Shown here: in pieces, positions 1 through 64,000 of the stretch
Numbering within the stretch: position 1 is the stretch's first letter
Layout of the letters: each line of letters begins with the position of its first letter
Assembly: GCA_020746835.1 (NCBI GenBank)
Contig: JAGPNK010000010.1
Coordinates: forward strand, 310,001-374,000
Direction: 5' to 3'
Length of the DNA stretch: 64,000 nucleotides
From: Stachybotrys elegans
Lineage: Eukaryota; Ascomycota; Sordariomycetes; Hypocreales; Stachybotryaceae
Notes under the pieces: model-generated
Seen by the model: only the letters and a program-made list of their open reading frames with translations
The model's database searches: none
What the model was told of the DNA's origin: nothing
Position numbers and translations under genes: made by a program

Positions 1-266
1 AGCTGAAAGCTGGGCAGCTGCACGGCATGTGAGATGAACTGCGGGGCCGCCAACACCAGCCGTAGATACCTCGGCATGTGCGCCCGGCTTTGTCTCACCA
101 CTACCTAGTCGTAAACGTACATGCGTAGAACTTCCTGCTAACCTCCAAACCCTCCAACCCAACAACGACCAACACCGACGACGACGACGACGACAACGAC
201 GATAACCCCCCCTCCCTTCAATCTCAAACTCCCATCGCAAATCTTAGCACGCGCATCCCGCCCACA
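1..266. other. Upstream region of pex11
   Basis: This is the non-coding leader and promoter side of the peroxin gene. It holds a short CGA-type trinucleotide run at about 176-196 and pyrimidine-rich sequence just before the start codon. A minimal upstream ORF of six codons begins at 121 and ends at 141, but whether it lies in the transcript is unknown. No gene is visible. Confidence 0.5.
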
Positions 267-1042
267 ATGGTCGCCGAGACGCTCATCCACCACCCCTCGG
301 TCGCGCACTACCTGCGCTTCGTCGCCACCACCGTCGGCCGCGACAAGCTCCTCCGCGCCATCCAGTACTTTGCCCGCTTCTACGCCTGGTACCTGACGCG
401 CACCGACGCCCTCAAGGCCTCCGTCGCCCCCTACGACGCCCTCAAGAAGCAGCTCGGCCTCACCCGCAAGATCATGCGCATCGGCAAGAACGTCGAGCAC
501 CTCAAGGCCGCCGCCCAGGCCGCCGACCCCAAGAACGCCGCCCTCGCCGACCCCGTCCTCCGCTACACCGCCGTCGGCCGCCAGCTCGGCTACGCCGGCT
601 ACCTCTCCCTCGACTCCGCCACCGTCCTCGACGCCGCCGGCGTCCGCAAGTGGGATCGCGCAAAGACCCTCCAGCGCGAGGCCTTCCGCTTCTGGGCCAT
701 GGGCTTGACCTTCAGCGTCGTCGCTCAGCTCTACACCCTCTACCGCCTCAACCAGCGCGAGGCCGCCATTGACAAGAAGGACGGCGAGGGCGTCGTCGAG
801 AGCAAGCGCATAGCCCGGTACGTTTTCACCATCCCTCCCTCCCTTCCTCCCTAACTCTGTCCGCTAACTCAATACACAGCGAGCGTGCCGCCAGCCGCCT
901 CCAGCTCCTTTCTGATCTCTGCGATTTCACCATTCCCGCCAGCGCCCTCAGCCTGGCCAACCTTGACGACGGCTTCGTCGGTCTCGCTGGTACCCTCAGC
1001 AGCATCATCGGTATCTACACCCAGTGGAAGAAGACTGCGTAA
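267..1042 (+). CDS. pex11: Peroxisomal membrane protein Pex11 (peroxin-11)
   Basis: Two exons, 267-817 and 880-1042, joined across a 62-nt intron with a GTACGT donor and CACAG acceptor; the split codon becomes Arg. The 237-residue product fits the length of fungal Pex11. The N-terminal part (HPSVAHYLRFVATTVGRDK, then RAIQYFARFYAWYL) is the amphipathic helix region that tubulates peroxisomal membrane during fission. Hydrophobic stretches follow near residues 145-165, and the second exon gives the C-terminal segment ending in a glycine-rich membrane helix (GLAGTLSSIIGIY) and a short basic tail. Pex11 controls peroxisome elongation and number. The start codon is in a good context (CACAATGG) and no upstream ATG is in frame. 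Confidence 0.93.
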
Positions 1043-1787
1043 CAAGCCAGTCAGTCAGTCATTCAAGTTGGGTTTTGAAAGGGAATGTGTAGCGGAATAA
1101 GCCGAGGACCAGCTGTCTATGGTTGTAAGAATAGCATCATCGCCGTGTGGCAGTCGAAGCAAGCAGCTGGGCGCGCGTCGGTGGTTTGAGCATGGCGTTG
1201 TCAGTTGCCTATAGGAGTTTTGTCTTGTTGTATTTTTGTATCCGTATGTCTCACAATATAGTCTGGTTTCGTCAAGATGAAGAAAGGGAACAAGGAGCAG
1301 AAGAAGAAAAGTAAATAAGGCAATTTGAAAGCTGAACCGAGTTGTCCCCCTATCATACACAATTTTGTCCCTATTGTCATAGTATTTGTTCGTTTCACCC
1401 CCGATTACCATCAGTCTCGCCGTTGTTCGTCACGGCGGTGGCTGCAGTCCCATCAGAATACCTTTCCTTTGTCCACCTGCCCCATCCGTACCCATGTTTG
1501 CGTGCAAATCGTCATCCTGTCATCCCCTTACCCTGCTGTGCTTCTTCCGTGTCCGACGTGTCATGGATCTGCCCGACTCGTCTCGTCTGCTTTCCCCCTG
1601 GCCATCAAGAAGCATAGTCTTCCATCCTCGTCAACCGTCGGACTGACGTGATCGATCTGGAGTGCCGTTGTGGTCGCAGCGGTTCAATCTATCACATTGC
1701 GGTCAAGGACTGTTTCCGCCACATGACGTGGACAATCAGAAGATTGGGGTGTGTGTGCATGGTCAGGAGCATGGCAAAGAAATGAAT
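1043..1787. other. Intergenic region between pex11 and the SR-protein gene (convergent)
   Basis: This holds the 3' ends of two convergent genes. It is T-rich and pyrimidine-rich without coding periodicity that I can recognise. Several short open frames occur here but resemble no family, so I see only untranslated sequence. Confidence 0.5.
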
Positions 1788-3363
1788 TTACCAGTATCGA
1801 CCACCACGTTCATACTCGCGCGGGTAGCCACCCTCTCGTGGGTACGCCGGCTCGCGCGGTGCAAACTCCCGGGGAGGTCGTTCATACATACGGCCATTGG
1901 CGTACGGGTCGGGCGCCGGCGGGTAGTCACGGCGGTACGGGTCCTCGTAACGGCCACGAGGAGGTCCATATTCTTCCACGGGCCGGCGGGGAGGAGATCG
2001 GTAGCGGGTCCGGTCGTCAAAGTACTCTCGACGCGGGCTGCGGTCGCGGTAGCCGTATCCGTCCCGGCGGGGGCTGTACGCGCGGGGGGAGGTCCACGGC
2101 GATCGTAGTCGTCCACGGGGGGGCTCCTCCATAGGCACGTCGGCCAGGCGAGCGAGAGCGGGCGCGGTCTCTGGGCGGCATGTCGGGCTGAGGCTGTGAG
2201 TGTCAGAGGATAAAGAGAGGAGTGCAAAGGGGCCAAACTCACGTCAGGGAAGCACTGGACGCGATTGCCCTTGAACTCGAGGCCATCCAGCTTCTCCACG
2301 GCAGTCTTTAGGTCAGCGGCCGTCTCGAACTCGACGAAGCTGTGCCCAGTTAGCGAACGGTCGGCAGAATGCATACGCAACGGTTGAGACGTACCCGCGT
2401 CCGTTAGAGTCCCGGCCAGTCTCGGAGTAGACCACGTCGAGGCTAGACTGACGGGCAAAGTCTTTGAGGTCCTATCCAGAAATCCATGTAAGTCCTTGTC
2501 CAGGGTCCCGGGAGAAGCGTCGAAAGAGTCCATGAATCCGCGCGCGCGATAGAGACAGATAGACAGAAAGATGATCCATCAAAAGAACAGGGAACCAGAA
2601 AGCCAAGGGCCATCGAGACGGGAGGGGGGCAGCGCCGGTCGTTGGTGATTGACCGGACTCCAAAGAAAAAGTTTTTTTCTTTTTTTCTTGATGTGCTCCA
2701 AGGTCCCGGCAGCCCCGAAATCTTTCATTCAACCATCCGCACGCGATAACAGGGGCAAGAATCCAGAGAGTCCAGCGAATAGGAACGGGGAGGAAAGACA
2801 GACCTGCCAGCTGGTATCGTTTGGAAGTCCCGTGATTTGCATCCGATGAGGGGTGCGCCGAGGCCGAGGCGGCGCGCGCTCCTGGTTGCCGAAGCCGCCC
2901 TCGCGGTGGCGGCTTCCGCGGGCAAACTGGACCGTGAGGCGTTCACCCATGAACTCGGTTCCGTCTGGAGAAGGGGGGGGAGTTGGTTAGAGATCAGATG
3001 ATGCAGGCGGGCATGGTAAACATACGGTATGCTGTGAGGAAGAAGAGAAACTTGGTTAGCATCGAGCAGCAAACAGTTCAGGTGGCGGCCGCGCGCAAGC
3101 GCAGGAGAGCAATCGACGTACCAGGCACGACATCTCGCGCATCCATTGGGTCCTTATACTCAATGAAGCCGAAACCATTCATGACCTTGACCTCGGTAAT
3201 CTCGCCCGTGCCGTGGTTGGCGAAGTGGGCTTCGACCTCGGCCTTGGTAGCTGTAGACAATGCGTCAGCGACATGTCGATGGATGCAGAGAGAGAGAGAG
3301 AGAGTATAGACCATTTCGAGGGAGGTTTCCCAGGTACAGCCGGGTGGAGGAGACTTCAGTCAT
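1788..3363 (-). CDS. srp2: SR-family pre-mRNA splicing factor (SRSF1/Srp2-like), apparent frameshifts in last exon
   Basis: Six exons: 3363-3312, 3250-3122, 2964-2804, 2471-2395, 2339-2243 and 2187-1788. The first RRM has RNP2 (LYLGNL) and RNP1 (GFGFIEY). The second RRM has MQITGL, GRGFVEFE and the SWQDLKD heptapeptide that marks the pseudo-RRM of SRSF1-type proteins; that motif is split by intron 3. The last exon encodes an arginine/serine/tyrosine tail. SR proteins bind exonic enhancers and recruit the spliceosome in the nucleus. Read literally, the tail runs off frame: the reading entering exon 6 stops at 2017-2019, while the RS/RY-rich reading resumes in another frame to a stop at 1788. 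Adding one C in each of two C-runs (near 2115 and 2095) joins all segments, giving about 305 residues. Intron 3 is unusually long (332 nt), as is common in SR genes. Confidence 0.85.
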
Positions 3364-4431
3364 GATGTCTGTCGGCTTTCGCTGACGAAACTGGTTTTCG
3401 ATCCGACCGGGGGGGCGGGGGCGGGCAGCAACGTCAAACAAGAGAGAAAAGTAGAAGAAGAGAGGGAAGCCTTTGTCCAAGCGATGCCAGCTACCGAGTG
3501 GTCGTCGTGACCTGCGCGGCCGGTGGGTATCGATTGAGCGTGGTCGGGGGTGGGCGGCTGCGGCTCGAGGATGGATGATCAGATGGCAGGCACAGCGTTG
3601 GGTGGTGAGGAGAAAGCTGGGGGAGGAGCTTGTTCAACCTGTTACCTCGACGTCGTGCATGCGACCAGACCCGCCGCAAAGCATGATATTGGGCCTAGCG
3701 CCTGCTTGGTGCTCACGCGCCCGAATCCAAATCACGTGCACCTCCGCATAGCTGATGGTTTAATGCACGGCCTGCACGGCCTGCACAAGCTGTACTGCCC
3801 TGCATATTGCCGGAAAGTAAATAAACAAAACTTAATACGTCACATAATATGACTTCATCCTCAGCTCCAGGTTGTTGCTTTGATCGCTTGGCACAACCTA
3901 TCGCCTATTGATGAGATTTTTCCACCATACCTACTGTGGAGAGCCCAGCGGTAATTTCACATAGTATGTCGGCCAACAATATTCGTCGCGAACTTTCAAT
4001 ATCATATTGGGCAATCAAAACTCTTGAACCGATGACATAGCGGTCAGGTAAACTGGACGGAATAGTAACCGGTTTCGTTACTGACAAGCATTGCTGCGCT
4101 GACATATTGTTTATATGTTTGTATGTTTATATCCCAGGTGCTGACCCTTGAACCACAAAGATGGCTTATGACTACTATTCTCACTTGCATGTCACCTTCT
4201 CAACTCGTTCTTCAGAGGCAGTTGTATGAATAAAATAAAAAAATTGGATTAGCATCTAGCTTATATAAATCCTTGCCATATGTCCAGCATCAACAAACAA
4301 AACAAATCATTCAGCCCATTATATATCATGAATGAAGACCCCAACAGCATGTGAATCCAGTCATCAAGCGTCACGGACGCGCATCTGTTGTCATCATCCA
4401 TCTCCTAGTAAGACTCCCAGAGATTGCCAAA
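3364..4431. other. Intergenic region upstream of the SR gene and downstream of the Egh16-like gene
   Basis: About 1.07 kb without a supportable gene. The half nearer 4431 is clearly AT-richer than the neighbouring genes and probably includes the 3' UTR of the Egh16-like gene. The half nearer 3364 is GC-rich with G and C runs and is the promoter side of the SR gene. Confidence 0.5.
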
Positions 4432-5127
4432 TTAGGCAGTAGAGGGAGCAGCACGCTTGGCCTGGCGGCCGCGGCGCATGATGCGGCGAGCAGGCGCGGC
4501 GGCGGCAGCGTCGTCGCCGACCAGCTGGACGGGGACAATGCCGCCAAAGGGACCAGCGCGGGCAGGGTTCTGGCAGCGAACAAGGCAGATGTTGTCCTCG
4601 CCGGCAACGGTACCGGTGCACTCCTGGTTGGCGGGGATGGCGGCGATGAGGGGGAAGTCCTGGGTCTCGCCGTCTCGGTTGCGGCCACGGCGGCTACCAG
4701 CAACGTTGGTCGTGACCTGGATGTTCTCCCAGGAAGCGGCAGTACCATCAGAGTTGATCATGCAAGTGTAGGGTCCAGCACCATCGCTGTTGACCTGGTG
4801 CAGAGTCATGACAATCTCGCCGCCGGCAGTGACCTGGGGGAGGACATCGCCGGTCTCCTCCATGATATCGGTGGTTCCAATCTCGACGTTGTTGTCGCCT
4901 CCAGCCAAGGTCTCGCCAACGGTATCAGCAGCATCGCCACGGAATCGAGTGGCATCCTGCTGGAAGGGGCGGCGGCCGGTTCCATCGCGAGGAGTGCTGG
5001 TATCAACGCCGAGGGCCATGCCAGAGCCACCAGCATCGCCGACAGCGTTGGTGATGATGGAGTGGCCCGAAACGAGCTGAGAAGCAGCCAGGACGGCGCA
5101 AGCGGCAATGGTCTTGAGGGAGTACAT
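4432..5127 (-). CDS. Secreted Egh16/Gas1-Mas-type protein (appressorium-associated family)
   Basis: A single-exon gene for 231 residues. It begins with a signal peptide of about 21 residues ([21 protein letters not shown]) followed by [10 protein letters not shown], the characteristic N-terminus of the Egh16/gEgh16 family, whose members include the Magnaporthe Gas1/Gas2 (Mas) proteins. The family is secreted or surface-located, and some members are expressed in appressoria and needed for host or insect penetration; the biochemical activity is unknown. Three cysteines lie in the C-terminal half ([20 protein letters not shown] adds a pair), consistent with disulfides. The tail is alanine- and arginine-rich ([13 protein letters not shown]), a potential dibasic processing site. 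A TATA-like element lies about 210 nt upstream. The family assignment is confident; a role in infection is only inference. Confidence 0.85.
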
Positions 5128-6366
5128 GTTGATTGTTGGGGGGGTGGTAAAAAAGTAAAGTGTTTAGAAACGGAGTGTTTTAAAAGGTTGTGGTTGAGTT
5201 GTAGGAGAAAAGGCCGGCTAGCGGTGATGAGAAGCGAAGAAGAGTAGAAGAGGAATGAAGCTGATGCTTTGAAGTGTTTGTTGATGCTGGTGAGGAGGAG
5301 AAGGAAAGAAGAGACTTGGACGGACAAGAGCCAGATCTTTATAGTATCTGGACCAAGGTAGAAACCATCGTCAAAGAGGCTCAGGTCGCTGTTCGGCTTG
5401 GCAACAAACGTGCGTCGATCGTGGTGAAGCACAACTGCCGGTTCGACATTTGTCATGTACATACGAGCACAGCCACGACCCGAAGCGCTCAAGAGCGGTC
5501 GGCCGGTTCTTGGCTCCCCGCCTGCGGGAGGCTCATAGCGCAAGTGAGGTCCTCGTGGATATGCCGCCTCTCCTCTCCTCCACTCTTGTGTCCAAAAGCA
5601 GCTGACAGGGCGTCTCAATTGGTCGATGCTACCCTGACGGCACGCACTGAACGGTTCGAGGCGGCAGTTAAGGCTTTACGCTTGGTCGCTCACTCTGCAA
5701 CGGGTAGCGTTTCACTCCCTCCCGGCGTCGAGGCTGGCAGTTCTCCGGCTGCCGGGCTGCCGTGCCAAGCCGTGTCGTTTCCCCAGGGCGGAGGGTCAGG
5801 GCGTCGCAGACCACATGATGCTGCTTCTAAAATTGGGTTTGCGATGTGATGTGATGTTTTCTGTTTCCTCTCCCCGGCCGTGCGCTTTCTTCTTCTTCTT
5901 ACTCTGCTTTTTTTCTCTTTGTTCCGTTCGTCGGTTAGCGGCCGGATCAGAGGTGACCCGCGATACGCCAAGATGGAATGTGGGTGACCCGTGAAACTGT
6001 CAAGGGTTATATCGCGGGGCAATACAGCTTATCGATAGTTATATTCACCTGAGGACACCCTTGGCGAAACACCACAGCCTCATGCAGGTGATTGTTCCAT
6101 GTTTGTGCAGGTCATGGAACAATGATTGAAGTTTAGGTTGTGTTTGAAACTAGATCGACATCGACGGCATGTGGTTGAACGAGTAATAGAGTTAGAGTTA
6201 GTAGCAGGCGTCGCATCATCTAAGCTTATACGAGATATACCATGTGTATTATCACGTCTTGCGACTCTGCGTATCGTCTAGGATACAGTATTGCAACGCC
6301 TCACGCCATGCTTTTGGACAGGAACCTGCGAATCACCCATTTCCCCCTTTGCTTTGCCGACGTTTC
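5128..6366. other. Promoter region of the Egh16-like gene and 3' flank of mdm1
   Basis: About 1.2 kb with no gene I can support. It contains the pyrimidine-rich leader of the Egh16-like gene, a TATA-like box, and a palindromic TTATCGATAG-type motif around 6029. The part near 6100-6366 is probably the 3' UTR of mdm1. Confidence 0.5.
5337..5344 (-). promoter_or_regulatory. TATA-like element of the Egh16-like gene
   Basis: On the minus strand the sequence reads CTATAAAG about 210 nt before the Egh16-like start codon. A CCAAT pentamer on the same strand lies further upstream near 5617. Core promoters of strongly induced fungal secretome genes often carry such a box; function is inferred from position alone. 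Confidence 0.4.
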
Positions 6367-9300
6367 CTACATCTCCTCGAACAGGATCGAGATGATCTCG
6401 TCGAGCATCGTAAATACCAGATGGGCGCTGCAAACCCGTTAGCTTTAGCTTTAGCTCTACCGTCACCTCGGCTGCCCATGTCGGCGTCGTGACTTACTTC
6501 AATCTCGAGTTGTTGAGCGTCGCAAAGATGCGTCGGCTGGCCGCCTGCGCATTCACCCTTCCCACCACGCTGCCTGCCAAGTCCGGCACCAGCGTCGCCA
6601 GCATCAGGCTGGCCTCAGTCCGCGTCTTTTTCTTGTCCGCCCCCGTCCGCGGCTGCCTGTCTCGTTTCAGCTGACCGTCCGGCCACAGGCTGCCCTGAAC
6701 CATGCCCATGCATCGCACGACAAAGTCCTCCTGCACAAGCATCTTGACATTGTCTCGTACTTTGCGCTCAATCGTGCCGCCAAGGAGCTGCTGCAGCACC
6801 ACCACCACCGCCCGTCCGCGCAGCCAGTTGTTGCCCTTGTTGAGCTCAAACACCTCCAGGAAGATGTCGCAGATGGGCTTGATGAAGGGCTCCAGCTCCT
6901 TGCTCTCAAAGGCGTTCAGCTCCGCCTCCGCCTCGGCCGCCGGGAACGTGTCCTCGTTGACATTGAGCGGCATCGAGTTGAGCTGGCTGGTCGCTGCCGC
7001 GATGAGGTTCTGCCCAGCCACCGAGATCTGGTCCAGCACAGGGATGTTGCCCAGGATGTCCTCCATACCGTCCGTCACCGAGTCGTAGAACCGAGTCATC
7101 ATATCCTTCTTGTCCTCCCTGTCCATCAGGTCCTGCCCCTCTGCGACGATGCTCTGCGACAAGAAGCTCCGCAGCTCGCGGCTCCGGCACACGTCGGGGA
7201 GGAGCAGAAGCTCCCTCAGGTAGTGCTCCAGCGCTTGGCGTCGCTTGCGCAGAAATTCGCTCTGGAATTTCATCACCATGCGCCGCCGGGGGAAGTCTAG
7301 GTTCCGCACAGAAGGGTACCGCGACCTCAGCTTCTGATGGAGATCGAGGAACTCGCTGTATCGCCTCGTCACTATCCACGATGCAGCCGGCATCTGCTCT
7401 CCCGCGTTTCGCTGCACCTCGACTACGTAGAGGGCGAACTCGCGTCCGTCGTCCTCCCTCCCCACCTGGATAGACTTGATCCTGATTGTCGACCGCCCGT
7501 AGAGGCTGTTGTCGCTCTCTTGGACCACGTACTGCTGCCGCTGCAGCTCCTTCCGGCGAATTTCTCTCTGCAGGCTAGCCTTGGACTTTCGCAGAATGCG
7601 CAGCTCCGCCATGTTGTTGGTCAGATCTGCCTTTCGCGTCAGCGAGTCAACCACAGCCTCCTGTGCCACCAGGCGGTCAATGTCGTTTGTAAGAGCAGCA
7701 ATGGCCTCTGCGAGGCCCAGGTCGCCTGGCGCCGCGGCATGCACCTCGTCCTCTTCAGCGGCCAGGTTCTCCTCGCCATCCTCGTCATCAGGAAGGAACC
7801 TGTCCTCGTCGCCAAAGAGGTCGTCGTCTACAAATACACCGATCCGTGACGCTGCCGACACGAGCCCGAGCGAAGAGAGGCTAGGCTTTTCCACCTCCTT
7901 TCCAGTGGGCACCAGCCTGCCAGAATCCACCGAGCCTCTGGCGGAGCGGTTGTCGTGGTCTGAAAAGAGGCTCGGCGCCCCATCTTCGCCGTTGGGGAAT
8001 AAAGATGCTCGAAGATCCTCGGCCGTCTGAGGACGGTCATCTTCCATTATGTTGCTGAGAGCCTGCTCAACAGCCTGTACGACATGCTTGTCCGGTAGCT
8101 GCGGTCCACTGTTATCATGGTCCAGACTCTGCACCGAATCGGCCATGCCTTCATTGTCAAAATCATCATCGTCAAACAAAGGATTGGACGCGTTTGCATC
8201 GAATGACCTCCGCGATGCACCGTCGAGCCCGCCGTTGGCAGTCAGAGTTCGCAAGTCAGTCAGAGATCCGCCGCGCTTGACGCCGGACCCGGACGGAGCC
8301 GCCAATCTGGCAACAGGCCGCGGCTTGTTCGAAAGATGATGCGGCACCTGGTTCGATGCCGGCTGCGAAGGAGGCGTCCGGTAACCCAAGGGCATCGGCT
8401 CCGGTCTGGTGTTGGCGTTGGCGGCTTCCTCGGCCGCCAGACACTTGTAGAAGAGGTCGCTCTTCTTGAAATTCTGGAAGAATCGTGATTGCATCTCTTC
8501 CACCACCGCGCTCTGCACCCTGAGGATGGCCCGCCTGGCCTTGTAGTACTGTGCTGGCGTGGCCGACTTTCCGGCTCTGAGAAACTCTTGAATCTCCTTC
8601 TTGGACGAGTCTGGCACCTTGAGCTCAGGCTTGTTCATGTACGCCTGGCTGATCTGCTGTAGATCCATGCGATCAGAGTCGGTCCACATGGGCAGGTTCG
8701 CCGGCAACCGTTCGTCTTCCGGACCATCGTCCTCCAGGGGGTTCCGAATACCATCCACGACGAGCCAAAATTGTACAAGAGTCATCAGGCGCTGGCGATC
8801 CATGTATTCCATAAAGTAGGATAGACCTGATGAGTCCCGTAAGAGCTCTTCCAACGAGGCATTCTCGAGGCGTGATGCAGACGTCGTAGGCGGCGCTGCT
8901 GCTGCTATCTGCGCCGCCGCCTGGCGATCGCCACCAGCAGCCAACTGGTTCACTCTTTGGTCCAGTAGCCGTTTACCCATCTCCAGACGTCGCAGATACA
9001 CCTGGTCCGTATTGTGCTGCAGGGAGTCCCGCTTCAGCTGGCTAGCCACCTCACTGCGGAATCGCCGCGCGTCGGAGAGGTTGTTGACCTTGCGGATTCC
9101 CCGGATGAACTTTTCAAACTTGCGCTCACTGTCGCCGGGGGAAAGCCGAGGTGTCGTACTCGGCTTGCTGGACCTGGGCGCCACGGGGGCGTGCTGGTCT
9201 AGTGCAGCTCTAAGCTTGCGCACAGTTGAGCGGTCTTGTAACATCGAACGGCCGTAGTTCTCCATGACCTGATTCCACGTGTCTGGGTCGGCCAGCATCT

Positions 9301-10099
9301 GCACGACGGGGAAGAGCACCGCACAGCCGACAATCTCGCGGATGATGATGGACACAGCGCGGCTCGAGGTAAGCTTTTCCGGCAGGATTCTGGGCAGTAT
9401 CCTGGCAACTAGGTTGCGTAGATAGTCCTGCTGCACCATCTTGGTGTCCGGGAAGGAGAGCGAGGCTGCTGGGTGCAAACGGCCATCTCTGAACTTGGAG
9501 GCAATGGCGAGATCCAGCTCCTCGGATTCTGTGACGGAGCGATTCAGCTTCTTCCCGCGCACCGACTTTTCCGCCTCGTAAAAGTCTCGGAGATGAGCGG
9601 TGAGTATTGGCACGAGCCGGCTGGTGACGAGCTCGGCCAGGTCCTTGTCCCGAAAGGCATCGAGGAGGTTCGAGAGGGCCGTCCGCACAGCGCTGTCGAC
9701 CTCGTTGGTAAATTCGGGGTTCTTGCTTATGTGGCCGTACCAGCTGGCCACAAAGTCGCGAAGTATCAGGCCGAGGAGGCCGTCGAGGGCGGCGGACACG
9801 CGGACAGAGTCCACGTCGAGCGAGGTCTTGGTGTATGCCTGGCGCTGGTGCAGTGCGTCGACCTCGGCCCTCCAGGTCTCGGGACCGAGGAAGTTGGCGC
9901 CATTCGGGCGAGGACGGCGGTTGTCGAGGGGTCGGGAGGTCAGGACGAGGGCGGCGACGAGCCCGAGGACGGTGACGACGATGCCGGCGACAAAGGCGTA
10001 GCCAGCCCAGCGAAGCACCGAGAACCAGCTGACAGCATAGCCCCAAGCGACAAAGGCGGCCAGTCCTGCAGCTACCGCATCTCTCTGCTTCAGGGCCAT
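6367..10099 (-). CDS. mdm1: PXA-RGS-PX-Nexin_C sorting nexin, Mdm1/SNX13-like
   Basis: Two exons: 10099-6498 and, after a 70-nt intron (GTAAGT donor), 6427-6367, which adds the last 19 or so residues, ending LFEEM. The total is 1220 residues. Order of domains: two membrane segments at about 20-55, PXA at about 100-285, RGS-like at about 412-560, an acidic disordered linker, PX at about 866-985 with the RRYSEF phosphoinositide-site motif, and Nexin_C from about 1068. This is the architecture of yeast Mdm1 and animal SNX13/14/25, ER-anchored proteins that bridge the ER to the vacuole/lysosome and act in lipid-droplet and sphingolipid metabolism. Stopping at the end of exon 1 would lose the C-terminus; the short second exon restores a conserved helix (MLDEIISILFEEM). 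No frameshift is visible. Confidence 0.92.
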
Positions 10100-10389
10100 A
10101 ACCAGGTCTGTAGTTGAGGCGGCATGCTGTTTGAGGAGGGGTGTTGAAGCTGGTCATCAGGGACAAGTACTATCGATACGTCCGTCGTCACGAGCCCCAC
10201 TTGCAAGTATCATGTGCTTCGTGCACGACAGAAACGTCAAAAATGCAGGAAACATGCATAGTGTCGTCACTCTACGGGAGGCTTTTTTCTTCTTCTTCTT
10301 TTTTCTTTCTTGTTAAATAATTTTAATAGCTCGTCCACCTTCAATAAGACAATCGCTGTAATGGTATCTTAATCATCGCATCAAATAGA

Positions 10390-11295
<906 letters not shown>

Positions 11296-11633
11296 CTCGT
11301 CCAACGGTGCGGTAGGAAGCTGCCAAGTGAAGAAAGCACAACTTCATGTCGAAAGTGGGCAAAAGTCTACGGTGGTGGGGTGGCAGAATATTATGCACAG
11401 CCAAAACCGCAACATCCAAAAGGGAAGGCGGTGAAGAACTCGGCCTAGCACTGGACAATGACAATTGACAGGGGTTGGCTGTGACACGCCCCTGCCACCT
11501 GCTTCCTTACCTCATGACCCCCCCTATGGCATGAACCTCTCCGAATCATCCGTATCCTTCCATCGACTTATGTATTCTGAGGACTGACGAGCGATGCGGC
11601 ACGCTCTCTCGGTCCACGAGGCTACCTTTGGCA
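11296..11633. other. Bidirectional promoter region between trm8 and the small membrane-protein gene
   Basis: About 340 nt separate two divergently transcribed genes. There is no open frame of recognisable origin. The sequence near 11460-11560 is moderately pyrimidine-rich and would include both leaders. Confidence 0.45.
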
Positions 11634-11986
11634 ATGGATTCTGCGTCTGAGAGTGCATCGCTGGCCTGGAGTGGCTGGGCGCCCGAATGGTCGCTGGTGA
11701 TGAAATCAGTCTCATTCACATGTGTACGTGCTGCTAACCAACAAATGTCTTTTCATGTGCCGTTCGGGGCTTACGTTTGGCTCATTAGGTCGGGCTCGGC
11801 TTGGTCTTCCTCCTGCCCTTTACGCTGCTTATCATCTTTGACTTTTGCCTGTGGGTATGGAGGATTTACTGGAGCCGCGCGCTGGCCAGGACACAAGAGC
11901 CTCCACGCGAGCCCCGTAACCCATCATCTTCTGGGTCCTCTGTCGCCAGTCACAACCCCGAGATTCTACGGGCACGCAGGGCCTGA
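11634..11986 (+). CDS. Small single-pass membrane protein, uncharacterised
   Basis: Predicted from splice signals and frame. Exon 1 (11634-11723) encodes 30 residues starting MDSASESASLAWSGWAPEW. A 65-nt intron follows with a GTACGT donor, GCTAAC branch point and ATTAG acceptor, then exon 2 (11789-11986) continues in phase 0 to a TGA. The 95-residue product has one strongly hydrophobic helix (GLGLVFLLPFTLLIIFDFCL) followed by aromatic/basic residues (WRIYWSRAL) and a polar serine-rich tail, so the tail is probably cytosolic. I do not recognise a family. The perfect intron signals and uninterrupted frame argue for a real gene, although one this short could be missed by gene finders. It is divergent from trm8 and convergent with hom6. 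Confidence 0.6.
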
Positions 11987-12047
11987 TGGCTGTACTACTA
12001 CTGTACTGTTACTGTGCTTTTATTGTTCTTCTGCCTTGTGGTTGAAG

Positions 12048-13190
12048 CTAGGAGATTTGCGATACGACTTTAATCAAGTCGCCCGTCACGCCCATTGCCG
12101 TCACCTCCCCGCCAGCACCTGCGCCCTGGATGATGAGCGGGTTGGCGCCGTACCTCTCGGTGTAGAAGCTGATGATGTTGTCGCTGCCCTTGAGGGCTGC
12201 AATCGGATGCGAACGATCGAACATCTCGAGTCCCACCTTGACCTTGTTGGCCGCCACGTCGATGCTGCCCACGAAGCGTACAACCTTGCCAGCCTTCTCG
12301 GCCTCGGCCTTGGTATCCTCCATCTGCTGGTCGAAGGCGGGCAGCTTCTCGAGGAACTCGTCGCCGCTAGCGCAAGACTCGAGCTCCTTGGGGATCAGGC
12401 TCTGCACGGGGAATGAGGTCGGGGACTCGACGGCAAGACCTGCGAGGCGGGCGAGGATGGTCAACTTTCTTGCGACGTCAAGACCGTTGAGATCATCGCG
12501 GGGATCCGGCTCCGTGTAACCCAGGGCCTTGGCCTTCTTAACCTCCTCGGACCACTGTCCTCCCTTGCCCTCGGTGGGGGCGAAGGAGTTGAAGAGGAAC
12601 GACATGGTACCGCTAAAGACACCCTCGATCTTGGTGACCTTGTCGCCGGTCTCGACAAGATCCTTGAGCGTGGAGATGACTGGGAGGCCCGCACCGACGG
12701 ATGACTCGTGGTAAACCTTGGCCCCGGACGTGGCGGCGGCAGTAAATATGTCTTGCCAGAGCTGGTACGAGCCGGAGAAGGCCTTCTTGTTGGGGGTGAC
12801 GATGCTCAGTCCTCGGCTCAGAGCGAGGGGGTAGAGCTCGGCGACGTCCTGGGAGCTGGTGTTGTCGACAAGGATGACCTTGGAGGGAGCAGCAGCGAGA
12901 TACTCTACCACCTTGGGCAGAGCCAGGGGTGCCTTGCTGGAGCTAGAGAGGACGTCTAGGACATTGTCGGTGCTGACTTCGGAGTAGTCGTCGTTGTATA
13001 GAGCCTTGCGGCTGGTCGAGATGTAGCAAAGGCTCAACTTGGGAGCGGGCTTGCGAGCTGCCAGGCTTTGCAGCTGGGACAAGAAGCACTTGCCGACACC
13101 TCCGGCTCCTGTAGTTTGTTAGACGGTATCAATTGGGCGGCGGAGATTCATACCAATCACGGCAATGAGAACCTGGTTTGCATTGGCCAT
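12048..13190 (-). CDS. hom6: Homoserine dehydrogenase
   Basis: Two exons, 13190-13154 (MANANQVLIAVIG) and 13108-12048, giving 365 residues, close to yeast Hom6 (359). The Rossmann glycine motif VIGAGGVGK spans the 45-nt intron. PNKKAFSG and FSGTMSFLFN fit the substrate-binding region, and DDLNGLDVARKLTILAR carries the catalytic Asp and Lys. It reduces aspartate semialdehyde to homoserine with NAD(P)H, the branch point to methionine and threonine/isoleucine, in the cytosol. It lacks the N-terminal aspartokinase and C-terminal ACT domains of bacterial forms. Homologues are targets of general amino-acid control, but I see no TGACTCA in the 330 nt upstream. Confidence 0.96.
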
Positions 13191-13520
13191 TTTGATGTCT
13201 TGAAGGGTTGGAATTTCAGAGTTCCGATCGCGGGGCTACGACCCCGCGACATTAGTGTACATACCTAGGTACTCTTCAGCCCAGCAGCTTTTGGCAAGGC
13301 TACCTACCCTATATGCGTTGCTGTTGACCCACATGACGAGTTCGGTTCTCAAATCTCAGGAAGGTTGCTTCATGATTTCGATAATTCATACATGATGCCA
13401 CATTTTATATTGTCTACTGCATCGCTGGCTTGAAATTCTACCGTTGCTGAAATAAATTTCATTGCCAACCGAACCTCTGCTACTTGACGAGGTCGACTGC
13501 GCCATCCCTCTTCCTGCGTC
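13191..13520. other. Bidirectional promoter of hom6 and the CCDC174-like gene
   Basis: About 330 nt between divergent genes, with an AT-rich core near 13365-13470. A short inverted pair of CGGGGCTACGACCCCG lies near 13230-13248 and could form a hairpin or be a dyad binding site. No gene is visible. Confidence 0.5.
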
Positions 13521-14474
13521 ATGCCACAAGATCCCAACCTATATGGCCAGAGGCCAGCAAAGAAACAAAAGCGGAATGTCAACCTCTCATCATCGCTAGA
13601 CTTTACGGCCCAGATAACATCGCTCATCTCATCGAGCTCCGGGGCAACAACGGCAAAAGCACGATCAAAAGAACCCAAGGATGACATATTCCGGAAGCAG
13701 CCCAAGCGACAGCGGGCCGAGAAGGAGGAGGGCAAGCTGACACTCAAGGAGGTCCAAGGAACAGAGGAGGAAGCACAGGAGCTGGCACGCGCTCGGCGAC
13801 GCCTAGAGGACAAGGCCAGACGGTACGCGGCAATGAAAAGGGGCGACTACGTGCCCAAGGAGAATGAGGCAGAACCGTTGGTGGATTTCGACCGCAAGTG
13901 GGCCGAGACAGACGGCCACGAGGATGCCTCGACCAGTAGTGACGACTCAGACGAGGAGGACACTGGGGAGATGATCGAGTACGAAGACGAGTTTGGACGA
14001 CTACGAAGAGGAACCAAGGCAGAGGTAGAGCGGATGGAGCGCAGGGCCAAGCGAGGACTACTGGGAGCCGAAGAGCTGGAGCGTATGTCGGCGCGACCAG
14101 CTGCACCATCTAACCTCATCTATGGGGATGCAGTGCAATCAATGGCGTTCAACCCCGAGGACCCGGAAAAGATGGAGGAGCTGGCCCGCAAGCGAGACCG
14201 CAGCGCGACTCCGCCGGAACAGCGGCACTACGACGCGGACTGGGAGATTCGCACCAAGGGCACAGGGTTCTACAAGTTCAGCAAGGACGAGGGGACGCGG
14301 ACGGAAGAGATGAAGGCGCTGGAGGAGGAGCGGCAGCGGACGGAGCAGCAGAGGCAGGCCCGCGAGGAACAAAAGGAGGCGCGGCGCCGTGAGATTGAAC
14401 AGCGCAGAGCCGAGATGGCATCGCGACGGGCCAAGCGCCAGGCAGACAGCTTCCTCGACGGACTGGGAGAGTAG
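13521..14474 (+). CDS. CCDC174-like nuclear protein (DUF4078 family)
   Basis: A single exon for 317 residues. The protein is highly charged. An N-terminal basic region (RPAKKQKR) could be a nuclear signal. The central acidic stretch (DDSDEEDTGEMIEYEDEFGR) contains the EYEDEFGR motif typical of CCDC174/DUF4078 proteins. Near residue 240 there is HYDADWEIRTKGTGFYKFS, which matches the family's conserved aromatic block. The C-terminal third is a long glutamate/arginine coiled coil. Human CCDC174 is nuclear and associates with the exon junction complex; the fungal role is not established. The gene is divergent from hom6. Confidence 0.8.
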   Translation: MPQDPNLYGQRPAKKQKRNVNLSSSLDFTAQITSLISSSSGATTAKARSKEPKDDIFRKQPKRQRAEKEEGKLTLKEVQGTEEEAQELARARRRLEDKARRYAAMKRGDYVPKENEAEPLVDFDRKWAETDGHEDASTSSDDSDEEDTGEMIEYEDEFGRLRRGTKAEVERMERRAKRGLLGAEELERMSARPAAPSNLIYGDAVQSMAFNPEDPEKMEELARKRDRSATPPEQRHYDADWEIRTKGTGFYKFSKDEGTRTEEMKALEEERQRTEQQRQAREEQKEARRREIEQRRAEMASRRAKRQADSFLDGLGE

Positions 14475-15767
14475 GGCAAGGCGTAAGCACCAGAAAGGAA
14501 TGCTGCACCTAGCGACAGGCGGCGCCCACCGCGGGGGGGCTATTGGCATGGATGCATGGGGGAACAGAGAGGGAATTTAGGAATCGGCAATCCATCGAGA
14601 TGATTGATTGTCCGTATTCGCGCTGGTGGCTCGCAATAAAGCCGGCGTGGACGGTCGATAACGGCTAGGGCGGGCGGAGGGCAATTAGTAATGAGGATAA
14701 TATAGGAATGAAACAGATGGCTTGAGCTATCCAAGATGGGCCTGGTATTTTTTGACATGTGTCTTGCGAAGGGCGCCGCTACGTAGGTAGCAATGCGAGA
14801 TGAGTTCCTAATTTGTACAGGTGCGTGTGTCTCCATGGACTCGGACCCTCGCAAACCTCGTAAAAGAAAAAGAAGAAAAAAAAGCCGTAGGAGAATGGGA
14901 AAAGTTGGCTGCTGCAACGTGGATGGAGATTGGACGCGGATAGGGCCCAGGGCCACGTCCAATAGAACCGGGATAGCGGTAATCTTCCTGGAGGATTGGC
15001 TGGTGCCCTGCCTTGCCTTGCCCTGGTGCATCAGGGTGATGAGGGTGTGGTGGTGCGTGGTCTCACCCAGCAAGCCATCCATTTTAGCCAGCCTGCCAGC
15101 CTCACCAGCATCCGACCGTTCCCAATGCATGCAGGCCGTATGTGCATGTATGAACCCCAGTCCATATGCATGTTTGTATGTTGCGCGAGTTGACGGGTTC
15201 TAGGGAGAAGGACATACCTCGCGGAACCGAACCGTCCGTGGGGAAAGAGTGAACATCGGCAGATGAGGCAGGAAATCGACGAGCACCAAAGAACCAAAGA
15301 ACCAAGGCAGCCAGCACAGGGCCATCCCTCCCCCAAGGCTCTGCTCCAGGCTCCGCGACAGGCCCGCCAAGCTGGGGCTGTGGTCGCCTGTGCTTACACG
15401 GTATAGGCTGCATCAGAACCCGCTTTCTCACTGTAGTCCCCCCAGCTGCCACCGGCCAGTCCCAAGACGGTTGGCGCGAAATACTGTGACTCATCGCCGC
15501 CGACCCCACTCTGTGCAAAGGGCGCAGGGGGGAATTTCCACAAAAACAGGGGCGGCTGACAGGTACTGCGGCGAGTGGCATGCCCTAGCAGGCGCGCGCC
15601 CGAATTTGTGTGGGCGGGCGATATTCCCGCATGTACCGAGTCGCTTCCCACAAAATTGCTGCCTGAGATACAAAACGAGCAGCATTTCCGCCTGACCACG
15701 TCGACTTCCCTCCTTCTCTCTCCATCCCCCCCATTCCACATAACCATATCACATAAAGTATCAGCAC
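14475..15767. other. Promoter and distal leader of cpc1
   Basis: About 1.3 kb with no protein-coding gene that I can support. It contains a TGACTCA element (listed separately) and two minimal upstream ORFs, 15580-15588 (Met-Pro-stop) and 15631-15666 (11 residues), whose presence in the mRNA depends on where transcription starts. The proximal 150 nt are C/T-rich, as in fungal leaders. Confidence 0.5.
15487..15493 (+). promoter_or_regulatory. TGACTCA, Gcn4/Cpc1 consensus site upstream of cpc1
   Basis: An exact copy of the bZIP general-control element lies about 280 nt before uORF1 and 940 nt before the first in-frame AUG of cpc1. Cpc1/Gcn4 proteins bind this heptamer, and cpc-1 orthologues are reported to be autoregulated. 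Autoregulation here is an inference from the site's position. Confidence 0.55.
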
Positions 15768-15797
15768 ATGCCTAAGGCGACAAGCAAGATGCGATAA
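15768..15797 (+). CDS. cpc1 leader uORF1 candidate (9 residues)
   Basis: A tiny ORF reading MPKATSKMR lies in the C/T-rich leader, with the last internal Met also in frame. Its TAA is followed by a long leader before uORF2. In GCN4/cpc-1 type control, a short permissive first uORF lets ribosomes resume scanning. Its size and place fit that role, but the transcription start is unknown. Confidence 0.5.
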   Translation: MPKATSKMR

Positions 15798-16429
15798 ACG
15801 CTCCCCCCCCTTCCTCACCGAGCCTCGTCCTCGTTCCCCCAACAGTCAAAATTCCGTCTCTAAAGATTCAAGACTCCATCTCCACTCAACCCCCCCGTTC
15901 AGTTCACCTTCCGGTCGATCTGAACTTCAGCACTGCTTTGAATAGCTTCAGCTCGAGTTCCGCAACCACCGCCACCATTTCAGGCTCAGACTTCCCAGTC
16001 TTCACCACGGATCCCCAGTCAACATGGCTTCCCAACTCCCCTCAGAACCTGCCGGCCTCATCCGCGCATCAGAATTTGCAATCCCCCGAGAGTACCCAGC
16101 AGGACTTTGTCTTGTTCGATTCTCCGCAGCCTCGTCCGCACCCTAATCCCGCGTCGCTCTCTACTAGCCACCGGAGGCACTCGTCGTATCACCACCGCCA
16201 GCAGTACCCTGTCTCTTCGCCTACTGTTGCCAATCAACGAGTCGCTCAGATTCTCAAGGCTACTGGTCAACCAGCTCTGTCTACTGTAAACGCCAATCGT
16301 ATCACCAACCGCTTCTACCCTTCTTCGGTGCCCTCGTCCGCCGTGGCCCAAAACCAGCAGTTCCGTCCTGCTCGACCCCCTGTTCCTCTCTTCACCCAGA
16401 GTACCGGTAGCGTACCACAAACCGCCAAG
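15776..16429 (+). other. AUG-less in-frame N-terminal extension of Cpc1
   Basis: The Cpc1 frame stays open for 218 codons upstream of the first AUG, back to a TAA at 15773-15775, and contains no AUG. The translated extension is rich in Ser, Pro, Gln and Asn and includes blocks that look conserved in transcription factors (QQDFVLFDSP, then VANQRVAQILKATGQ). In-frame near-cognate codons include CTG at 15920, TTG at 15938 and an ATT at 15977 preceded by an ideal GCCACC. Work on Neurospora cpc-1 (Ivanov and colleagues, mBio 2017) described just such non-AUG initiated extensions, conserved across Pezizomycotina. No upstream exon with an AUG and a good donor is visible within 300 nt. Confidence 0.7.
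16024..16146 (+). CDS. cpc1 leader uORF2 (40 residues)
   Basis: Starts with an AUG in good context (aacATGG), in a different frame from Cpc1 and overlapping the AUG-less extension. The peptide begins MASQLPSEPAGLIRASEF and ends after 40 residues at TAA. An inhibitory second uORF of about this size preceding the main AUG is the arrangement known for Neurospora cpc-1, where it acts like GCN4 uORF4. Ribosomes that translate it would fail to reach the Cpc1 AUG at 16430 in amino-acid sufficiency. Confidence 0.65.
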   Translation: MASQLPSEPAGLIRASEFAIPREYPAGLCLVRFSAASSAP

Positions 16430-17188
16430 ATGATGAACGCAGCAGGTCAGTATTCCTCGTCGCCTGATAGCACGGGATCGTGCAGCTCACACTCTGCAGA
16501 CGTGGACCTGGACGAGTATACCGCCTTTGAGGGCGGAGCCTCGACGGCTCTGTCCTCACCGGCGGTCCCCACCGTCTTTGACTACAATGGCAGCACTTCC
16601 AGCTCCACCTCCAACTTGGGCACCGTCTCCCCGCAGGATCTCTTCCTGCAGGAGCCGTTCATGTCGGCCCCCAACTCGTCGGCGCTGACCGCGCTGACCT
16701 CGCCGTCCATCTACAACGAATCGCCCGAATTCGACGGCTACGACGTGTCGCCCAACTTTGGAAACGCCGACTTTGACGGCTCGGTCGAGGCCTGGTACCC
16801 CCTGTTCCCCCAGGAGACCAGCGCCCCCGAGCAGCCGAGCGTTGAGGCTTCTCCCGAACAAAAGTCTGACGACGTCGAGTCTGCGGACCGCTCCCCGGCC
16901 GGCAGTGGCCGACGAAAGTCGACCAACTCGCCCCCGAGCAGCGGAGGTCGCCACTCGGCCGTGTCGGGCGTCGCTGCCCACAAGCGCAACAAGCCCCTCC
17001 CTCCCATCATTGTCGAGGACCCGAATGATGTCATTGCTATGAAGCGAGCACGTAATACCCTCGCCGCTCGAAAGTCGCGTGAGCGCAAGGCTCAGCGATT
17101 TGACGAGCTCGAGGAGCGTATTGCCAAGCTCGAGGAAGAGCGCGATCACTGGAAGAAGATTGCCCTGGCGCAATCGGGCGCCCAGTGA
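16430..17188 (+). CDS. cpc1: Cross-pathway control protein Cpc1 (Gcn4-type bZIP activator)
   Basis: From the first in-frame AUG (tandem ATGATG) the product is 252 residues, comparable with Neurospora CPC1 (270) and yeast Gcn4 (281). An acidic, proline/serine-rich activation region with hydrophobic clusters (FDGYDVSPNFGNADFDG, then EAWYPLFPQE) precedes the C-terminal bZIP. The basic region is AMKRARNTLAARKSRERKAQ, including the invariant NTxAAxxSR signature, and is followed by a leucine zipper (LEERIAKLEEERDHWKKIA). It activates amino-acid biosynthesis genes under starvation through TGACTC sites. Longer isoforms from non-AUG codons upstream are likely. It is regulated at translation by leader uORFs. 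Confidence 0.93.
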   Translation: MMNAAGQYSSSPDSTGSCSSHSADVDLDEYTAFEGGASTALSSPAVPTVFDYNGSTSSSTSNLGTVSPQDLFLQEPFMSAPNSSALTALTSPSIYNESPEFDGYDVSPNFGNADFDGSVEAWYPLFPQETSAPEQPSVEASPEQKSDDVESADRSPAGSGRRKSTNSPPSSGGRHSAVSGVAAHKRNKPLPPIIVEDPNDVIAMKRARNTLAARKSRERKAQRFDELEERIAKLEEERDHWKKIALAQSGAQ

Positions 17189-17838
17189 GTTGCGGATATA
17201 GGATGAAAAGTGCAATTCTCGCATGTTCGTTCCTCTTTTTGAGGCCCTTTCCCCTCGTGACGAGGGGCAGTGTTTTGTTGATTTGGGGATCCGGGTGAAG
17301 AACCCAGATCGTTTTTCGTTCAAACGTGTTATTAGTCTGCATTCTTTTAATGGTTGCCGTTGCAACTATTTCATTTTCATATCTCTGAATTGACGCATAC
17401 CATGCATTCGTTTTCCGGTCCCAATATGCAATCTTTTGTGTGAAGTTGGTGTTTCAACAGCGTAGACAATATTGACGAGTCTGGCAGGTCAGCGCCCTTT
17501 GGCTGTGTGCCGCGCATGATCTGAGACGCTCCCCAGGCACAGTTGCTGCCGCATCCCAAAATAGTCGTACGGCCTCACCAAGGCTGCGTTTTGATTTGCG
17601 CACCCTCGGTTAGCTGCCAGGTAGGGGTTGCCCAACGACCATGGGCCTCCTTGCCGCCTTTTCATCTTAAAGTCGACCGTCCGCTGTTGCTGGACAGTGC
17701 TTCTCATCCATGATCCACCATTCTCTCTTTTGAAAGCCCAAAGTGCATACATACACTCTTTAATTCTTTTCTCGGCCACTGCAAAACCGCGTCTCTACTA
17801 CTCTTTTTTTTTTAATTACAAACCTTCGTTCGTCCACA
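17189..17838. other. Intergenic region between cpc1 and the GPI-protein gene
   Basis: About 650 nt containing the cpc1 3' UTR and the promoter of the next gene, ending in a T-run (17804-17813) and a CACAATGG start context. No gene is seen. Confidence 0.5.
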
Positions 17839-18399
17839 ATGGCCTCTCGACTCTTTGCCGCGGCGCTGCTCCTGGCTCCGGCCCTTGCCCGCACCGACCT
17901 CGAGGGCTGCACGTACTTTGACTCGGTCGTCTCGGCGGCGTCTGGCTCCTATGCCACGCGCGTCTGGTACCTGCCCGACTCCGGGGAGGTCTGCTCGTTC
18001 CTCGACTGCGGCGGCGGCCGCGCTCCCCCCAAGACGACGGTGCCCGGCTGCCCGCAGTACGAGGGCACCGGCACGTACTCGCCCGACTTCCTGAACCTCG
18101 CCACCGTGCCCGGGGCCAGCGTGCCCACGACATCCGACGCTGCCCCCGCGACGACGTCTGCTCCCCCGAGCGCCGCCGCCGAGGACGAGGAGACGACGTC
18201 CACGTCCACGTCCAGCCCCATCACCGTCTTCATCACGGAGCCGCCCTCGACGACGGGAAGCCCCCAGACGTCGACGGTGGAGGAGGACGGCGGCGTGGAG
18301 GAGACCAACACACCGCCCTCGGCCGCCATGCCCACGGCCGTGGCCTTCGTGGGACCGTACCTGGTCGCTGGGCTTGCCGTCGGGCTGGGAATGATGTAA
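17839..18399 (+). CDS. Predicted GPI-anchored secreted protein with N-terminal Cys module
   Basis: A single exon for 186 residues. A signal peptide of about 17 residues (MASRLFAAALLLAPALA) leads into a compact domain with four cysteines (LEGCTYFDS, EVCSFLDCGGG, VPGCPQYEG) that ends at EGTGTYSPDFL. A Ser/Thr/Pro/Ala-rich stalk of about 80 residues and a hydrophobic C-terminus (VAFVGPYLVAGLAVGLGMM) follow, as expected for GPI attachment. Similar small proteins recur in Sordariomycetes, sometimes loosely labelled siderophore-related, but no function is established. It would sit in the plasma membrane or wall. Confidence 0.75.
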   Translation: MASRLFAAALLLAPALARTDLEGCTYFDSVVSAASGSYATRVWYLPDSGEVCSFLDCGGGRAPPKTTVPGCPQYEGTGTYSPDFLNLATVPGASVPTTSDAAPATTSAPPSAAAEDEETTSTSTSSPITVFITEPPSTTGSPQTSTVEEDGGVEETNTPPSAAMPTAVAFVGPYLVAGLAVGLGMM

Positions 18400-19205
18400 A
18401 TCTCGCCAAGATAAAAGGGGGACCTACCTATCTTTATGCAGGAGGGTGTGGTAGTAATGGAGATGGAGATCTGTACATATTCGGCGCCTGGTTGGACGGC
18501 ATGTACATGGGACGGGAATCTAGATTGCGCATATACCATACAAAATAGAGCAAACACCGTTATTTATCGCCGTCGTTGTTCGGCTGGCTGGCCCGAGAGG
18601 AGCCATGCAAGATCGCACACCACCTTTTTTTCTTCTTCTTCCTTTCTCCCGTCTCTCCTTGGCTCGAGACATGCATGTTCCTTATCAAGTCAACAGCTGG
18701 TCGACAATCGAGTCAGTCCCATCTGCAACCCCGCACAACCAGCTCCCCCTATCTACTTTTCACCTATCTACTGGCAAGCAAGAGGTGATAGAGGACGAGG
18801 TTAGCCGTACGGGCGCCCGTTTTTTCCCCACCTCCGTCGTCGACATGAGATGCCCGCAGGGACCCCAGGTGACCAAGGAAATGGACTATCATCCGGTTCG
18901 CGAAACGTAATAAAGCCGTGGGTAACCGTGCGCCATCACAGATGACCGTTCCCTATCTACCTATCTGTGGGAGGGACAAGGTGGTTTTGGCCATTATGCT
19001 GCATGCGGTAGGTAATTGGGTAGACTTGTCTCGACTCCGCTTCGTGTGATGTGTGTGTGAATGGGGATGGCTTATACTAGAATTCCATCCATCATTCACT
19101 CGCCCCCTCTGCACATTCAGCTCAAGCCCTCACAAAGAATCAACAACGCCCTTCGTCCCTTCTCCTCTCCATCTAGGTAGTCAACGTCGTGATCCAGAGC
19201 ACACA
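18400..19205. other. Intergenic region upstream of the GNAT gene
   Basis: About 800 nt. It includes the GPI gene's 3' UTR, a pyrimidine-rich tract with TTCTTC runs around 18625-18660, and a tandem CTATCTAC-like stretch near 18950-18966. Short open frames resemble nothing known. Confidence 0.45.
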
Positions 19206-19945
19206 ATGCATTCCCAGCACGGCCCCTCCCAGCTCGAAGGCGAGCCGCGATACTGGTACCGCGACCACTTCTTCCTCACCACTGACAAGTCCTTCCTCGA
19301 GGCCGACGCCCTCAACCAGGTCTTTGATTCGGACCTCATGTGGTGGAACGATCCTCTCCACCCGGACATAATGCAGAAGATGATCGAAAACTGCCTCACC
19401 GTCGCCATCTTCTCTGTGCCCGAGACCGAGGCGCACATGAAAGGTTCGTTTACTTTGGGGTTTCTTTTCTTTTCTTTTCGTTTTTTGTTTCATCATGGCT
19501 GCTACCCCGCCTCGCACCACATGTTACACAAGAAGGGCCACACAATATGGACAAAAAAGGGCGGGTTGGCTGACTTTGTGGATCATGGCATTTGGCTAAA
19601 ACAGAGCACGGCGCCCCTCGTCGACCCCACGGTCCCGACATGAAGCTTGTCGGCTTCGCCCGCGTCGTCACCGACTATGTCACCATAGCCTACCTTACCG
19701 ACGTCTTCGTGCTCCGCGACTTTCAGCGCCGCGGCCTGGCCGGCTGGATGATGCGTGCCCTCAAGGAGGTCCTCGCCGAGTGGCCTCATCTGCGAGGCAT
19801 GCTGGTCATGACGGACAACAAAGACACCGCCAAGCTGTATGAGCGAGAGCTGGGCGTCGTCGATTTCGACAAGGGGCCTTCAGCCGGCCTGCTCGTGCTG
19901 GAGATGCCCGGGAGAGGGTGCAAGCCGACCCCGGACGGTCATTGA
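19206..19945 (+). CDS. GNAT-family N-acetyltransferase
   Basis: Two exons, 19206-19443 and 19605-19945, around a 161-nt intron rich in TTTTC, with a GGCTAAAACAG branch/acceptor; the split codon gives Glu. The 192-residue protein has an N-terminal YWYRDHFFLTTDKSFLE segment seen in fungal GNATs annotated as acetyltransferases. The core is VGFARVVTDYVTIAYLTDVFVL (beta strands) followed by acetyl-CoA motif A, RDFQRRGLAGWMM, with the Q-R-R-G-L-A loop. TDNKDTAKLYERELG fits motif B. The substrate cannot be told from sequence. Confidence 0.85.
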
Positions 19946-20050
19946 ACGGACGGATGGGCCTGGGGAGCGGAGGAACGGGCGGAGGCTGTATCGGGTGATT
20001 TGGTCAAGCAAGCTTTTGGTTTTGTCTTCTCCTTCTTCTTTCTTTCTTCT

Positions 20051-21300
20051 TCACCTCGCCGCGCCAGACATGGCAGCGCGCATCTCTAGGGCACGCTTAT
20101 ACGGAGGCGCAATCGGGGGCTGGACGGGATCCAGCGAGACGTGGTCTTCAGGTAGTTCGTAGGACGCATCCGAGTCAAAGGATGATAGGTCTCCGCACGC
20201 AATGAACGGTGCAACCCACCGGTGACTCTTGCCACCGCTATCCCCCGTCTCGTCGTACACCTCCATCTCCGTGACGCCCGAGGCCGCAGGCACCGGCGCC
20301 GGCGCCGCGCCGCAGCTCCACGCCGACGAGCCCTCGTCCTGCATCAACGCCTCCGCCACGATGGGCATCTGCATGGCCCGCTCCTCCGCCATCTTTTTCA
20401 GCCGGCTGCCCACGCCCAGAGGCTCCTCCAGGCTCGCCTGGAAGCCCGGCGGCGGGCGGAAGTTGAGGCACACAATAAAGGCCTCGACGCTGCTCGCCCT
20501 GCTGCTCCGGGGCTTGGCCACAATCACCTTCTCGAAGAATATCTTGAGCTGCGCGTACAGGATATCCACGTTCCTGCCCCGGAAGATCTTGGCCACAAAC
20601 TTGCCCCCGGGCTTGAGCACGCACAGCGCCAGGTTCAGGGCCGCGTACAGCAGCTGCGACTGCACGTAAATGTCCAGGTCGTGCAGGCCCGTCACGTCCG
20701 GCGCGCCGTCGCTGAGTACCAGGTCCACCGGGTGCGACGCCTGCGTTCCCGACGCCGTGCTTGGGTCGTAGGCCGGGTCGAGCGACGACAGCAGCAGCGG
20801 CACCGTGGCAGGGTGTGTAATGTCGGCGCGGAGCGTGGTGATGCCTGCCAGGGGCGAAATGGGCTGCAGGTCGATCGAAACAATCTTGACGTCCTCGCGC
20901 GGTTTCGAATCGGCGTGCTGCTTGGCAACGGCGTCGTCCACCTGCTTCTGCTGCTCGTCGCTAAGCGCATCTGGAAACACTCCGAGCATCTGCTGCCGGA
21001 ACTTGGCCTCGCGGTCCTGCCAGGCGACTCGCCCAAACTTTTCTCCCTTGATCAGGACCCGGGATAGGACCTGGGACCAGCTTCCCGGCGCGGCACAAAG
21101 ATCCACAACCCTCGAGACATTGGCGAAGAGGTCAAATTCTGGCTGCGTTAGCAAGATATAGTTCCTCGCTCCGTTGGCTGGAGCTGACGGGGCATACCTT
21201 CGTCAAGCTGCAGGAGCTTGAAGGCGCTTCGGGCGCGCCATCCCTGCTCCTTGGCGAGCCGGTAGTAGGCGTCACGCTTGTCCTTTGACGACTTTCCCAT
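20051..21300 (-). CDS. trm7: tRNA 2'-O-methyltransferase Trm7 (FtsJ family)
   Basis: Two exons, 21300-21198 and 21138-20051, with a 59-nt intron (GTATGC donor, GCTAAC branch); 396 residues. The FtsJ catalytic K-D-K-E set is visible: Lys in [11 protein letters not shown], Asp in [13 protein letters not shown], Lys in GGKFVAKIF and Glu in SSVEAFIVC. The SAM-site motif is [15 protein letters not shown]. Compared with yeast Trm7 (310 residues) there is an acidic/basic insertion between the SAM motif and the next strand (about residues 70-110) and an extended C-terminus. Trm7 methylates ribose at positions 32 and 34 of the anticodon loop with partners Trm732 and Trm734, neither seen here. Confidence 0.94.
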
Positions 21301-21448
21301 GATGTTTGACGGATGTGGCAGTGACAAGATACCGCCAAGTGCTAATATTTTGTTTGCAAGAGTTAACATCTAGTGCCCCGCGGCGGGGCTACGCTTTATC
21401 AGTCTACCCTACAGACCACACCTCAGCTCATTCATCATTAAACGTTAT

Positions 21449-24400
21449 TTATCGTACAGGTACGTCAACAGAAGTCTGGGCCCCGGAGAGTCCCATCTCG
21501 GTGCCTACAACATCGAGTGCCTCGCGTATCAATGTGAGCACTCTGCTATCCCCCCTCACCGGCAACGCCTTGACCATCAGAGGGTACAACCTGAACAAGT
21601 GTTTGCGCGTCTCGCTCACCCCATCGAGACCGGATATGGCTTGACCGTCGCTCTTTAACTTGACCAGTCTCTCCAAGATCCAGGTCAACTCTTTGCGCTG
21701 GCTGAGCGGTTGTGGCATCAATCCCCTCAGAGGCTGGTCTGACACATAGGCTCGGAGCGTCAACGCGCAGCGGAGGACAAGCAGCGGCGCGGCGACCCGA
21801 GCTATACGGGCCTGCATCTGACCCAGTGGTTCCGAGGGCTGGCTAGATTCTTTGAACACAGTCGTCATCGGCGTTGGGGGAACCACCACGACAGTGCCCT
21901 GCTCCGTAGATACAAGCGAGAATAGCTCGTCCAGTGTCACGTACGCCATCTGACTGCGGGCAGTGGGCGGAACCGCTACTGTGCGCCCGTGCCGAGGCTG
22001 GAACAGCGTGCTGACCTCGGAAGCATCTCCTTTATCGAGGATAATCTTCTCCAGCGGGGCCACTTCATGGATGATTGACGTCTTGAAGAGGCTTTCTGTA
22101 TAGGCCTTCCGCGTGTCTTCGGTGACAACACCCGAACCAATCGCGGGCACAATGAGCTCCCGTAGTCTTCGGAATGACTCGATGTCAAAGTTCTCGTCAT
22201 CCCCAAAGTCTGGACCATCGGAAGCGTCATCGCAGGTGGCGCTCATGATGCCTGCTGCAATGGCCACGACATTCGACCAGATATCCTGAATTGTGTCCGA
22301 TGGCAGTTCCAGTTGACCAAGGTTGGGCAACGTAGCTTCTAGTATTGCCAGTACAGTCGATGTCGCCAGTCTCCACGGCTGCGTAGATTTCGTGGGAGTC
22401 GGGAACTGGTACTTGAGCACTACCGGTTCGCGCAGCGCGGACAGGGCAGCAGCAAACGCACGGCTTTGATATATGTCACTGTGCGAGGCGTGCTTGAGTA
22501 TCAAGTCTTGCAGTAGCTTCATGCTCGCCTTGGACATTGCAATATACGTCCGTTTTGGACCTGATTTGTTGAAGAGATTTTGATCGTATGCCAAGGCCAC
22601 AAATCCGGAGAGCTGCATGACAAGACTCGATGGAACACCATCGACATCTGTTCGTATCATTTGGATGGCCTCCAGAACCTGACTCTGCAGCGGGGTGAGG
22701 TACTCAACATCCTGCACGTATGCACCAATCGAGGCTTCCTCGACGGCAGCTCGTAGTCGGCGCAGCATCAGATCAACCCGATCAACGTTAAGATCATCCC
22801 GGAGGAGCGTGTAGACCTGGTGGAACGCCGAGACGTAGGCAATGAGGCAGTTCTGGTTATCGTCGGTCTTGCTCTTGCTCAGATCAGGCGAGGGGGTCCA
22901 ACCAGACCACAGATTCCAGGCAATCTTGACTGCCGAGTCGCTAAAAATCGGCTTTCCATCCGTACTAGTCTGTGATAAGATGTGGCCCAGTGCCTTGAAC
23001 GCAGCAGTGTTGATCTCCATTACATCCAGCTCCAGCAGTGAGGCGAAATGACCGAGAAGCTCTCGCCACAGGTGGCTGAAAGATGGGTGAAGGGTAAGGA
23101 CGTCGAGGTAGTTTGCGATGAGACCAGAGATGCCGTTGACTACGACCACGGCCGTGCCGTTCCATTCTTCTCGGACAACCTGGTCCACCCCGTCTCTTGT
23201 TGCAGCTTCCAGAATCTCTTCCAATGAGGAGAGCAACTTGAATACGACTGACTTTGTGCAGATAGACCAAGACTCGGGGTTCAGACGATCTCCGTAGGCA
23301 TCAAAGATGCGGAGCAAGGTTTGGATGGCACTGTTTCGAAGCTCAAGCCGCCCGTCCGAGGCCACATTAGTCAGTCTGAGAAGAAGAAGCATCCACAGCG
23401 CAGCGTCGGATCCTTGCTGACCACGGTCTGCAGCCATGCGTTCCAGGTCCGAGATATCTGCCCCCTTTACCAGCTCTGCGGTGATATCGAGGGATCCCTC
23501 TCGCCCCGACAGGAAATCGGAGAGCACCCAGAAGAATGTCACGGTCTGCGAAAGTTAGCATGCGAAATCCCAGAGCCGCAGGCACTTACCGTCAACGCAA
23601 TGTTCAGCTCGTCGTCTTGAGAACAGAATTTATAGAGGGTATCAACAAGAATCAGGAAGCAAGAGTTGGGGAGGGTAGCTAGGAAGTCGGAGCAGATGAG
23701 CTGGAGTGAGCTGAAAGAGGATCGAATGAGCTTCGAGGATCTTGTCGTGAGCGAAGCGGTGCTCACTACGGAACCTCTCCTGTCTCCGCCGGGCCGCTTC
23801 ATCACAAATATACTCCCAATTATTTCAAAGGTAATGTCCCATCCGCTGACCAGGCTCTGCCCACAGTTTTCAATGATATCCTTGAGGCCGTCGAGAAGAA
23901 TCTTGTGGATATCGGCATCAATGGCAGCAGCCGCCGCAACAGCGTCACGGCCATCTTCTAATAGTGGCAGCAGAGCGCTCCGTAGGGCCCCCAGAAACCG
24001 GAGTTGGATGGGCTCGCGTGACTCTTCCGACATGTTGGATGCCGCGCTCGCAGCCTCCAGCATCAGCCTCGTGAGAATCTCTGCCGCCCTCATCCTTACA
24101 GGAGCGCTCATGCTGCCTGAGACCAAAGCATTGATGAGCTCGTCGATCAAGAGTGACCAGCCAGACGTCTCGGGAGAGTACCGCAGCAGTCTTTCCATGT
24201 TTATGAGGGCGATCTCCCCCAGCTTCGCCAGAGCAAACTGGTACTCTTGATTGGAGAACCCGCTGGATGCCTGGTTGGGAAAACTCGTCATCCTCCGATG
24301 AGTGCGAGGAGATTTCCCGGGAGCACTGGCTGGGGACGGAGGCATCCCGGCAGCCTCCTTCTCCGTAGGTCGTCTGCTGAGCAGGCCGCATGTCGCTTCT

Positions 24401-26848
24401 ATAACCTCGACGAACGGCTCGTTGGGAAAATCGATGGTGCTCTCGGCCAGCCTTGCCGCCGCCGTCTCAACAGAGCGAACCTCATTCCCAAAATTCGCCA
24501 TAAGTGAGCTAGAGTCACCATCAGCAGCCTCCTGGCGAGTTACTGAAGACGTTCTTCCACTCTTTCCTGTGACGAAGAGTACAAAATCTGCTTGCTGCAG
24601 CGTCTCCCATACGATCTTCCAGGCAGGGCCTAACGTGGGCCCCAAAGCAATGCCCAAGTTCAGTAGGGCACGTAGACATAAAAGATTGCGGGTATTGAGT
24701 GACATGAGCAGGACTTCGGTCGACACCCGCTTCTGTTTCTCGGATGGTGTCTGTGTCAGATTCTCAACGCTGAGAAGGTTACGAGCATTGCTAAAGATGC
24801 TGTTGGGGGCTTCGGATGTGCTAGGGGTCGCCGGCCTGGACTGTCCGGCATTGAGGCATGCCGTCAGAACGTTGGAAGGCACAGCGGTCTTACCCAGAGT
24901 TGTCAGGAATGCATCCCTGGGCGTATGCAGCTGCAAAAGACCGGCAACATGTGCAAAACGTTGGAAAGCTCGCACGAGACCATGGTAGAATTCGGAATCG
25001 AGAGCAGCGTACAGGAAAGTTGAGCATGTTGCTAGGATGGCCGGCCAGCATTCTTCGATGATGGCTGCACACGTCTTGATGTCTGGGTAGAGCTGGTGAT
25101 CTTCTAAGGCCAAAGGATTGAGAGGAACTGGGTTCTTCTTAAAAGACGTCGATCTCTCTAAGCCCTGTGCCGAGTCTCCCTCCTGCTGCGAGGCCTCGTC
25201 CTGTTTCGAAGCCTTCTTGCGACTGCGGCTCTCACCAGGCACGGTGAGGGGGAGTATGAACTTAGCAAGTCCATCTGAGAGGGACGAAATGCACGACAAA
25301 ACCAGACTATAGATATACGACTCTGGTATGGGAGGCGGCTCGGTCTTATCAAGCTGGTCGATGCAAGGTACGCGAATAAAGCTCCACTGGGTACTGATAC
25401 CGATATTGGAGCTCTCAGTCCCAACCGAAGTACTGATGATGCCGGTGACGCTGCTAGCCTCGAGCATCGCCTGGTCGGCTGAGGCGTTGGGCGTGCTGGT
25501 GACGTTGGTGATGGGTAGGCTGGATTGATGACCGAGGCCAATTACTGAAGGCTTCTCGGTGCTCAAGCGAACAAAGGCTGCCACTAAGTCTTTCAGGATG
25601 TTCTTCTGGTTCTCCTGGGCGTCGTAGGTAGCAAATAATCGCCTGACAAGCGCGTACTCGGCGAATATGCCTCGGAATACCTCCATGCATAGTGCTCTCC
25701 TCCAGATAGTCTGGTCATGGTCGAGGAGCTGCGTCAGGAGATCCAGAGCGTCGCCACATTCTGCTGGCAGAATGCCAATGTGTCGCCGTAGGATGGTGTA
25801 AAGAATGCGTACCAGTCGAACCGACTTGGAGAAGCTTGGCCTGTCTTTGAGGGCGCTGATGAGCAGAGGCATCACCCTCGAGCGCAGGATGTAGGCTTGT
25901 TCCGGGTGGGATGTGAAGACGGCAGCATGGTTCGTGATTACCGATTCGATCAACTCCAGCCCAAAGGTCTGCGGCAAGCCCGAAAACCTCAGGAACTCGG
26001 GCCTCTGGTTTTCTGTCATGAGACAGAGATCGTGGAAGATCTGAACGTGTTAGAAGTGCATCATCGCCAGAGGATCCGACTCACCCTGTAAGCGTCGAGT
26101 GCAGCCGATCGGAGCTCGACTTTGCCATCCATGGTTGGAGCCTCTCCGGCCAATGGCGCATCACCATTCTCTACTCGGGTCAGACAGGCCTCGAAAGCTT
26201 GGAGACTACTTACTATCCTCGGCGACGACCTTGTCAAAGACGGAAACAATAAGCTGCTGCAGGGTAGCTGCGGATGTGTTGTTAACAATGGCGTTCTTGC
26301 TGCTCTGCAAGACGATGCACACGTTAAGTGCCGTCATGAGGAGCTCGCCCTTGATGTCGGCCGCGTAGTTCTGGAGCAGCGACGGGAGGGCCTGCAGAAT
26401 CTTGAGCTGCACATCAAGCCCGGCCGACGATGCCTGCATCAGAGCCTCCAGCACCTGGCTCAACCTCGAGCTGGGCAGCGCGCGCGAAGCAATGAGCCGC
26501 TGCAGACAGACGATGGCGATGCCGGTGAACTTGGCATTCTTGGTACCGCAGGCGATGATGAAGGGGTTGACAAAGTTGACCTTTTGCGATAGTTCTACCA
26601 GTCGTAAGCCACCACCTCCATCTCCATCTCCATCTCAGGGCGACGTATCCATACCATGGGGGACTGCCTGCTCAGATATACTTCCAATCTGCTTCAGCTC
26701 TTCCAATGATTTTTCCGCGGCCTATAACAGGTGAGCAGGACAGAGCAGGATAGAGGCTCGGCAGACATACCTGGCGAAGGTCATTGTGCTTTCTCTTGCT
26801 CTCCTGGATGAGATTGGCGAGCTCTGTCGCCAGCAGCTGCGTCGTCAT
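21449..26848 (-). CDS. mon2: Mon2, endosome-Golgi trafficking scaffold (Sec7/BIG-related)
   Basis: Six exons: 26848-26771, 26721-26655, 26594-26214, 26170-26085, 26040-23590 and 23545-21449, joining in frame to 1719 residues (yeast Mon2 has 1636). The N-terminus (LATELANLIQESKRKHNDLRQ, then AAEKSLEELK) and the following helical region (FIIACGTKNAKFTGIAIVCL) match the DCB domain shared with large Arf-GEFs. IFHDLCLMTENQRPEFLRFS belongs to the Mon2/BIG HUS-like block. The rest is alpha-solenoid. Mon2 lacks the catalytic Sec7 domain, and none is seen here. It binds Dop1 and Neo1 and regulates Golgi-endosome-vacuole traffic. Introns cluster in the first 800 nt, and a fifth lies near the middle. 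Confidence 0.93.
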
Positions 26849-27481
26849 GTTGGGCAATGACCCAGCAATTCTCTAAGCCTTCAGATATTCTGCCATGTAG
26901 GTTCATTAAGTTTGTGTGATATTTCGATGTTTGTTGGATGTTTGGGATGAGTTGCTATCGACAACGAGGTACATTGCAGCAAGCTCCAGGCCATGGTGTA
27001 CTTCCGCAAGTCGACACGCGGCAAAATCCACACCGCCCTACCTTGCCAGGCACCACCTACAGGCAGGTACTAACTAACTTACCTTACATGTACCCTGCCA
27101 TCTTCAATCCTGGAGTTCATGGCACTTGTGACTTGCAGAAAAAGGCACAGTAAAATCGAAGCACTCGCTGTAAATGATCTATGAAACTTCTACAAATAAT
27201 GCGTATCCTTTGTGTCGCCATAATAGTATCCTTTTCACCATGGCGTAGTTATATTACACCAACAGTAAGCCTGCATGCCCCTGTCGTAGACAAGAGAGCG
27301 TGGGTGACGCAGGTAGGTAGGAGATGCTGATGCTGAGCCCCTTCTCCAATGGTTTTGTTTCACTTCAAGGAACAATACTTAATCAAAAAGCTTCGTTGCT
27401 GTCAACACAAAAAATCATACCAATCGATGCGTAGGGTTAATGCTGTTAGTCAGTCCGCTGGAGGCGCGGCGGATATGCGTC
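26849..27481. other. Intergenic region between the mon2 promoter and the PRPP synthetase 3' end
   Basis: About 630 nt, AT-richer than the genes on both sides. It serves as the mon2 promoter and the 3' flank of the PRPP synthetase gene. No coding sequence is recognisable. Confidence 0.5.
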
Positions 27482-28835
27482 TCAGACTGGGACATTGGTG
27501 AAGAGATACGACACCGACTCGCCGTTATGAGTTCTTCGGATAGCCTGAAGGTGTCAGCTGAGCGGCTACGAATTTGGATCCCAACATACCTCGGCCAGAG
27601 TGCCAGAAACATCAATCACCTTCAGCTTGGGGCATCGCGCAACCTTGTCACCGACTGCGATTGTTAGTGGAGTCGAGATGCCTCCAGCAGCCTACACTAG
27701 GAAGGCAGGCCTCGCCTTTGGCTCGAGTGGTTGGACTTACGGGGAACGGCTGCATCATGTTAGCTACCTCGTGACTAGCTGGGGATATGAACTCACTGTT
27801 GGTTACTACCAGTCCTGAAAGGCAAGACTGGTTAATGGTCTCAATGGCGTTGCCGCTGAGGATTCCATGCGTCACAATGGCAAAAACCTCACGAGCGCCG
27901 TGCTCGTTCAGAGTCTGGGCAGCTTTGGCGAGCTGTTGTGGTCAGTGACTGTCTTGAGACTGCAATGGACAAGCATACCGTTCCGCATGTGTCGGCCATG
28001 TCGTCCACGAGAATGGCGACCTTGTCCTGGACGTCGCCGACCAGAACCATGCGCCCAACCACGTTGGGCCGTGGTCGCTCCTTGTGGATGAGGGCAAAAC
28101 CCGTGTTTAGACGGTCAGCAATAGAGGTAGCTCGCTTGGCACCACCAGCATCCGGGGATACGATGACGCAATTCTCAACATTTAGGTTCTCACGAATCCA
28201 GCGCAGAACCGAGGGCTCTGCGTATAGGTTGTCCACGGGAACGTTGAAGAAGCCCTGGATCTGCGAGGCATGTAGGTCCATTGTGATGACGTGGTTCTGT
28301 CGTGCTGTTAGAGCGGAGCGCCAATACAGCGAGAGCCAAGACGTACACAGCCCGACACTTGGAGCATGTTGGCGATGAGTTTTGCGCTGATGGGGGCGCG
28401 CGACTTGTCCTTTTTATCCTGCCTCGCGTAGGGGAAATTCGGGCAGATGGCGGTGATGCGACGAGCCGAAGCTGTGCGGCAGGCGTGGATCATGATGAGC
28501 AGCTCCATGAGGCCGTCGTTGACGTCGCCGGGAGCGGTGGACTGGAGAATAAAGACATCCTCGTCTCGGACCGACTCGCCAATTGATACGCTGGTCTCCT
28601 GGTTGGAGTAGTTGAGGGACCTACAGTTGTTAAATTGCCAGCCCAGGTCAGTGTGTGCAGCGTTGGTGTACCGACATTGTATTGGCCACATTGATACCGA
28701 GCCTGCAGCCGCTGTCAGCCAAAAACCTGCTCGGCTCAGCGAGGAGGAGTGAGGAGGGGTGACAAACCTGCTGGCGACCTTTGCGCTGAGCTCAGGGTGG
28801 GAGCTCCCCGAAATAAGCTTGATTTCGTTGGCCAT
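27482..28835 (-). CDS. Ribose-phosphate pyrophosphokinase (PRPP synthetase) with a 9-nt microexon
   Basis: Eight exons: 28835-28768, 28702-28676, 28620-28347, 28296-27979, 27932-27797, 27749-27741, 27654-27590 and 27544-27482, totalling 319 residues. Recognisable features are the flexible loop ([19 protein letters not shown]), the Mg/ATP-site [11 protein letters not shown], the PRPP-binding loop ([12 protein letters not shown]) and the C-terminal [11 protein letters not shown]. It makes PRPP for purines, pyrimidines, His, Trp and NAD. The length and [16 protein letters not shown] start match fungal Prs2/3/4-type subunits. An alternative in-frame ATG lies at 28847. The sixth exon is only 9 nt. 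The second intron uses a weak GTCGGT donor, required because only that junction restores [10 protein letters not shown]. Confidence 0.93.
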
Positions 28836-29648
28836 CTGATCCAACATGGCAAGAGAGGTATGTGAAGGCGAGGAGAAGGATTTGCTTTTTCCGTGTTTCC
28901 TGCTGTGAGGAAGTATGCGAGGTTATGTGATAATCGACGCCACCCAGATGCAATGCAGCTAGATGATTTCTCGGCACCAGAAGGCAACACGACCGCTTTG
29001 ATGATGAGGTATGGAATGCCGGTCACCTGGATTTCATGTCTGTTCCGTCACAGGCTTCACAGGTGAAAACTTTACATGGAACTTAGCCAGTACGGAGTCA
29101 TGTGACAGCAGTACGTGCAAACAGTACAAAGCGAGTTAAGGCTGAGGGACTAAAATGAGGATTCCTGCTTTCCCATTCCAGAAGGGCACATCTCACTTTG
29201 CATGCTTTGGGGACGCCGATGGGCATGTCTGTTAGATAGTGAGCCAATGCAACTCTCCTCTCCCTATATATTCACTCGTTTACCTCTTCTCACCATGGGA
29301 TAGCCATCTCTTCCAACACAATGTAGATAGGCAGCATACTTAGGTACCGGTACCTATACTTAACGTATCAATGCGCCTTCCCCAGTGGAATCTTTCTAGA
29401 AGCGACCCACCCAGCAAAAGCGCAGGTGCCCGATATTAATTCTACTGGCGGGTTGAACCGGCCCAACATCCTCATTATCGCAGCCTCCCAGCCCACGCCA
29501 CACCGACATCATACAGACATCACCAAGCAACCCCTCCTGGCAGCAAATCATCTCCATCATCGAGTCGGCCCTTCGCGACTCTTCCCCTCGTGACGCCATC
29601 GCGCCCTGCACTCGCCCAAAACATGACAGCATCTCCGCCGCAATCATC
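28836..29648. other. Bidirectional promoter of the PRPP synthetase and the flavoprotein-fusion gene
   Basis: About 810 nt between divergent genes. A GGTACC-containing repeat (TAGGTACCGGTACCTA) near 29340-29356 forms a palindrome. No TGACTCA element is found. No gene is visible. Confidence 0.5.
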
Positions 29649-31418
29649 ATGGCGCAACACTTTACGATCCCTCGCCTGATCTCGTCCCCGTCGGCCTGCT
29701 CCTCCCTCAGCGAGATGACGACTCGCAACCGAAAGCTGCGGCTCCTGGTTGCTGCTACCGGACCTCGCGACACCTCCTGGGCGCAGGCACTCGTCGTGCG
29801 CCTTTCCAAGAACCCCCAGATCGAGACCAAGGCTATCGTCGACGATGTGGTCCCAAGGCTGGCGCAGACCATCATCGTGATGCAGAACAGCAGCCTCGTG
29901 CTGGGGCCGGGAGATCGAGCCGAAGACACCGAATTCTATAAGCAGCAGGCCTTTGAGCTCGTCGAGTGGACCGATCTGATGGTTTGCGTGCCGCTCGACG
30001 CCGATGGCATGTCGAAAATGCTGGCCGGAATCTCCGACACGCTGCTGGGTGAAGTCCTGCGGGGATGGGATACCCAGAAGCGCATCGTTTTGGTCCCCGG
30101 CATGAGCACCCACATGTGGTCGAACCCCATGACAAAGCGACAGCTGAGCAAGCTTCACCGCAAATGGCCTTGGATCAGGGTCATGTCACCGATCCTTTGG
30201 CACTACGAGGGGATGCCGAACCCTAAGCGAGTTCCTAACTGGAATGGCTTCAACGAGATACTCGGCATCATCAAGAATCAGGCTGAGCTTATCGGGCTCG
30301 GTCGAGATGTCGAGATCCCCTCGAGCATGCCCATAGTCGCCGACGGCAGCGTCAAGGTCGAGTCGAAACTGCCGCCAGAGATATGGACCCTCATCCTGGA
30401 CTTTGCTGGTGACTGGGAGCTTGCCAAGTCGCTTGGGATATACACCAATCTCCCAATGCCTGCCCAGTGGTCGCTTCACCCCAAGGACCCCAACAACGCC
30501 GTCAAAGTGTACGAGCATGAGCTGGAATGGACAGTTTTGACCCGCAACTCGTCGGCCATTTGCAAAAAGTTATCGCAATCGCCACCCGACTTTCACGACA
30601 TCCCAGCCTTGGTAGTCAAGCTGGTAATACGATTTGCTTTGATAGACGTGCTTGCGTACCTGGAAGCGAATCGACCTGACCTATTCAAAGCGTTTGACGG
30701 CACCACCTTGCCAACCAAAGCCTCTGCCTACTATCCCCGAACAGACGTCTTAGACTATTGGAAGCAGAGTAAATGGTTTAGGGACAGACATATATACGAT
30801 GCCGAGGCAATCGATGCGGCATCCAAGAACGGCCACGTGCATATCCTGGACTGGTGGTGGCGGCGATCCGGTCTCCCTCTCCGGTATACAGAGACTGCTC
30901 TTGAGCAGGCGAGTGCGAAGGGTCATCTGCTTGTTCTAGAGTGGTGGCGTGATGCTGCAGCGCAAGATGAGAACATTGTCTTGCGACCTGGCCGCTCCCT
31001 TCTCTGGGCTACGCAGCATGGGCAGGCCGAGGTTCTACGATGGTGGGTGGCCTCTGGCATACCCGTCGCGCACGGAGACGGGGTGGCCAAGATGGCCAGC
31101 AGGTGGGGACGGGTGCAGGTGCTAGAGACGTGGCGCCGCTTGAAGGGCGATGATAAGCTGGTGTTTGACTCTGAGGTACTTGTCGTCCCCACGATCCAGC
31201 AGCGCATCGACGTGCTCGAGTGGTGGCGCAAGTATGCGCACGGCGAGCTGGAGGGCATGGAGGGACGGAAGCAGTTGGTCGAGTTCCGCACCTGTACCAT
31301 CGAGGAGGCGCTGGAGGACAGCATAGGCGATCAAAGCAAAGTGAGGAAGTGGTGGGCGCAGAATGGATTAAACCTGGGCTTGATGAATGAGGACTGGCTC
31401 AAGACGCGATACCTCTGA
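29649..31418 (+). CDS. Flavoprotein (PPCDC-like) / F-box-like / ankyrin-like repeat fusion protein
   Basis: A single exon for 589 residues. Residues about 28-215 resemble the HFCD flavoprotein fold of phosphopantothenoylcysteine decarboxylase: LLVAATGPRDTSW at the start, then EWTDLMVCVPLDADGMSKM and VLVPGMSTHMWSNP, which occupy the places of the PASANT-like and PxMNxxMW motifs. The Asn of the latter is Ser here (position 153) and ANT is replaced by ADG, so decarboxylase activity is doubtful. Residues about 240-262 (LPPEIWTLILDFAGDWELAK) look like an F-box. From about 330 there are at least five degenerate ankyrin-like units carrying a VLEWW-type motif (HILDWWWRRSGLP, LVLEWWRDAA, EVLRWWVASGIP, DVLEWWRKYA). 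Function unknown; a Hal3/Cab3-like regulatory role or a ubiquitin-ligase adaptor are possibilities. Confidence 0.7.
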   Translation: MAQHFTIPRLISSPSACSSLSEMTTRNRKLRLLVAATGPRDTSWAQALVVRLSKNPQIETKAIVDDVVPRLAQTIIVMQNSSLVLGPGDRAEDTEFYKQQAFELVEWTDLMVCVPLDADGMSKMLAGISDTLLGEVLRGWDTQKRIVLVPGMSTHMWSNPMTKRQLSKLHRKWPWIRVMSPILWHYEGMPNPKRVPNWNGFNEILGIIKNQAELIGLGRDVEIPSSMPIVADGSVKVESKLPPEIWTLILDFAGDWELAKSLGIYTNLPMPAQWSLHPKDPNNAVKVYEHELEWTVLTRNSSAICKKLSQSPPDFHDIPALVVKLVIRFALIDVLAYLEANRPDLFKAFDGTTLPTKASAYYPRTDVLDYWKQSKWFRDRHIYDAEAIDAASKNGHVHILDWWWRRSGLPLRYTETALEQASAKGHLLVLEWWRDAAAQDENIVLRPGRSLLWATQHGQAEVLRWWVASGIPVAHGDGVAKMASRWGRVQVLETWRRLKGDDKLVFDSEVLVVPTIQQRIDVLEWWRKYAHGELEGMEGRKQLVEFRTCTIEEALEDSIGDQSKVRKWWAQNGLNLGLMNEDWLKTRYL

Positions 31419-34400
31419 TGCGGAGGGATAGACATGGACGACTAATGAATTTACGAGACAGCCATGCCTATGCCTACGGGCTTGGAGAATGAAAACCACC
31501 AATTCACATTCATATTTGAAAGATGACCGACCCCTATGATGAGCTACAACCACCAGGTGACTATCGAGTACATGGAATCAATCTCGAGTACGTCTTCGTC
31601 AGCAAAGTGTCATCGCTCGCTTGGACAAGAAACACGGAAAGACGGAAACACGGCGGCGACCCAAGAATGGCCATTGACTGGTTGTCGGTAGATTGATGGA
31701 ATGGGGATGATATGCGAGGCATGATATAGGTAGTCTGCCCACCACCTTATGCGAGACTAGACAAGCACGCGTTGCGAATACTACTTGCCTCTTCGGACCG
31801 ACCGGCCGCTGCACATATGCAGCTGAAGGTTTCGTGCCAATGGCCTTGGCCCGGGGGCTTTTGTTGATGTTTGAGCTTAGTACCTGGAGACAAGGGAGAT
31901 AGATGTCTTTTTACTGACAGCCGGGCGAGGCGAAGAAACCATCATCTTTGACACATGTCTGTCTGTGTGAAGAAGCCTTAAAAATGGATACATGCCCATC
32001 ATAATGGATGTCAAAAGGGCTTCCTGACTCATTGCTTGGGGGGGGGTTAAGGGAACACGGGCCGTCTGGTGGCTGGATGCTATATTCCTCGTTGGGATAT
32101 ATGTCACAACACGGCGCGCCATGGTAGGTTGGACGAGACGCAGAGTGCGCTGGGAGGAGGTTGGCTGTGTGCTTCCCTTGCCGTCTTGATTGGGCTGGAG
32201 TTGCGGGAGCTATGCTGGGCCCAGTTAATCATTCTACTATGCAGGGACAGACCCTGAAGGAAGCTTCCATAATGACTCGTAGAAGCCATCGAGCATGCTG
32301 GGGAAGTTGTGACATTGCCAAACCAGGGTCCTTAGCTCGCAAGCTCAGCTCGAGTCTGTTGTTGGGCTCTGTTGAAAAGTTCCTTGGTCGTGTTGCTTAC
32401 TACTTGGGCTTGTTGGCCGAGGAGGCTGGCAGCCGAGGTATTACACAAAGGCAGGCAGTAGATATAAGGCAGCCCTTCCCTGCTTGCCTGTGATGCGATG
32501 CGGGGACGATGCAACGACTTCCTCTTCCAGCTCGTCAAGACACGGAGACTGCCGGTTCACCAGCCTGAGCAGACGAGGGTGGGTAGCATCGTCGTAGGGC
32601 TGTTGCATCGTGCCTCGGAAATTGTTGACGGTGATGGCTGGATTGAATTCTAAACATGGCCTGTGGGTGCGGATGCAACCAGGTGAAACGACAACCGTGC
32701 GCGCGCTTCGGTGAGGGCTGGAGAGTCGGGCAAAGATCAGGATGTGCCGCAGCGACACCTCACCCTTACAGCGCAGAGTAGCATTCCAGAATGAGCCGGC
32801 ATCCTAGCGAACTCTGTCCGAATCTCACCTTACTCTTGTGGAAGGCAGTAATAGATGGATGTCTCCGGCTCGTGTTGGTAGCATTCCGTCGAGGGATGCC
32901 GAGCAAAGGTGAACGACAGAAAGTAGTGGCGGTGGACCTCGAGTCTGTCAGCAGCGGGCACAGCGAGAACGAAACCTGTCACACCATGACTGAGTCGTTC
33001 CCGGCGCGATGCTAAAGCGGTGATGCAGGTGGTGGTGGCATGGCGTCGAGGAACAATTTCCCCAAGTGGAACGGGCGTGATAGCTCCAGTCTAGCATCAC
33101 GAGCGGCGCGTCAAGAAGCAGGAGCAGTGGCAATCCTCTGTGATATTGCGATGTATCTGCCCGCCGAGGTGGTACCGTCTCGTAGACCATATCAAAATCA
33201 AGAAAGGTGGTGGGTGATCTGCTAGAACCCGCTCACGCCAAACCTCGACTTCCGGAAACTGACATGTTGTTTCACAATTGAAGCTGTCGGCCGTCGACCA
33301 TAGGCTGGCGTCATTGTCCATCCGGGCGGGATCCGAACCACCCAGGACATTAGGCGGAGAAACATCAAAGAATCGGAGCGAAGAAGCATAGAGAAGGGCG
33401 ACAGAAGTTTGCGCCGTTGGCGAGCAAGCTTACCTATGGGGCGGAGAAGAGAGCCGCGAGTCATTTCCCCCCAACGACTAGCCATTCCAGACCCTGCAAA
33501 GCAAACCTAGCTGGATGAAGTCCCAGAGGCGCGGCGCATTGTGGCGTGCTGGTCTATGGCGCTGCATAGAGTGGCCGTTGAGCCGAGCGATCTGAATAGC
33601 GACAAGTCTCCCTCTCCCTCACATCTGCAATGCGCACGGACGAGGATGGAACCGGGGGCGAACGGAGAGACCGGAGCAAAAGGGAGCAAAATGAGACGAA
33701 GATTGCCGTAACGCTGGCCTCCAGGTGACTCCCTCTCACCTGTCTGGCCTGTCAGGGCTGTCAGGACAGCAATAAGGATCGACTGTTGGAGGTGTGTTTG
33801 TCATGAGAGCTGAGCGTCGATCGTCGGCAAGTGACACTGGAGAGATCACCACTAGTAGGAGGCTCAAGCAGGGAGTCGCCTGGTGACAGTCAGCGAACGG
33901 CCGTTGCTCTACCGCTCTACCGTAATGACCCTGGATCCAGGGGGCTGGATACACAAGGAGCCGTGAGGAAGCAAGCAAGCACAACTACGGATACAGAGAG
34001 GCAAGAGCCCACTTTGCACGGGCGTGCATGAGATGAGAGCTGAAGAAGGGAGATGAGGGAGATGAGGGGAGGGGCGGCGACGGATGTACCGATTGTGCAT
34101 TGCACTGGTACCTTATGTACTGTGCGCTCGCTCGGCCATCCGAGATTACCAGAAGGGCAATGGAAGCAGCGGAAAGCAAGATTAGCATCTGATAGGCGTC
34201 CAGAGGTCTGATCAGTCCAGTCCATGCTACAGATGTGGGGACAGCGGCATTGCCTACCTCCATGCCTACCTACCTTCTATAACCCTGGGTATCCTGGTGA
34301 GAGATTAGTAGGGGAGGCTCCTGTGCACTTGAGGCCAAGAGCTTAGACGATCTGCGTCTATTGACATGCCCAGGCCACGCGATGCACAAGGTAGCGAGGC

Positions 34401-35951
34401 TTTGCCAATAGATCCCCAGCTAGCCGAGCAATAACGCCTGTGCACGAATTGATCGCAATCAAAGAGAGCATTGTGTCTGCGAGTTACACGGGCGCACAGA
34501 CAGATGACAGATACCAACATACAGTACCTGTAGTAGGTAGGTGCATACCAAGTATGTATGTAAGGTCCTGTGGCAACATTAAAGGTTGTATCGGCCGGCA
34601 GCTGAGACAAAGAAGCGGTGGCACAAGGAAACAAACAACGGCAAAGGCAAAGGCAAAGGAAAGGAAAGGGGATAAAAAGCAAAACGGTGGTCAAAGGAAT
34701 CTGCCCCAGTGCGGCGGCCCTGTCGCAGTGGATATTCTCAGCGTCCAAAGTCGCAATAGGATCATGGTTCTGTTGCATTGGTACTAAGGCGGGCCACCTG
34801 CGCCATCCGCCCACAGTTGCCTGCCTGCCTGTCACGTCGCTGAGCTTTGCTGCACTTTGCGGCACCCTGGGCTTTTCAGCGCTCGACTGAGGGTGGCTTG
34901 CAGGGGTTGTCCCCTCGCGTCAGTTTTTTGGACCTGCCTGACAGACAGACAGGGTGGCATGGCATGCTGGCTTGCTGGTTGTGTCGTGCATGCACCGGCC
35001 TCCCCCCCCTCCTCCTCCTCCAACACTATCAAGCCGATGCCTCCATCGCCCACTGTTATCTACATCCTGCCCGACCACCACCAACCCCCAAGCGGCGGGC
35101 CCGCTGGAAAGCCACGCCCGTCATCCGTGTACAGGCCGCTTTGCTGGTTGGCTGGCTGGCTGGTGCTTTCGGCCTTGATCAAAGGCCGACAGAATTACAG
35201 CGCCACCCCGTCCCCCCTCCGTCGCTCGCTGCCCTCTGAAAATGTAAGTCTTCTTTGCCTGGCTGTCGATCCCCTGTTTGACTCGTACGGAAGGATCCTT
35301 GTCTAGCTCATGCTCCTCCTTTTACCGCGTGCGAACAAGCCGCATCCTTGTCCTCGTCCGTCTCCCTTGCCTGCACATGCCCACCGCTTCGATGCATCGG
35401 CCGTAGTCCGCTTCTGCTAATAAACCCAGCAGAGACCCAGCAGGCCCAGCCAAGCAAGCCTACAGTGGGGTTTCAACTGAGTACGGAGTACGGGGGGGGT
35501 TCTTTCCTATAGGTGCTTTAAGACTGACTGCAAGCATCCGCGTTCCTCATTTATCCACCCTCCCGTCGTTCTTGTATCGAAGCTCAATCCTTCTCGTCCT
35601 GGTCCTCGTCCTGGTCCTCGTCTTCGTCCTACCTTTGTCCGGATGTACAAGCAGCAGAAATAGGAGGGAAAAGTACCGTTGGGTGGTTTCGTCCATCTCT
35701 CGCCGACTTGCGATCAACCGACGTGGAGAGGTTTATGGAATTCAAGTAACACGCCTACACCTACAGAAGGAACCTACTGTCAAACCACCACCTGCCTCGA
35801 TTCACTTCCCCGTTCCTTTGAATCTCCATTTATCCATCAGCCTCAACCGCCTTACCTACTAAGCTAAAACCAACCCCAGTTGAGCTTGATTCTCGCCTAT
35901 GGAATCGCCATTGTCACCCGCAAAATAGCACCTCTCTGAGACTTGGCCGCC
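31419..35951. other. Gene-poor stretch of 4.5 kb
   Basis: No open frame here resembles a family, carries plausible introns or shows sustained coding bias. Contents I can name: a G9 run at about 32039-32047, an isolated TGACTCA at 32025-32031, a TGGC tandem near 35143-35164, CT/CCT-rich tracts at about 35005-35025, and a GTCCTC repeat near 35595-35630 that probably lies in the leader of the next gene. It could hold non-coding RNA or very long regulatory sequence. Confidence 0.45.
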
Positions 35952-38471
35952 ATGGCCAGGTTCACATTTCCCGTCCCGGGGCGCAAGAAGCAGCCGCCTC
36001 CCCAGCCTCTCGTCCCCGAGACCATGACCAAGGCGCACAAGATCCTGGGCACTGCTGCTCCTCTCAATATCGATTCGCCCCGGAGCTGGGATGATGTCTC
36101 GGGCATCAGTGTAGATGTCTCGGAAAGCACACCGCCAACGAGCTACGACGACGACGACGACGATGCTCGTTGGCACGATAAGGCCAAGGCGCCCGCACGC
36201 GACGAGTGGGCCGATGAGTCGGCAATAGTGCCACCCCGGTTCAAGATTGACTACACGGGTGATGCGCTGGATTTCAGCGAATCTTCTACCGCCCTGAGGA
36301 ACAAGCCCTCCTCCTCCACCATCAAGTCCTGGTACGACAAATCCAAGATGCCTCTGGCCATCTCCCAGCAGACCTCGGCCTCCGCCATGGCCAAGGGGAT
36401 GCCCTCCAAAGCCCACAAGATGCTGGACATGGACAATGCCCACACAAAGATCAAGGCCAAGAGGCCGCCTCGGTTGGACTTTTCCAGCCTCGTGCCCTCT
36501 TCCACTCGCCATCTGCTGAGGTCCAGCCAGAACCACGCCACCGACGACTTCCTCTTGTCTCCCGAGTACATTACCAAGTCTCCGTCTGCTCTTTCTTCTG
36601 TGTCTCCAGCTTCGGGACGCCGGCTGCGCAAGAAATCTACCAAGGAGACGCTCAGGACGTCAAGCGCAGAGCCTACCCCATCCACCACCGCCAGCAGCGG
36701 ATCTCGCAGAGCCAAGGACGGCCGTTTTGATGAGCTGCCCGATCTCTATGAGCATTACGAACAAATGTCATTTCGTCAGATCATGCACGAATCCGCCGAG
36801 GAGGAGCAGCACGACGTTGCTCCCCCTGCCGCTCCGGTCCCTGCTGCTCCAATTCCTGCTCCCGAGAGAAAGATCGAAGAGGACCGAAAGTCGGCCCACT
36901 CCAAGGTTTCAGAAAAGTCGGATCTGATCCTGCTCCAGCCACGGCGTTATCGCGATTCAAAATCATTGCAGCACCTGGCGCCCCCGGCAGCTGCCCCCGG
37001 GCTCAACATTGGCTACTCACCCGCGTCTGACTGCGCGGCCAGTATCTCCAGCGGGCACACCCGAACATCCAAGGCCTCGGCTGCCGGAAGGAGCTTCCAG
37101 GACTCGGATCTACAAGAGACGAGCGTGCTCATGCTGTCGTCCGACTCAGAGGATGACGAGTATCTCGACCCGCCAGCCAAAACACCACAGTCCAGCAGAG
37201 ACAGGCGTGGATCCGGTATATCGGAGAGCGCCCACTCCCTGGGACAGCACAGCTTCGCTTCCTCTCGGCCGTCAGGGAATTCGGAGAAGCGCTCGAGCAG
37301 GTCTGGCAAGCGTACCAGCTTCGCCACCAGCAATACCTATCTAACCATCCCAAACAGACGTGACAGCCAATTGGCCTTTTACGAGTCTGGCACCACAACG
37401 GGCTCTGTCATGGGACTTCAGCTGCAGCAATATTCTTCGGCAGCATCCGTGCATTCGGCCTCTTCAGCTCACTCGGCACCTGCCTGGCAGAGCAGGTCTG
37501 ACTATGGAATTCGAGAGGTCCCCATGGAGTCTCCCGAGGAGGGCTTGGACGACGAGGATCTCGACGGCACGTGTGATTCATCAAGCCGTCACGATTCATC
37601 AGCCGCGGGCCAGCCGACGCCCCCCTTGAGCCCTTCGTCGGTCGATTTCTACATTCGCTCTGCACGATCTTCCATTGATGGGCCCGGCAGCCATAATCGG
37701 TTCATGGCTGTCACACATCAAGAGCAAATGCTACTTGCTGCTCTCCGCAACAAGCGCCAAGAGATGCGCGACACCCGGGCAGAGTTCCGGGCCTACGATG
37801 CGAAGCACTATTCGAGCGCATCCGAGGCTACCGTTACCGATGCTCAGATGAGCTTCGACTTCCCTCTTCCCCCTTCCTTCAACGACTCGGCGGCAAAATC
37901 TGTTGGCATGAGGTCCATCACTCCCCACCGCGTTCTGTCTATCCAGGCCAACTCCCCTCCTCAGCATACTCTGGGTCAGGATGATGAGGATGGCGTCGTT
38001 TCTCCGTACCCAAAATACCCCTCCACGTGGAAGGCTGTCTTCTATAAAGACTTTGACCTGGACACAGACGACCAGGCAGTACAGGCCAACGGTAACGAAG
38101 AATCGCCTCCCGGCAACAAGCGCATTTCGAGGGCACCCAGTACCAAGGTCCAAGATCCGCTCCGTTCGCAGCGACAGGTACGACGCGTCTCGTCCAGGTC
38201 GTCGATTGCATCCAACGGCGCGGCAAACAACCTCGAAGAGCTCAGCTCATCACGCAGCGGCTACCGCCACAGGACGCTTGCAGAGTTGGAGAGCTTTATG
38301 CCCATGGTAGCCGAGGACGACTACGACACTGCAGAGGCCGGTGTCCCTCGGCCAGATAGCCCCATCTCCCCTTCATGCTTCCCCGCCCCGCCAACAATGA
38401 CATCGCTTCACAAGAAGATGGCTCGCCTGAGTGCAGTTGGCCCAGCACCACAAGCCCAGGCTGAGTGGTGA
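35952..38471 (+). CDS. Large low-complexity protein, fungal-specific, function unknown
   Basis: A single exon for 839 residues, with the ATG in an ideal GCCGCCATGG context. The protein is Ser-, Pro- and Ala-rich and mostly disordered. Visible features: a basic N-terminus (FPVPGRKKQ), a motif TKAHKILG near residue 29 that recurs as SKAHKMLD near residue 150, an aspartate run (about residue 68), the acidic patch LMLSSDSEDDEYLDPP and many SxxS/SP sites suited to kinases. A short predicted helix (HQEQMLLAALRNKRQEMRDTR, about 21 residues) is the only ordered segment and reads like a conserved fungal module. No enzymatic domain or membrane segment was found. It may be a signalling or polarity scaffold, but that is speculation. 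It has the 4.5 kb empty region upstream. Confidence 0.75.
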   Translation: MARFTFPVPGRKKQPPPQPLVPETMTKAHKILGTAAPLNIDSPRSWDDVSGISVDVSESTPPTSYDDDDDDARWHDKAKAPARDEWADESAIVPPRFKIDYTGDALDFSESSTALRNKPSSSTIKSWYDKSKMPLAISQQTSASAMAKGMPSKAHKMLDMDNAHTKIKAKRPPRLDFSSLVPSSTRHLLRSSQNHATDDFLLSPEYITKSPSALSSVSPASGRRLRKKSTKETLRTSSAEPTPSTTASSGSRRAKDGRFDELPDLYEHYEQMSFRQIMHESAEEEQHDVAPPAAPVPAAPIPAPERKIEEDRKSAHSKVSEKSDLILLQPRRYRDSKSLQHLAPPAAAPGLNIGYSPASDCAASISSGHTRTSKASAAGRSFQDSDLQETSVLMLSSDSEDDEYLDPPAKTPQSSRDRRGSGISESAHSLGQHSFASSRPSGNSEKRSSRSGKRTSFATSNTYLTIPNRRDSQLAFYESGTTTGSVMGLQLQQYSSAASVHSASSAHSAPAWQSRSDYGIREVPMESPEEGLDDEDLDGTCDSSSRHDSSAAGQPTPPLSPSSVDFYIRSARSSIDGPGSHNRFMAVTHQEQMLLAALRNKRQEMRDTRAEFRAYDAKHYSSASEATVTDAQMSFDFPLPPSFNDSAAKSVGMRSITPHRVLSIQANSPPQHTLGQDDEDGVVSPYPKYPSTWKAVFYKDFDLDTDDQAVQANGNEESPPGNKRISRAPSTKVQDPLRSQRQVRRVSSRSSIASNGAANNLEELSSSRSGYRHRTLAELESFMPMVAEDDYDTAEAGVPRPDSPISPSCFPAPPTMTSLHKKMARLSAVGPAPQAQAEW

Positions 38472-39023
38472 GCCTGGCAAAGGCACGATATTCATGAACC
38501 GGCATTATTCTCATATTTTCTCTCATATTTTTCTTCTTCTTCTTCTGTCACATATGACACTTATACCATGTAATTTGACACCTCAACGACTTGCATCACC
38601 CTCGCAAATTTCCTTTGTCTAAAGGGTAACGGAGTACTGGCTACGGATAATGTCTGAGGCGTGACGAGGGACCGGCCACGCAGCCTTGATGTTTGATATC
38701 ACGGAGTCGGGGCATCTGCCATGAAGCCGCTGGGCGCGGCATGACATTTCATTCGTCCACGATAGCACAGATACAATGAAATAATTTAATGTGCCTAAAC
38801 AGTGGCTCCAGCCGTTGACGCAATGTGACTTGACCTGAAAAGCCACAGGATAGTTTGCTAAACTTGTTTTATCTGAATCAATAGCGCCGTGGAATCATAA
38901 CATTCATACTTGGCTACGTCAAGTCGCCTGAACATGCTTCTCATCCCTGGAGAGGTCGGTAGTGTTGGTATGATCTATTCTGACTCGTCCTACTAAGTAT
39001 GGGAATGAGGCACCTCGAACCGT
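38472..39023. other. Convergent 3' region between the low-complexity gene and mms2
   Basis: About 550 nt, AT-rich, with TTCTTC runs near 38530. It holds the 3' UTRs of the two convergent genes and nothing coding. Confidence 0.5.
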
Positions 39024-39584
39024 CTATGAGTAGGTCGAACCCTCGGGAGGCTGGGGAATCTTCTTGTTGGCCGGTGCTGCCATGTACCTGTAGCCGTCAG
39101 CGTGAGCTATTCACTCAGCATTAGGAGCGTGCCGACCTTCGAAGCTCGATCAGGACCGTCTCCATGGTGTTTTCGCGCTTCCACATGGCGAGGCAGGGCA
39201 ATTGCTTGGGGTCGACGACGCCGTTGCGAGGGTTGACGCAGGGGAGGTTGACCTGGCTAACGAACTGGATGGTAGGAGGCTCGTCGGGGTAGTTTTCACC
39301 GCAGTGCATCTTGACGCTGTAGATTCGGTTCTCGTGGACGGACTGGTCGGGGGGGAGAGGAGGGGGAGCGGTCAGCGTGCGAGACAGGAGGAGACCACGG
39401 CAGCGAGCTCCGCGTAGAGGTGACAACGTACGTGAGGGGGGCCGAGGATGGTGCCGTTCCAGTTGGACATGAGGAGATCCTCGCCGTCCTCGAGACCGTA
39501 GCTGCATGCCTCGGCGCCGAGGCCCTTCTCGCCCTTCTCGAGCTCCTCCAGCAGGCGGAAGTTGCGAGGAACCTTGGCAGTCAT
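39024..39584 (-). CDS. mms2: Ubiquitin E2 variant Mms2/Uev1
   Basis: Three exons, 39584-39432, 39342-39137 and 39087-39024, giving 140 residues (yeast Mms2 has 137). The N-terminus [17 protein letters not shown] and [12 protein letters not shown] match the UEV family, and [15 protein letters not shown] is the E2-fold core. The catalytic Cys of true E2 enzymes is absent, as expected. Mms2 pairs with Ubc13 to build K63-linked ubiquitin chains on PCNA for error-free DNA damage tolerance. The last exon adds [17 protein letters not shown]. All intron phases join without change of frame. Confidence 0.94.
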
Positions 39585-40477
39585 GGTGGGCGGAGGGCGT
39601 TTTCCAACGTGTGTCTGCTTGATCAGTCGAGGCTAGAGAGTCAAGAGTTATCGCAAAAGGGTGAAGGGGCGGGCAAAGGGGTGTGGCGCTCTTCGTGATG
39701 GTCTTCCCGCTAGTTCTCTCGTCCAGGGCGTCGCCAGAATGACACAGAGGGTTCTACGCAATGCGCTGAGCGCGGGGCAGTTTGTAGGGCAGCTTATCGC
39801 TCCCCCGCGATATGGGGCCGCCTCTTTTCTCGTTGCCGCGGCGGCCCTTTTTGTGGTAGACGGGCTAAACCTCGGCCCGGGATCACGCTTCCAGATTTGC
39901 TCCTTCGTTGTAATCATGTGTTGGGGTCGACGGTCCTGGTTCCTGACTGGACTGTTGGCATCACGTGACCTTATTCATGATGAAGGTCGCAGCACGCGAA
40001 GAGCCAACGATGATGAAGAGTCAGAAGAAAAAGAACATGGTCGATTTGTCTTTGGAATTGATTGGTCTTTTGTCGAACTGCTGAGGGCAGACACAAGACA
40101 CATGCGGCACGCGGTGCAAAAAAGGACCACATAATACTACTGTCAGCAGAAGAGCAACATTAGCACCGGACGTAGGCAAAGGAAAGCAGCAATGCTCCTT
40201 GAGCAATTCGTGAAATTCGATTCCTTTAGGTAAGGATGAAAGAAGCCCAGTTTGCCAGCGGCTAGCCTTTCGTGATCGGAGCATGTGGGTGACCGTCCCC
40301 CAGGTGTATGACATCAGAGAGGTCAATCAGCTCAATGGCAAGGTGGAGCCTCTTGTGAATGTGTGCGGTGTAAACAGCAGATAAGTTCAAGGATAGCTTT
40401 TAATTCTCAGCGCCGCCTCAATGAGTAAGCACCTGGTTATGATCTTAAGGTGACCTCCTATCGTATACATAGCCAAC
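39585..40477. other. Intergenic region between mms2 and the aminotransferase pseudogene
   Basis: About 890 nt, starting with the mms2 promoter. An open frame from 39739 carries a hydrophobic stretch, but nothing supports it as a gene. AT content rises towards the pseudogene. Confidence 0.45.
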
Positions 40478-41614
40478 TCACGCCACGCACCTCTCATCCC
40501 CCCCCTGAGACGCAAAAGTGCCGATGAAATTGGCCAGTTTCGCCGTGCCTTCGAAGGTAACCGAGTTGGAATTGCTTACTCTTACTCCTTTCAAATCACG
40601 GTGACCCCTTAGTCCAGTGAGCCCAAGGGCAGTACCCTGTTTCAAGAACTCTTCCTCGCCTCCCGTGATTCTGAAGCAGATATTCATTCGTGATCGCACT
40701 GTCTTGTCGGGAATGACATGATAGACATCAGTATACTCTTCGAGGGTTTTATAGATAAGTTGAGCCTTCTGCTCAGATATAGCCTGCTGCCCTTGAACCT
40801 TATCGGGGTGTTGTAGCAATAGTTTTCTCAGAACCTGGCCTGCAATGTACACACTACAGATCTCTTCATCAGCTTCAGAATACTTTACTTGGAAGAGGGC
40901 ACTTACTCAAAGATGCTCAGTGTGTTATAGAGGCTGTTGTTCTTGGCAATGGTCTCAAACTCGAAGATGCGAGGCGGTATCGGTAGCCCCAGTTGTCGCA
41001 TCAATGTTGCAGACGGCTGCGGTAGGAACTTCTTGTGAATCACGGCAACAGTGATCCCAGCCATTCCGAGATTCTTCTGAGCGCCGAAGAAGATAGCTGC
41101 GTAGTTCTGAATAGGTCTCATCAGGAATCGTGCCAAATTTGCCATTGTTCGTCTTGCGACTATCAGCTGCAATATACACATGCTCAGGGCCAAAGAGTCG
41201 CTCAGCTTCAGCCGCTGCCTTTTGTGACCAGCCTCCAGTGATGATATAGTCTATCCTCAAGTCCTTAACAGCTGACTTAAGCTCCTGGATAGAGTCATCA
41301 TCTAAGCCCAGCTCCTTGTGTTTACAGGCAACCCAGGCGCCAGCAAAGTTATAAGCCATGGCAGAGAACTCTCCAGAACCACTGCCCTACATAAAGAAGA
41401 CCTCATAGTTATCTAGGATATCAAGAAAAGATGATAGGTCAGCTTTAGCATTGTTAATAATCTTAGTAGCTAGGGCAGAGCGGTGAGAGTGCTCGGCAAG
41501 CCCTATGCCCGTGTCATTGAAGTTAACCAAGGTCTGGGCAGCATCCTCGAGAATGTCGGTGGGTAGAGGGCCTGGTCCTGCACCAAAATACGTGATCTCT
41601 AATCTGGATGGCAT
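40478..41614 (-). pseudogene. Phosphoserine aminotransferase (Ser1-like) pseudogene
   Basis: The remains of a class-V aminotransferase that makes phosphoserine. The 5' part reads MPSRLEITYFGAGPGPLP and EHSHRSALATKI, typical of Ser1. A TAG at about 41388-41390 replaces the Gln codon of the (M)QGGGSGEFSA motif; CAG to TAG is a C-to-T change in a CpA context. After KFGTIPDE roughly 60 codons are missing and the frame shifts; the text resumes as NYAAIFFGAQKNLG, which still has the PLP lysine. A 3' intron between SIFD and VYIAGQV is intact (donor GTAAGT), and the C-terminus (IPDKTVRSRMNICFRI) is well preserved. Codon use is AT-shifted compared with neighbours. An intact copy presumably exists elsewhere in the genome. 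Confidence 0.85.
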
Positions 41615-41952
41615 GGCGTGCGATGTGACGCAGGATCCGGCTTCGAGTCGCCGGAGGCTGAAGAGAAACTCCTGGCTGGGATCGGATCCGTGATGATGAT
41701 GCTGGGAACAGTTGATCGGAGACACTTGGGTTGTCTGGGATGTTTTGGCGGGTGTGGTGATGCCAAGGGTACGGTTCTTTTTCACTAACTAGGCCTAAAA
41801 CGGGGCCTGCCAACCCGAACACATGGATTAAAGCTGTGCCGTGATCCCGTTTCGCTTACCTTCCAGTACTCTGTATTACCTGGGGAAATTCGGATGCTGC
41901 GATCGCCAAACCACCGCATCAGCCATTCGCAGCCGCACATCAATTGCACACC
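41615..41952. other. Region between the aminotransferase pseudogene and the stomatin-like gene
   Basis: About 340 nt between divergent units. It contains the stomatin-like gene's promoter. The pseudogene frame extends upstream of its ATG without homology I recognise. Confidence 0.45.
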
Positions 41953-43201
41953 ATGGCAGCTTCTCTGACGAGGGCCGCCCTGCGCGTGCCCGCACAACGC
42001 CTCCCGGCCCAGATACGCATGCTCAGCTCGTCTCCTCAGCTGTTACAACAGTCTCCCGGCGCTGGAGCCAGCAGCGGCCTGCCGACCTACTTCCAGCGGT
42101 CGCCGCTCCCGGTCAACACCGTCGTCCGCTTCGTGCCACAGCAGACGGCCTGGGTTGTTGAGCGCATGGGAAAGTTCCAGCGTATTCTCGAGCCCGGCCT
42201 GGCCATCCTCGTACCCTTTATCGACCGCATTGCCTACGTCAAGAGCTTGAAGGAGGTGGCTATGGAGATTCCTAGCCAAAAGGCCATCACGGCCGACAAC
42301 GTCACCCTGGATCTGGATGGTGTGCTGTTTACTCGCGTCGTGGATGCCTACAAGGCGAGGTGAGCTAACCCGGCCTGCTGAGAGGAAGGATGATGCTGAC
42401 GCGCAGCTTAGTTATGGTGTGGAGGATGCCGAATACGCCATTTCCCAGCTCGCCCAGACTACGATGCGCTCCGAGATTGGTCAGCTCACCCTCGACCATG
42501 TCCTAAAGGAGCGCGCCTCGCTCAACACCAACATCACCGCCGCCATCAACGACGCCGCCCAAGCATGGGGTGTCACCTGCCTCCGGTACGAGATCCGCGA
42601 TATCCACGCCCCTAATGCGGTCGTGGATGCTATGCACCGCCAGGTCACTGCCGAGCGCTCCAAGCGCGCCGAGATTCTCGAGTCCGAAGGCCAGCGCCAG
42701 AGCGCCATCAACATCGCCGAAGGTCGAAAGCAGAGCCAGATCCTGGCATCAGAAGCTCTCCGCGCCGAGCGCATCAACTCTGCCGAGGGTGAGGCTGAGG
42801 CCATTCTCCTTAAGGCCCGCGCCACGGCTCAAGGCATCACCCAGGTGTCCAAGAGCATTACCGATGGCCAAGAGGGAGCTCGTGGAGCCATCACCTTGGA
42901 TATTGCCGAGAAGTATGTTGGAGCCTTCGGCAACCTGGCCAAGGAGGGCACTGCGGTGGTGGTCCCCGGCAACTTTGGCGACATTGGTGGCATGATTGCC
43001 TCGGCAATGAGCGTCTACGGCAAGGTCGGCAATGCCCAGGCCCAGAACATGGCCAGTCGCCTCGTGGAATCGACTGAGTCGGAGGCAGCATCAACCAAGG
43101 CAAACCAAGGGCTCGAAACAAAGCCTGAGGCAAAGGCCAGCGATGCCAACATGATCAAGGATAAGGTTCTGGAAGGCTTCGACCAGACAGCAAAGAATTA
43201 G
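41953..43201 (+). CDS. Mitochondrial stomatin-like protein 2 (SPFH/band 7 family)
   Basis: Two exons, 41953-42359 and 42412-43201 (52-nt intron with GTGAGC donor, GCTAAC and a CTTAG acceptor); 398 residues. An arginine-rich presequence (MAASLTRAALRVPAQRL) suggests mitochondrial import. The SPFH/band-7 domain spans about 55-260: VVRFVPQQTAWVVERMGKF, then TADNVTLDLDGVLFTRVVD and ERASLNTNITAAINDAA. A long alanine/glutamate coiled coil (SEGQRQSAINIAEGRKQSQ) follows. The family forms oligomeric membrane scaffolds of the inner membrane, binds cardiolipin and supports respiratory supercomplexes and proteases. The CTTAG acceptor was chosen over the earlier GCGCAG because it restores ASYGVEDA. Confidence 0.94.
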
Positions 43202-43595
43202 AATGTGCTACTTCACCTATCTTTCTAGTTGAGCGTTTGTGCAATTGCATTTACAGCTTTCGGAGGCGTTGAAGGGAAACATTTGTACAACAGGGCATTC
43301 AGGAGTACGCTTCTCAGTCATAAAGGTTGGCGGGGGAAAAGATAAAAAGAAGGCATGGAGGTATGACTGTATATTAGCCATGGCCTGCTCTGTCAATACA
43401 CGAGCGCAATGGAAAATTAACCCATCCGATCATTTACTGGTCCAGAACAGACTCCAGCTTCACCAGGTTCGTCCGCATCACAATGAATTGCGATCACTGA
43501 CATTGCATAAATTAGGTCAATTGAGCTTGGTATATTTATTATCAACTCCGTATTTCCGCCACGCCGTTTCTTTTTCGTTTTCCCCGATTATGTGT
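43202..43595. other. Convergent 3' region after the stomatin-like gene
   Basis: About 390 nt between convergent genes. No coding sequence is visible and AT content is raised. Confidence 0.5.
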
Positions 43596-44525
43596 TTACA
43601 TCAGGAGAGGCACCAAGACCATCAAGCTGGCCAGGAGGCTAGGCAGAACCATTCTGGCACCAGAAGGGTCGGTATCCGATCCCTGGCTCTCGCCGTCGTT
43701 GTCGTTGCCCGAGTTGTTGTCATTGTCACTGCTGGAGCTCGAGTCGCCGCCATCGCTGCCATCATCGCCCGAGAAGGGGCCAGTGATGGTCGGGACAGGG
43801 GCCAGAGTGTATGTGGGAGGAGGAAGGGCGGTAAAGGAAGGGATGGGAGGGATCGAAAAGTCATCGCTGTCATCGTCGTCGCTATTGTCGTCGTCGTCAT
43901 CGCCGCCGCCGCTCAGGACGGGCGTGCATCGGTCGTCGGCGGCGCAGGCATAGTTGGCAGGGCAGTATTGGCTGTTGCTGCAGCAGACGGAGCCGAGGGG
44001 CATGCATCCATCGCCGCACTCCTCCTGAGAAGAGTCGCAGACCTGGCCGGAGCTGTCGCCGCCGTCACCACCGGAGCTCGAATCATCGTCGTCATCGCCG
44101 CCAGACGAATCGCCGCCTCCTGCGAGGCAGCTACCGGAGTCACAAATCTCGCCGGCATCGCAGTAGCCCAGGCCGCTGCAGCACACAGCGCCCTCGGGCA
44201 TGCAGCGGTCACCGCACGCCTCCTGGTCGTCACCACAGCCCGTGGGCTCGCCCGTGCAGATGCTGCCAAGCTCGCAGCAGCCGCCGTTGTCGCAGTAGTC
44301 GCCGACCGCGCAGTATCCTCCGTCGCCGGTGCCGCAGCACTCAGCGCCAATGGGGATACAACCGCCATCACACTCCTGCTCGGCGAGACCGCAGGCCGCG
44401 GCCGCGGACAGGGTCACGCCGAGGTTGGAGATTTTGCCAACGGCCTTGAGGCCGCTCATGGCGCGCAGAGTCTGGTCTGCGGTGGCGAGGCCAGCAATGG
44501 CGAGAAGAAGCACGGAGCGAACCAT
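43596..44525 (-). CDS. Cysteine-rich GPI-anchored surface protein
   Basis: A single exon for 309 residues. A signal peptide (MVRSVLLLAIAGLATA) is followed by four related Cys modules with the pattern C-x5-C-x3-CxPxGxxCC: CDGGCIPIGAECC, the degenerate CCELGSIC region, CGDRCMPEGAVCC and CGDGCMPLGSVCC. Each is followed by a YCxxxxYC-type half. The third and fourth modules are separated by a Ser/Gly/Asp-rich linker. A long Asp/Ser-rich stalk and a hydrophobic C-terminal tail (VLPSLLASLMVLVPLLM) suggest a GPI anchor. Such modules occur in fungal wall proteins; a carbohydrate-binding or protective role is possible but unproven. Confidence 0.8.
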   Translation of the reverse strand: MVRSVLLLAIAGLATADQTLRAMSGLKAVGKISNLGVTLSAAAACGLAEQECDGGCIPIGAECCGTGDGGYCAVGDYCDNGGCCELGSICTGEPTGCGDDQEACGDRCMPEGAVCCSGLGYCDAGEICDSGSCLAGGGDSSGGDDDDDSSSGGDGGDSSGQVCDSSQEECGDGCMPLGSVCCSNSQYCPANYACAADDRCTPVLSGGGDDDDDNSDDDDSDDFSIPPIPSFTALPPPTYTLAPVPTITGPFSGDDGSDGGDSSSSSDNDNNSGNDNDGESQGSDTDPSGARMVLPSLLASLMVLVPLLM

Positions 44526-45789
44526 ATTTGCTAGTTGCTGTATGGAGTGAAGCTGATGAAAGGAGGGGGGAAGGCCTGATGAGGAGAGAGATTGAGAAGG
44601 CTGGTCTACCTGAGAGGGAAAGGGCCCATACACAACACTTGACCGACAGTCCGGCTCTCCTCTTATACAACGACCATGAGCCCATCCCAAAGAAGCACCT
44701 CCTCCATACCGCAGTCGTGACCCGTTTGGGATGGCCAGCGAAAACCTGGAGCTCCAGGGGCCTGAGCCTCACGAAATTAGACCTACCCAGGGTCCAGTCT
44801 CTGATGATTGGCTGCGCGACGAAGCCAGAGCTGAAATTGGACATGCAGAGGTGGACGGAGTCGTGCGCTAAGCTTTCAGCTCTCACTACTAGGATTAGCC
44901 TGAGCTTTCCCTCTCCACAACAAGGCATCCTCATGACTGCCCTACGGGGTTTGGAAGGATTTTTTTCTTTCATTATCTTTGCTGACGCATGAATGCGTGC
45001 TGCAGAGATGACTCTTTTTTTGCTTATTCAAGGGCTTGTCTGGCCCATGCCCCCTTTCACGGGTCGTGGGATGATTGTGAAGGCAAACATGGGAGAGCAG
45101 CAGCAACAGCAACAAGAACAACAACATGAGGTGCCGGCCTGGAAGAGTGCCTGTGGAGCGATCAGCCGCCTCCCGCAAGACAAAGCCCGACGATCGAATC
45201 CATCGCGCCGAGCCCGGGTTTTCTAGCGGGGAGTGATGCGCATCTAGCTCAGTCCAGCAGACGGGTGCTTGTCCCCATCATTGCGGTAATACAGAAACCG
45301 AAGCAGCTCACGATAGTGGCGGGTCTGTCGCCCAGGCACCGACAGACCGATATTTGGGCGAGGACTTTTCCGCGGCGATGTTGGGTTGTAAGTTCTGCAT
45401 GGGGCAGCAGAGCCTCCGTTCCCCCTCTCCTCCCCTCTCCTCCCCTCTCCTCCCCTCCCTTGTTCACACCACCTTTGTGGTTGTTGTGCGCTGGCTAGTG
45501 TGATATGCCTGCATGGTTGCATGCAAGGAGGGCGAGCTTGCATATGGCAGGGCTGAATTTACCCCCTTTGTTGAGAACAAGCTTGGAGTCTGGTGGCTCT
45601 CGCGTTCGCCGTATCTGCCTTATGACGGGGCTGCAAGTGCAACCAAGTGTGGCTGATCGGCACTCGCCGTGAGTGAGGGCAAAAGGTTCAAATTAAGCTT
45701 ATGTATCTCGAGTCACGGTAGGCAGGCAGATATTATCGCCGCAAATGAAAGTCCCCTGTGCGCCACCGGTTACAGCACACGCAGCAATA
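44526..45789. other. Upstream region of the Cys-rich gene, with tandem repeats
   Basis: About 1.26 kb without a gene. It contains a CAA/CAG-rich tract around 45098-45126 and an 11-bp tandem (CTCTCCTCCCC) repeated about three times at 45424-45458. It separates the Cys-rich gene from the MER3-like fragment. Confidence 0.45.
45424..45458. repeat. Short CT-rich tandem repeat
   Basis: Three imperfect copies of CTCTCCTCCCC lie head to tail. The tract is a likely replication-slippage minisatellite, and its copy number may vary between isolates. Confidence 0.7.
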
Positions 45790-46839
45790 TCAAGCTTGTC
45801 GTACCACGTGCGCCACCTGGACGGGCGTCCCTACAATCTCCTCGCAGGCAAAAGCGACCTTCAGCTCCTCCCCCTCACGCAGATCCAGGGCAACGAACAT
45901 CTCCTTGTCCGGTGTGAGTCTCTTGACACTGCCCCTCCAGAACCAGACTAGCCGTCCATCCTGGCCCTCGACGACGAGCGTGGTCCAAGGTGTGCTGGTG
46001 GCCCCCCAGGCAGGCACTTTTTCGTTCTGAAAGCCTAGAACCAGTCGTGCGATCCACATGGACTGCACCAGATCGGCATTTGTCGCCTCGGGGACGACGC
46101 CCTCCGAGGTAGATGGTGGTCCGTAGCGCCCAATGATGTCGAAGCGGAGAGCTAGCACGGGGAAGTTGGCCAGCTGATGCTTCATCTGTTGGCCAAACGG
46201 TGGGTTCCTACTGAGTAGCCTCTCGATGTGATAGAACTCCAGCCTGGCCAGCTGCTTGACGTTGCTGATCCCGGCGTCGACGAGCTTCTTCATCTTGGCC
46301 TGGCCAATCCCGGGGATCTGCAGCAGCTCTTTGCCACCGCCCTCCCGGGTCCTTGCTTTGACACTTCGCAGGACGTCGAGAGCTATGCGCAGCCCTCGTC
46401 CGTCGCCTCTATGGCCCAGGGTGTCGATCAAGCACCTGAGCACGCGGTCTGTAAGCGTGTAGATTTTGCCACCCTCTTGAAGCAGCTCCTGGCGTGCCTT
46501 GGCCGACAACTTGTTGGGCCATCCTTCGCCTTGCATGTCTATCTGTATCAGGAGGAAGGCTTTGTGCCATGGCTGAGAGACGGTCCCGGCGACGGGGTAA
46601 GGAATCGCGCTGTGCTCGCTGATGCTGCGGAAGAAGGCCCGCTCTTGTTGCTTGATGGGGAATGTCCTGAACTCGGCAGCGTTGCATACTGTCTGCAGGA
46701 CCTCTTGCCTCGTCTTTACGTTGGCGGTGGACAATGTTCTCACGGTGGCAGTGGAGATGCTGTATCGCAGCTGGATATCATGCAGGGCCGGAGTGATGGA
46801 TGCCTCGGTTGAAGCCCTCGTTTCCTCGGCCGATGCCAT
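45790..46839 (-). CDS. Helicase-less MER3/HFM1-like Sec63-domain protein (probable truncated gene)
   Basis: An open frame of 349 residues corresponds to the Sec63-like region that follows the motor in MER3/HFM1 meiotic helicases: RTFPIKQQERAFFR, PVAGTVSQPWHKAFLLIQ, RVLRCLIDTLGHRGDGRG, the helix-hairpin-helix LLQIPGIGQAKMKKLVDAG and ERLLSRNPPFGQQM. The helicase motor (Walker A, DEVH, QxxGRAGR) is missing; a TAA lies in frame just upstream of the ATG, and I see no helicase motif in the next 1.5 kb. The first 50 residues correspond only loosely to the expected winged-helix end. MER3 stabilises crossover intermediates in meiosis. This is either a decayed paralogue fragment or a novel Sec63-only protein; the clean frame leaves both open. 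Confidence 0.65.
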   Translation of the reverse strand: MASAEETRASTEASITPALHDIQLRYSISTATVRTLSTANVKTRQEVLQTVCNAAEFRTFPIKQQERAFFRSISEHSAIPYPVAGTVSQPWHKAFLLIQIDMQGEGWPNKLSAKARQELLQEGGKIYTLTDRVLRCLIDTLGHRGDGRGLRIALDVLRSVKARTREGGGKELLQIPGIGQAKMKKLVDAGISNVKQLARLEFYHIERLLSRNPPFGQQMKHQLANFPVLALRFDIIGRYGPPSTSEGVVPEATNADLVQSMWIARLVLGFQNEKVPAWGATSTPWTTLVVEGQDGRLVWFWRGSVKRLTPDKEMFVALDLREGEELKVAFACEEIVGTPVQVAHVVRQA

Positions 46840-48346
46840 TGCATTGACACTTTAAGGCAATGTGAACGATGGCTCTGCATGAATCGCATTGGAAGAAACT
46901 TCTGCAAGTGGTCTGCTCAAAGGGTGTTCTTGCCGTGTCCAAGAGTGAGGAAGGAGTGGCCTGGGAAGGAACCATCAGCGGCTTATGTACGTATCGACAC
47001 GAAGCTCAGACGGGCTTCGTTGAAAAATGCTCTCATTGCCTTCGCCCTCGCTATCTAAAGTCTTTAACGAGCTTCATGGGTGCAAGTGAGTGGCAATTCT
47101 GTATTGTTATTGGTCTTAAAAGCTTGAACAATCCGCTGTTTCCCTTCGACACTGTGAGGGCAACTGGCGCGGGCCGCATCGATAGCCTACCTATGTTCAG
47201 CATCTACATCGCCTGACACGCGAGGTATTACAGCATCGTTGGTGGCTACAAGCCCTTGGGCGAGCAGCCAGAGCTATCTAACTTTGCTTTATAGATAACA
47301 CTGGCCATTCAGGATGGGAGAGCCGAACAGCTGAAGCCTTAGTGTCATCAGCTCACGTTGGAATTGTTTCAACGCCAGCTATGCTATTAGGGGCGGTCTT
47401 GCAGAACAAGCGTAAGCACAGCAACAAAAGTTCTACAATTCCTTCAACAAGGCCCGCAGCCGAAAGACCGAGGCAGACAAAGCAAGGTCCAATAATGGCC
47501 CACCGAGGAGACTCACTCACCCACATCATCACCACTAGAGCCGTCACCGGAATAAAATGAGTGCGGTTTAGATTGCCGGAGCCGCTTCGAAGGACAAGCC
47601 TGCCGTCGCGTAATAGCGTGCCTCAAAGACTTACTTTAGCTGATACTGCACCCCAGGTCATCGCGCATGGAGCAATGATCCAACAAACTGGATGAAACAC
47701 GAGTCAGTGCGTCCCCGGTCAGGCATACAGTCAACCTCTTCTTTCAAGTCATCTGACAGATCTGCCTGGCTTGCAAGAAAGCCAGAAGAAAATCCCATAT
47801 CTCCTTCTGGTCGGCTTTGTTTAGCAAAGCTTCTGCAAACTGTTTGTTTTGAGCTGTACCAAAGCTAACGCCAGTTATACTGTCGTCATTTGAAAGGTGG
47901 GCTGGCTAGAAGCGGGAGTCGGCTTAGCCCGATGTTTCATCATACACTCCAATAAAGTCAAGTGCCACCCCCTTTGCTAGCTCATGTGTTTGAGAATATT
48001 GATATTCAATGCTATCTAGACAGTTATGCGGGTCATAAAAAGAAATCCGCTCATACCGGTCGTAACCTATCCAATTACTGGTCGGCGAGATGCCGAGCGC
48101 ACAAAGAGAACCCCGCAAGTCGAGCAGATCCATTAAAATTGTAGGCGGGCTCGCTGAAAGATCAAAACCATCAGGTCGGGAAACGAAAGATTAACAAGAA
48201 TGTTATGTAATTATAATCATCTGCTCTCCAAAAGGGGGTAAATCCGACTATACATGCGTTCGTGCCCAGAGGAACATAAAAATAAGTACATCAAATGGAT
48301 ATCAAAATATGTTGGCGTAGATATGTGTCTTGGCGTAGATTTGTAC
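46840..48346. other. Gene-free region upstream of the MER3-like fragment
   Basis: About 1.5 kb, AT-richer than most of the window, especially 47600-48250. Short open frames exist on both strands, none recognisable. I searched it by eye for MER3 helicase motifs and found none. It may include decayed sequence and the 3' UTR of the GH16 gene. Confidence 0.45.
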
Positions 48347-49585
48347 TTAGAGGAAGAACTGGGCAGCGAGGACGGCACCGGCCAGCAGAGCGCTGCCGAT
48401 GGCAACACCGTCACGGTGACCGGCGTTGGGAGGAGCCTCAGTCTCAGTAGCACCGTCGGCGGGGGCGGTGGTAGAGGCACTGGTAGCACTGGTAGGCTCT
48501 CCGGTGGACTCAGAGGCAGGGGCAGAGGTGACGGTGGTCAGAGTGGTCTCCTCGGCGGAGGTGGTCTCGGCCTCAGAGGTGTGGGTGCTGCTGGCCTTGG
48601 TGGTAGTGGTCTTGGGAGCCTCGGTAGTCTTGGTAGAGGCGTGGCTGGAGGTCTTGGTGGTAGTCTCATCGTCATCGGAAGAGCCGTTGCCCTTGACGAC
48701 CTCGATGCTCTCCCACTCACCGGTGCGGTCACCGTAGATGTACTCGCGAACGCTGCCGCTGGAGGGGCCGCTGGATCCAGCGTAGTCGACGATGGAGATG
48801 CTCTTGTAGACGGCGTTGAAGGGACCCTTGGAGAAGTCGGCGTAGCCACCAGCCCAGTCGACGGTGCCCTGGGGGGCGTCCTTGCGACCGGCAACCCAAG
48901 TGCCGAGCTTGATCTGCATGGGAGTCTGGGGGAAGGCGCTTCCACCCTTGGCGTCCTCGTACTTGAGCTCACGGATTATGGCTCCATCAATGATCCACTG
49001 AACGGAGGCAGGAGTCCAGTTGATGGAGTAGGTGTGGAAAGAGGTGAGAGGGTGGTCGACGGGGTGGTAGGCACCACGGTCGTAGGTGGAAGTGTCACCC
49101 TTGCTGAAGTAGTTGGTCTGGACCTGGAGGTCATCGCCGCCAACCCACTCCCAGTCGATCTCATCCAGGCAGTCGGACTGCAGGACAGCGCTGGTGACAA
49201 TGCCCTGGCCAGGAGCAGCCTGGATCTCAACATCCAGGCGACCGAAGAAGATGTACTTGTCCGTGGCGATGGTGGGAGCGTTGGTCTCCTTCTCAATGGA
49301 GAAGATGGCACCCTCGGGAGTGTACTCAACGTCAGTGCCGGGGAGGTGCTTGAAAGCACCGCACTCGCCCTGCTGGAGGTTGCAGTTGATCTTCTGGCTG
49401 CCAAAGGCAGGGTCAGAGGGGCAGTCTGGGCCATGTTAGCAATGTGGTCTATAAGAGAAAGGGGGGTTGGCTGGGCGGTGGTACGCACCCTTCTCGAGGG
49501 GATTGCAGTCGGTGAAGGTCTGGGCGTTGACGAGGGTGGAAGCAGCAAGAACCGCAGCAGCGGCGGTGAAAGACTTGGTGTACAT
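48347..49585 (-). CDS. Crh-type cell-wall transglycosidase, GH16, GPI-anchored
   Basis: Two exons, 49585-49489 and 49425-48347 (63-nt intron with a GCTAAC branch point); 391 residues. Signal peptide (MYTKSFTAAAAVLAASTLVNA), then a GH16 domain at about 35-240 with catalytic DEIDWEWVGGDD (DExDxE, nucleophile and acid/base Glu) and SFHTYSINWTPASVQWIIDG. A Ser/Thr-rich stalk of about 120 residues and a hydrophobic tail (GVAIGSALLAGAVLAAQFF) signal GPI attachment. Crh/Utr2 enzymes cut chitin and transfer it to beta-1,6/1,3-glucan in the wall. No CBM18 module is seen. The stalk is built of TTTTKAS/TSEAE-like units. Confidence 0.94.
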
Positions 49586-52439
49586 TTTGGCGGTTGTTCG
49601 AGGAATGTGTATCGAGTGCGGGAGGATGGTTATTATAACAGGAGATGTCTTGTCGTCTAAGTAACGGTGGGGGGTTGGGGGAGCGAGTGGTGGGCGTCGA
49701 AACGACGAAACAGCTAAACGATGAAAACGTAGAGGTTGGAGCGAGTGTGAGAAGAAGAACCGAAGCCCTCAATTATTAAGTTGCCGTAGCAAGTAGTAGT
49801 GAAAAGCGACGTGAGAGAGAATAGAGGAGAAAGGGGAGGTGAGACATTGAGTGAGCGCATAGTCCATGTTTTTATGTATCAGCAGCTCGGCGAGTCCAAC
49901 CCCCTGGGCGTTGCGTCGCAGGCGTGAAGGGTGGCGGCACCTAGCCCAATGGAGTAGCTGGGAGCTAAGCCCCTGGCCAGGGGTGCCCTGAACATCGTGT
50001 TGGCGGGGGGCAGCTGGTTGGCTGACAGGCGCAACCAACAGAGACAGTCCGTGTGGGCTGTGGGCTGTGGTCCGTGTCCGTGGGCCGGCCGTGTGCGCAG
50101 CGGCGAGCGGGCGGTGGGTGGGTGGTGCTTCTGTTTCCGGTTCTGGTTCTGGTTCAGCCCAGCCCAGCCCAGCCCGTCCTTCTTGGCTGTGTGAGAGAAG
50201 GTCTCAGGCTGGCCGGAACTCCGTGAGTACACGATGCGAGGCAGGATGTTTCCAGGCAGGGTGCCATGCGTTGTCAAACGACCTGTGCCGTGAAAGCGAG
50301 CCAGCTTCAGCCCGTGAGTTGGGGGCGTGAAAGGTGAGCTTCATGATGTCAATGGTAATGGATGGTGGATGTTCTCTTGCTAAATCGGTCCCTGAAAGAA
50401 TGGAATTCACTGAAAATGAAAGCCCGTCAGGGCCTCCTTCCCCACCAGGGTATGCACAACAGGTGCTGGTGCAGGCAGGGAAGGAGCGGAGCAATCTTCC
50501 ATCCCGCCCACCAGTCCACATTGCCCTCGTAGGCTTGCAGGCCTGCAGGCTCGCACGCACAGGCGGTTGCCCGTCTCCACAGCGATAGATCGCTGATCAT
50601 CTGCGAACTTCTGGCTTCTGGCTCCCGGCTTCCCACCCTTCTCGACAGTTGGAAAATCTGGTCCCCAGTACGATTTTCTCTGGGGGGCTCTGGGGCTGGC
50701 TGTCACCACGATACGGGATTTTTCAACAGCAGCCCTGCATCGGAGTGCACGGTCGTAGGTCCCTCGACATGACATGATCTGAAATGACGGCGATCTGCAC
50801 GTCGGACCACGAGCTAGTTGAAGGCACGCATGGCCTGAAGAGTCATTCGCCTCCCTCTCTTATTTTCCTTCGCGAGCATTGGCAGCAGCCCGGCGGCTGG
50901 GCACCGCACGCAGGCGAGGAGGTAATCTCACGATGCCGACCAGAGAAGCGCCGAGCTGGTTAGGGACTGCTTTAGGCTGCCTCAACTTAGCACTGGACCA
51001 ACAATTGACCCACAGACATCTGACCATTTTCCCAACTGTGTTTTATGCGCTGGCTGCTTCCCTCCAGCTGTCCTCGAGTACGCCGCCGTACCCTCGGCTG
51101 GGTGAAACACGCGACTCTCCTGAGGACCAGTCCGTGTTTGTGGTTGACTGTTCTGGGAAGGCCATGTTCTCAAACAGAAACCGCCCACGCCCGTCATTTG
51201 CGCGCACCAGACACACTGCAATGCCGAGCGCGCTTGGAGTCGACCCCAGGCAGCCAAGCATCCAATACGAGAGCAAGGGCGAGCCGCATGACTAACTCCG
51301 TCGGCAATGCCTGATGAGAAGAGCGAGCTCGTTTACCTTTGAGGGCGACAAAGGACCAGGGCTCGAGCACGAGTGGACCCTGGCGAAATGAGATCCATTT
51401 GTGATTTGGGACGAAGGCTTTTTCTTCCAGCGCTCCAGCGCTCCAGCACACCTTCTTCGCCAAGATAATTTCCCTGGAGTGGCACAGAGTTGAATTCGTC
51501 ATGAATGCCGAGGCGCCGGACAATCTGCCTAGAGAAAGCTGCTTGTGAGGTTGGCCGCTGGAGGTTTGAAGAGCAGCCACCGCGAGAATCCCGCTTCCCA
51601 TCCACTGGTGGCAGGGCTCGTCGTCCTCGGTATGACGGCATACCGCTTGCCACACGGAAACCGGCATTCCGTCTCGTGTTACAGAACGAGGGCGGCGTTG
51701 AGGAGCCTCATTGTTGGTATGGCAAAGAGCCGTTGGTGCTCGGAACACGAGACAGGAACGGCTCCACGTGGTTATTTTGGGCGAAGCTGCGCCACGACAT
51801 GATGCTGTGGCGTGACTCGTCCGTCTTAAGCTTATACCATCCCGCAGCATCGTTGCAGCTGTTGGGACGAAACGTTACGCCGTTGCCCTGGGCGCATCGC
51901 ATGCATGTTTCTGGAAGGCCATCTCACCGCACTTGCACCGGCATGATTGGCCAATTCAGCCGTACACTACCAGCTTGTCTGTGGTGGAAGCAGTTTCTGC
52001 ACGTTTGCGCCACCATGTGTCATACAGAAATATTCTCCGGAACCGCTTGCCGTTGTCTCATGTGTTATCCTCACCTTTGTCTCATCAGCGCCGGTTCCGT
52101 GTGACAGCGTACCAGCTCAACGGCTTGACTTTTCAATTTACCACCCGTACAAGTGTGGAACAGAAATTGAGAAGCCATCTTCTGATGTCTCTCGGTCCAA
52201 GTCTGTTTGTCTTAGCCTTGCGCAAGCTCAAATGTTTGCGGTGTGACTTGACAACTGGCTGTGACTCAGGTGGCTGATGGCAGTTAAGTCTCTGAGGAAA
52301 CGGGCAGCGGAGCTATGATGTGGGTGCATTGCTGCCCCTCCAGCTCCATCATGTCTTGCCGAGGCTAGAGACAGGCTACATAAGTGGTGAATGCGTCACA
52401 ACACCTGTTCAACTGGATCAACGCTGCCGGTGCGACAAC
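49586..52439. other. Gene-free stretch of 2.9 kb
   Basis: It lies between the divergent GH16 and alcohol dehydrogenase genes. The first 300 nt are the GH16 promoter. The middle has G/C- and T-rich low-complexity tracts (around 50030-50180) and no convincing gene. A TGACTCA heptamer lies near the 3' end (see its own entry). Confidence 0.45.
52262..52268 (+). promoter_or_regulatory. TGACTCA element upstream of the alcohol dehydrogenase
   Basis: An exact Gcn4/Cpc1 or AP-1 type heptamer sits about 170 nt before the alcohol-dehydrogenase ATG. It could place the gene under general amino-acid control or an AP-1 factor, since fusel-alcohol dehydrogenases act in amino-acid catabolism. Isolated sites also occur by chance. 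Confidence 0.4.
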
Positions 52440-53649
52440 ATGGCTACACAAGGATACAAGTTTGAAGGCTGGCTGGGCCTCGATAAGGAGTCTATTGGTG
52501 GTAAGATGGTGTGGGGGGAGTTTAAGCCCAAGCCGTGGGAGGAGACGGATGTCGATATCAAGATTTCTCACTGCGGCGTTTGCGGAACAGACCTTCATGT
52601 GCTTCGAAGTGGTTGGGTAAGTAGAATATAGTCTTCGAATGGGGTTTTTTTTTTCCTTTTTGTTGACAAGGAAATAGCGCGCTACCCCGTACCCCATCTG
52701 TGTCGGCCATGAAATTATTGGAACAGTCGTTCGTGTCGGATCCAAGGCTGAGGGCGGGCTCAAGGTGGGCGACCGCGTCGGCGTGGGTGCACAGAGCGAC
52801 TCGTGTCTCGGACGAGACAGTGAGTGCGACGACTGTGCTTCTGGCCTCGAGCAGTATTGCGGAAAGTTTGTCAACACTTATGGCGGCAAGCACTTTAACG
52901 GTGCCAAGTCCATGGGCGGCTACGGCATGTATCATCGCTGCCCATCGCATTTTGTCGTCAAGATCCCCGATGGACTCGACTCGGCCGATGCCGCGCCGAT
53001 GCTCTGCGGAGGAATTACCCTCTTCGCACCGTTGAAGGACCACGGCTGTGGCCCAGGAAAGACGGTGGGAATCGTGGGTGTTGGTGGCCTTGGCCACTTT
53101 GGCATTGCCTTTGCTAAGGCACTGGGGGCTGACAGGGTCGTGGGCATCTCCCGCAGCGAGACTAAGAGGGACGAGGTGCTCCGAATGGGTGCAGACAGCT
53201 ACATCGCCACCGAGGATGAGGAGAACTGGGCGAATAAATACGGCAAGACATTCGATCTGATTATCTCGACCGTCTCGAGCTCCAAGGTGGGTATCAAGGC
53301 ACGGGCACCAGTATGTCTCCAATGCTAACCATCTTAGATGCCGTTGACCCAGTACCTTGGTCTGCTCAAGCGTGAAGGAACACTCGTACAAGTCGGTATC
53401 CCAGATGACGGGCCTTTGGGGTTCAACCCGGGCGTCTTAATCAACCTGCGCTCTAAGATTACCGGCTCCAAGATTGGATCACCGGCCGAGATCCGGCAGA
53501 TGCTCGATCTTGCAGTAGAGAAGCATGTCAAACCCTGGGTGCAAGTACGGCACATGAGCGAGGCGAATCAAACCATCTTGGATATGGACGCAGGAAAGGC
53601 AAGATATCGCTACGTCTTGGCCAACGAGACTATCCAGGGCAAACTGTAA
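52440..53649 (+). CDS. Zinc-dependent NADP alcohol dehydrogenase (cinnamyl-alcohol/ADH6-7 type)
   Basis: Three exons, 52440-52616, 52678-53286 and 53338-53649, phases all zero; 365 residues. Catalytic zinc ligands lie in HCGVCGTDLHV and GHEIIGTVVRVG, with the structural zinc set in SCLGRDSECDDCASGLEQYC. The cofactor motif VGIVGVGGLGHFGI is followed by SRSETKRD, whose Ser-Arg after the second strand favours NADP(H). The family, including yeast Adh6 and plant CAD-like enzymes, reduces aromatic and branched aldehydes. Introns sit at RSGW|RATPYP and SSSK|MPLTQY. A TGACTCA heptamer is present upstream. Confidence 0.93.
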
Positions 53650-53933
53650 CACCTATGGATACGCTGTTGCAGGGTTTCAAATAAATGGGCAATAATCTGC
53701 GCAAATGCAGTGACGAACGGAATTCAACGTGACCTCCGCAATGGCTGCCTAGATATGGCCCCGGGGTGACGGTGGGACTCTTGCGGCTCTTCGGTCTGAC
53801 TATGCCCGCCGTCTGGGATCTTTGCTCGTTGCCTGGAATTTTTTTATTTTTCTTTGTTTTTGTCCTTTTTTGCTCTTTTTGGCGGAAACTCTCCCTCTTC
53901 TTCATCAACATTGACATCACCATAATCACAGCA

Positions 53934-54874
53934 ATGGCTCTGCGCAACGACGTCCAGGCCTTTCAACAGGCGCTTCTCAAGAGTAAGCGTATCCTCTGCC
54001 TCTGCGGGGCCGGACTCTCGGCATCATCGGGTCTGCCCACCTTTCGCGGCGCCGGCGGATTGTGGCGCAACTACGATGCAACCGCCCTGGCTACGCCCGA
54101 GGCCTTTGCGGACGATCCGGGGCTCGTCTGGCTATTCTACAACTACCGCAGGCACATGTCGCTGAGCGTCAAACCAAACCCAGCTCACTATGCCCTCGCC
54201 AAACTAGCCGAGGTCAAGGCCAACGACATGCTGTGCCTTACGCAGAATGTCGACAGTAGGTGATGACGCAAGCACTCTACGACGTCTCTGACAAAAGCTT
54301 AGATCTATCGCCGCGCGCCAACCACCCGCTTCAGCATTTGCGTACTCTCCACGGCTCTCTTTTCGACATCAAATGCTCTAACAAGCGGTGCGGCTGGATT
54401 GCCCGCGGCAACTTCGATGACCCATTCTGTCCTGCTCTTGCGCCGGCATCCGCAGACGTCCCGCCTGGAGAAACCCTGCCGCTTCTGGATCCCAAGCAGC
54501 CGCTAGATCCTATCCCCGTGGACCAGCTGCCCAAGTGCCCTCAGTGCAAGACAGGGCTCCAGCGGCCAGGTGTCGTCTGGTTCGGCGAGAGCCTTGACGG
54601 CGACATGCTACAGGAAGTTGACGGCTGGATCGATTCAGACAGAATAGATCTGATGATTGTTGTGGGAACGTCGGCTCAGGTGTATCCCGCTGCGGGGTAC
54701 ATCGACGAGGCGAGGAGGAAAGGAGCCAAGGTGGTCAATATCAACCCCGAAGCAGAGGACCGAAGCCAGATGCGAAAGCTGATCAGGGGCGATTTTGCCT
54801 TCGCAGGCGACGCCGCCAATCTACTTCCTGTTCTTCTAGAGCCTCTTATCGGCAAGTTGGAGGGCCAAACCTGA
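53934..54874 (+). CDS. SIRT5-type NAD-dependent protein deacylase (Sir2 family)
   Basis: Two exons, 53934-54255 and 54303-54874; 297 residues. NAD-binding GAGLSASSGLPTFRGAGG, then TQNVDN at the exon junction, the catalytic His in LHGSLFDIKC, and zinc ligands CSNKRC (with the second pair in CPQC). FYNYRR near residue 79 matches the Tyr and Arg that let SIRT5 recognise succinyl- and malonyl-lysine, so desuccinylase/demalonylase activity is likely. VGTSAQVYPAAGY is the C-terminal NAD pocket. There is no clear mitochondrial presequence on this start. Intron: GTAGGT donor, CTTAG acceptor, 47 nt. Confidence 0.93.
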
Positions 54875-55141
54875 TCATATGCGAGACCAGATAAGGGCGC
54901 CAACCGCCTACAGAATATTCTATTCGCCTTTTCTTGCTGTTACGTTTCATTTCGGGTTGCTTGACAGGTGCAGGCAGGACAGGCATGGGACTTGTTTGCT
55001 TCGAGCAGACATGCGTGCCTTGTTCACAACCCTGCTCGTAGTGCAGTGATCAACGTTACATTATGACATTTACGTGCAGCTACTTCAACTCCATTATCTT
55101 TCAACTGCCCCTCATCACGTCTCAACACTACCATAATAACC

Positions 55142-57559
55142 ATGCGTGCTTCTGTTCTCACAACTGTTCTGTGTACTTTGCAGGCTCTTGCTCAAGATGT
55201 GCTCTCATTTGTTGATCCGCTGATTGGTACCATCAACGGTGGCAATGTCTTTCCAGGCGCTACACTTCCCTACGGCTTAGCCAAAGCCGTTGCCGACGTC
55301 GACGGCCAGAATACAGGCGGCTTCGGCATGGATGACAGCCGCGTCGTTGGCTTCTCGAGTCTTCATGACAGCGGCTCAGGGGGGAACCCCAGCCTGGGCA
55401 ATTTCCCGCTCTTCCCCCAAGTCTGCCCGGATGACGAGCTGAACAACTGCAAGTTCCGCATCGATGACCGCAAGGTTGGGTACGATTTGAGCTCAGTGGT
55501 CGCAGAGCCGGGGTACTTTGCCTTAGATCTCGAATCAGGCATCGGGGCAGAAATGACGGTTTCGGAGCACGCTTCGCTATTCCGTTTCTCTTTCCCCGAA
55601 GGCACGGAGCATCCGTTGATTCTTCTTGATCTGACGGATTTGTGGAAGAGCCGGCAGAATGCCTCCATCAGCATCGACGAGAGCGGCCGCATGGTTGGCA
55701 ATGGCACGTTTCTTCCCAGCTTCGGCGCCGGGTACTACATGGCCTACTTCTGCGTCGACTTCTTCGGTGCCGAAATCTATGAGTCTGGCGTCTGGGTAAA
55801 CAATAGAGCGGGGACGGAGCCCAAGGAGATTTTCATCACCCGAGGCTTCAACCTCTTCTACCTCGAAGGAGGCGGATTTGTCAGGTTCGACGGCTCTGAT
55901 GATGGAGTGATTACAGTCCGTGTGGGCGTGAGCTTCCTCAGTAGCGAACGTGCCTGTCGGAATGCCGAGCTGGAGATTCCTACGCCGCTGGATGATTTCG
56001 ACGGCCTGGTCGCTGCGGCAAAGGAGTCGTGGAGAGAAAAGCTGCATCCCATATCCGTTAGTGAAAACGGAGTGACAGAGGATCTTTTGACGAGTCTGTG
56101 GAGCGGTGTGTATCGCAACATGATCTCCCCGCAGAACTATACGGGTGAGAACCCTCACTGGGACAGTGGAATTCCCTACTTTGATTCCTTTTATTGGTGG
56201 GTTCCTTCTGTGTTCTTCTTCCGGTGAAGAGGTAGAGAAATGCGGAGGGCTCACCTATTATAGTATCTGGGACAGCTTCCGAGTGCAGCATCCTCTTCTC
56301 ACCATCGTGGATCCCGTCGCCCAGACACAGATGGTAAACTCCCTGCTCGACATCTACCAAAACGAGGGATGGCTGCCCGACTGCCACATGTCCATGTGCA
56401 ACGGCTGGACGCAGGGCGGATCCAACGCCGACGTGGTCCTCGTCGACGCCTACGTCAAGAACCTCAGCTCCATTGACTGGGACCTCGCTCTCGAAGCCAT
56501 CCTCACCGACGCCGAGAACGAACCGCTGGAGTGGTCCTACAGGGGCCGCGGCGGCCTGCAGAGCTGGAAGACTCTCGACTACATTCCGTACCTAGACTTT
56601 GACCCCCTCGGGTTCGGGACGAATTCACGCAGCGTGAGCCGCACGCTCGAGTATGCCTATGACGATTTCTGCCTGGCCACGCTGGCTGCTGGGCTCGGTA
56701 GGCAGGATTTATACGATAAATACACACTCCGGAGCATGAACTGGCGGAACCTCTGGAGGGAGGATCAGACGTCCTTTATAGACGGCGAGGACACGGGGTT
56801 TGCGGGTTTCTTTCAGCCGAGATATCTCAACGGGACATGGGGGTTCCAGGATCCTATTGCGTGCTCGGCGCTCTCTGGGTGGTGTTCACTGACGAGCAAC
56901 CCGAGCGAGACGTTCGAGGCCAGCATATGGCAATATCTCTTGTAAGTGGCTTTCTCTGCACGCCTGGTGCTTGCTGATGCCTTAATAGCTTCGTGCCGCA
57001 TGCAACGTCGTCTCTCATCGAGCTGATCGGCGGAGATGAAGATTTCATCTCGCGTCTCGACTTCTTTCATACATCCGGTCTAGCAGACATATCCAACGAG
57101 CCAGTGTTTCTCACCGTCTTCCTCTACCACTACGCCGGGCGTCCCTCGCTGTCGGCAGAGAGGATTCATACCTACATACCAGCGTATTTCAACTCCACGC
57201 TGGGAGGCTTGCCAGGAAACGATGACTCGGGCGCAATGGGGGCTTTTCTCTTCTTCTCGGTGATTGGTCTTTTCCCAGTTGCAGGTCAGAACGTCTACCT
57301 CATCATCCCGCCATTTTTTGAGGAGGTCAACATCACCAGTCCAGAGACGGGCAAGACGGCCACGATCCGAAACGTTAACTTTGATCCCAGCTACGAGGCG
57401 GTCCATGTTCAGCGAGCGACGGTGAATGGAGAGCCGTGGACGAGATCGTGGATTGGCCATGAGTTCTTCACAGCGGGCTGGACCTTGGAATTGGAGCTAG
57501 GAGCAGACGAGTCGGACTGGGGGACTGCTGTGGAGGATCGCCCTCCAAGTTGGGTATGA
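55142..57559 (+). CDS. GH92 alpha-1,2-mannosidase, secreted
   Basis: Three exons, 55142-56196, 56264-56941 and 56989-57559; 767 residues. Signal peptide of about 17 residues (MRASVLTTVLCTLQALA), then DVLSFVDPLIGTINGGNVFPGATLPYG, the classic N-terminal beta-sandwich of GH92. GYYMAYFCVDF and IWDSFRVQHPL belong to the family core, and GWTQGGSNADVVLVDAY with the later GNDDSGAMGAFLFFS carry the acidic residues that bind Ca2+ and act in catalysis. The enzyme removes terminal alpha-mannose from N-glycans or mannoproteins. Introns are short (67 and 47 nt), and the first splits the Cys codon before IWDSF. Confidence 0.93.
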
Positions 57560-57989
57560 ACTGGCTTTCGTTCTGATGTGCTATAGGCATTATGTCAAAA
57601 CAGCGACGCTGTCCGCCAGCTTAGAGTAATATTGCCGATGGGAATTGTCGACAATGCGCTGTACCGTGCGGGTTTGATACTCATCGGCAATATTAGCATC
57701 ATTCGTATACCGCCACGCATTTCCGACTAGCTCCCATTGTTATGAAATATTGGTAGATTTTGTTTTAATCGTAAATCGGAAGCATGCAGTGTCGAAGTTG
57801 GTTTTGCCCAATAGTAATATACTACATAAGTAGTGCCTGTACTGATAGAAGGACTGTGCAGGTGGAGACCGTCATACTGTAGAGGAAAGCAGGCGTCGAA
57901 CCCCCCCTCCCTCATCTTTCCAGAGTCACATTACACCAAATACATTCCGTCAGTCAAATTCAGCTTCAATCGCCATCAAACCATCCAAC
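57560..57989. other. Intergenic region between the GH92 gene and atg12
   Basis: About 430 nt. AT-rich 3' UTR of the mannosidase, then a C-run near 57900 and the atg12 leader. An imperfect inverted pair around CGACAATGCGC/ATATTGCCGATGGGAATTG (57620-57690) is of uncertain meaning. Confidence 0.45.
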
Positions 57990-58469
57990 ATGGATCTGCA
58001 TGCATCAAACGCCGACTCACCGCCAGCCTCGCCTATCCCGGAAGATGGCGCTGATTCACCAGAGATACCCCTCACCATGACTGCGTCTGCCGTGCTGGCC
58101 GACCTGCCTCGTGACGCGACGGCCGCGCTGGCCAGTGCAGGAGAGTTTGCGCAGGAAAAGGTAGTGGTCAGGTTCAAGGCTGTCGGATCGGCTCCCAGCC
58201 TCACGCAGGACGTCTGCAAGATCAGCTCCAACCGCAAGTTCGAGGAGGTGGTGCGGTACCTGAGGCGCAAGCTGCGATGCAAGGACACGGACAGCGTCTT
58301 TCTCTACATCAACAACGCATTCGCCCCGTCGCTGGACGAGGTGGTGGGGAATCTACATCAGGTAGGTCTGCGGGAGTGTATCACGGGCGGTTGCTGACAG
58401 GTGTAGTGCTTCAAAAATGCTCATGACCAACTTGTGGTTGCCTATTCTATTACGCCCGCCTTTGGATGA
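57990..58469 (+). CDS. atg12: Ubiquitin-like autophagy protein Atg12
   Basis: Two exons, 57990-58361 and 58407-58469; 144 residues. The ubiquitin-like fold occupies the C-terminal 90 residues: [13 protein letters not shown], then [20 protein letters not shown] and [13 protein letters not shown]. The second exon gives [20 protein letters not shown], ending in the obligatory Gly that Atg7/Atg10 attach to Atg5. The Atg12-Atg5 conjugate acts as E3 for Atg8 lipidation. The N-terminal 50 residues are acidic and disordered. It converges on panB, whose stop lies 103 nt away. Confidence 0.94.
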
Positions 58470-58572
58470 TGGTATCTCGGAAAACGACTCCTCCAACGCC
58501 TTGAACCCAGCACATCTAACGCTATGCAAATCGCTCAATCATCATGGTTCCCGCCACGTATGCACGGCACCC

Positions 58573-59635
58573 CTAGTCCAGCTCATCAACCTGTTTCGCA
58601 AACGCCTCAAAGGCCTCCTTGGACATGGGGTACGTGTGCTCGGGTGCGGGATACTGCCTGCCCTTGACCTCGTCCCGGTACGCTTCGATGGCGCGCAGTG
58701 ACTCGCCCCATACGTCGCCGTACTTCTTAACAAATTTGGGCAGGAAACGCCCGGGCGGGAAGTTGCCCAGCATGTCGACCTGGACGAGGACCTGGCCGGA
58801 GCAGCCAGCTCCAGCTCCAATACCGATGGTGGGAATAGACAGCTTCTCTGTCACTAGTGTGGCAACCTCGGCGGGGACAGCTTCGAGAACGACGCCAAAG
58901 CAGCCGGCTTCTTGGACGGCGAGGGCATCTTCTAGGACCCTCAGCGCGCCATCGGTGGTCTTGCCCTGGACGCGGAAGCCGCCCAGGGCGTTTTGCCGCT
59001 GAGGCGTGAGTCCAACGTGGCCGATGACGGGAATGCCGGCTTTGGTGATGCGGCGGATGGTCGGTGCCATCTCCTTGCCGCCTTCCAGCTTGATACCTTG
59101 AACTCTGCCCTCCTTGATGAAGCGGATGGCGGTAGCCAAGGCCTGCTCGGGGGCGATCTCATATGTACCCATGGGCAGGTCGCCAATCTGGAAAGTCAGC
59201 CTTGTCAGGCACTAATAGAAGACGGGATAGGACAAATGGCATGCGGCTTACAGTGAAGGCTGCCTTTGTGGCGCGTGCAACGGACCGACAGTGCAACAGC
59301 ATCTCTTCCAATACAACTTCACTCGTATCCTCCATTCCTAGAGCAACCATGGCCAAACTGTCGCCAACCAGGATCATGTCCATGCCAGCATGATCAGCGA
59401 CATGGGCGCTAGGGAAGTCGTGGGCGGTAATCATGGTGATTGGCTCGCGCTTCTTGTACAGGGATCTGAGGGTGCCGAGGGTAACCTTTTTGCGCGGGTC
59501 GGAGGGAGGTGTTCCCATTGGGGAGTGAGAGCTGTGCCGATGCTGCGATACCAGACCAAACAGAGGGCGGGTGGCGAGGGAAGCTGGTCGCGTGCCACGA
59601 GCCAGATGGCTGCACGATCGAGCAAAAAGGGGCAT
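58573..59635 (-). CDS. panB: 3-methyl-2-oxobutanoate hydroxymethyltransferase (ketopantoate hydroxymethyltransferase)
   Basis: Two exons, 59635-59252 and 59187-58573, phase 0; 332 residues. An N-terminal Arg/Ser-rich stretch (MPLFARSCSHLARGTRPASL) suggests a mitochondrial presequence. Motifs: ITAHDFPSAHVADHAGMDMI, VGDSLAMVALG with the metal-binding Asp, GIKLEGGKEMAPTI, and IGHVGLTPQ, which fit PanB. It transfers a hydroxymethyl group from methylene-THF to ketoisovalerate, the first committed step of pantothenate and CoA synthesis (yeast Ecm31). The intron is 64 nt with a GTAAGC donor; reading through it ends the protein shortly after. Confidence 0.95.
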
Positions 59636-60801
59636 GATGGGTGTGAGGGAGGTGCTCTGTGAGTGGGTGTATGCGGTATACTTATGCGTATGTGGTTGTA
59701 GGCTCTGTGTAGAAGGGCGGTACACACAAAGATATTAATGGATACAAAATATCAATTTAACGTCACCAAGGAGAAAATCAGGCCAGTTTATGAATTGAGG
59801 GGGAAATCAAGTCTACCAAGTCTGTGGCGGAGAGCGGTTTTTATCTACCTGGCCATGATGGTTTTTACGTTGTAGAATTGAGTATCTCCCCGAATGACCG
59901 GGCTGGTGTTCTTTGCCATTTTCTTACAGGGGGCTCCGCACCCCACGAATCCCCTGTCTCGGGCGACCGCCCCTTTCCCACCTTAGTAATAATCCAGAGG
60001 GCCGCTAAGAATCACAGCCATGATCCCTCCAGCCAAAGCAAGCTCTAGTGGCTCACTCGGCGGGTTTTTTTTAGAAACCCTGGAAGCCCAGCCATCATCA
60101 GCTCCGGTTGTGCGAGACAAACTTGCTGGACGGGATGGGATTGGTAGGAGGAGGAGGAGCGGTAGGATTGGATTATGGTCATATCAGGTCAGGGCCCGAG
60201 ATACCCGGTTCCGCTGGGTCTCCGTCGGGGCGAGATGAATTTGGATCGATCTGTACTGCTTACTTCTTCACATGCAAGACATTAGATAGATACCTACTAA
60301 CTTGCAGCGTGGCAGGGGAGCGCAGTGGCCGGCTGGGTGAGTCGGTTCCGGTTCACCGAGCTTTGCGCACCCTCATCAGAGAATAGTAGACGGCAGCTGC
60401 CAATCACCCATATTAATAATATCTCGACGGTGCGGCAAACCAAACTCCGTGGTTCCCTCAGGCTTACCCAATTCGCCCTGCTGGAATTATTGCCAGCTCG
60501 CCACTGTCCACTGCCTGTCTGCCCATTAACAGATGTTCCGGCTTCTCTCCGCTAAATCTTCGGTGCGCCCCCGATAGCGATAACTTATCGCACCTACGCC
60601 ATCGTTATCGGAGCGCCCCTCGTGACTTCTCCCCTCCCTCAGCCCAACACGACATGCCTCTTCCTCTTACTCACACTTACACCAGCGACTGCAAACCCCA
60701 GCACCATTCTCTCGAGAAACCCTGCGCATTGCTTCTTCTTCTTCTTATCATACCTCTTCCTCTCCGTGTAGCCGCGACGCCCTCGCAACCATCTGCCCAC
60801 C
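59636..60801. other. Divergent promoter region of panB and ubc8
   Basis: About 1.17 kb. It includes a GATA-rich palindromic cluster (separate entry) and C/T-rich leader sequence before ubc8. No gene is seen. Confidence 0.5.
60572..60611. promoter_or_regulatory. Clustered GATA/CGATA motifs with a perfect palindrome
   Basis: The sequence CGATAGCGATAACTTATCG contains GCGATAA-C-TTATCGC, a 7-bp palindrome, and another GTTATCGG follows 20 nt later. Four GATA cores occur within 40 nt, about 200 nt before the ubc8 ATG. Fungal GATA factors bind HGATAR; paired sites increase affinity. Role inferred. Confidence 0.4.
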
Positions 60802-61772
60802 ATGAGTAGTCCACGACGAAGAATCGAGACTGATGTAAGTTCGAGCCGTAAGGGATGCCGGGAGCTGGTGGACTGACCCTGTTGCAGGTGATGAAGTAGG
60901 CCATACGTCGGGTCCATCATGGTTCTTCGTCTTGCTAACCTTTTTCTAGGATGTACGATTCTCTGCTCGCGGCCATGCTACCATGAATGACTGACGCATG
61001 TAGGCTCATGAGTGACTACGAGGTGACTCTGGTCAATGACAACAGTATGTTCCTCCCCTGCATGCCCCCCGGCCCTGCTAACCCGCACAGTGTAAGTATG
61101 GCCCGCGCTCGTCATCCACGGCCTTGTCTCATCCAAGCAGGCAAGAATTCTTTGTTAGATTCAAGGGACCGGCCGAAAGTCAGTACTCTCCTCAGCACTC
61201 GCAGCTCGCCATTTTACTAACTGGTTCCTCGCAGCCCCGTTCGAGGGTGGTCTCTGGAAGGTGCATGTCGAACTTCCCGACACCTACCCCTTCAAGTCGC
61301 CCAGCATTGGGTTCGTCAACCGCATTTTCCATCCAAACATTGATGAGCTGTAGGTTCCCAACAATTCCTCCAAGAGGCCGCGCGCTAACCATGGCAGGTC
61401 CGGATCCGTCTGCCTCGACGTCATCAACCAGACCTGGTCTCCCATGTTCGATATGATCAACATCTTCGAAGTCTTCCTGCCCCAACTCCTCCGCTACCCG
61501 AACCCTACCGATCCCCTCAACGGCGAAGCCGCTGCCTTGCTCATAAGGGAACCCAAGAGCTATGACGCCAAGGTCAAAGGTAATAAGCGGCATCCAACCC
61601 CTCCACTCCCACCTTGTGAGGCTAACGGATGTTAGAATATGTTCAAAAGTACGCCACTAAGGATGCCGCGGACGATGCCGGAGTCGAGAGCGAGGATGGC
61701 GACGACATGTCCTCGGTAGCAAGTTTTGGGGACGACGACGATGAGCCCGCCGGCCAGATGGACGACGTATAG
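60802..61772 (+). CDS. ubc8: Ubiquitin-conjugating enzyme Ubc8/UBE2H, with an 8-nt and a 1-nt exon
   Basis: Eight exons give an intact 184-residue E2: 60802-60834, 60888-60895, 61004-61044, 61091 (one base), 61141-61178, 61235-61349, 61398-61579 and 61636-61772. The product begins [20 protein letters not shown] as in yeast Ubc8. It continues [18 protein letters not shown], the HPN motif FHPNID and catalytic Cys in [15 protein letters not shown]; the C-terminus is acidic, as in UBE2H. Ubc8 works with the GID/CTLH E3 ligase to degrade gluconeogenic enzymes such as FBPase. The single T at 61091 lies between CACAG and GTAAGT and completes the Met codon of VNDNMQEFF; leaving it out destroys the frame. 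The total exon length, 555 nt, is a multiple of three only with both tiny exons. Confidence 0.9.
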
Positions 61773-62160
61773 GATAGTGCGGCGTCACAGAAAGACGAGA
61801 ACGAGGATTGATTTTGGACGACTAGGTACTGTGGGCGCAGGGATAGCTACGGACGGAGTTGACGAGTTTGTTTAAGCCATTGCCTGGGCGCTATCAGGCA
61901 CGTTACTCTGCATATTGGTTTTTTGTTTTTGCTTTTTTCTTGTTTTTCTACCAGCTTCTTGGCGAGGCCAATCACTTGGACAAGGCGAGGCTCGCAACAA
62001 TATTACAAGGGACCATTATCAAATAGCAGCAGCGAATGCCGGACGCGCAAATCAAGTTGAATGCAAAGTAAATTTTCCAACAAACCGAACCAGGGTATCT
62101 GTTGTGTTGTGTCATTACGTCATAAGTAGTGGTGGGAGCAAGTAGTCGTCGAATACAGCG
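61773..62160. other. Convergent 3' region of ubc8 and the Saf4-type gene
   Basis: About 390 nt with T-rich tracts near 61918-61945; untranslated sequence only. Confidence 0.5.
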
Positions 62161-63194
62161 TTAATCGGAGTCGTAGCTCACGAGCCCGCTGCTGGGCGCT
62201 GCATCTTGAATCACCTCGTGTGGCTTCGCCTTGGGCGGGCCGCCCTCGGCATCCTCAGCGCGCTTCCTCTTGACCCCGGGTATCCTAGCAGGCTGCTTGG
62301 GCTCCGGCCTGTCATTCAAGAAGGGGTCCCGCGACATCCTCGTGTTGCTCAAGACCTCCGACGTAAAGTCGTTCTTGATCTGCACCGCCCGCTTGTCGAC
62401 CTTTTTCAGGGGTGCATCGGACCGGGGCTTGCTCGTTGTCTTGAAGAGAGGCTTGGCGAGGGCTCTATCCCCCGTGTCCTCCTCGACGGGCCCAAAATCC
62501 ACGAGAGCGGCGCGGCGGGCATCGTCCTCGGACTCCGGGAGCAGGTCGATGCCCACGCCGAGGCGGTCCTTGAGATGCTCAGCGGCAGCCTCCTCGCGCT
62601 CGCGCTCCTTCCTGCCCGCCCGGAAGGCCTTGCGCAGCCGCTGGTTCTGGGTGTAGGGGTCGTCCCAGTGGCGCGAGGAGGCGTCCATCAGCTCGTGGAT
62701 GCGGTCCGTGGCAGCGCGCAGCTGCTCGCGGTCCTCGATGGTCTTCTCGAGCTTGGCGAAGGCGTTGCTGCGCAGGGCCTCGCGCTCCTCGTCCGTCATG
62801 ATGACGTGGTCACCGGGGCGGACGCGGTCCTCGCCCAGGTCCCTCTTTGCGGCGCCCTCGACGACGACGTAGGCCGTGTTCTTGGGATCGGTGCGCATCT
62901 CGATGGCACCGCCGCAGTCGGCGTGGGTGAAGCGGAAGCTCCATACGGGCGTGGAGTAGTAGGCGCCGACCTTCTTCTTCTCGGCGTTGAAGCGCACGCC
63001 CTGGGCGATGATGGTGGGCTTCGGGCAGGAGGCGCACCAGACGGGGAAGGGCATCTCGAAGCGCACCGTGAGGATGCCGTGCGAGGCGAGCTTGGAGGCG
63101 CGGCTGCCGAGGGCGTGTTTCTTGTGGAGCTTGTTGGCGCTCGTGGTCCCCTCGACGTCCGGGGGACGTACCGGCCCATGTTGAAGCCCTGCAT
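62161..63194 (-). CDS. Yju2/CWC16-family splicing factor (Saf4/CCDC130-type), apparent frameshift near the start
   Basis: The N-terminus MQGFNMGRYVP reads from the ATG at 63194, but then the frame needs one more C in a C5 run (about 63160-63166) to enter PDVEGTTSANKLHKKHALG and the long frame that runs to the stop at 62161. With it the product is about 345 residues. The family zinc-binding block is present: RFEMPFPVWCASC, KKKVGAYYSTPVW and THADCGGAIEMRTDP. Downstream come a charged coiled-coil region and a terminal SYDSD. Yju2/Saf4 proteins bind the spliceosome around step one; Saf4/CCDC130 is linked to a subset of introns. The missing base is more likely a sequencing error than a real mutation. 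Confidence 0.85.
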
Positions 63195-63482
63195 GATGGC
63201 GGCGGCTGTTAGGGGTGGAGGTGGTGAAGATGAAGGTTGGGTGAGAGAAGGTTTGATGTCATGGCTTGGGCGACCAAGTAAATAAGTGAGTGAGTGAGAC
63301 TTGAGTGAGTGGCCTCAGGGGCCATTTCTAGTGGGGCAGTTGCTGTCTATGCTCTGTGGGAGATGCAAGGAAAGAAACAACCGTCTCGTTATATTTTAAA
63401 CTATTCCACTTCTCTCTACGTCATGTTCCGCGCATAGTCTGGCCGTCTATCTATCTATCTATTTTGTCGCACTGTCTCTCTA
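63195..63482. other. Region between the Saf4-type gene and the truncated last gene
   Basis: About 290 nt with TGAGTGAG-type repeats near 63284-63311 and a TATC tandem at 63447-63463. It holds the promoter of the Saf4-type gene and the 3' flank of the last gene. Confidence 0.5.
63447..63463. repeat. TATC microsatellite
   Basis: Four copies of CTAT/TATC in tandem; a simple sequence repeat in untranslated sequence. Confidence 0.8.
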
Positions 63483-64000
63483 CTAGTATTTCTTTTGCAT
63501 CTTCTTGCACAGCTCGTCAAACTCCTTCTCCGAACGAGGTCCTGCGCGGGTCGACTCGAGCCCTTCGAGGACCATGTCCATCATGTCCTCCCTGAGACTC
63601 TCGTAAATCTTGGTCACCCACGTCCCGATAGATTTCTTGTCGTGCGCCGACTCCAACTCGTGGATTCTGGCGTACAGAGGATCGTCGTCGAGGCCGTAGT
63701 GCGTGGGGACGGCGAGCCGCGACCGCACCCAGGCGTACAGCTGCGCCGTGCCGTCTCCCAGCTGCGCGGCGACGGCATCCTTGGCGAGCGCCAGGTTGGG
63801 GTAGAAGATGGAGGAGGCCAGGCTGGAGATGTTGGTGGCAAAGAGCCTCTTGAAGGACTGGAGCTGCGACACCGAGCAGCTGACCTGCTCGGCGTGGAGA
63901 AACTCCGTCACTGGGCCCATGACGGCGTCGACGACGTAAGGGATGCGGTCTTTCCAGGAGTTGGCATTCCAGTGGTACCACGTCGTCTCAATCGTCGGCC
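63483..64000 (-). CDS. Partial conserved protein, 3' part only, unrecognised
   Basis: The frame is open from the window edge to a stop at 63483, showing the last 171 residues; the start lies outside. The visible part is mainly helical: TTWYHWNANSWKDRIPYVVD, then FKRLFATNISSLASSIFYP, RSRLAVPTHYGLDDDPLYA and KSIGTWVTKIYESLRED, ending in a lysine-rich tail (CKKMQKKY). There is one Cys pair but no membrane segment. I cannot place it in a family. Coding bias and composition are good, so it is a real gene. Confidence 0.7.
   Translation of the reverse strand, partial: PTIETTWYHWNANSWKDRIPYVVDAVMGPVTEFLHAEQVSCSVSQLQSFKRLFATNISSLASSIFYPNLALAKDAVAAQLGDGTAQLYAWVRSRLAVPTHYGLDDDPLYARIHELESAHDKKSIGTWVTKIYESLREDMMDMVLEGLESTRAGPRSEKEFDELCKKMQKKY

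What the first reader, a model, noticed from the sequence alone, without database searches (positions are those of the whole stretch)
61045..61140. A predicted single-nucleotide exon in ubc8
Between GACAACA (ending 61044) and GCAAGAATTC (from 61141) the coding frame is short by one base. The sequence offers two back-to-back consensus introns, 61045-61090 (GTATGT donor, GCTAAC branch, CACAG acceptor) and 61092-61140 (GTAAGT donor, GCAG acceptor), flanking the single T at 61091. Joining A, T and G gives the Met codon of the family motif VNDNMQEF. No other AG lies in the first intron, and alternatives either hit a stop (TGTAA) or lose the conserved sequence. The whole CDS is then exactly 185 codons. 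One-nucleotide exons have been reported in plants; I know of no fungal example described in detail.
Basis: partly seen in the sequence, partly recalled or inferred. Interest (0 to 1): 0.9.

Follow-up and report, generated by a model that had tools for sequence, protein, structure and literature searches.

The report
One-letter exon in fungal ubiquitin gene
A fungal ubiquitin-conjugating enzyme gene carries an exon that is a single letter long, next to another of three letters; the same layout appears to be shared by many filamentous ascomycetes, where most of the public gene models examined get this spot wrong.

Summary
In ubc8 (yeast Ubc8 / human UBE2H type E2), T61091 lies between two compact introns (61045-61090, 61092-61140) and supplies the middle base of Met29; the 9-exon CDS is 185 codons. 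Exon 3 (60950-60952, GAT) is only three nucleotides. Relatives argue against it. Of 195 listed homologues, all 46 transcript-like ones have Met-[QS]EF without insertion, but only 19 of 147 genome-derived models do; those models pass at 135-142 of 147 for three other introns of the gene, and 56 of 56 models named outside Pezizomycotina keep the length here. The wrong models are informative: back-translated read-through inserts fit A|GTRNG..CTRAY..YAG|T|GTRNG..CTRAY..AG|G in 7 of 10 (shuffle expectation 0.02), six Fusarium and Aspergillus niger; two misses are too short, one is a true miss. So this is very probably a real, conserved one-nucleotide exon. New here: a second fungal gene, a housekeeping one, with signs of Pezizomycotina-wide conservation and systematic misannotation. 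RNA evidence for this genome is lacking.

The parts
60802..60834 (+). ubc8 exon 1 (33 nt), [11 protein letters not shown]
60835..60887 (+). intron 1 (53 nt), GTAAGT..CTGAC..GCAG
60888..60895 (+). exon 2 (8 nt), GTGATGAA
60896..60949 (+). intron 2 (54 nt), GTAGGC..CTAAC..CTAG
60950..60952 (+). exon 3, a 3-nt exon (GAT) that completes Lys14 and gives two bases of Met15
   Evidence: needed for VMKMLMSD, the length found in 46 of 46 transcript-like homologues; skipping it stays in frame but loses one residue
60953..61003 (+). intron 3 (51 nt), GTACGA..CTGAC..GTAG
61004..61044 (+). exon 4 (41 nt), ends ..GTCAATGACAACA (VNDN + A)
61045..61090 (+). intron 4 (46 nt), GTATGT..CTAAC..CACAG
61091..61091 (+). 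exon 5, the single-nucleotide exon T, middle base of the Met29 codon
   Evidence: comparative
61092..61140 (+). intron 5 (49 nt), GTAAGTAT..CTCAT (weak branch-like site)..GCAG
61141..61178 (+). exon 6 (38 nt), starts with the G of Met29, then [12 protein letters not shown]
61179..61234 (+). intron 6 (56 nt), GTCAGT..CTAAC..GCAG
61235..61349 (+). exon 7 (115 nt)
61350..61397 (+). intron 7 (48 nt), GTAGGT..CTAAC..GCAG
61398..61579 (+). exon 8 (182 nt), encodes [15 protein letters not shown]
61580..61635 (+). intron 8 (56 nt), GTAATA..CTAAC..TTAG
61636..61772 (+). exon 9 (137 nt) with acidic C-terminus and stop

Best explanation
T61091 is a genuine, probably constitutive, single-nucleotide exon of ubc8. 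Shown by sequence: two complete compact fungal introns lie back to back around one T, and only their removal gives the family protein. Supported by comparison: transcript-like relatives carry Met here, and relatives' misread introns fit the same T between AG and GT. Inferred mechanism: the two introns are recognised by intron definition and removed one after the other. The AG of intron 4 occupies positions -3 and -2 of the intron 5 donor, so the 3' site and the 5' site should not be bindable at once. Intron 4 (GTATGT, CTAAC) probably goes first; its removal places ACAT against GTAAGTAT, whose eight bases match the usual U1-binding consensus (recalled) and so need little exonic help; intron 5, with the weaker branch site, follows. 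Either order gives the same mRNA. Leaving out the T gives a frameshift that ends the protein after 98 residues. Inferred history: a Met codon with two closely spaced intron positions (A|T|G), some lineages having only one intron (A|TG).
For: Exact sequence and 185-codon frame. Enumeration of in-frame one-intron and two-intron products (introns of 30 nt or more) and nested products (20 nt or more): NDNMQEF arises only from the 61045-61090 / 61092-61140 pair. Intron sizes 46 and 49 nt match the other six (48-56), a single 96-nt intron does not. Chance occurrence low. Homologues: 46 of 46 transcript-like proteins have Met-[QS]EF without insertion against 19 of 147 genome models; motifs at three other introns of the gene pass in 139, 142 and 135 of 147 genome models and in 45, 42 and 44 of the 46, which shows how strict those motifs are; 56 of 56 genome models newly listed, none named as Pezizomycotina, keep the length (54 by strict motif, 2 by eye as substitutions). 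Read-through decoding: 7 of 10 inserts fit the double-intron layout, expected 0.02; 16 of 16 NDNMY models continue with a residue whose codons begin with G, as T|GTAYG requires; 8 of 8 C-frame and 4 of 5 M-frame retained second introns fit T|GT..CTRAY..AG|G, expected 0.8 and 0.34. The transcript-like protein P0121 has a 154-residue C-terminal part identical to that of Aspergillus niger model P0147, whose insert decodes to the 1-nt exon layout, and itself reads NDNMQEF. The gene is single-copy, so no intronless paralogue confuses the picture. The yeast Ubc8 chain 8pmq_E has NDSMQEF, without an insertion.
Against: No RNA read from this organism was seen. 'Transcript-like' is my inference from source tags, mostly short contigs and intact frames (P0032 has a 7280-base contig, P0045 none listed), and the species of those contigs are unknown. 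One read-through insert long enough for two introns, P0067 (Claviceps africana, 87 nt), does not fit; of five M-frame inserts one, P0133, does not fit. The layout is not universal: 6 of 6 read-through models ending in VQEF fit an ordinary single intron A|TG, expected 0.48, and 5 models read NDNRQEF, which I cannot explain. Six of the seven fitting inserts are from four Fusarium species and not independent. Intron 5 has a weak branch-like site (CTCAT). The P0121 tail is equally identical to those of A. fumigatus and A. tubingensis models, so tail identity does not prove same species.
Confidence: 0.93

Rival explanations
1. Downstream-shifted donor: one 92-nt intron 61049-61140 with donor GTTCCT; the protein has one extra residue, VNDNSMQEF.
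For: In frame, full length, keeps QEF; 19 of 147 genome models of relatives have NDNS[K,M,T,E,G,R]QEF, the product of exactly this four-base shift, and one more has NDNSQQEF.
Against: GTTCCT is a poor donor beside GTATGT and GTAAGT; 0 of 46 transcript-like homologues show the insertion; it leaves the in-place pair of donor, branch site and acceptor unexplained; the yeast Ubc8 chain has no insertion.
Confidence: 0.04
2. Assembly or sequencing error: a base was lost in the coding sequence and there is one ordinary 96-nt intron.
For: Not excluded by any read data here.
Against: The same one-base deficit and the same AG-T-GT layout fit models from independent genomes; 96 nt would be about double the other introns of the gene.
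Confidence: 0.01
3. Stwintron: nested introns, no exonic base between them.
For: The same fungal subphylum has many nested twin introns (PMC12403724, abstract and outline seen), and two adjoining introns of under 50 nt look alike at first sight.
Against: Of 156 in-frame nested solutions with introns of 20 nt or more, none gives NDNMQEF; 4 keep VND..QEF, all giving NDNSMQEF through the weak GTTCCT donor.
Confidence: 0.01
4. Alternative acceptors coexist: the T exon with the upstream NAGNAG acceptor (61137) gives minor VNDNIRQEF, or 61045-61145 gives VNDNKFF.
For: In frame; one Beauveria model reads NDNIRQEF and 17 of 147 models read NDNKF.
Against: None of 46 transcript-like homologues shows either; as the main product this breaks a strongly conserved stretch.
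Confidence: 0.01

Closest known systems
1-nt exon of Fusarium CYP621A P450 genes (Nelson & Syed 2026, PMC12940212; parts 1-2 of 3 read)
   Same: Nuclear fungal gene, one exonic base between two introns, inferred from a one-base phase gap inside a conserved motif, nearly always misannotated; RNA reads confirm it there
   Different: Different gene; exon is G, middle base of a Gly codon; reported for Fusarium orthologues, a P450 said to be rarely expressed. Here an E2 of the ubiquitin system, exon T in a Met codon, signs of it in five classes (weak in three), and a 3-nt exon upstream in the same gene
1-nt microexons of plant APC11 and VPS55 (PMC4674806, part 1 of 3 read; PMC8831610, passages)
   Same: Single-base exon, deep conservation in land plants, strong donor (GTRAGT in VPS55), missed by annotation; absorbed into a larger exon in intronless APC11 copies
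   Different: Land plants, other genes; in Arabidopsis APC11 the base lies 333 nt into a 422-nt interval, here 46 nt into a 96-nt one
Stwintrons (spliceosomal twin introns) of Pezizomycotina (PMC12403724 abstract and outline; PMC5639578, PMC9024468, PMC6616335 start of abstract and passages)
   Same: Two adjoining U2 introns removed in two consecutive reactions at one site; same fungal subphylum
   Different: In stwintrons the internal intron interrupts a splice element of the external one and no exonic base lies between; here one coding base does
Ordinary single intron at the same Met codon (A|TG) in other Pezizomycotina
   Same: Same first donor position; 6 of 6 VQEF read-through models fit it
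   Different: Second intron absent, so no 1-nt exon

Membership tests
Single-nucleotide (1-nt) spliceosomal exon | One base flanked by AG and GT of two complete introns | tested here: met
Single-nucleotide (1-nt) spliceosomal exon | The base is needed to restore frame and conserved protein | tested here: met
Single-nucleotide (1-nt) spliceosomal exon | Layout conserved in orthologues | tested here: met
   indirectly, by decoding misread models; not in all of them (P0067, P0133 and the VQEF models differ); no orthologous DNA was available
Single-nucleotide (1-nt) spliceosomal exon | RNA reads containing the base joined to both neighbours | not testable with these tools
   protein-level, transcript-like homologues only
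Stwintron | Internal intron interrupts a splice element of the external intron; no exonic base remains between | tested here: not met
   no nested solution gives NDNMQEF
UBC8/UBE2H E2 family | UBC core of the UBE2H type with CLDVINQTW active-site region and acidic C-terminus | tested here: met
   best solved-structure matches by sequence are human UBE2H (8pjn) and yeast Ubc8 (8pmq, deposited as Ubiquitin-conjugating enzyme E2-24 kDa); the naming of 8pmq as Ubc8 and the active-site role of the Cys are recalled

The most novel reading that the evidence does not exclude
The one-base exon of ubc8 is an ancient, constitutive feature, present in the common ancestor of the Pezizomycotina and kept in five classes, with repeated loss of the second intron in some lineages; it would be a nuclear fungal counterpart of the deeply conserved plant 1-nt exons and makes most of the public Pezizomycotina ubc8 gene models examined here wrong at this point.
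Probability: 0.7. Interest if true: 0.8.

Novelty: new member of a known kind. Interest (0 to 1): 0.7.

Why it matters
It suggests that the limiting case of splicing, an exon one base long, is not a curiosity of plants or of one Fusarium P450 but sits in a core ubiquitin enzyme across filamentous ascomycetes. It gives a genetically tractable system (Neurospora, Aspergillus) in which to ask how the spliceosome handles a 3' and a 5' splice site that overlap, in what order the introns go, and whether the T can be skipped to regulate dosage. Practically, 128 of the 147 genome-derived models examined depart from the expected Met-[QS]EF at this point, so proteomes, phylogenies and structure predictions that use them may carry errors.

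Tried and rejected
DNA of orthologous loci: scans of viral contigs (44 pattern matches, none a relative) and genome contigs (8, none) found nothing; metagenome contigs were capped at 0 and not tried. A paralogue or retrocopy in the same genome as intronless yardstick: none; of 15 matches two are the gene's own exons and the next best is 37% identical. Nested (stwintron) parses: rejected (the nested list was cut at 60 rows, so it was redone). Order of splicing: only argued, not computed. NDNRQEF models (5): no explanation found. Search of print for this ubc8 exon; no paper on it was found in that open-licence library. The one paper holding ubc8, exon, intron and Aspergillus (PMC5007530, passages) mentions only a ubc8 deletion in Cryptococcus. 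Subscription journals and preprints were not searched.

Limits of the counts: searches list 120 of 5428 and 120 of 5075 hits, ranked by similarity to queries that carry the Met. From the 195 distinct proteins I dropped two plant-labelled ones (P0001, P0111) before counting; P0072 and P0156, of mixed source, were counted as genome models and pass. Among the 46 transcript-like proteins the site reads VNDNMQEF in 37 and a length-conserving variant in 9 (VHDN, INDN, NDS, NNN, MSEF); among the 19 passing genome models VNDNMQEF in 17. One of the 46 (P0081) is basidiomycete-like (98% to a Lactarius model). Three of the 19 passing genome models are Saitoella, Taphrina and Lipomyces, which I take to lie outside Pezizomycotina (recalled), leaving 16 of 144. 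Class assignment of the rest is by printed organism names; five lineages were looked up. The third search lists 120 of 5503; only its 94 new proteins were counted; the strict motif passed 54 of 56 genome models and 32 of 38 short-contig proteins, and the exceptions are substitutions of the same length, judged by eye.

Full report
What is there. The window belongs to a 43.4 Mb genome in 61 contigs. From FFVRF to the C-terminus the protein is 98.1% identical to models from Fusarium torreyae and F. lateritium (P0015, P0028; names), so the organism is probably a Fusarium or close kin. At 60802-61772 lies ubc8, an E2 of the yeast Ubc8 / human UBE2H type, single-copy in the genome. Its exons are 33, 8, 3, 41, 1, 38, 115, 182 and 137 nt, giving 185 codons and a stop.

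The eight introns are 53, 54, 51, 46, 49, 56, 48 and 56 nt, each GT-AG with a branch-like motif ending 8-13 nt before the intron's end. Treated as one intron, 61045-61140 would be 96 nt. The T at 61091 stands between CACAG and GTAAGTAT. YAG-T-GTRNGT occurs once in the 128 kb of both window strands, here; with an upstream CTAAC it occurs six times in the genome, fewer than the reversed control's fourteen, so it is not a general feature but a specific coincidence of place.

Alternatives. I listed in-frame single-intron and double-intron products with introns of at least 30 nt and nested ones with introns of at least 20 nt, keeping the other exons fixed. Only the pair around T61091 gives VNDNMQEF. 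These matter because relatives' gene models use exactly such solutions. At the 5' end the GAT exon (60950-60952) is the only listed solution that gives VMKMLMSD; skipping it gives VMKLMSD, one residue shorter but in frame.

Relatives, protein level. Two searches, each listing its best 120, gave 195 distinct homologues. Forty-six come only from the sources lgn, jgi, ena or merc, mostly on short contigs, and have intact frames, so I take them as transcript-derived; this is inference. All 46 have Met-[QS]EF without insertion (37 exactly VNDNMQEF) and the full-length VMKxxMSD. Of 147 genome-derived models only 19 pass at the Met site and 49 at the VMK site, although motifs at three other introns of the gene pass in 139, 142 and 135 of the same models, and in 45, 42 and 44 of the 46. 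A third search, with a basidiomycete-like query, gave 56 new genome models, none named as Pezizomycotina, all of the right length at this site (54 by strict motif, 2 by eye). The trouble is therefore specific to this site and, as far as sampled, to Pezizomycotina.

Relatives, decoding the errors. The wrong models are readable. NDNS[K/M/T/E/G/R]QEF (19 models; 20 with SQ) is what results when the donor A|GTNNGT is shifted to the GT four bases on: K is GTAAGT, M GTATGT, E GTGAGT. NDNKF (17) uses the AG inside CAAGAATTC. NDNMY (16) is A, T, then the second intron read as GTAY; in 16 of 16 the next residue has a G-starting codon, background 0.366. Ten models read from the first donor to the last acceptor; 7 of these can encode A|GTRNG..CTRAY..YAG|T|GTRNG..CTRAY..AG|G with introns of 47-56 and 52-67 nt, against 0.02 expected from shuffles. 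Of the other three, two leave only 66 and 69 nt for two introns and could not pass the 40-nt minimum; the third, P0067 (Claviceps africana, 87 nt), could have and did not. Six of the seven are from four Fusarium species, one is Aspergillus niger. Eight of eight models entering at AG|T in another frame (expected 0.8) and four of five retained second introns (expected 0.34) also fit. The transcript-like protein P0121 has a 154-residue tail identical to that of the A. niger model, and to those of A. fumigatus and A. tubingensis models, and reads NDNMQEF.

Against universality. Six models ending in VQEF fit an ordinary single intron A|TG, expected 0.48 (Cordyceps, Apiospora, Zarea, Tricladium, two Penicillium). 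Five read NDNRQEF and remain unexplained. So the state varies; the double state is best supported in Fusarium and Aspergillus, and indicated more weakly in Hortaea (NDNMYV), Drepanopeziza (NDNSK) and Tuber (NDNSE), that is in Sordariomycetes, Eurotiomycetes, Dothideomycetes, Leotiomycetes and Pezizomycetes. The VMK site behaves alike: 8 of 8 VMKMY models fit GAT|GTAYG and 7 of 8 VMKY models fit AA|GTAYG.

How it works. The intron 4 AG is at positions -3 and -2 of the intron 5 donor, so the two sites overlap and should be used in turn. Intron 4 has GTATGT and CTAAC; intron 5 has a full-consensus donor through +8 (consensus recalled) but a weak branch-like site. I expect intron 4 first. This is inference. 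Skipping the T yields a 98-residue frameshifted product, a possible quality-control or regulatory outlet.

What is known. Nelson and Syed (PMC12940212; parts 1-2 of 3 read) describe a 1-nt exon in Fusarium CYP621A with RNA reads and call it the first in a fungal gene. In plants APC11 (PMC4674806, part 1 of 3 read) and VPS55 (PMC8831610, passages) have conserved 1-nt exons. Mitochondrial group II introns in Ophiostoma can also leave a one-base exon (PMC12308204, passages). Stwintron papers (listing, abstract or passages) describe nested introns, not this. My literature searches found no paper on a ubc8 micro-exon.

Verdict. A real 1-nt exon, confidence 0.93 short of RNA; a new member of a known kind, notable for its gene, its apparent age and the scale of misannotation.

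Noticed in passing
60950-60952: A 3-nt exon (GAT) in the same gene, also misread in many Pezizomycotina models (of 147 genome models 43 lack one residue, 8 read VMKMY, 8 read VMKY).
   Followed up: partly
homologues P0069, P0079, P0097, P0114, P0183: Five genome models from different fungal groups read NDNRQEF; no simple splice-site shift of the A|T|G layout explains an Arg there.
   Followed up: no
homologues P0201, P0271, P0277: Models outside Ascomycota (e.g. Russula, Lentinula) show inserts right after VMKL, hinting that the intron at the phase-2 position of codon 15 is older than Pezizomycotina and that the intron three bases upstream is the newer one.
   Followed up: no
protein P0267: A UBC8 entry labelled Anthurium amnicola (a plant) is fungus-like in sequence; probably contamination.
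   Followed up: no
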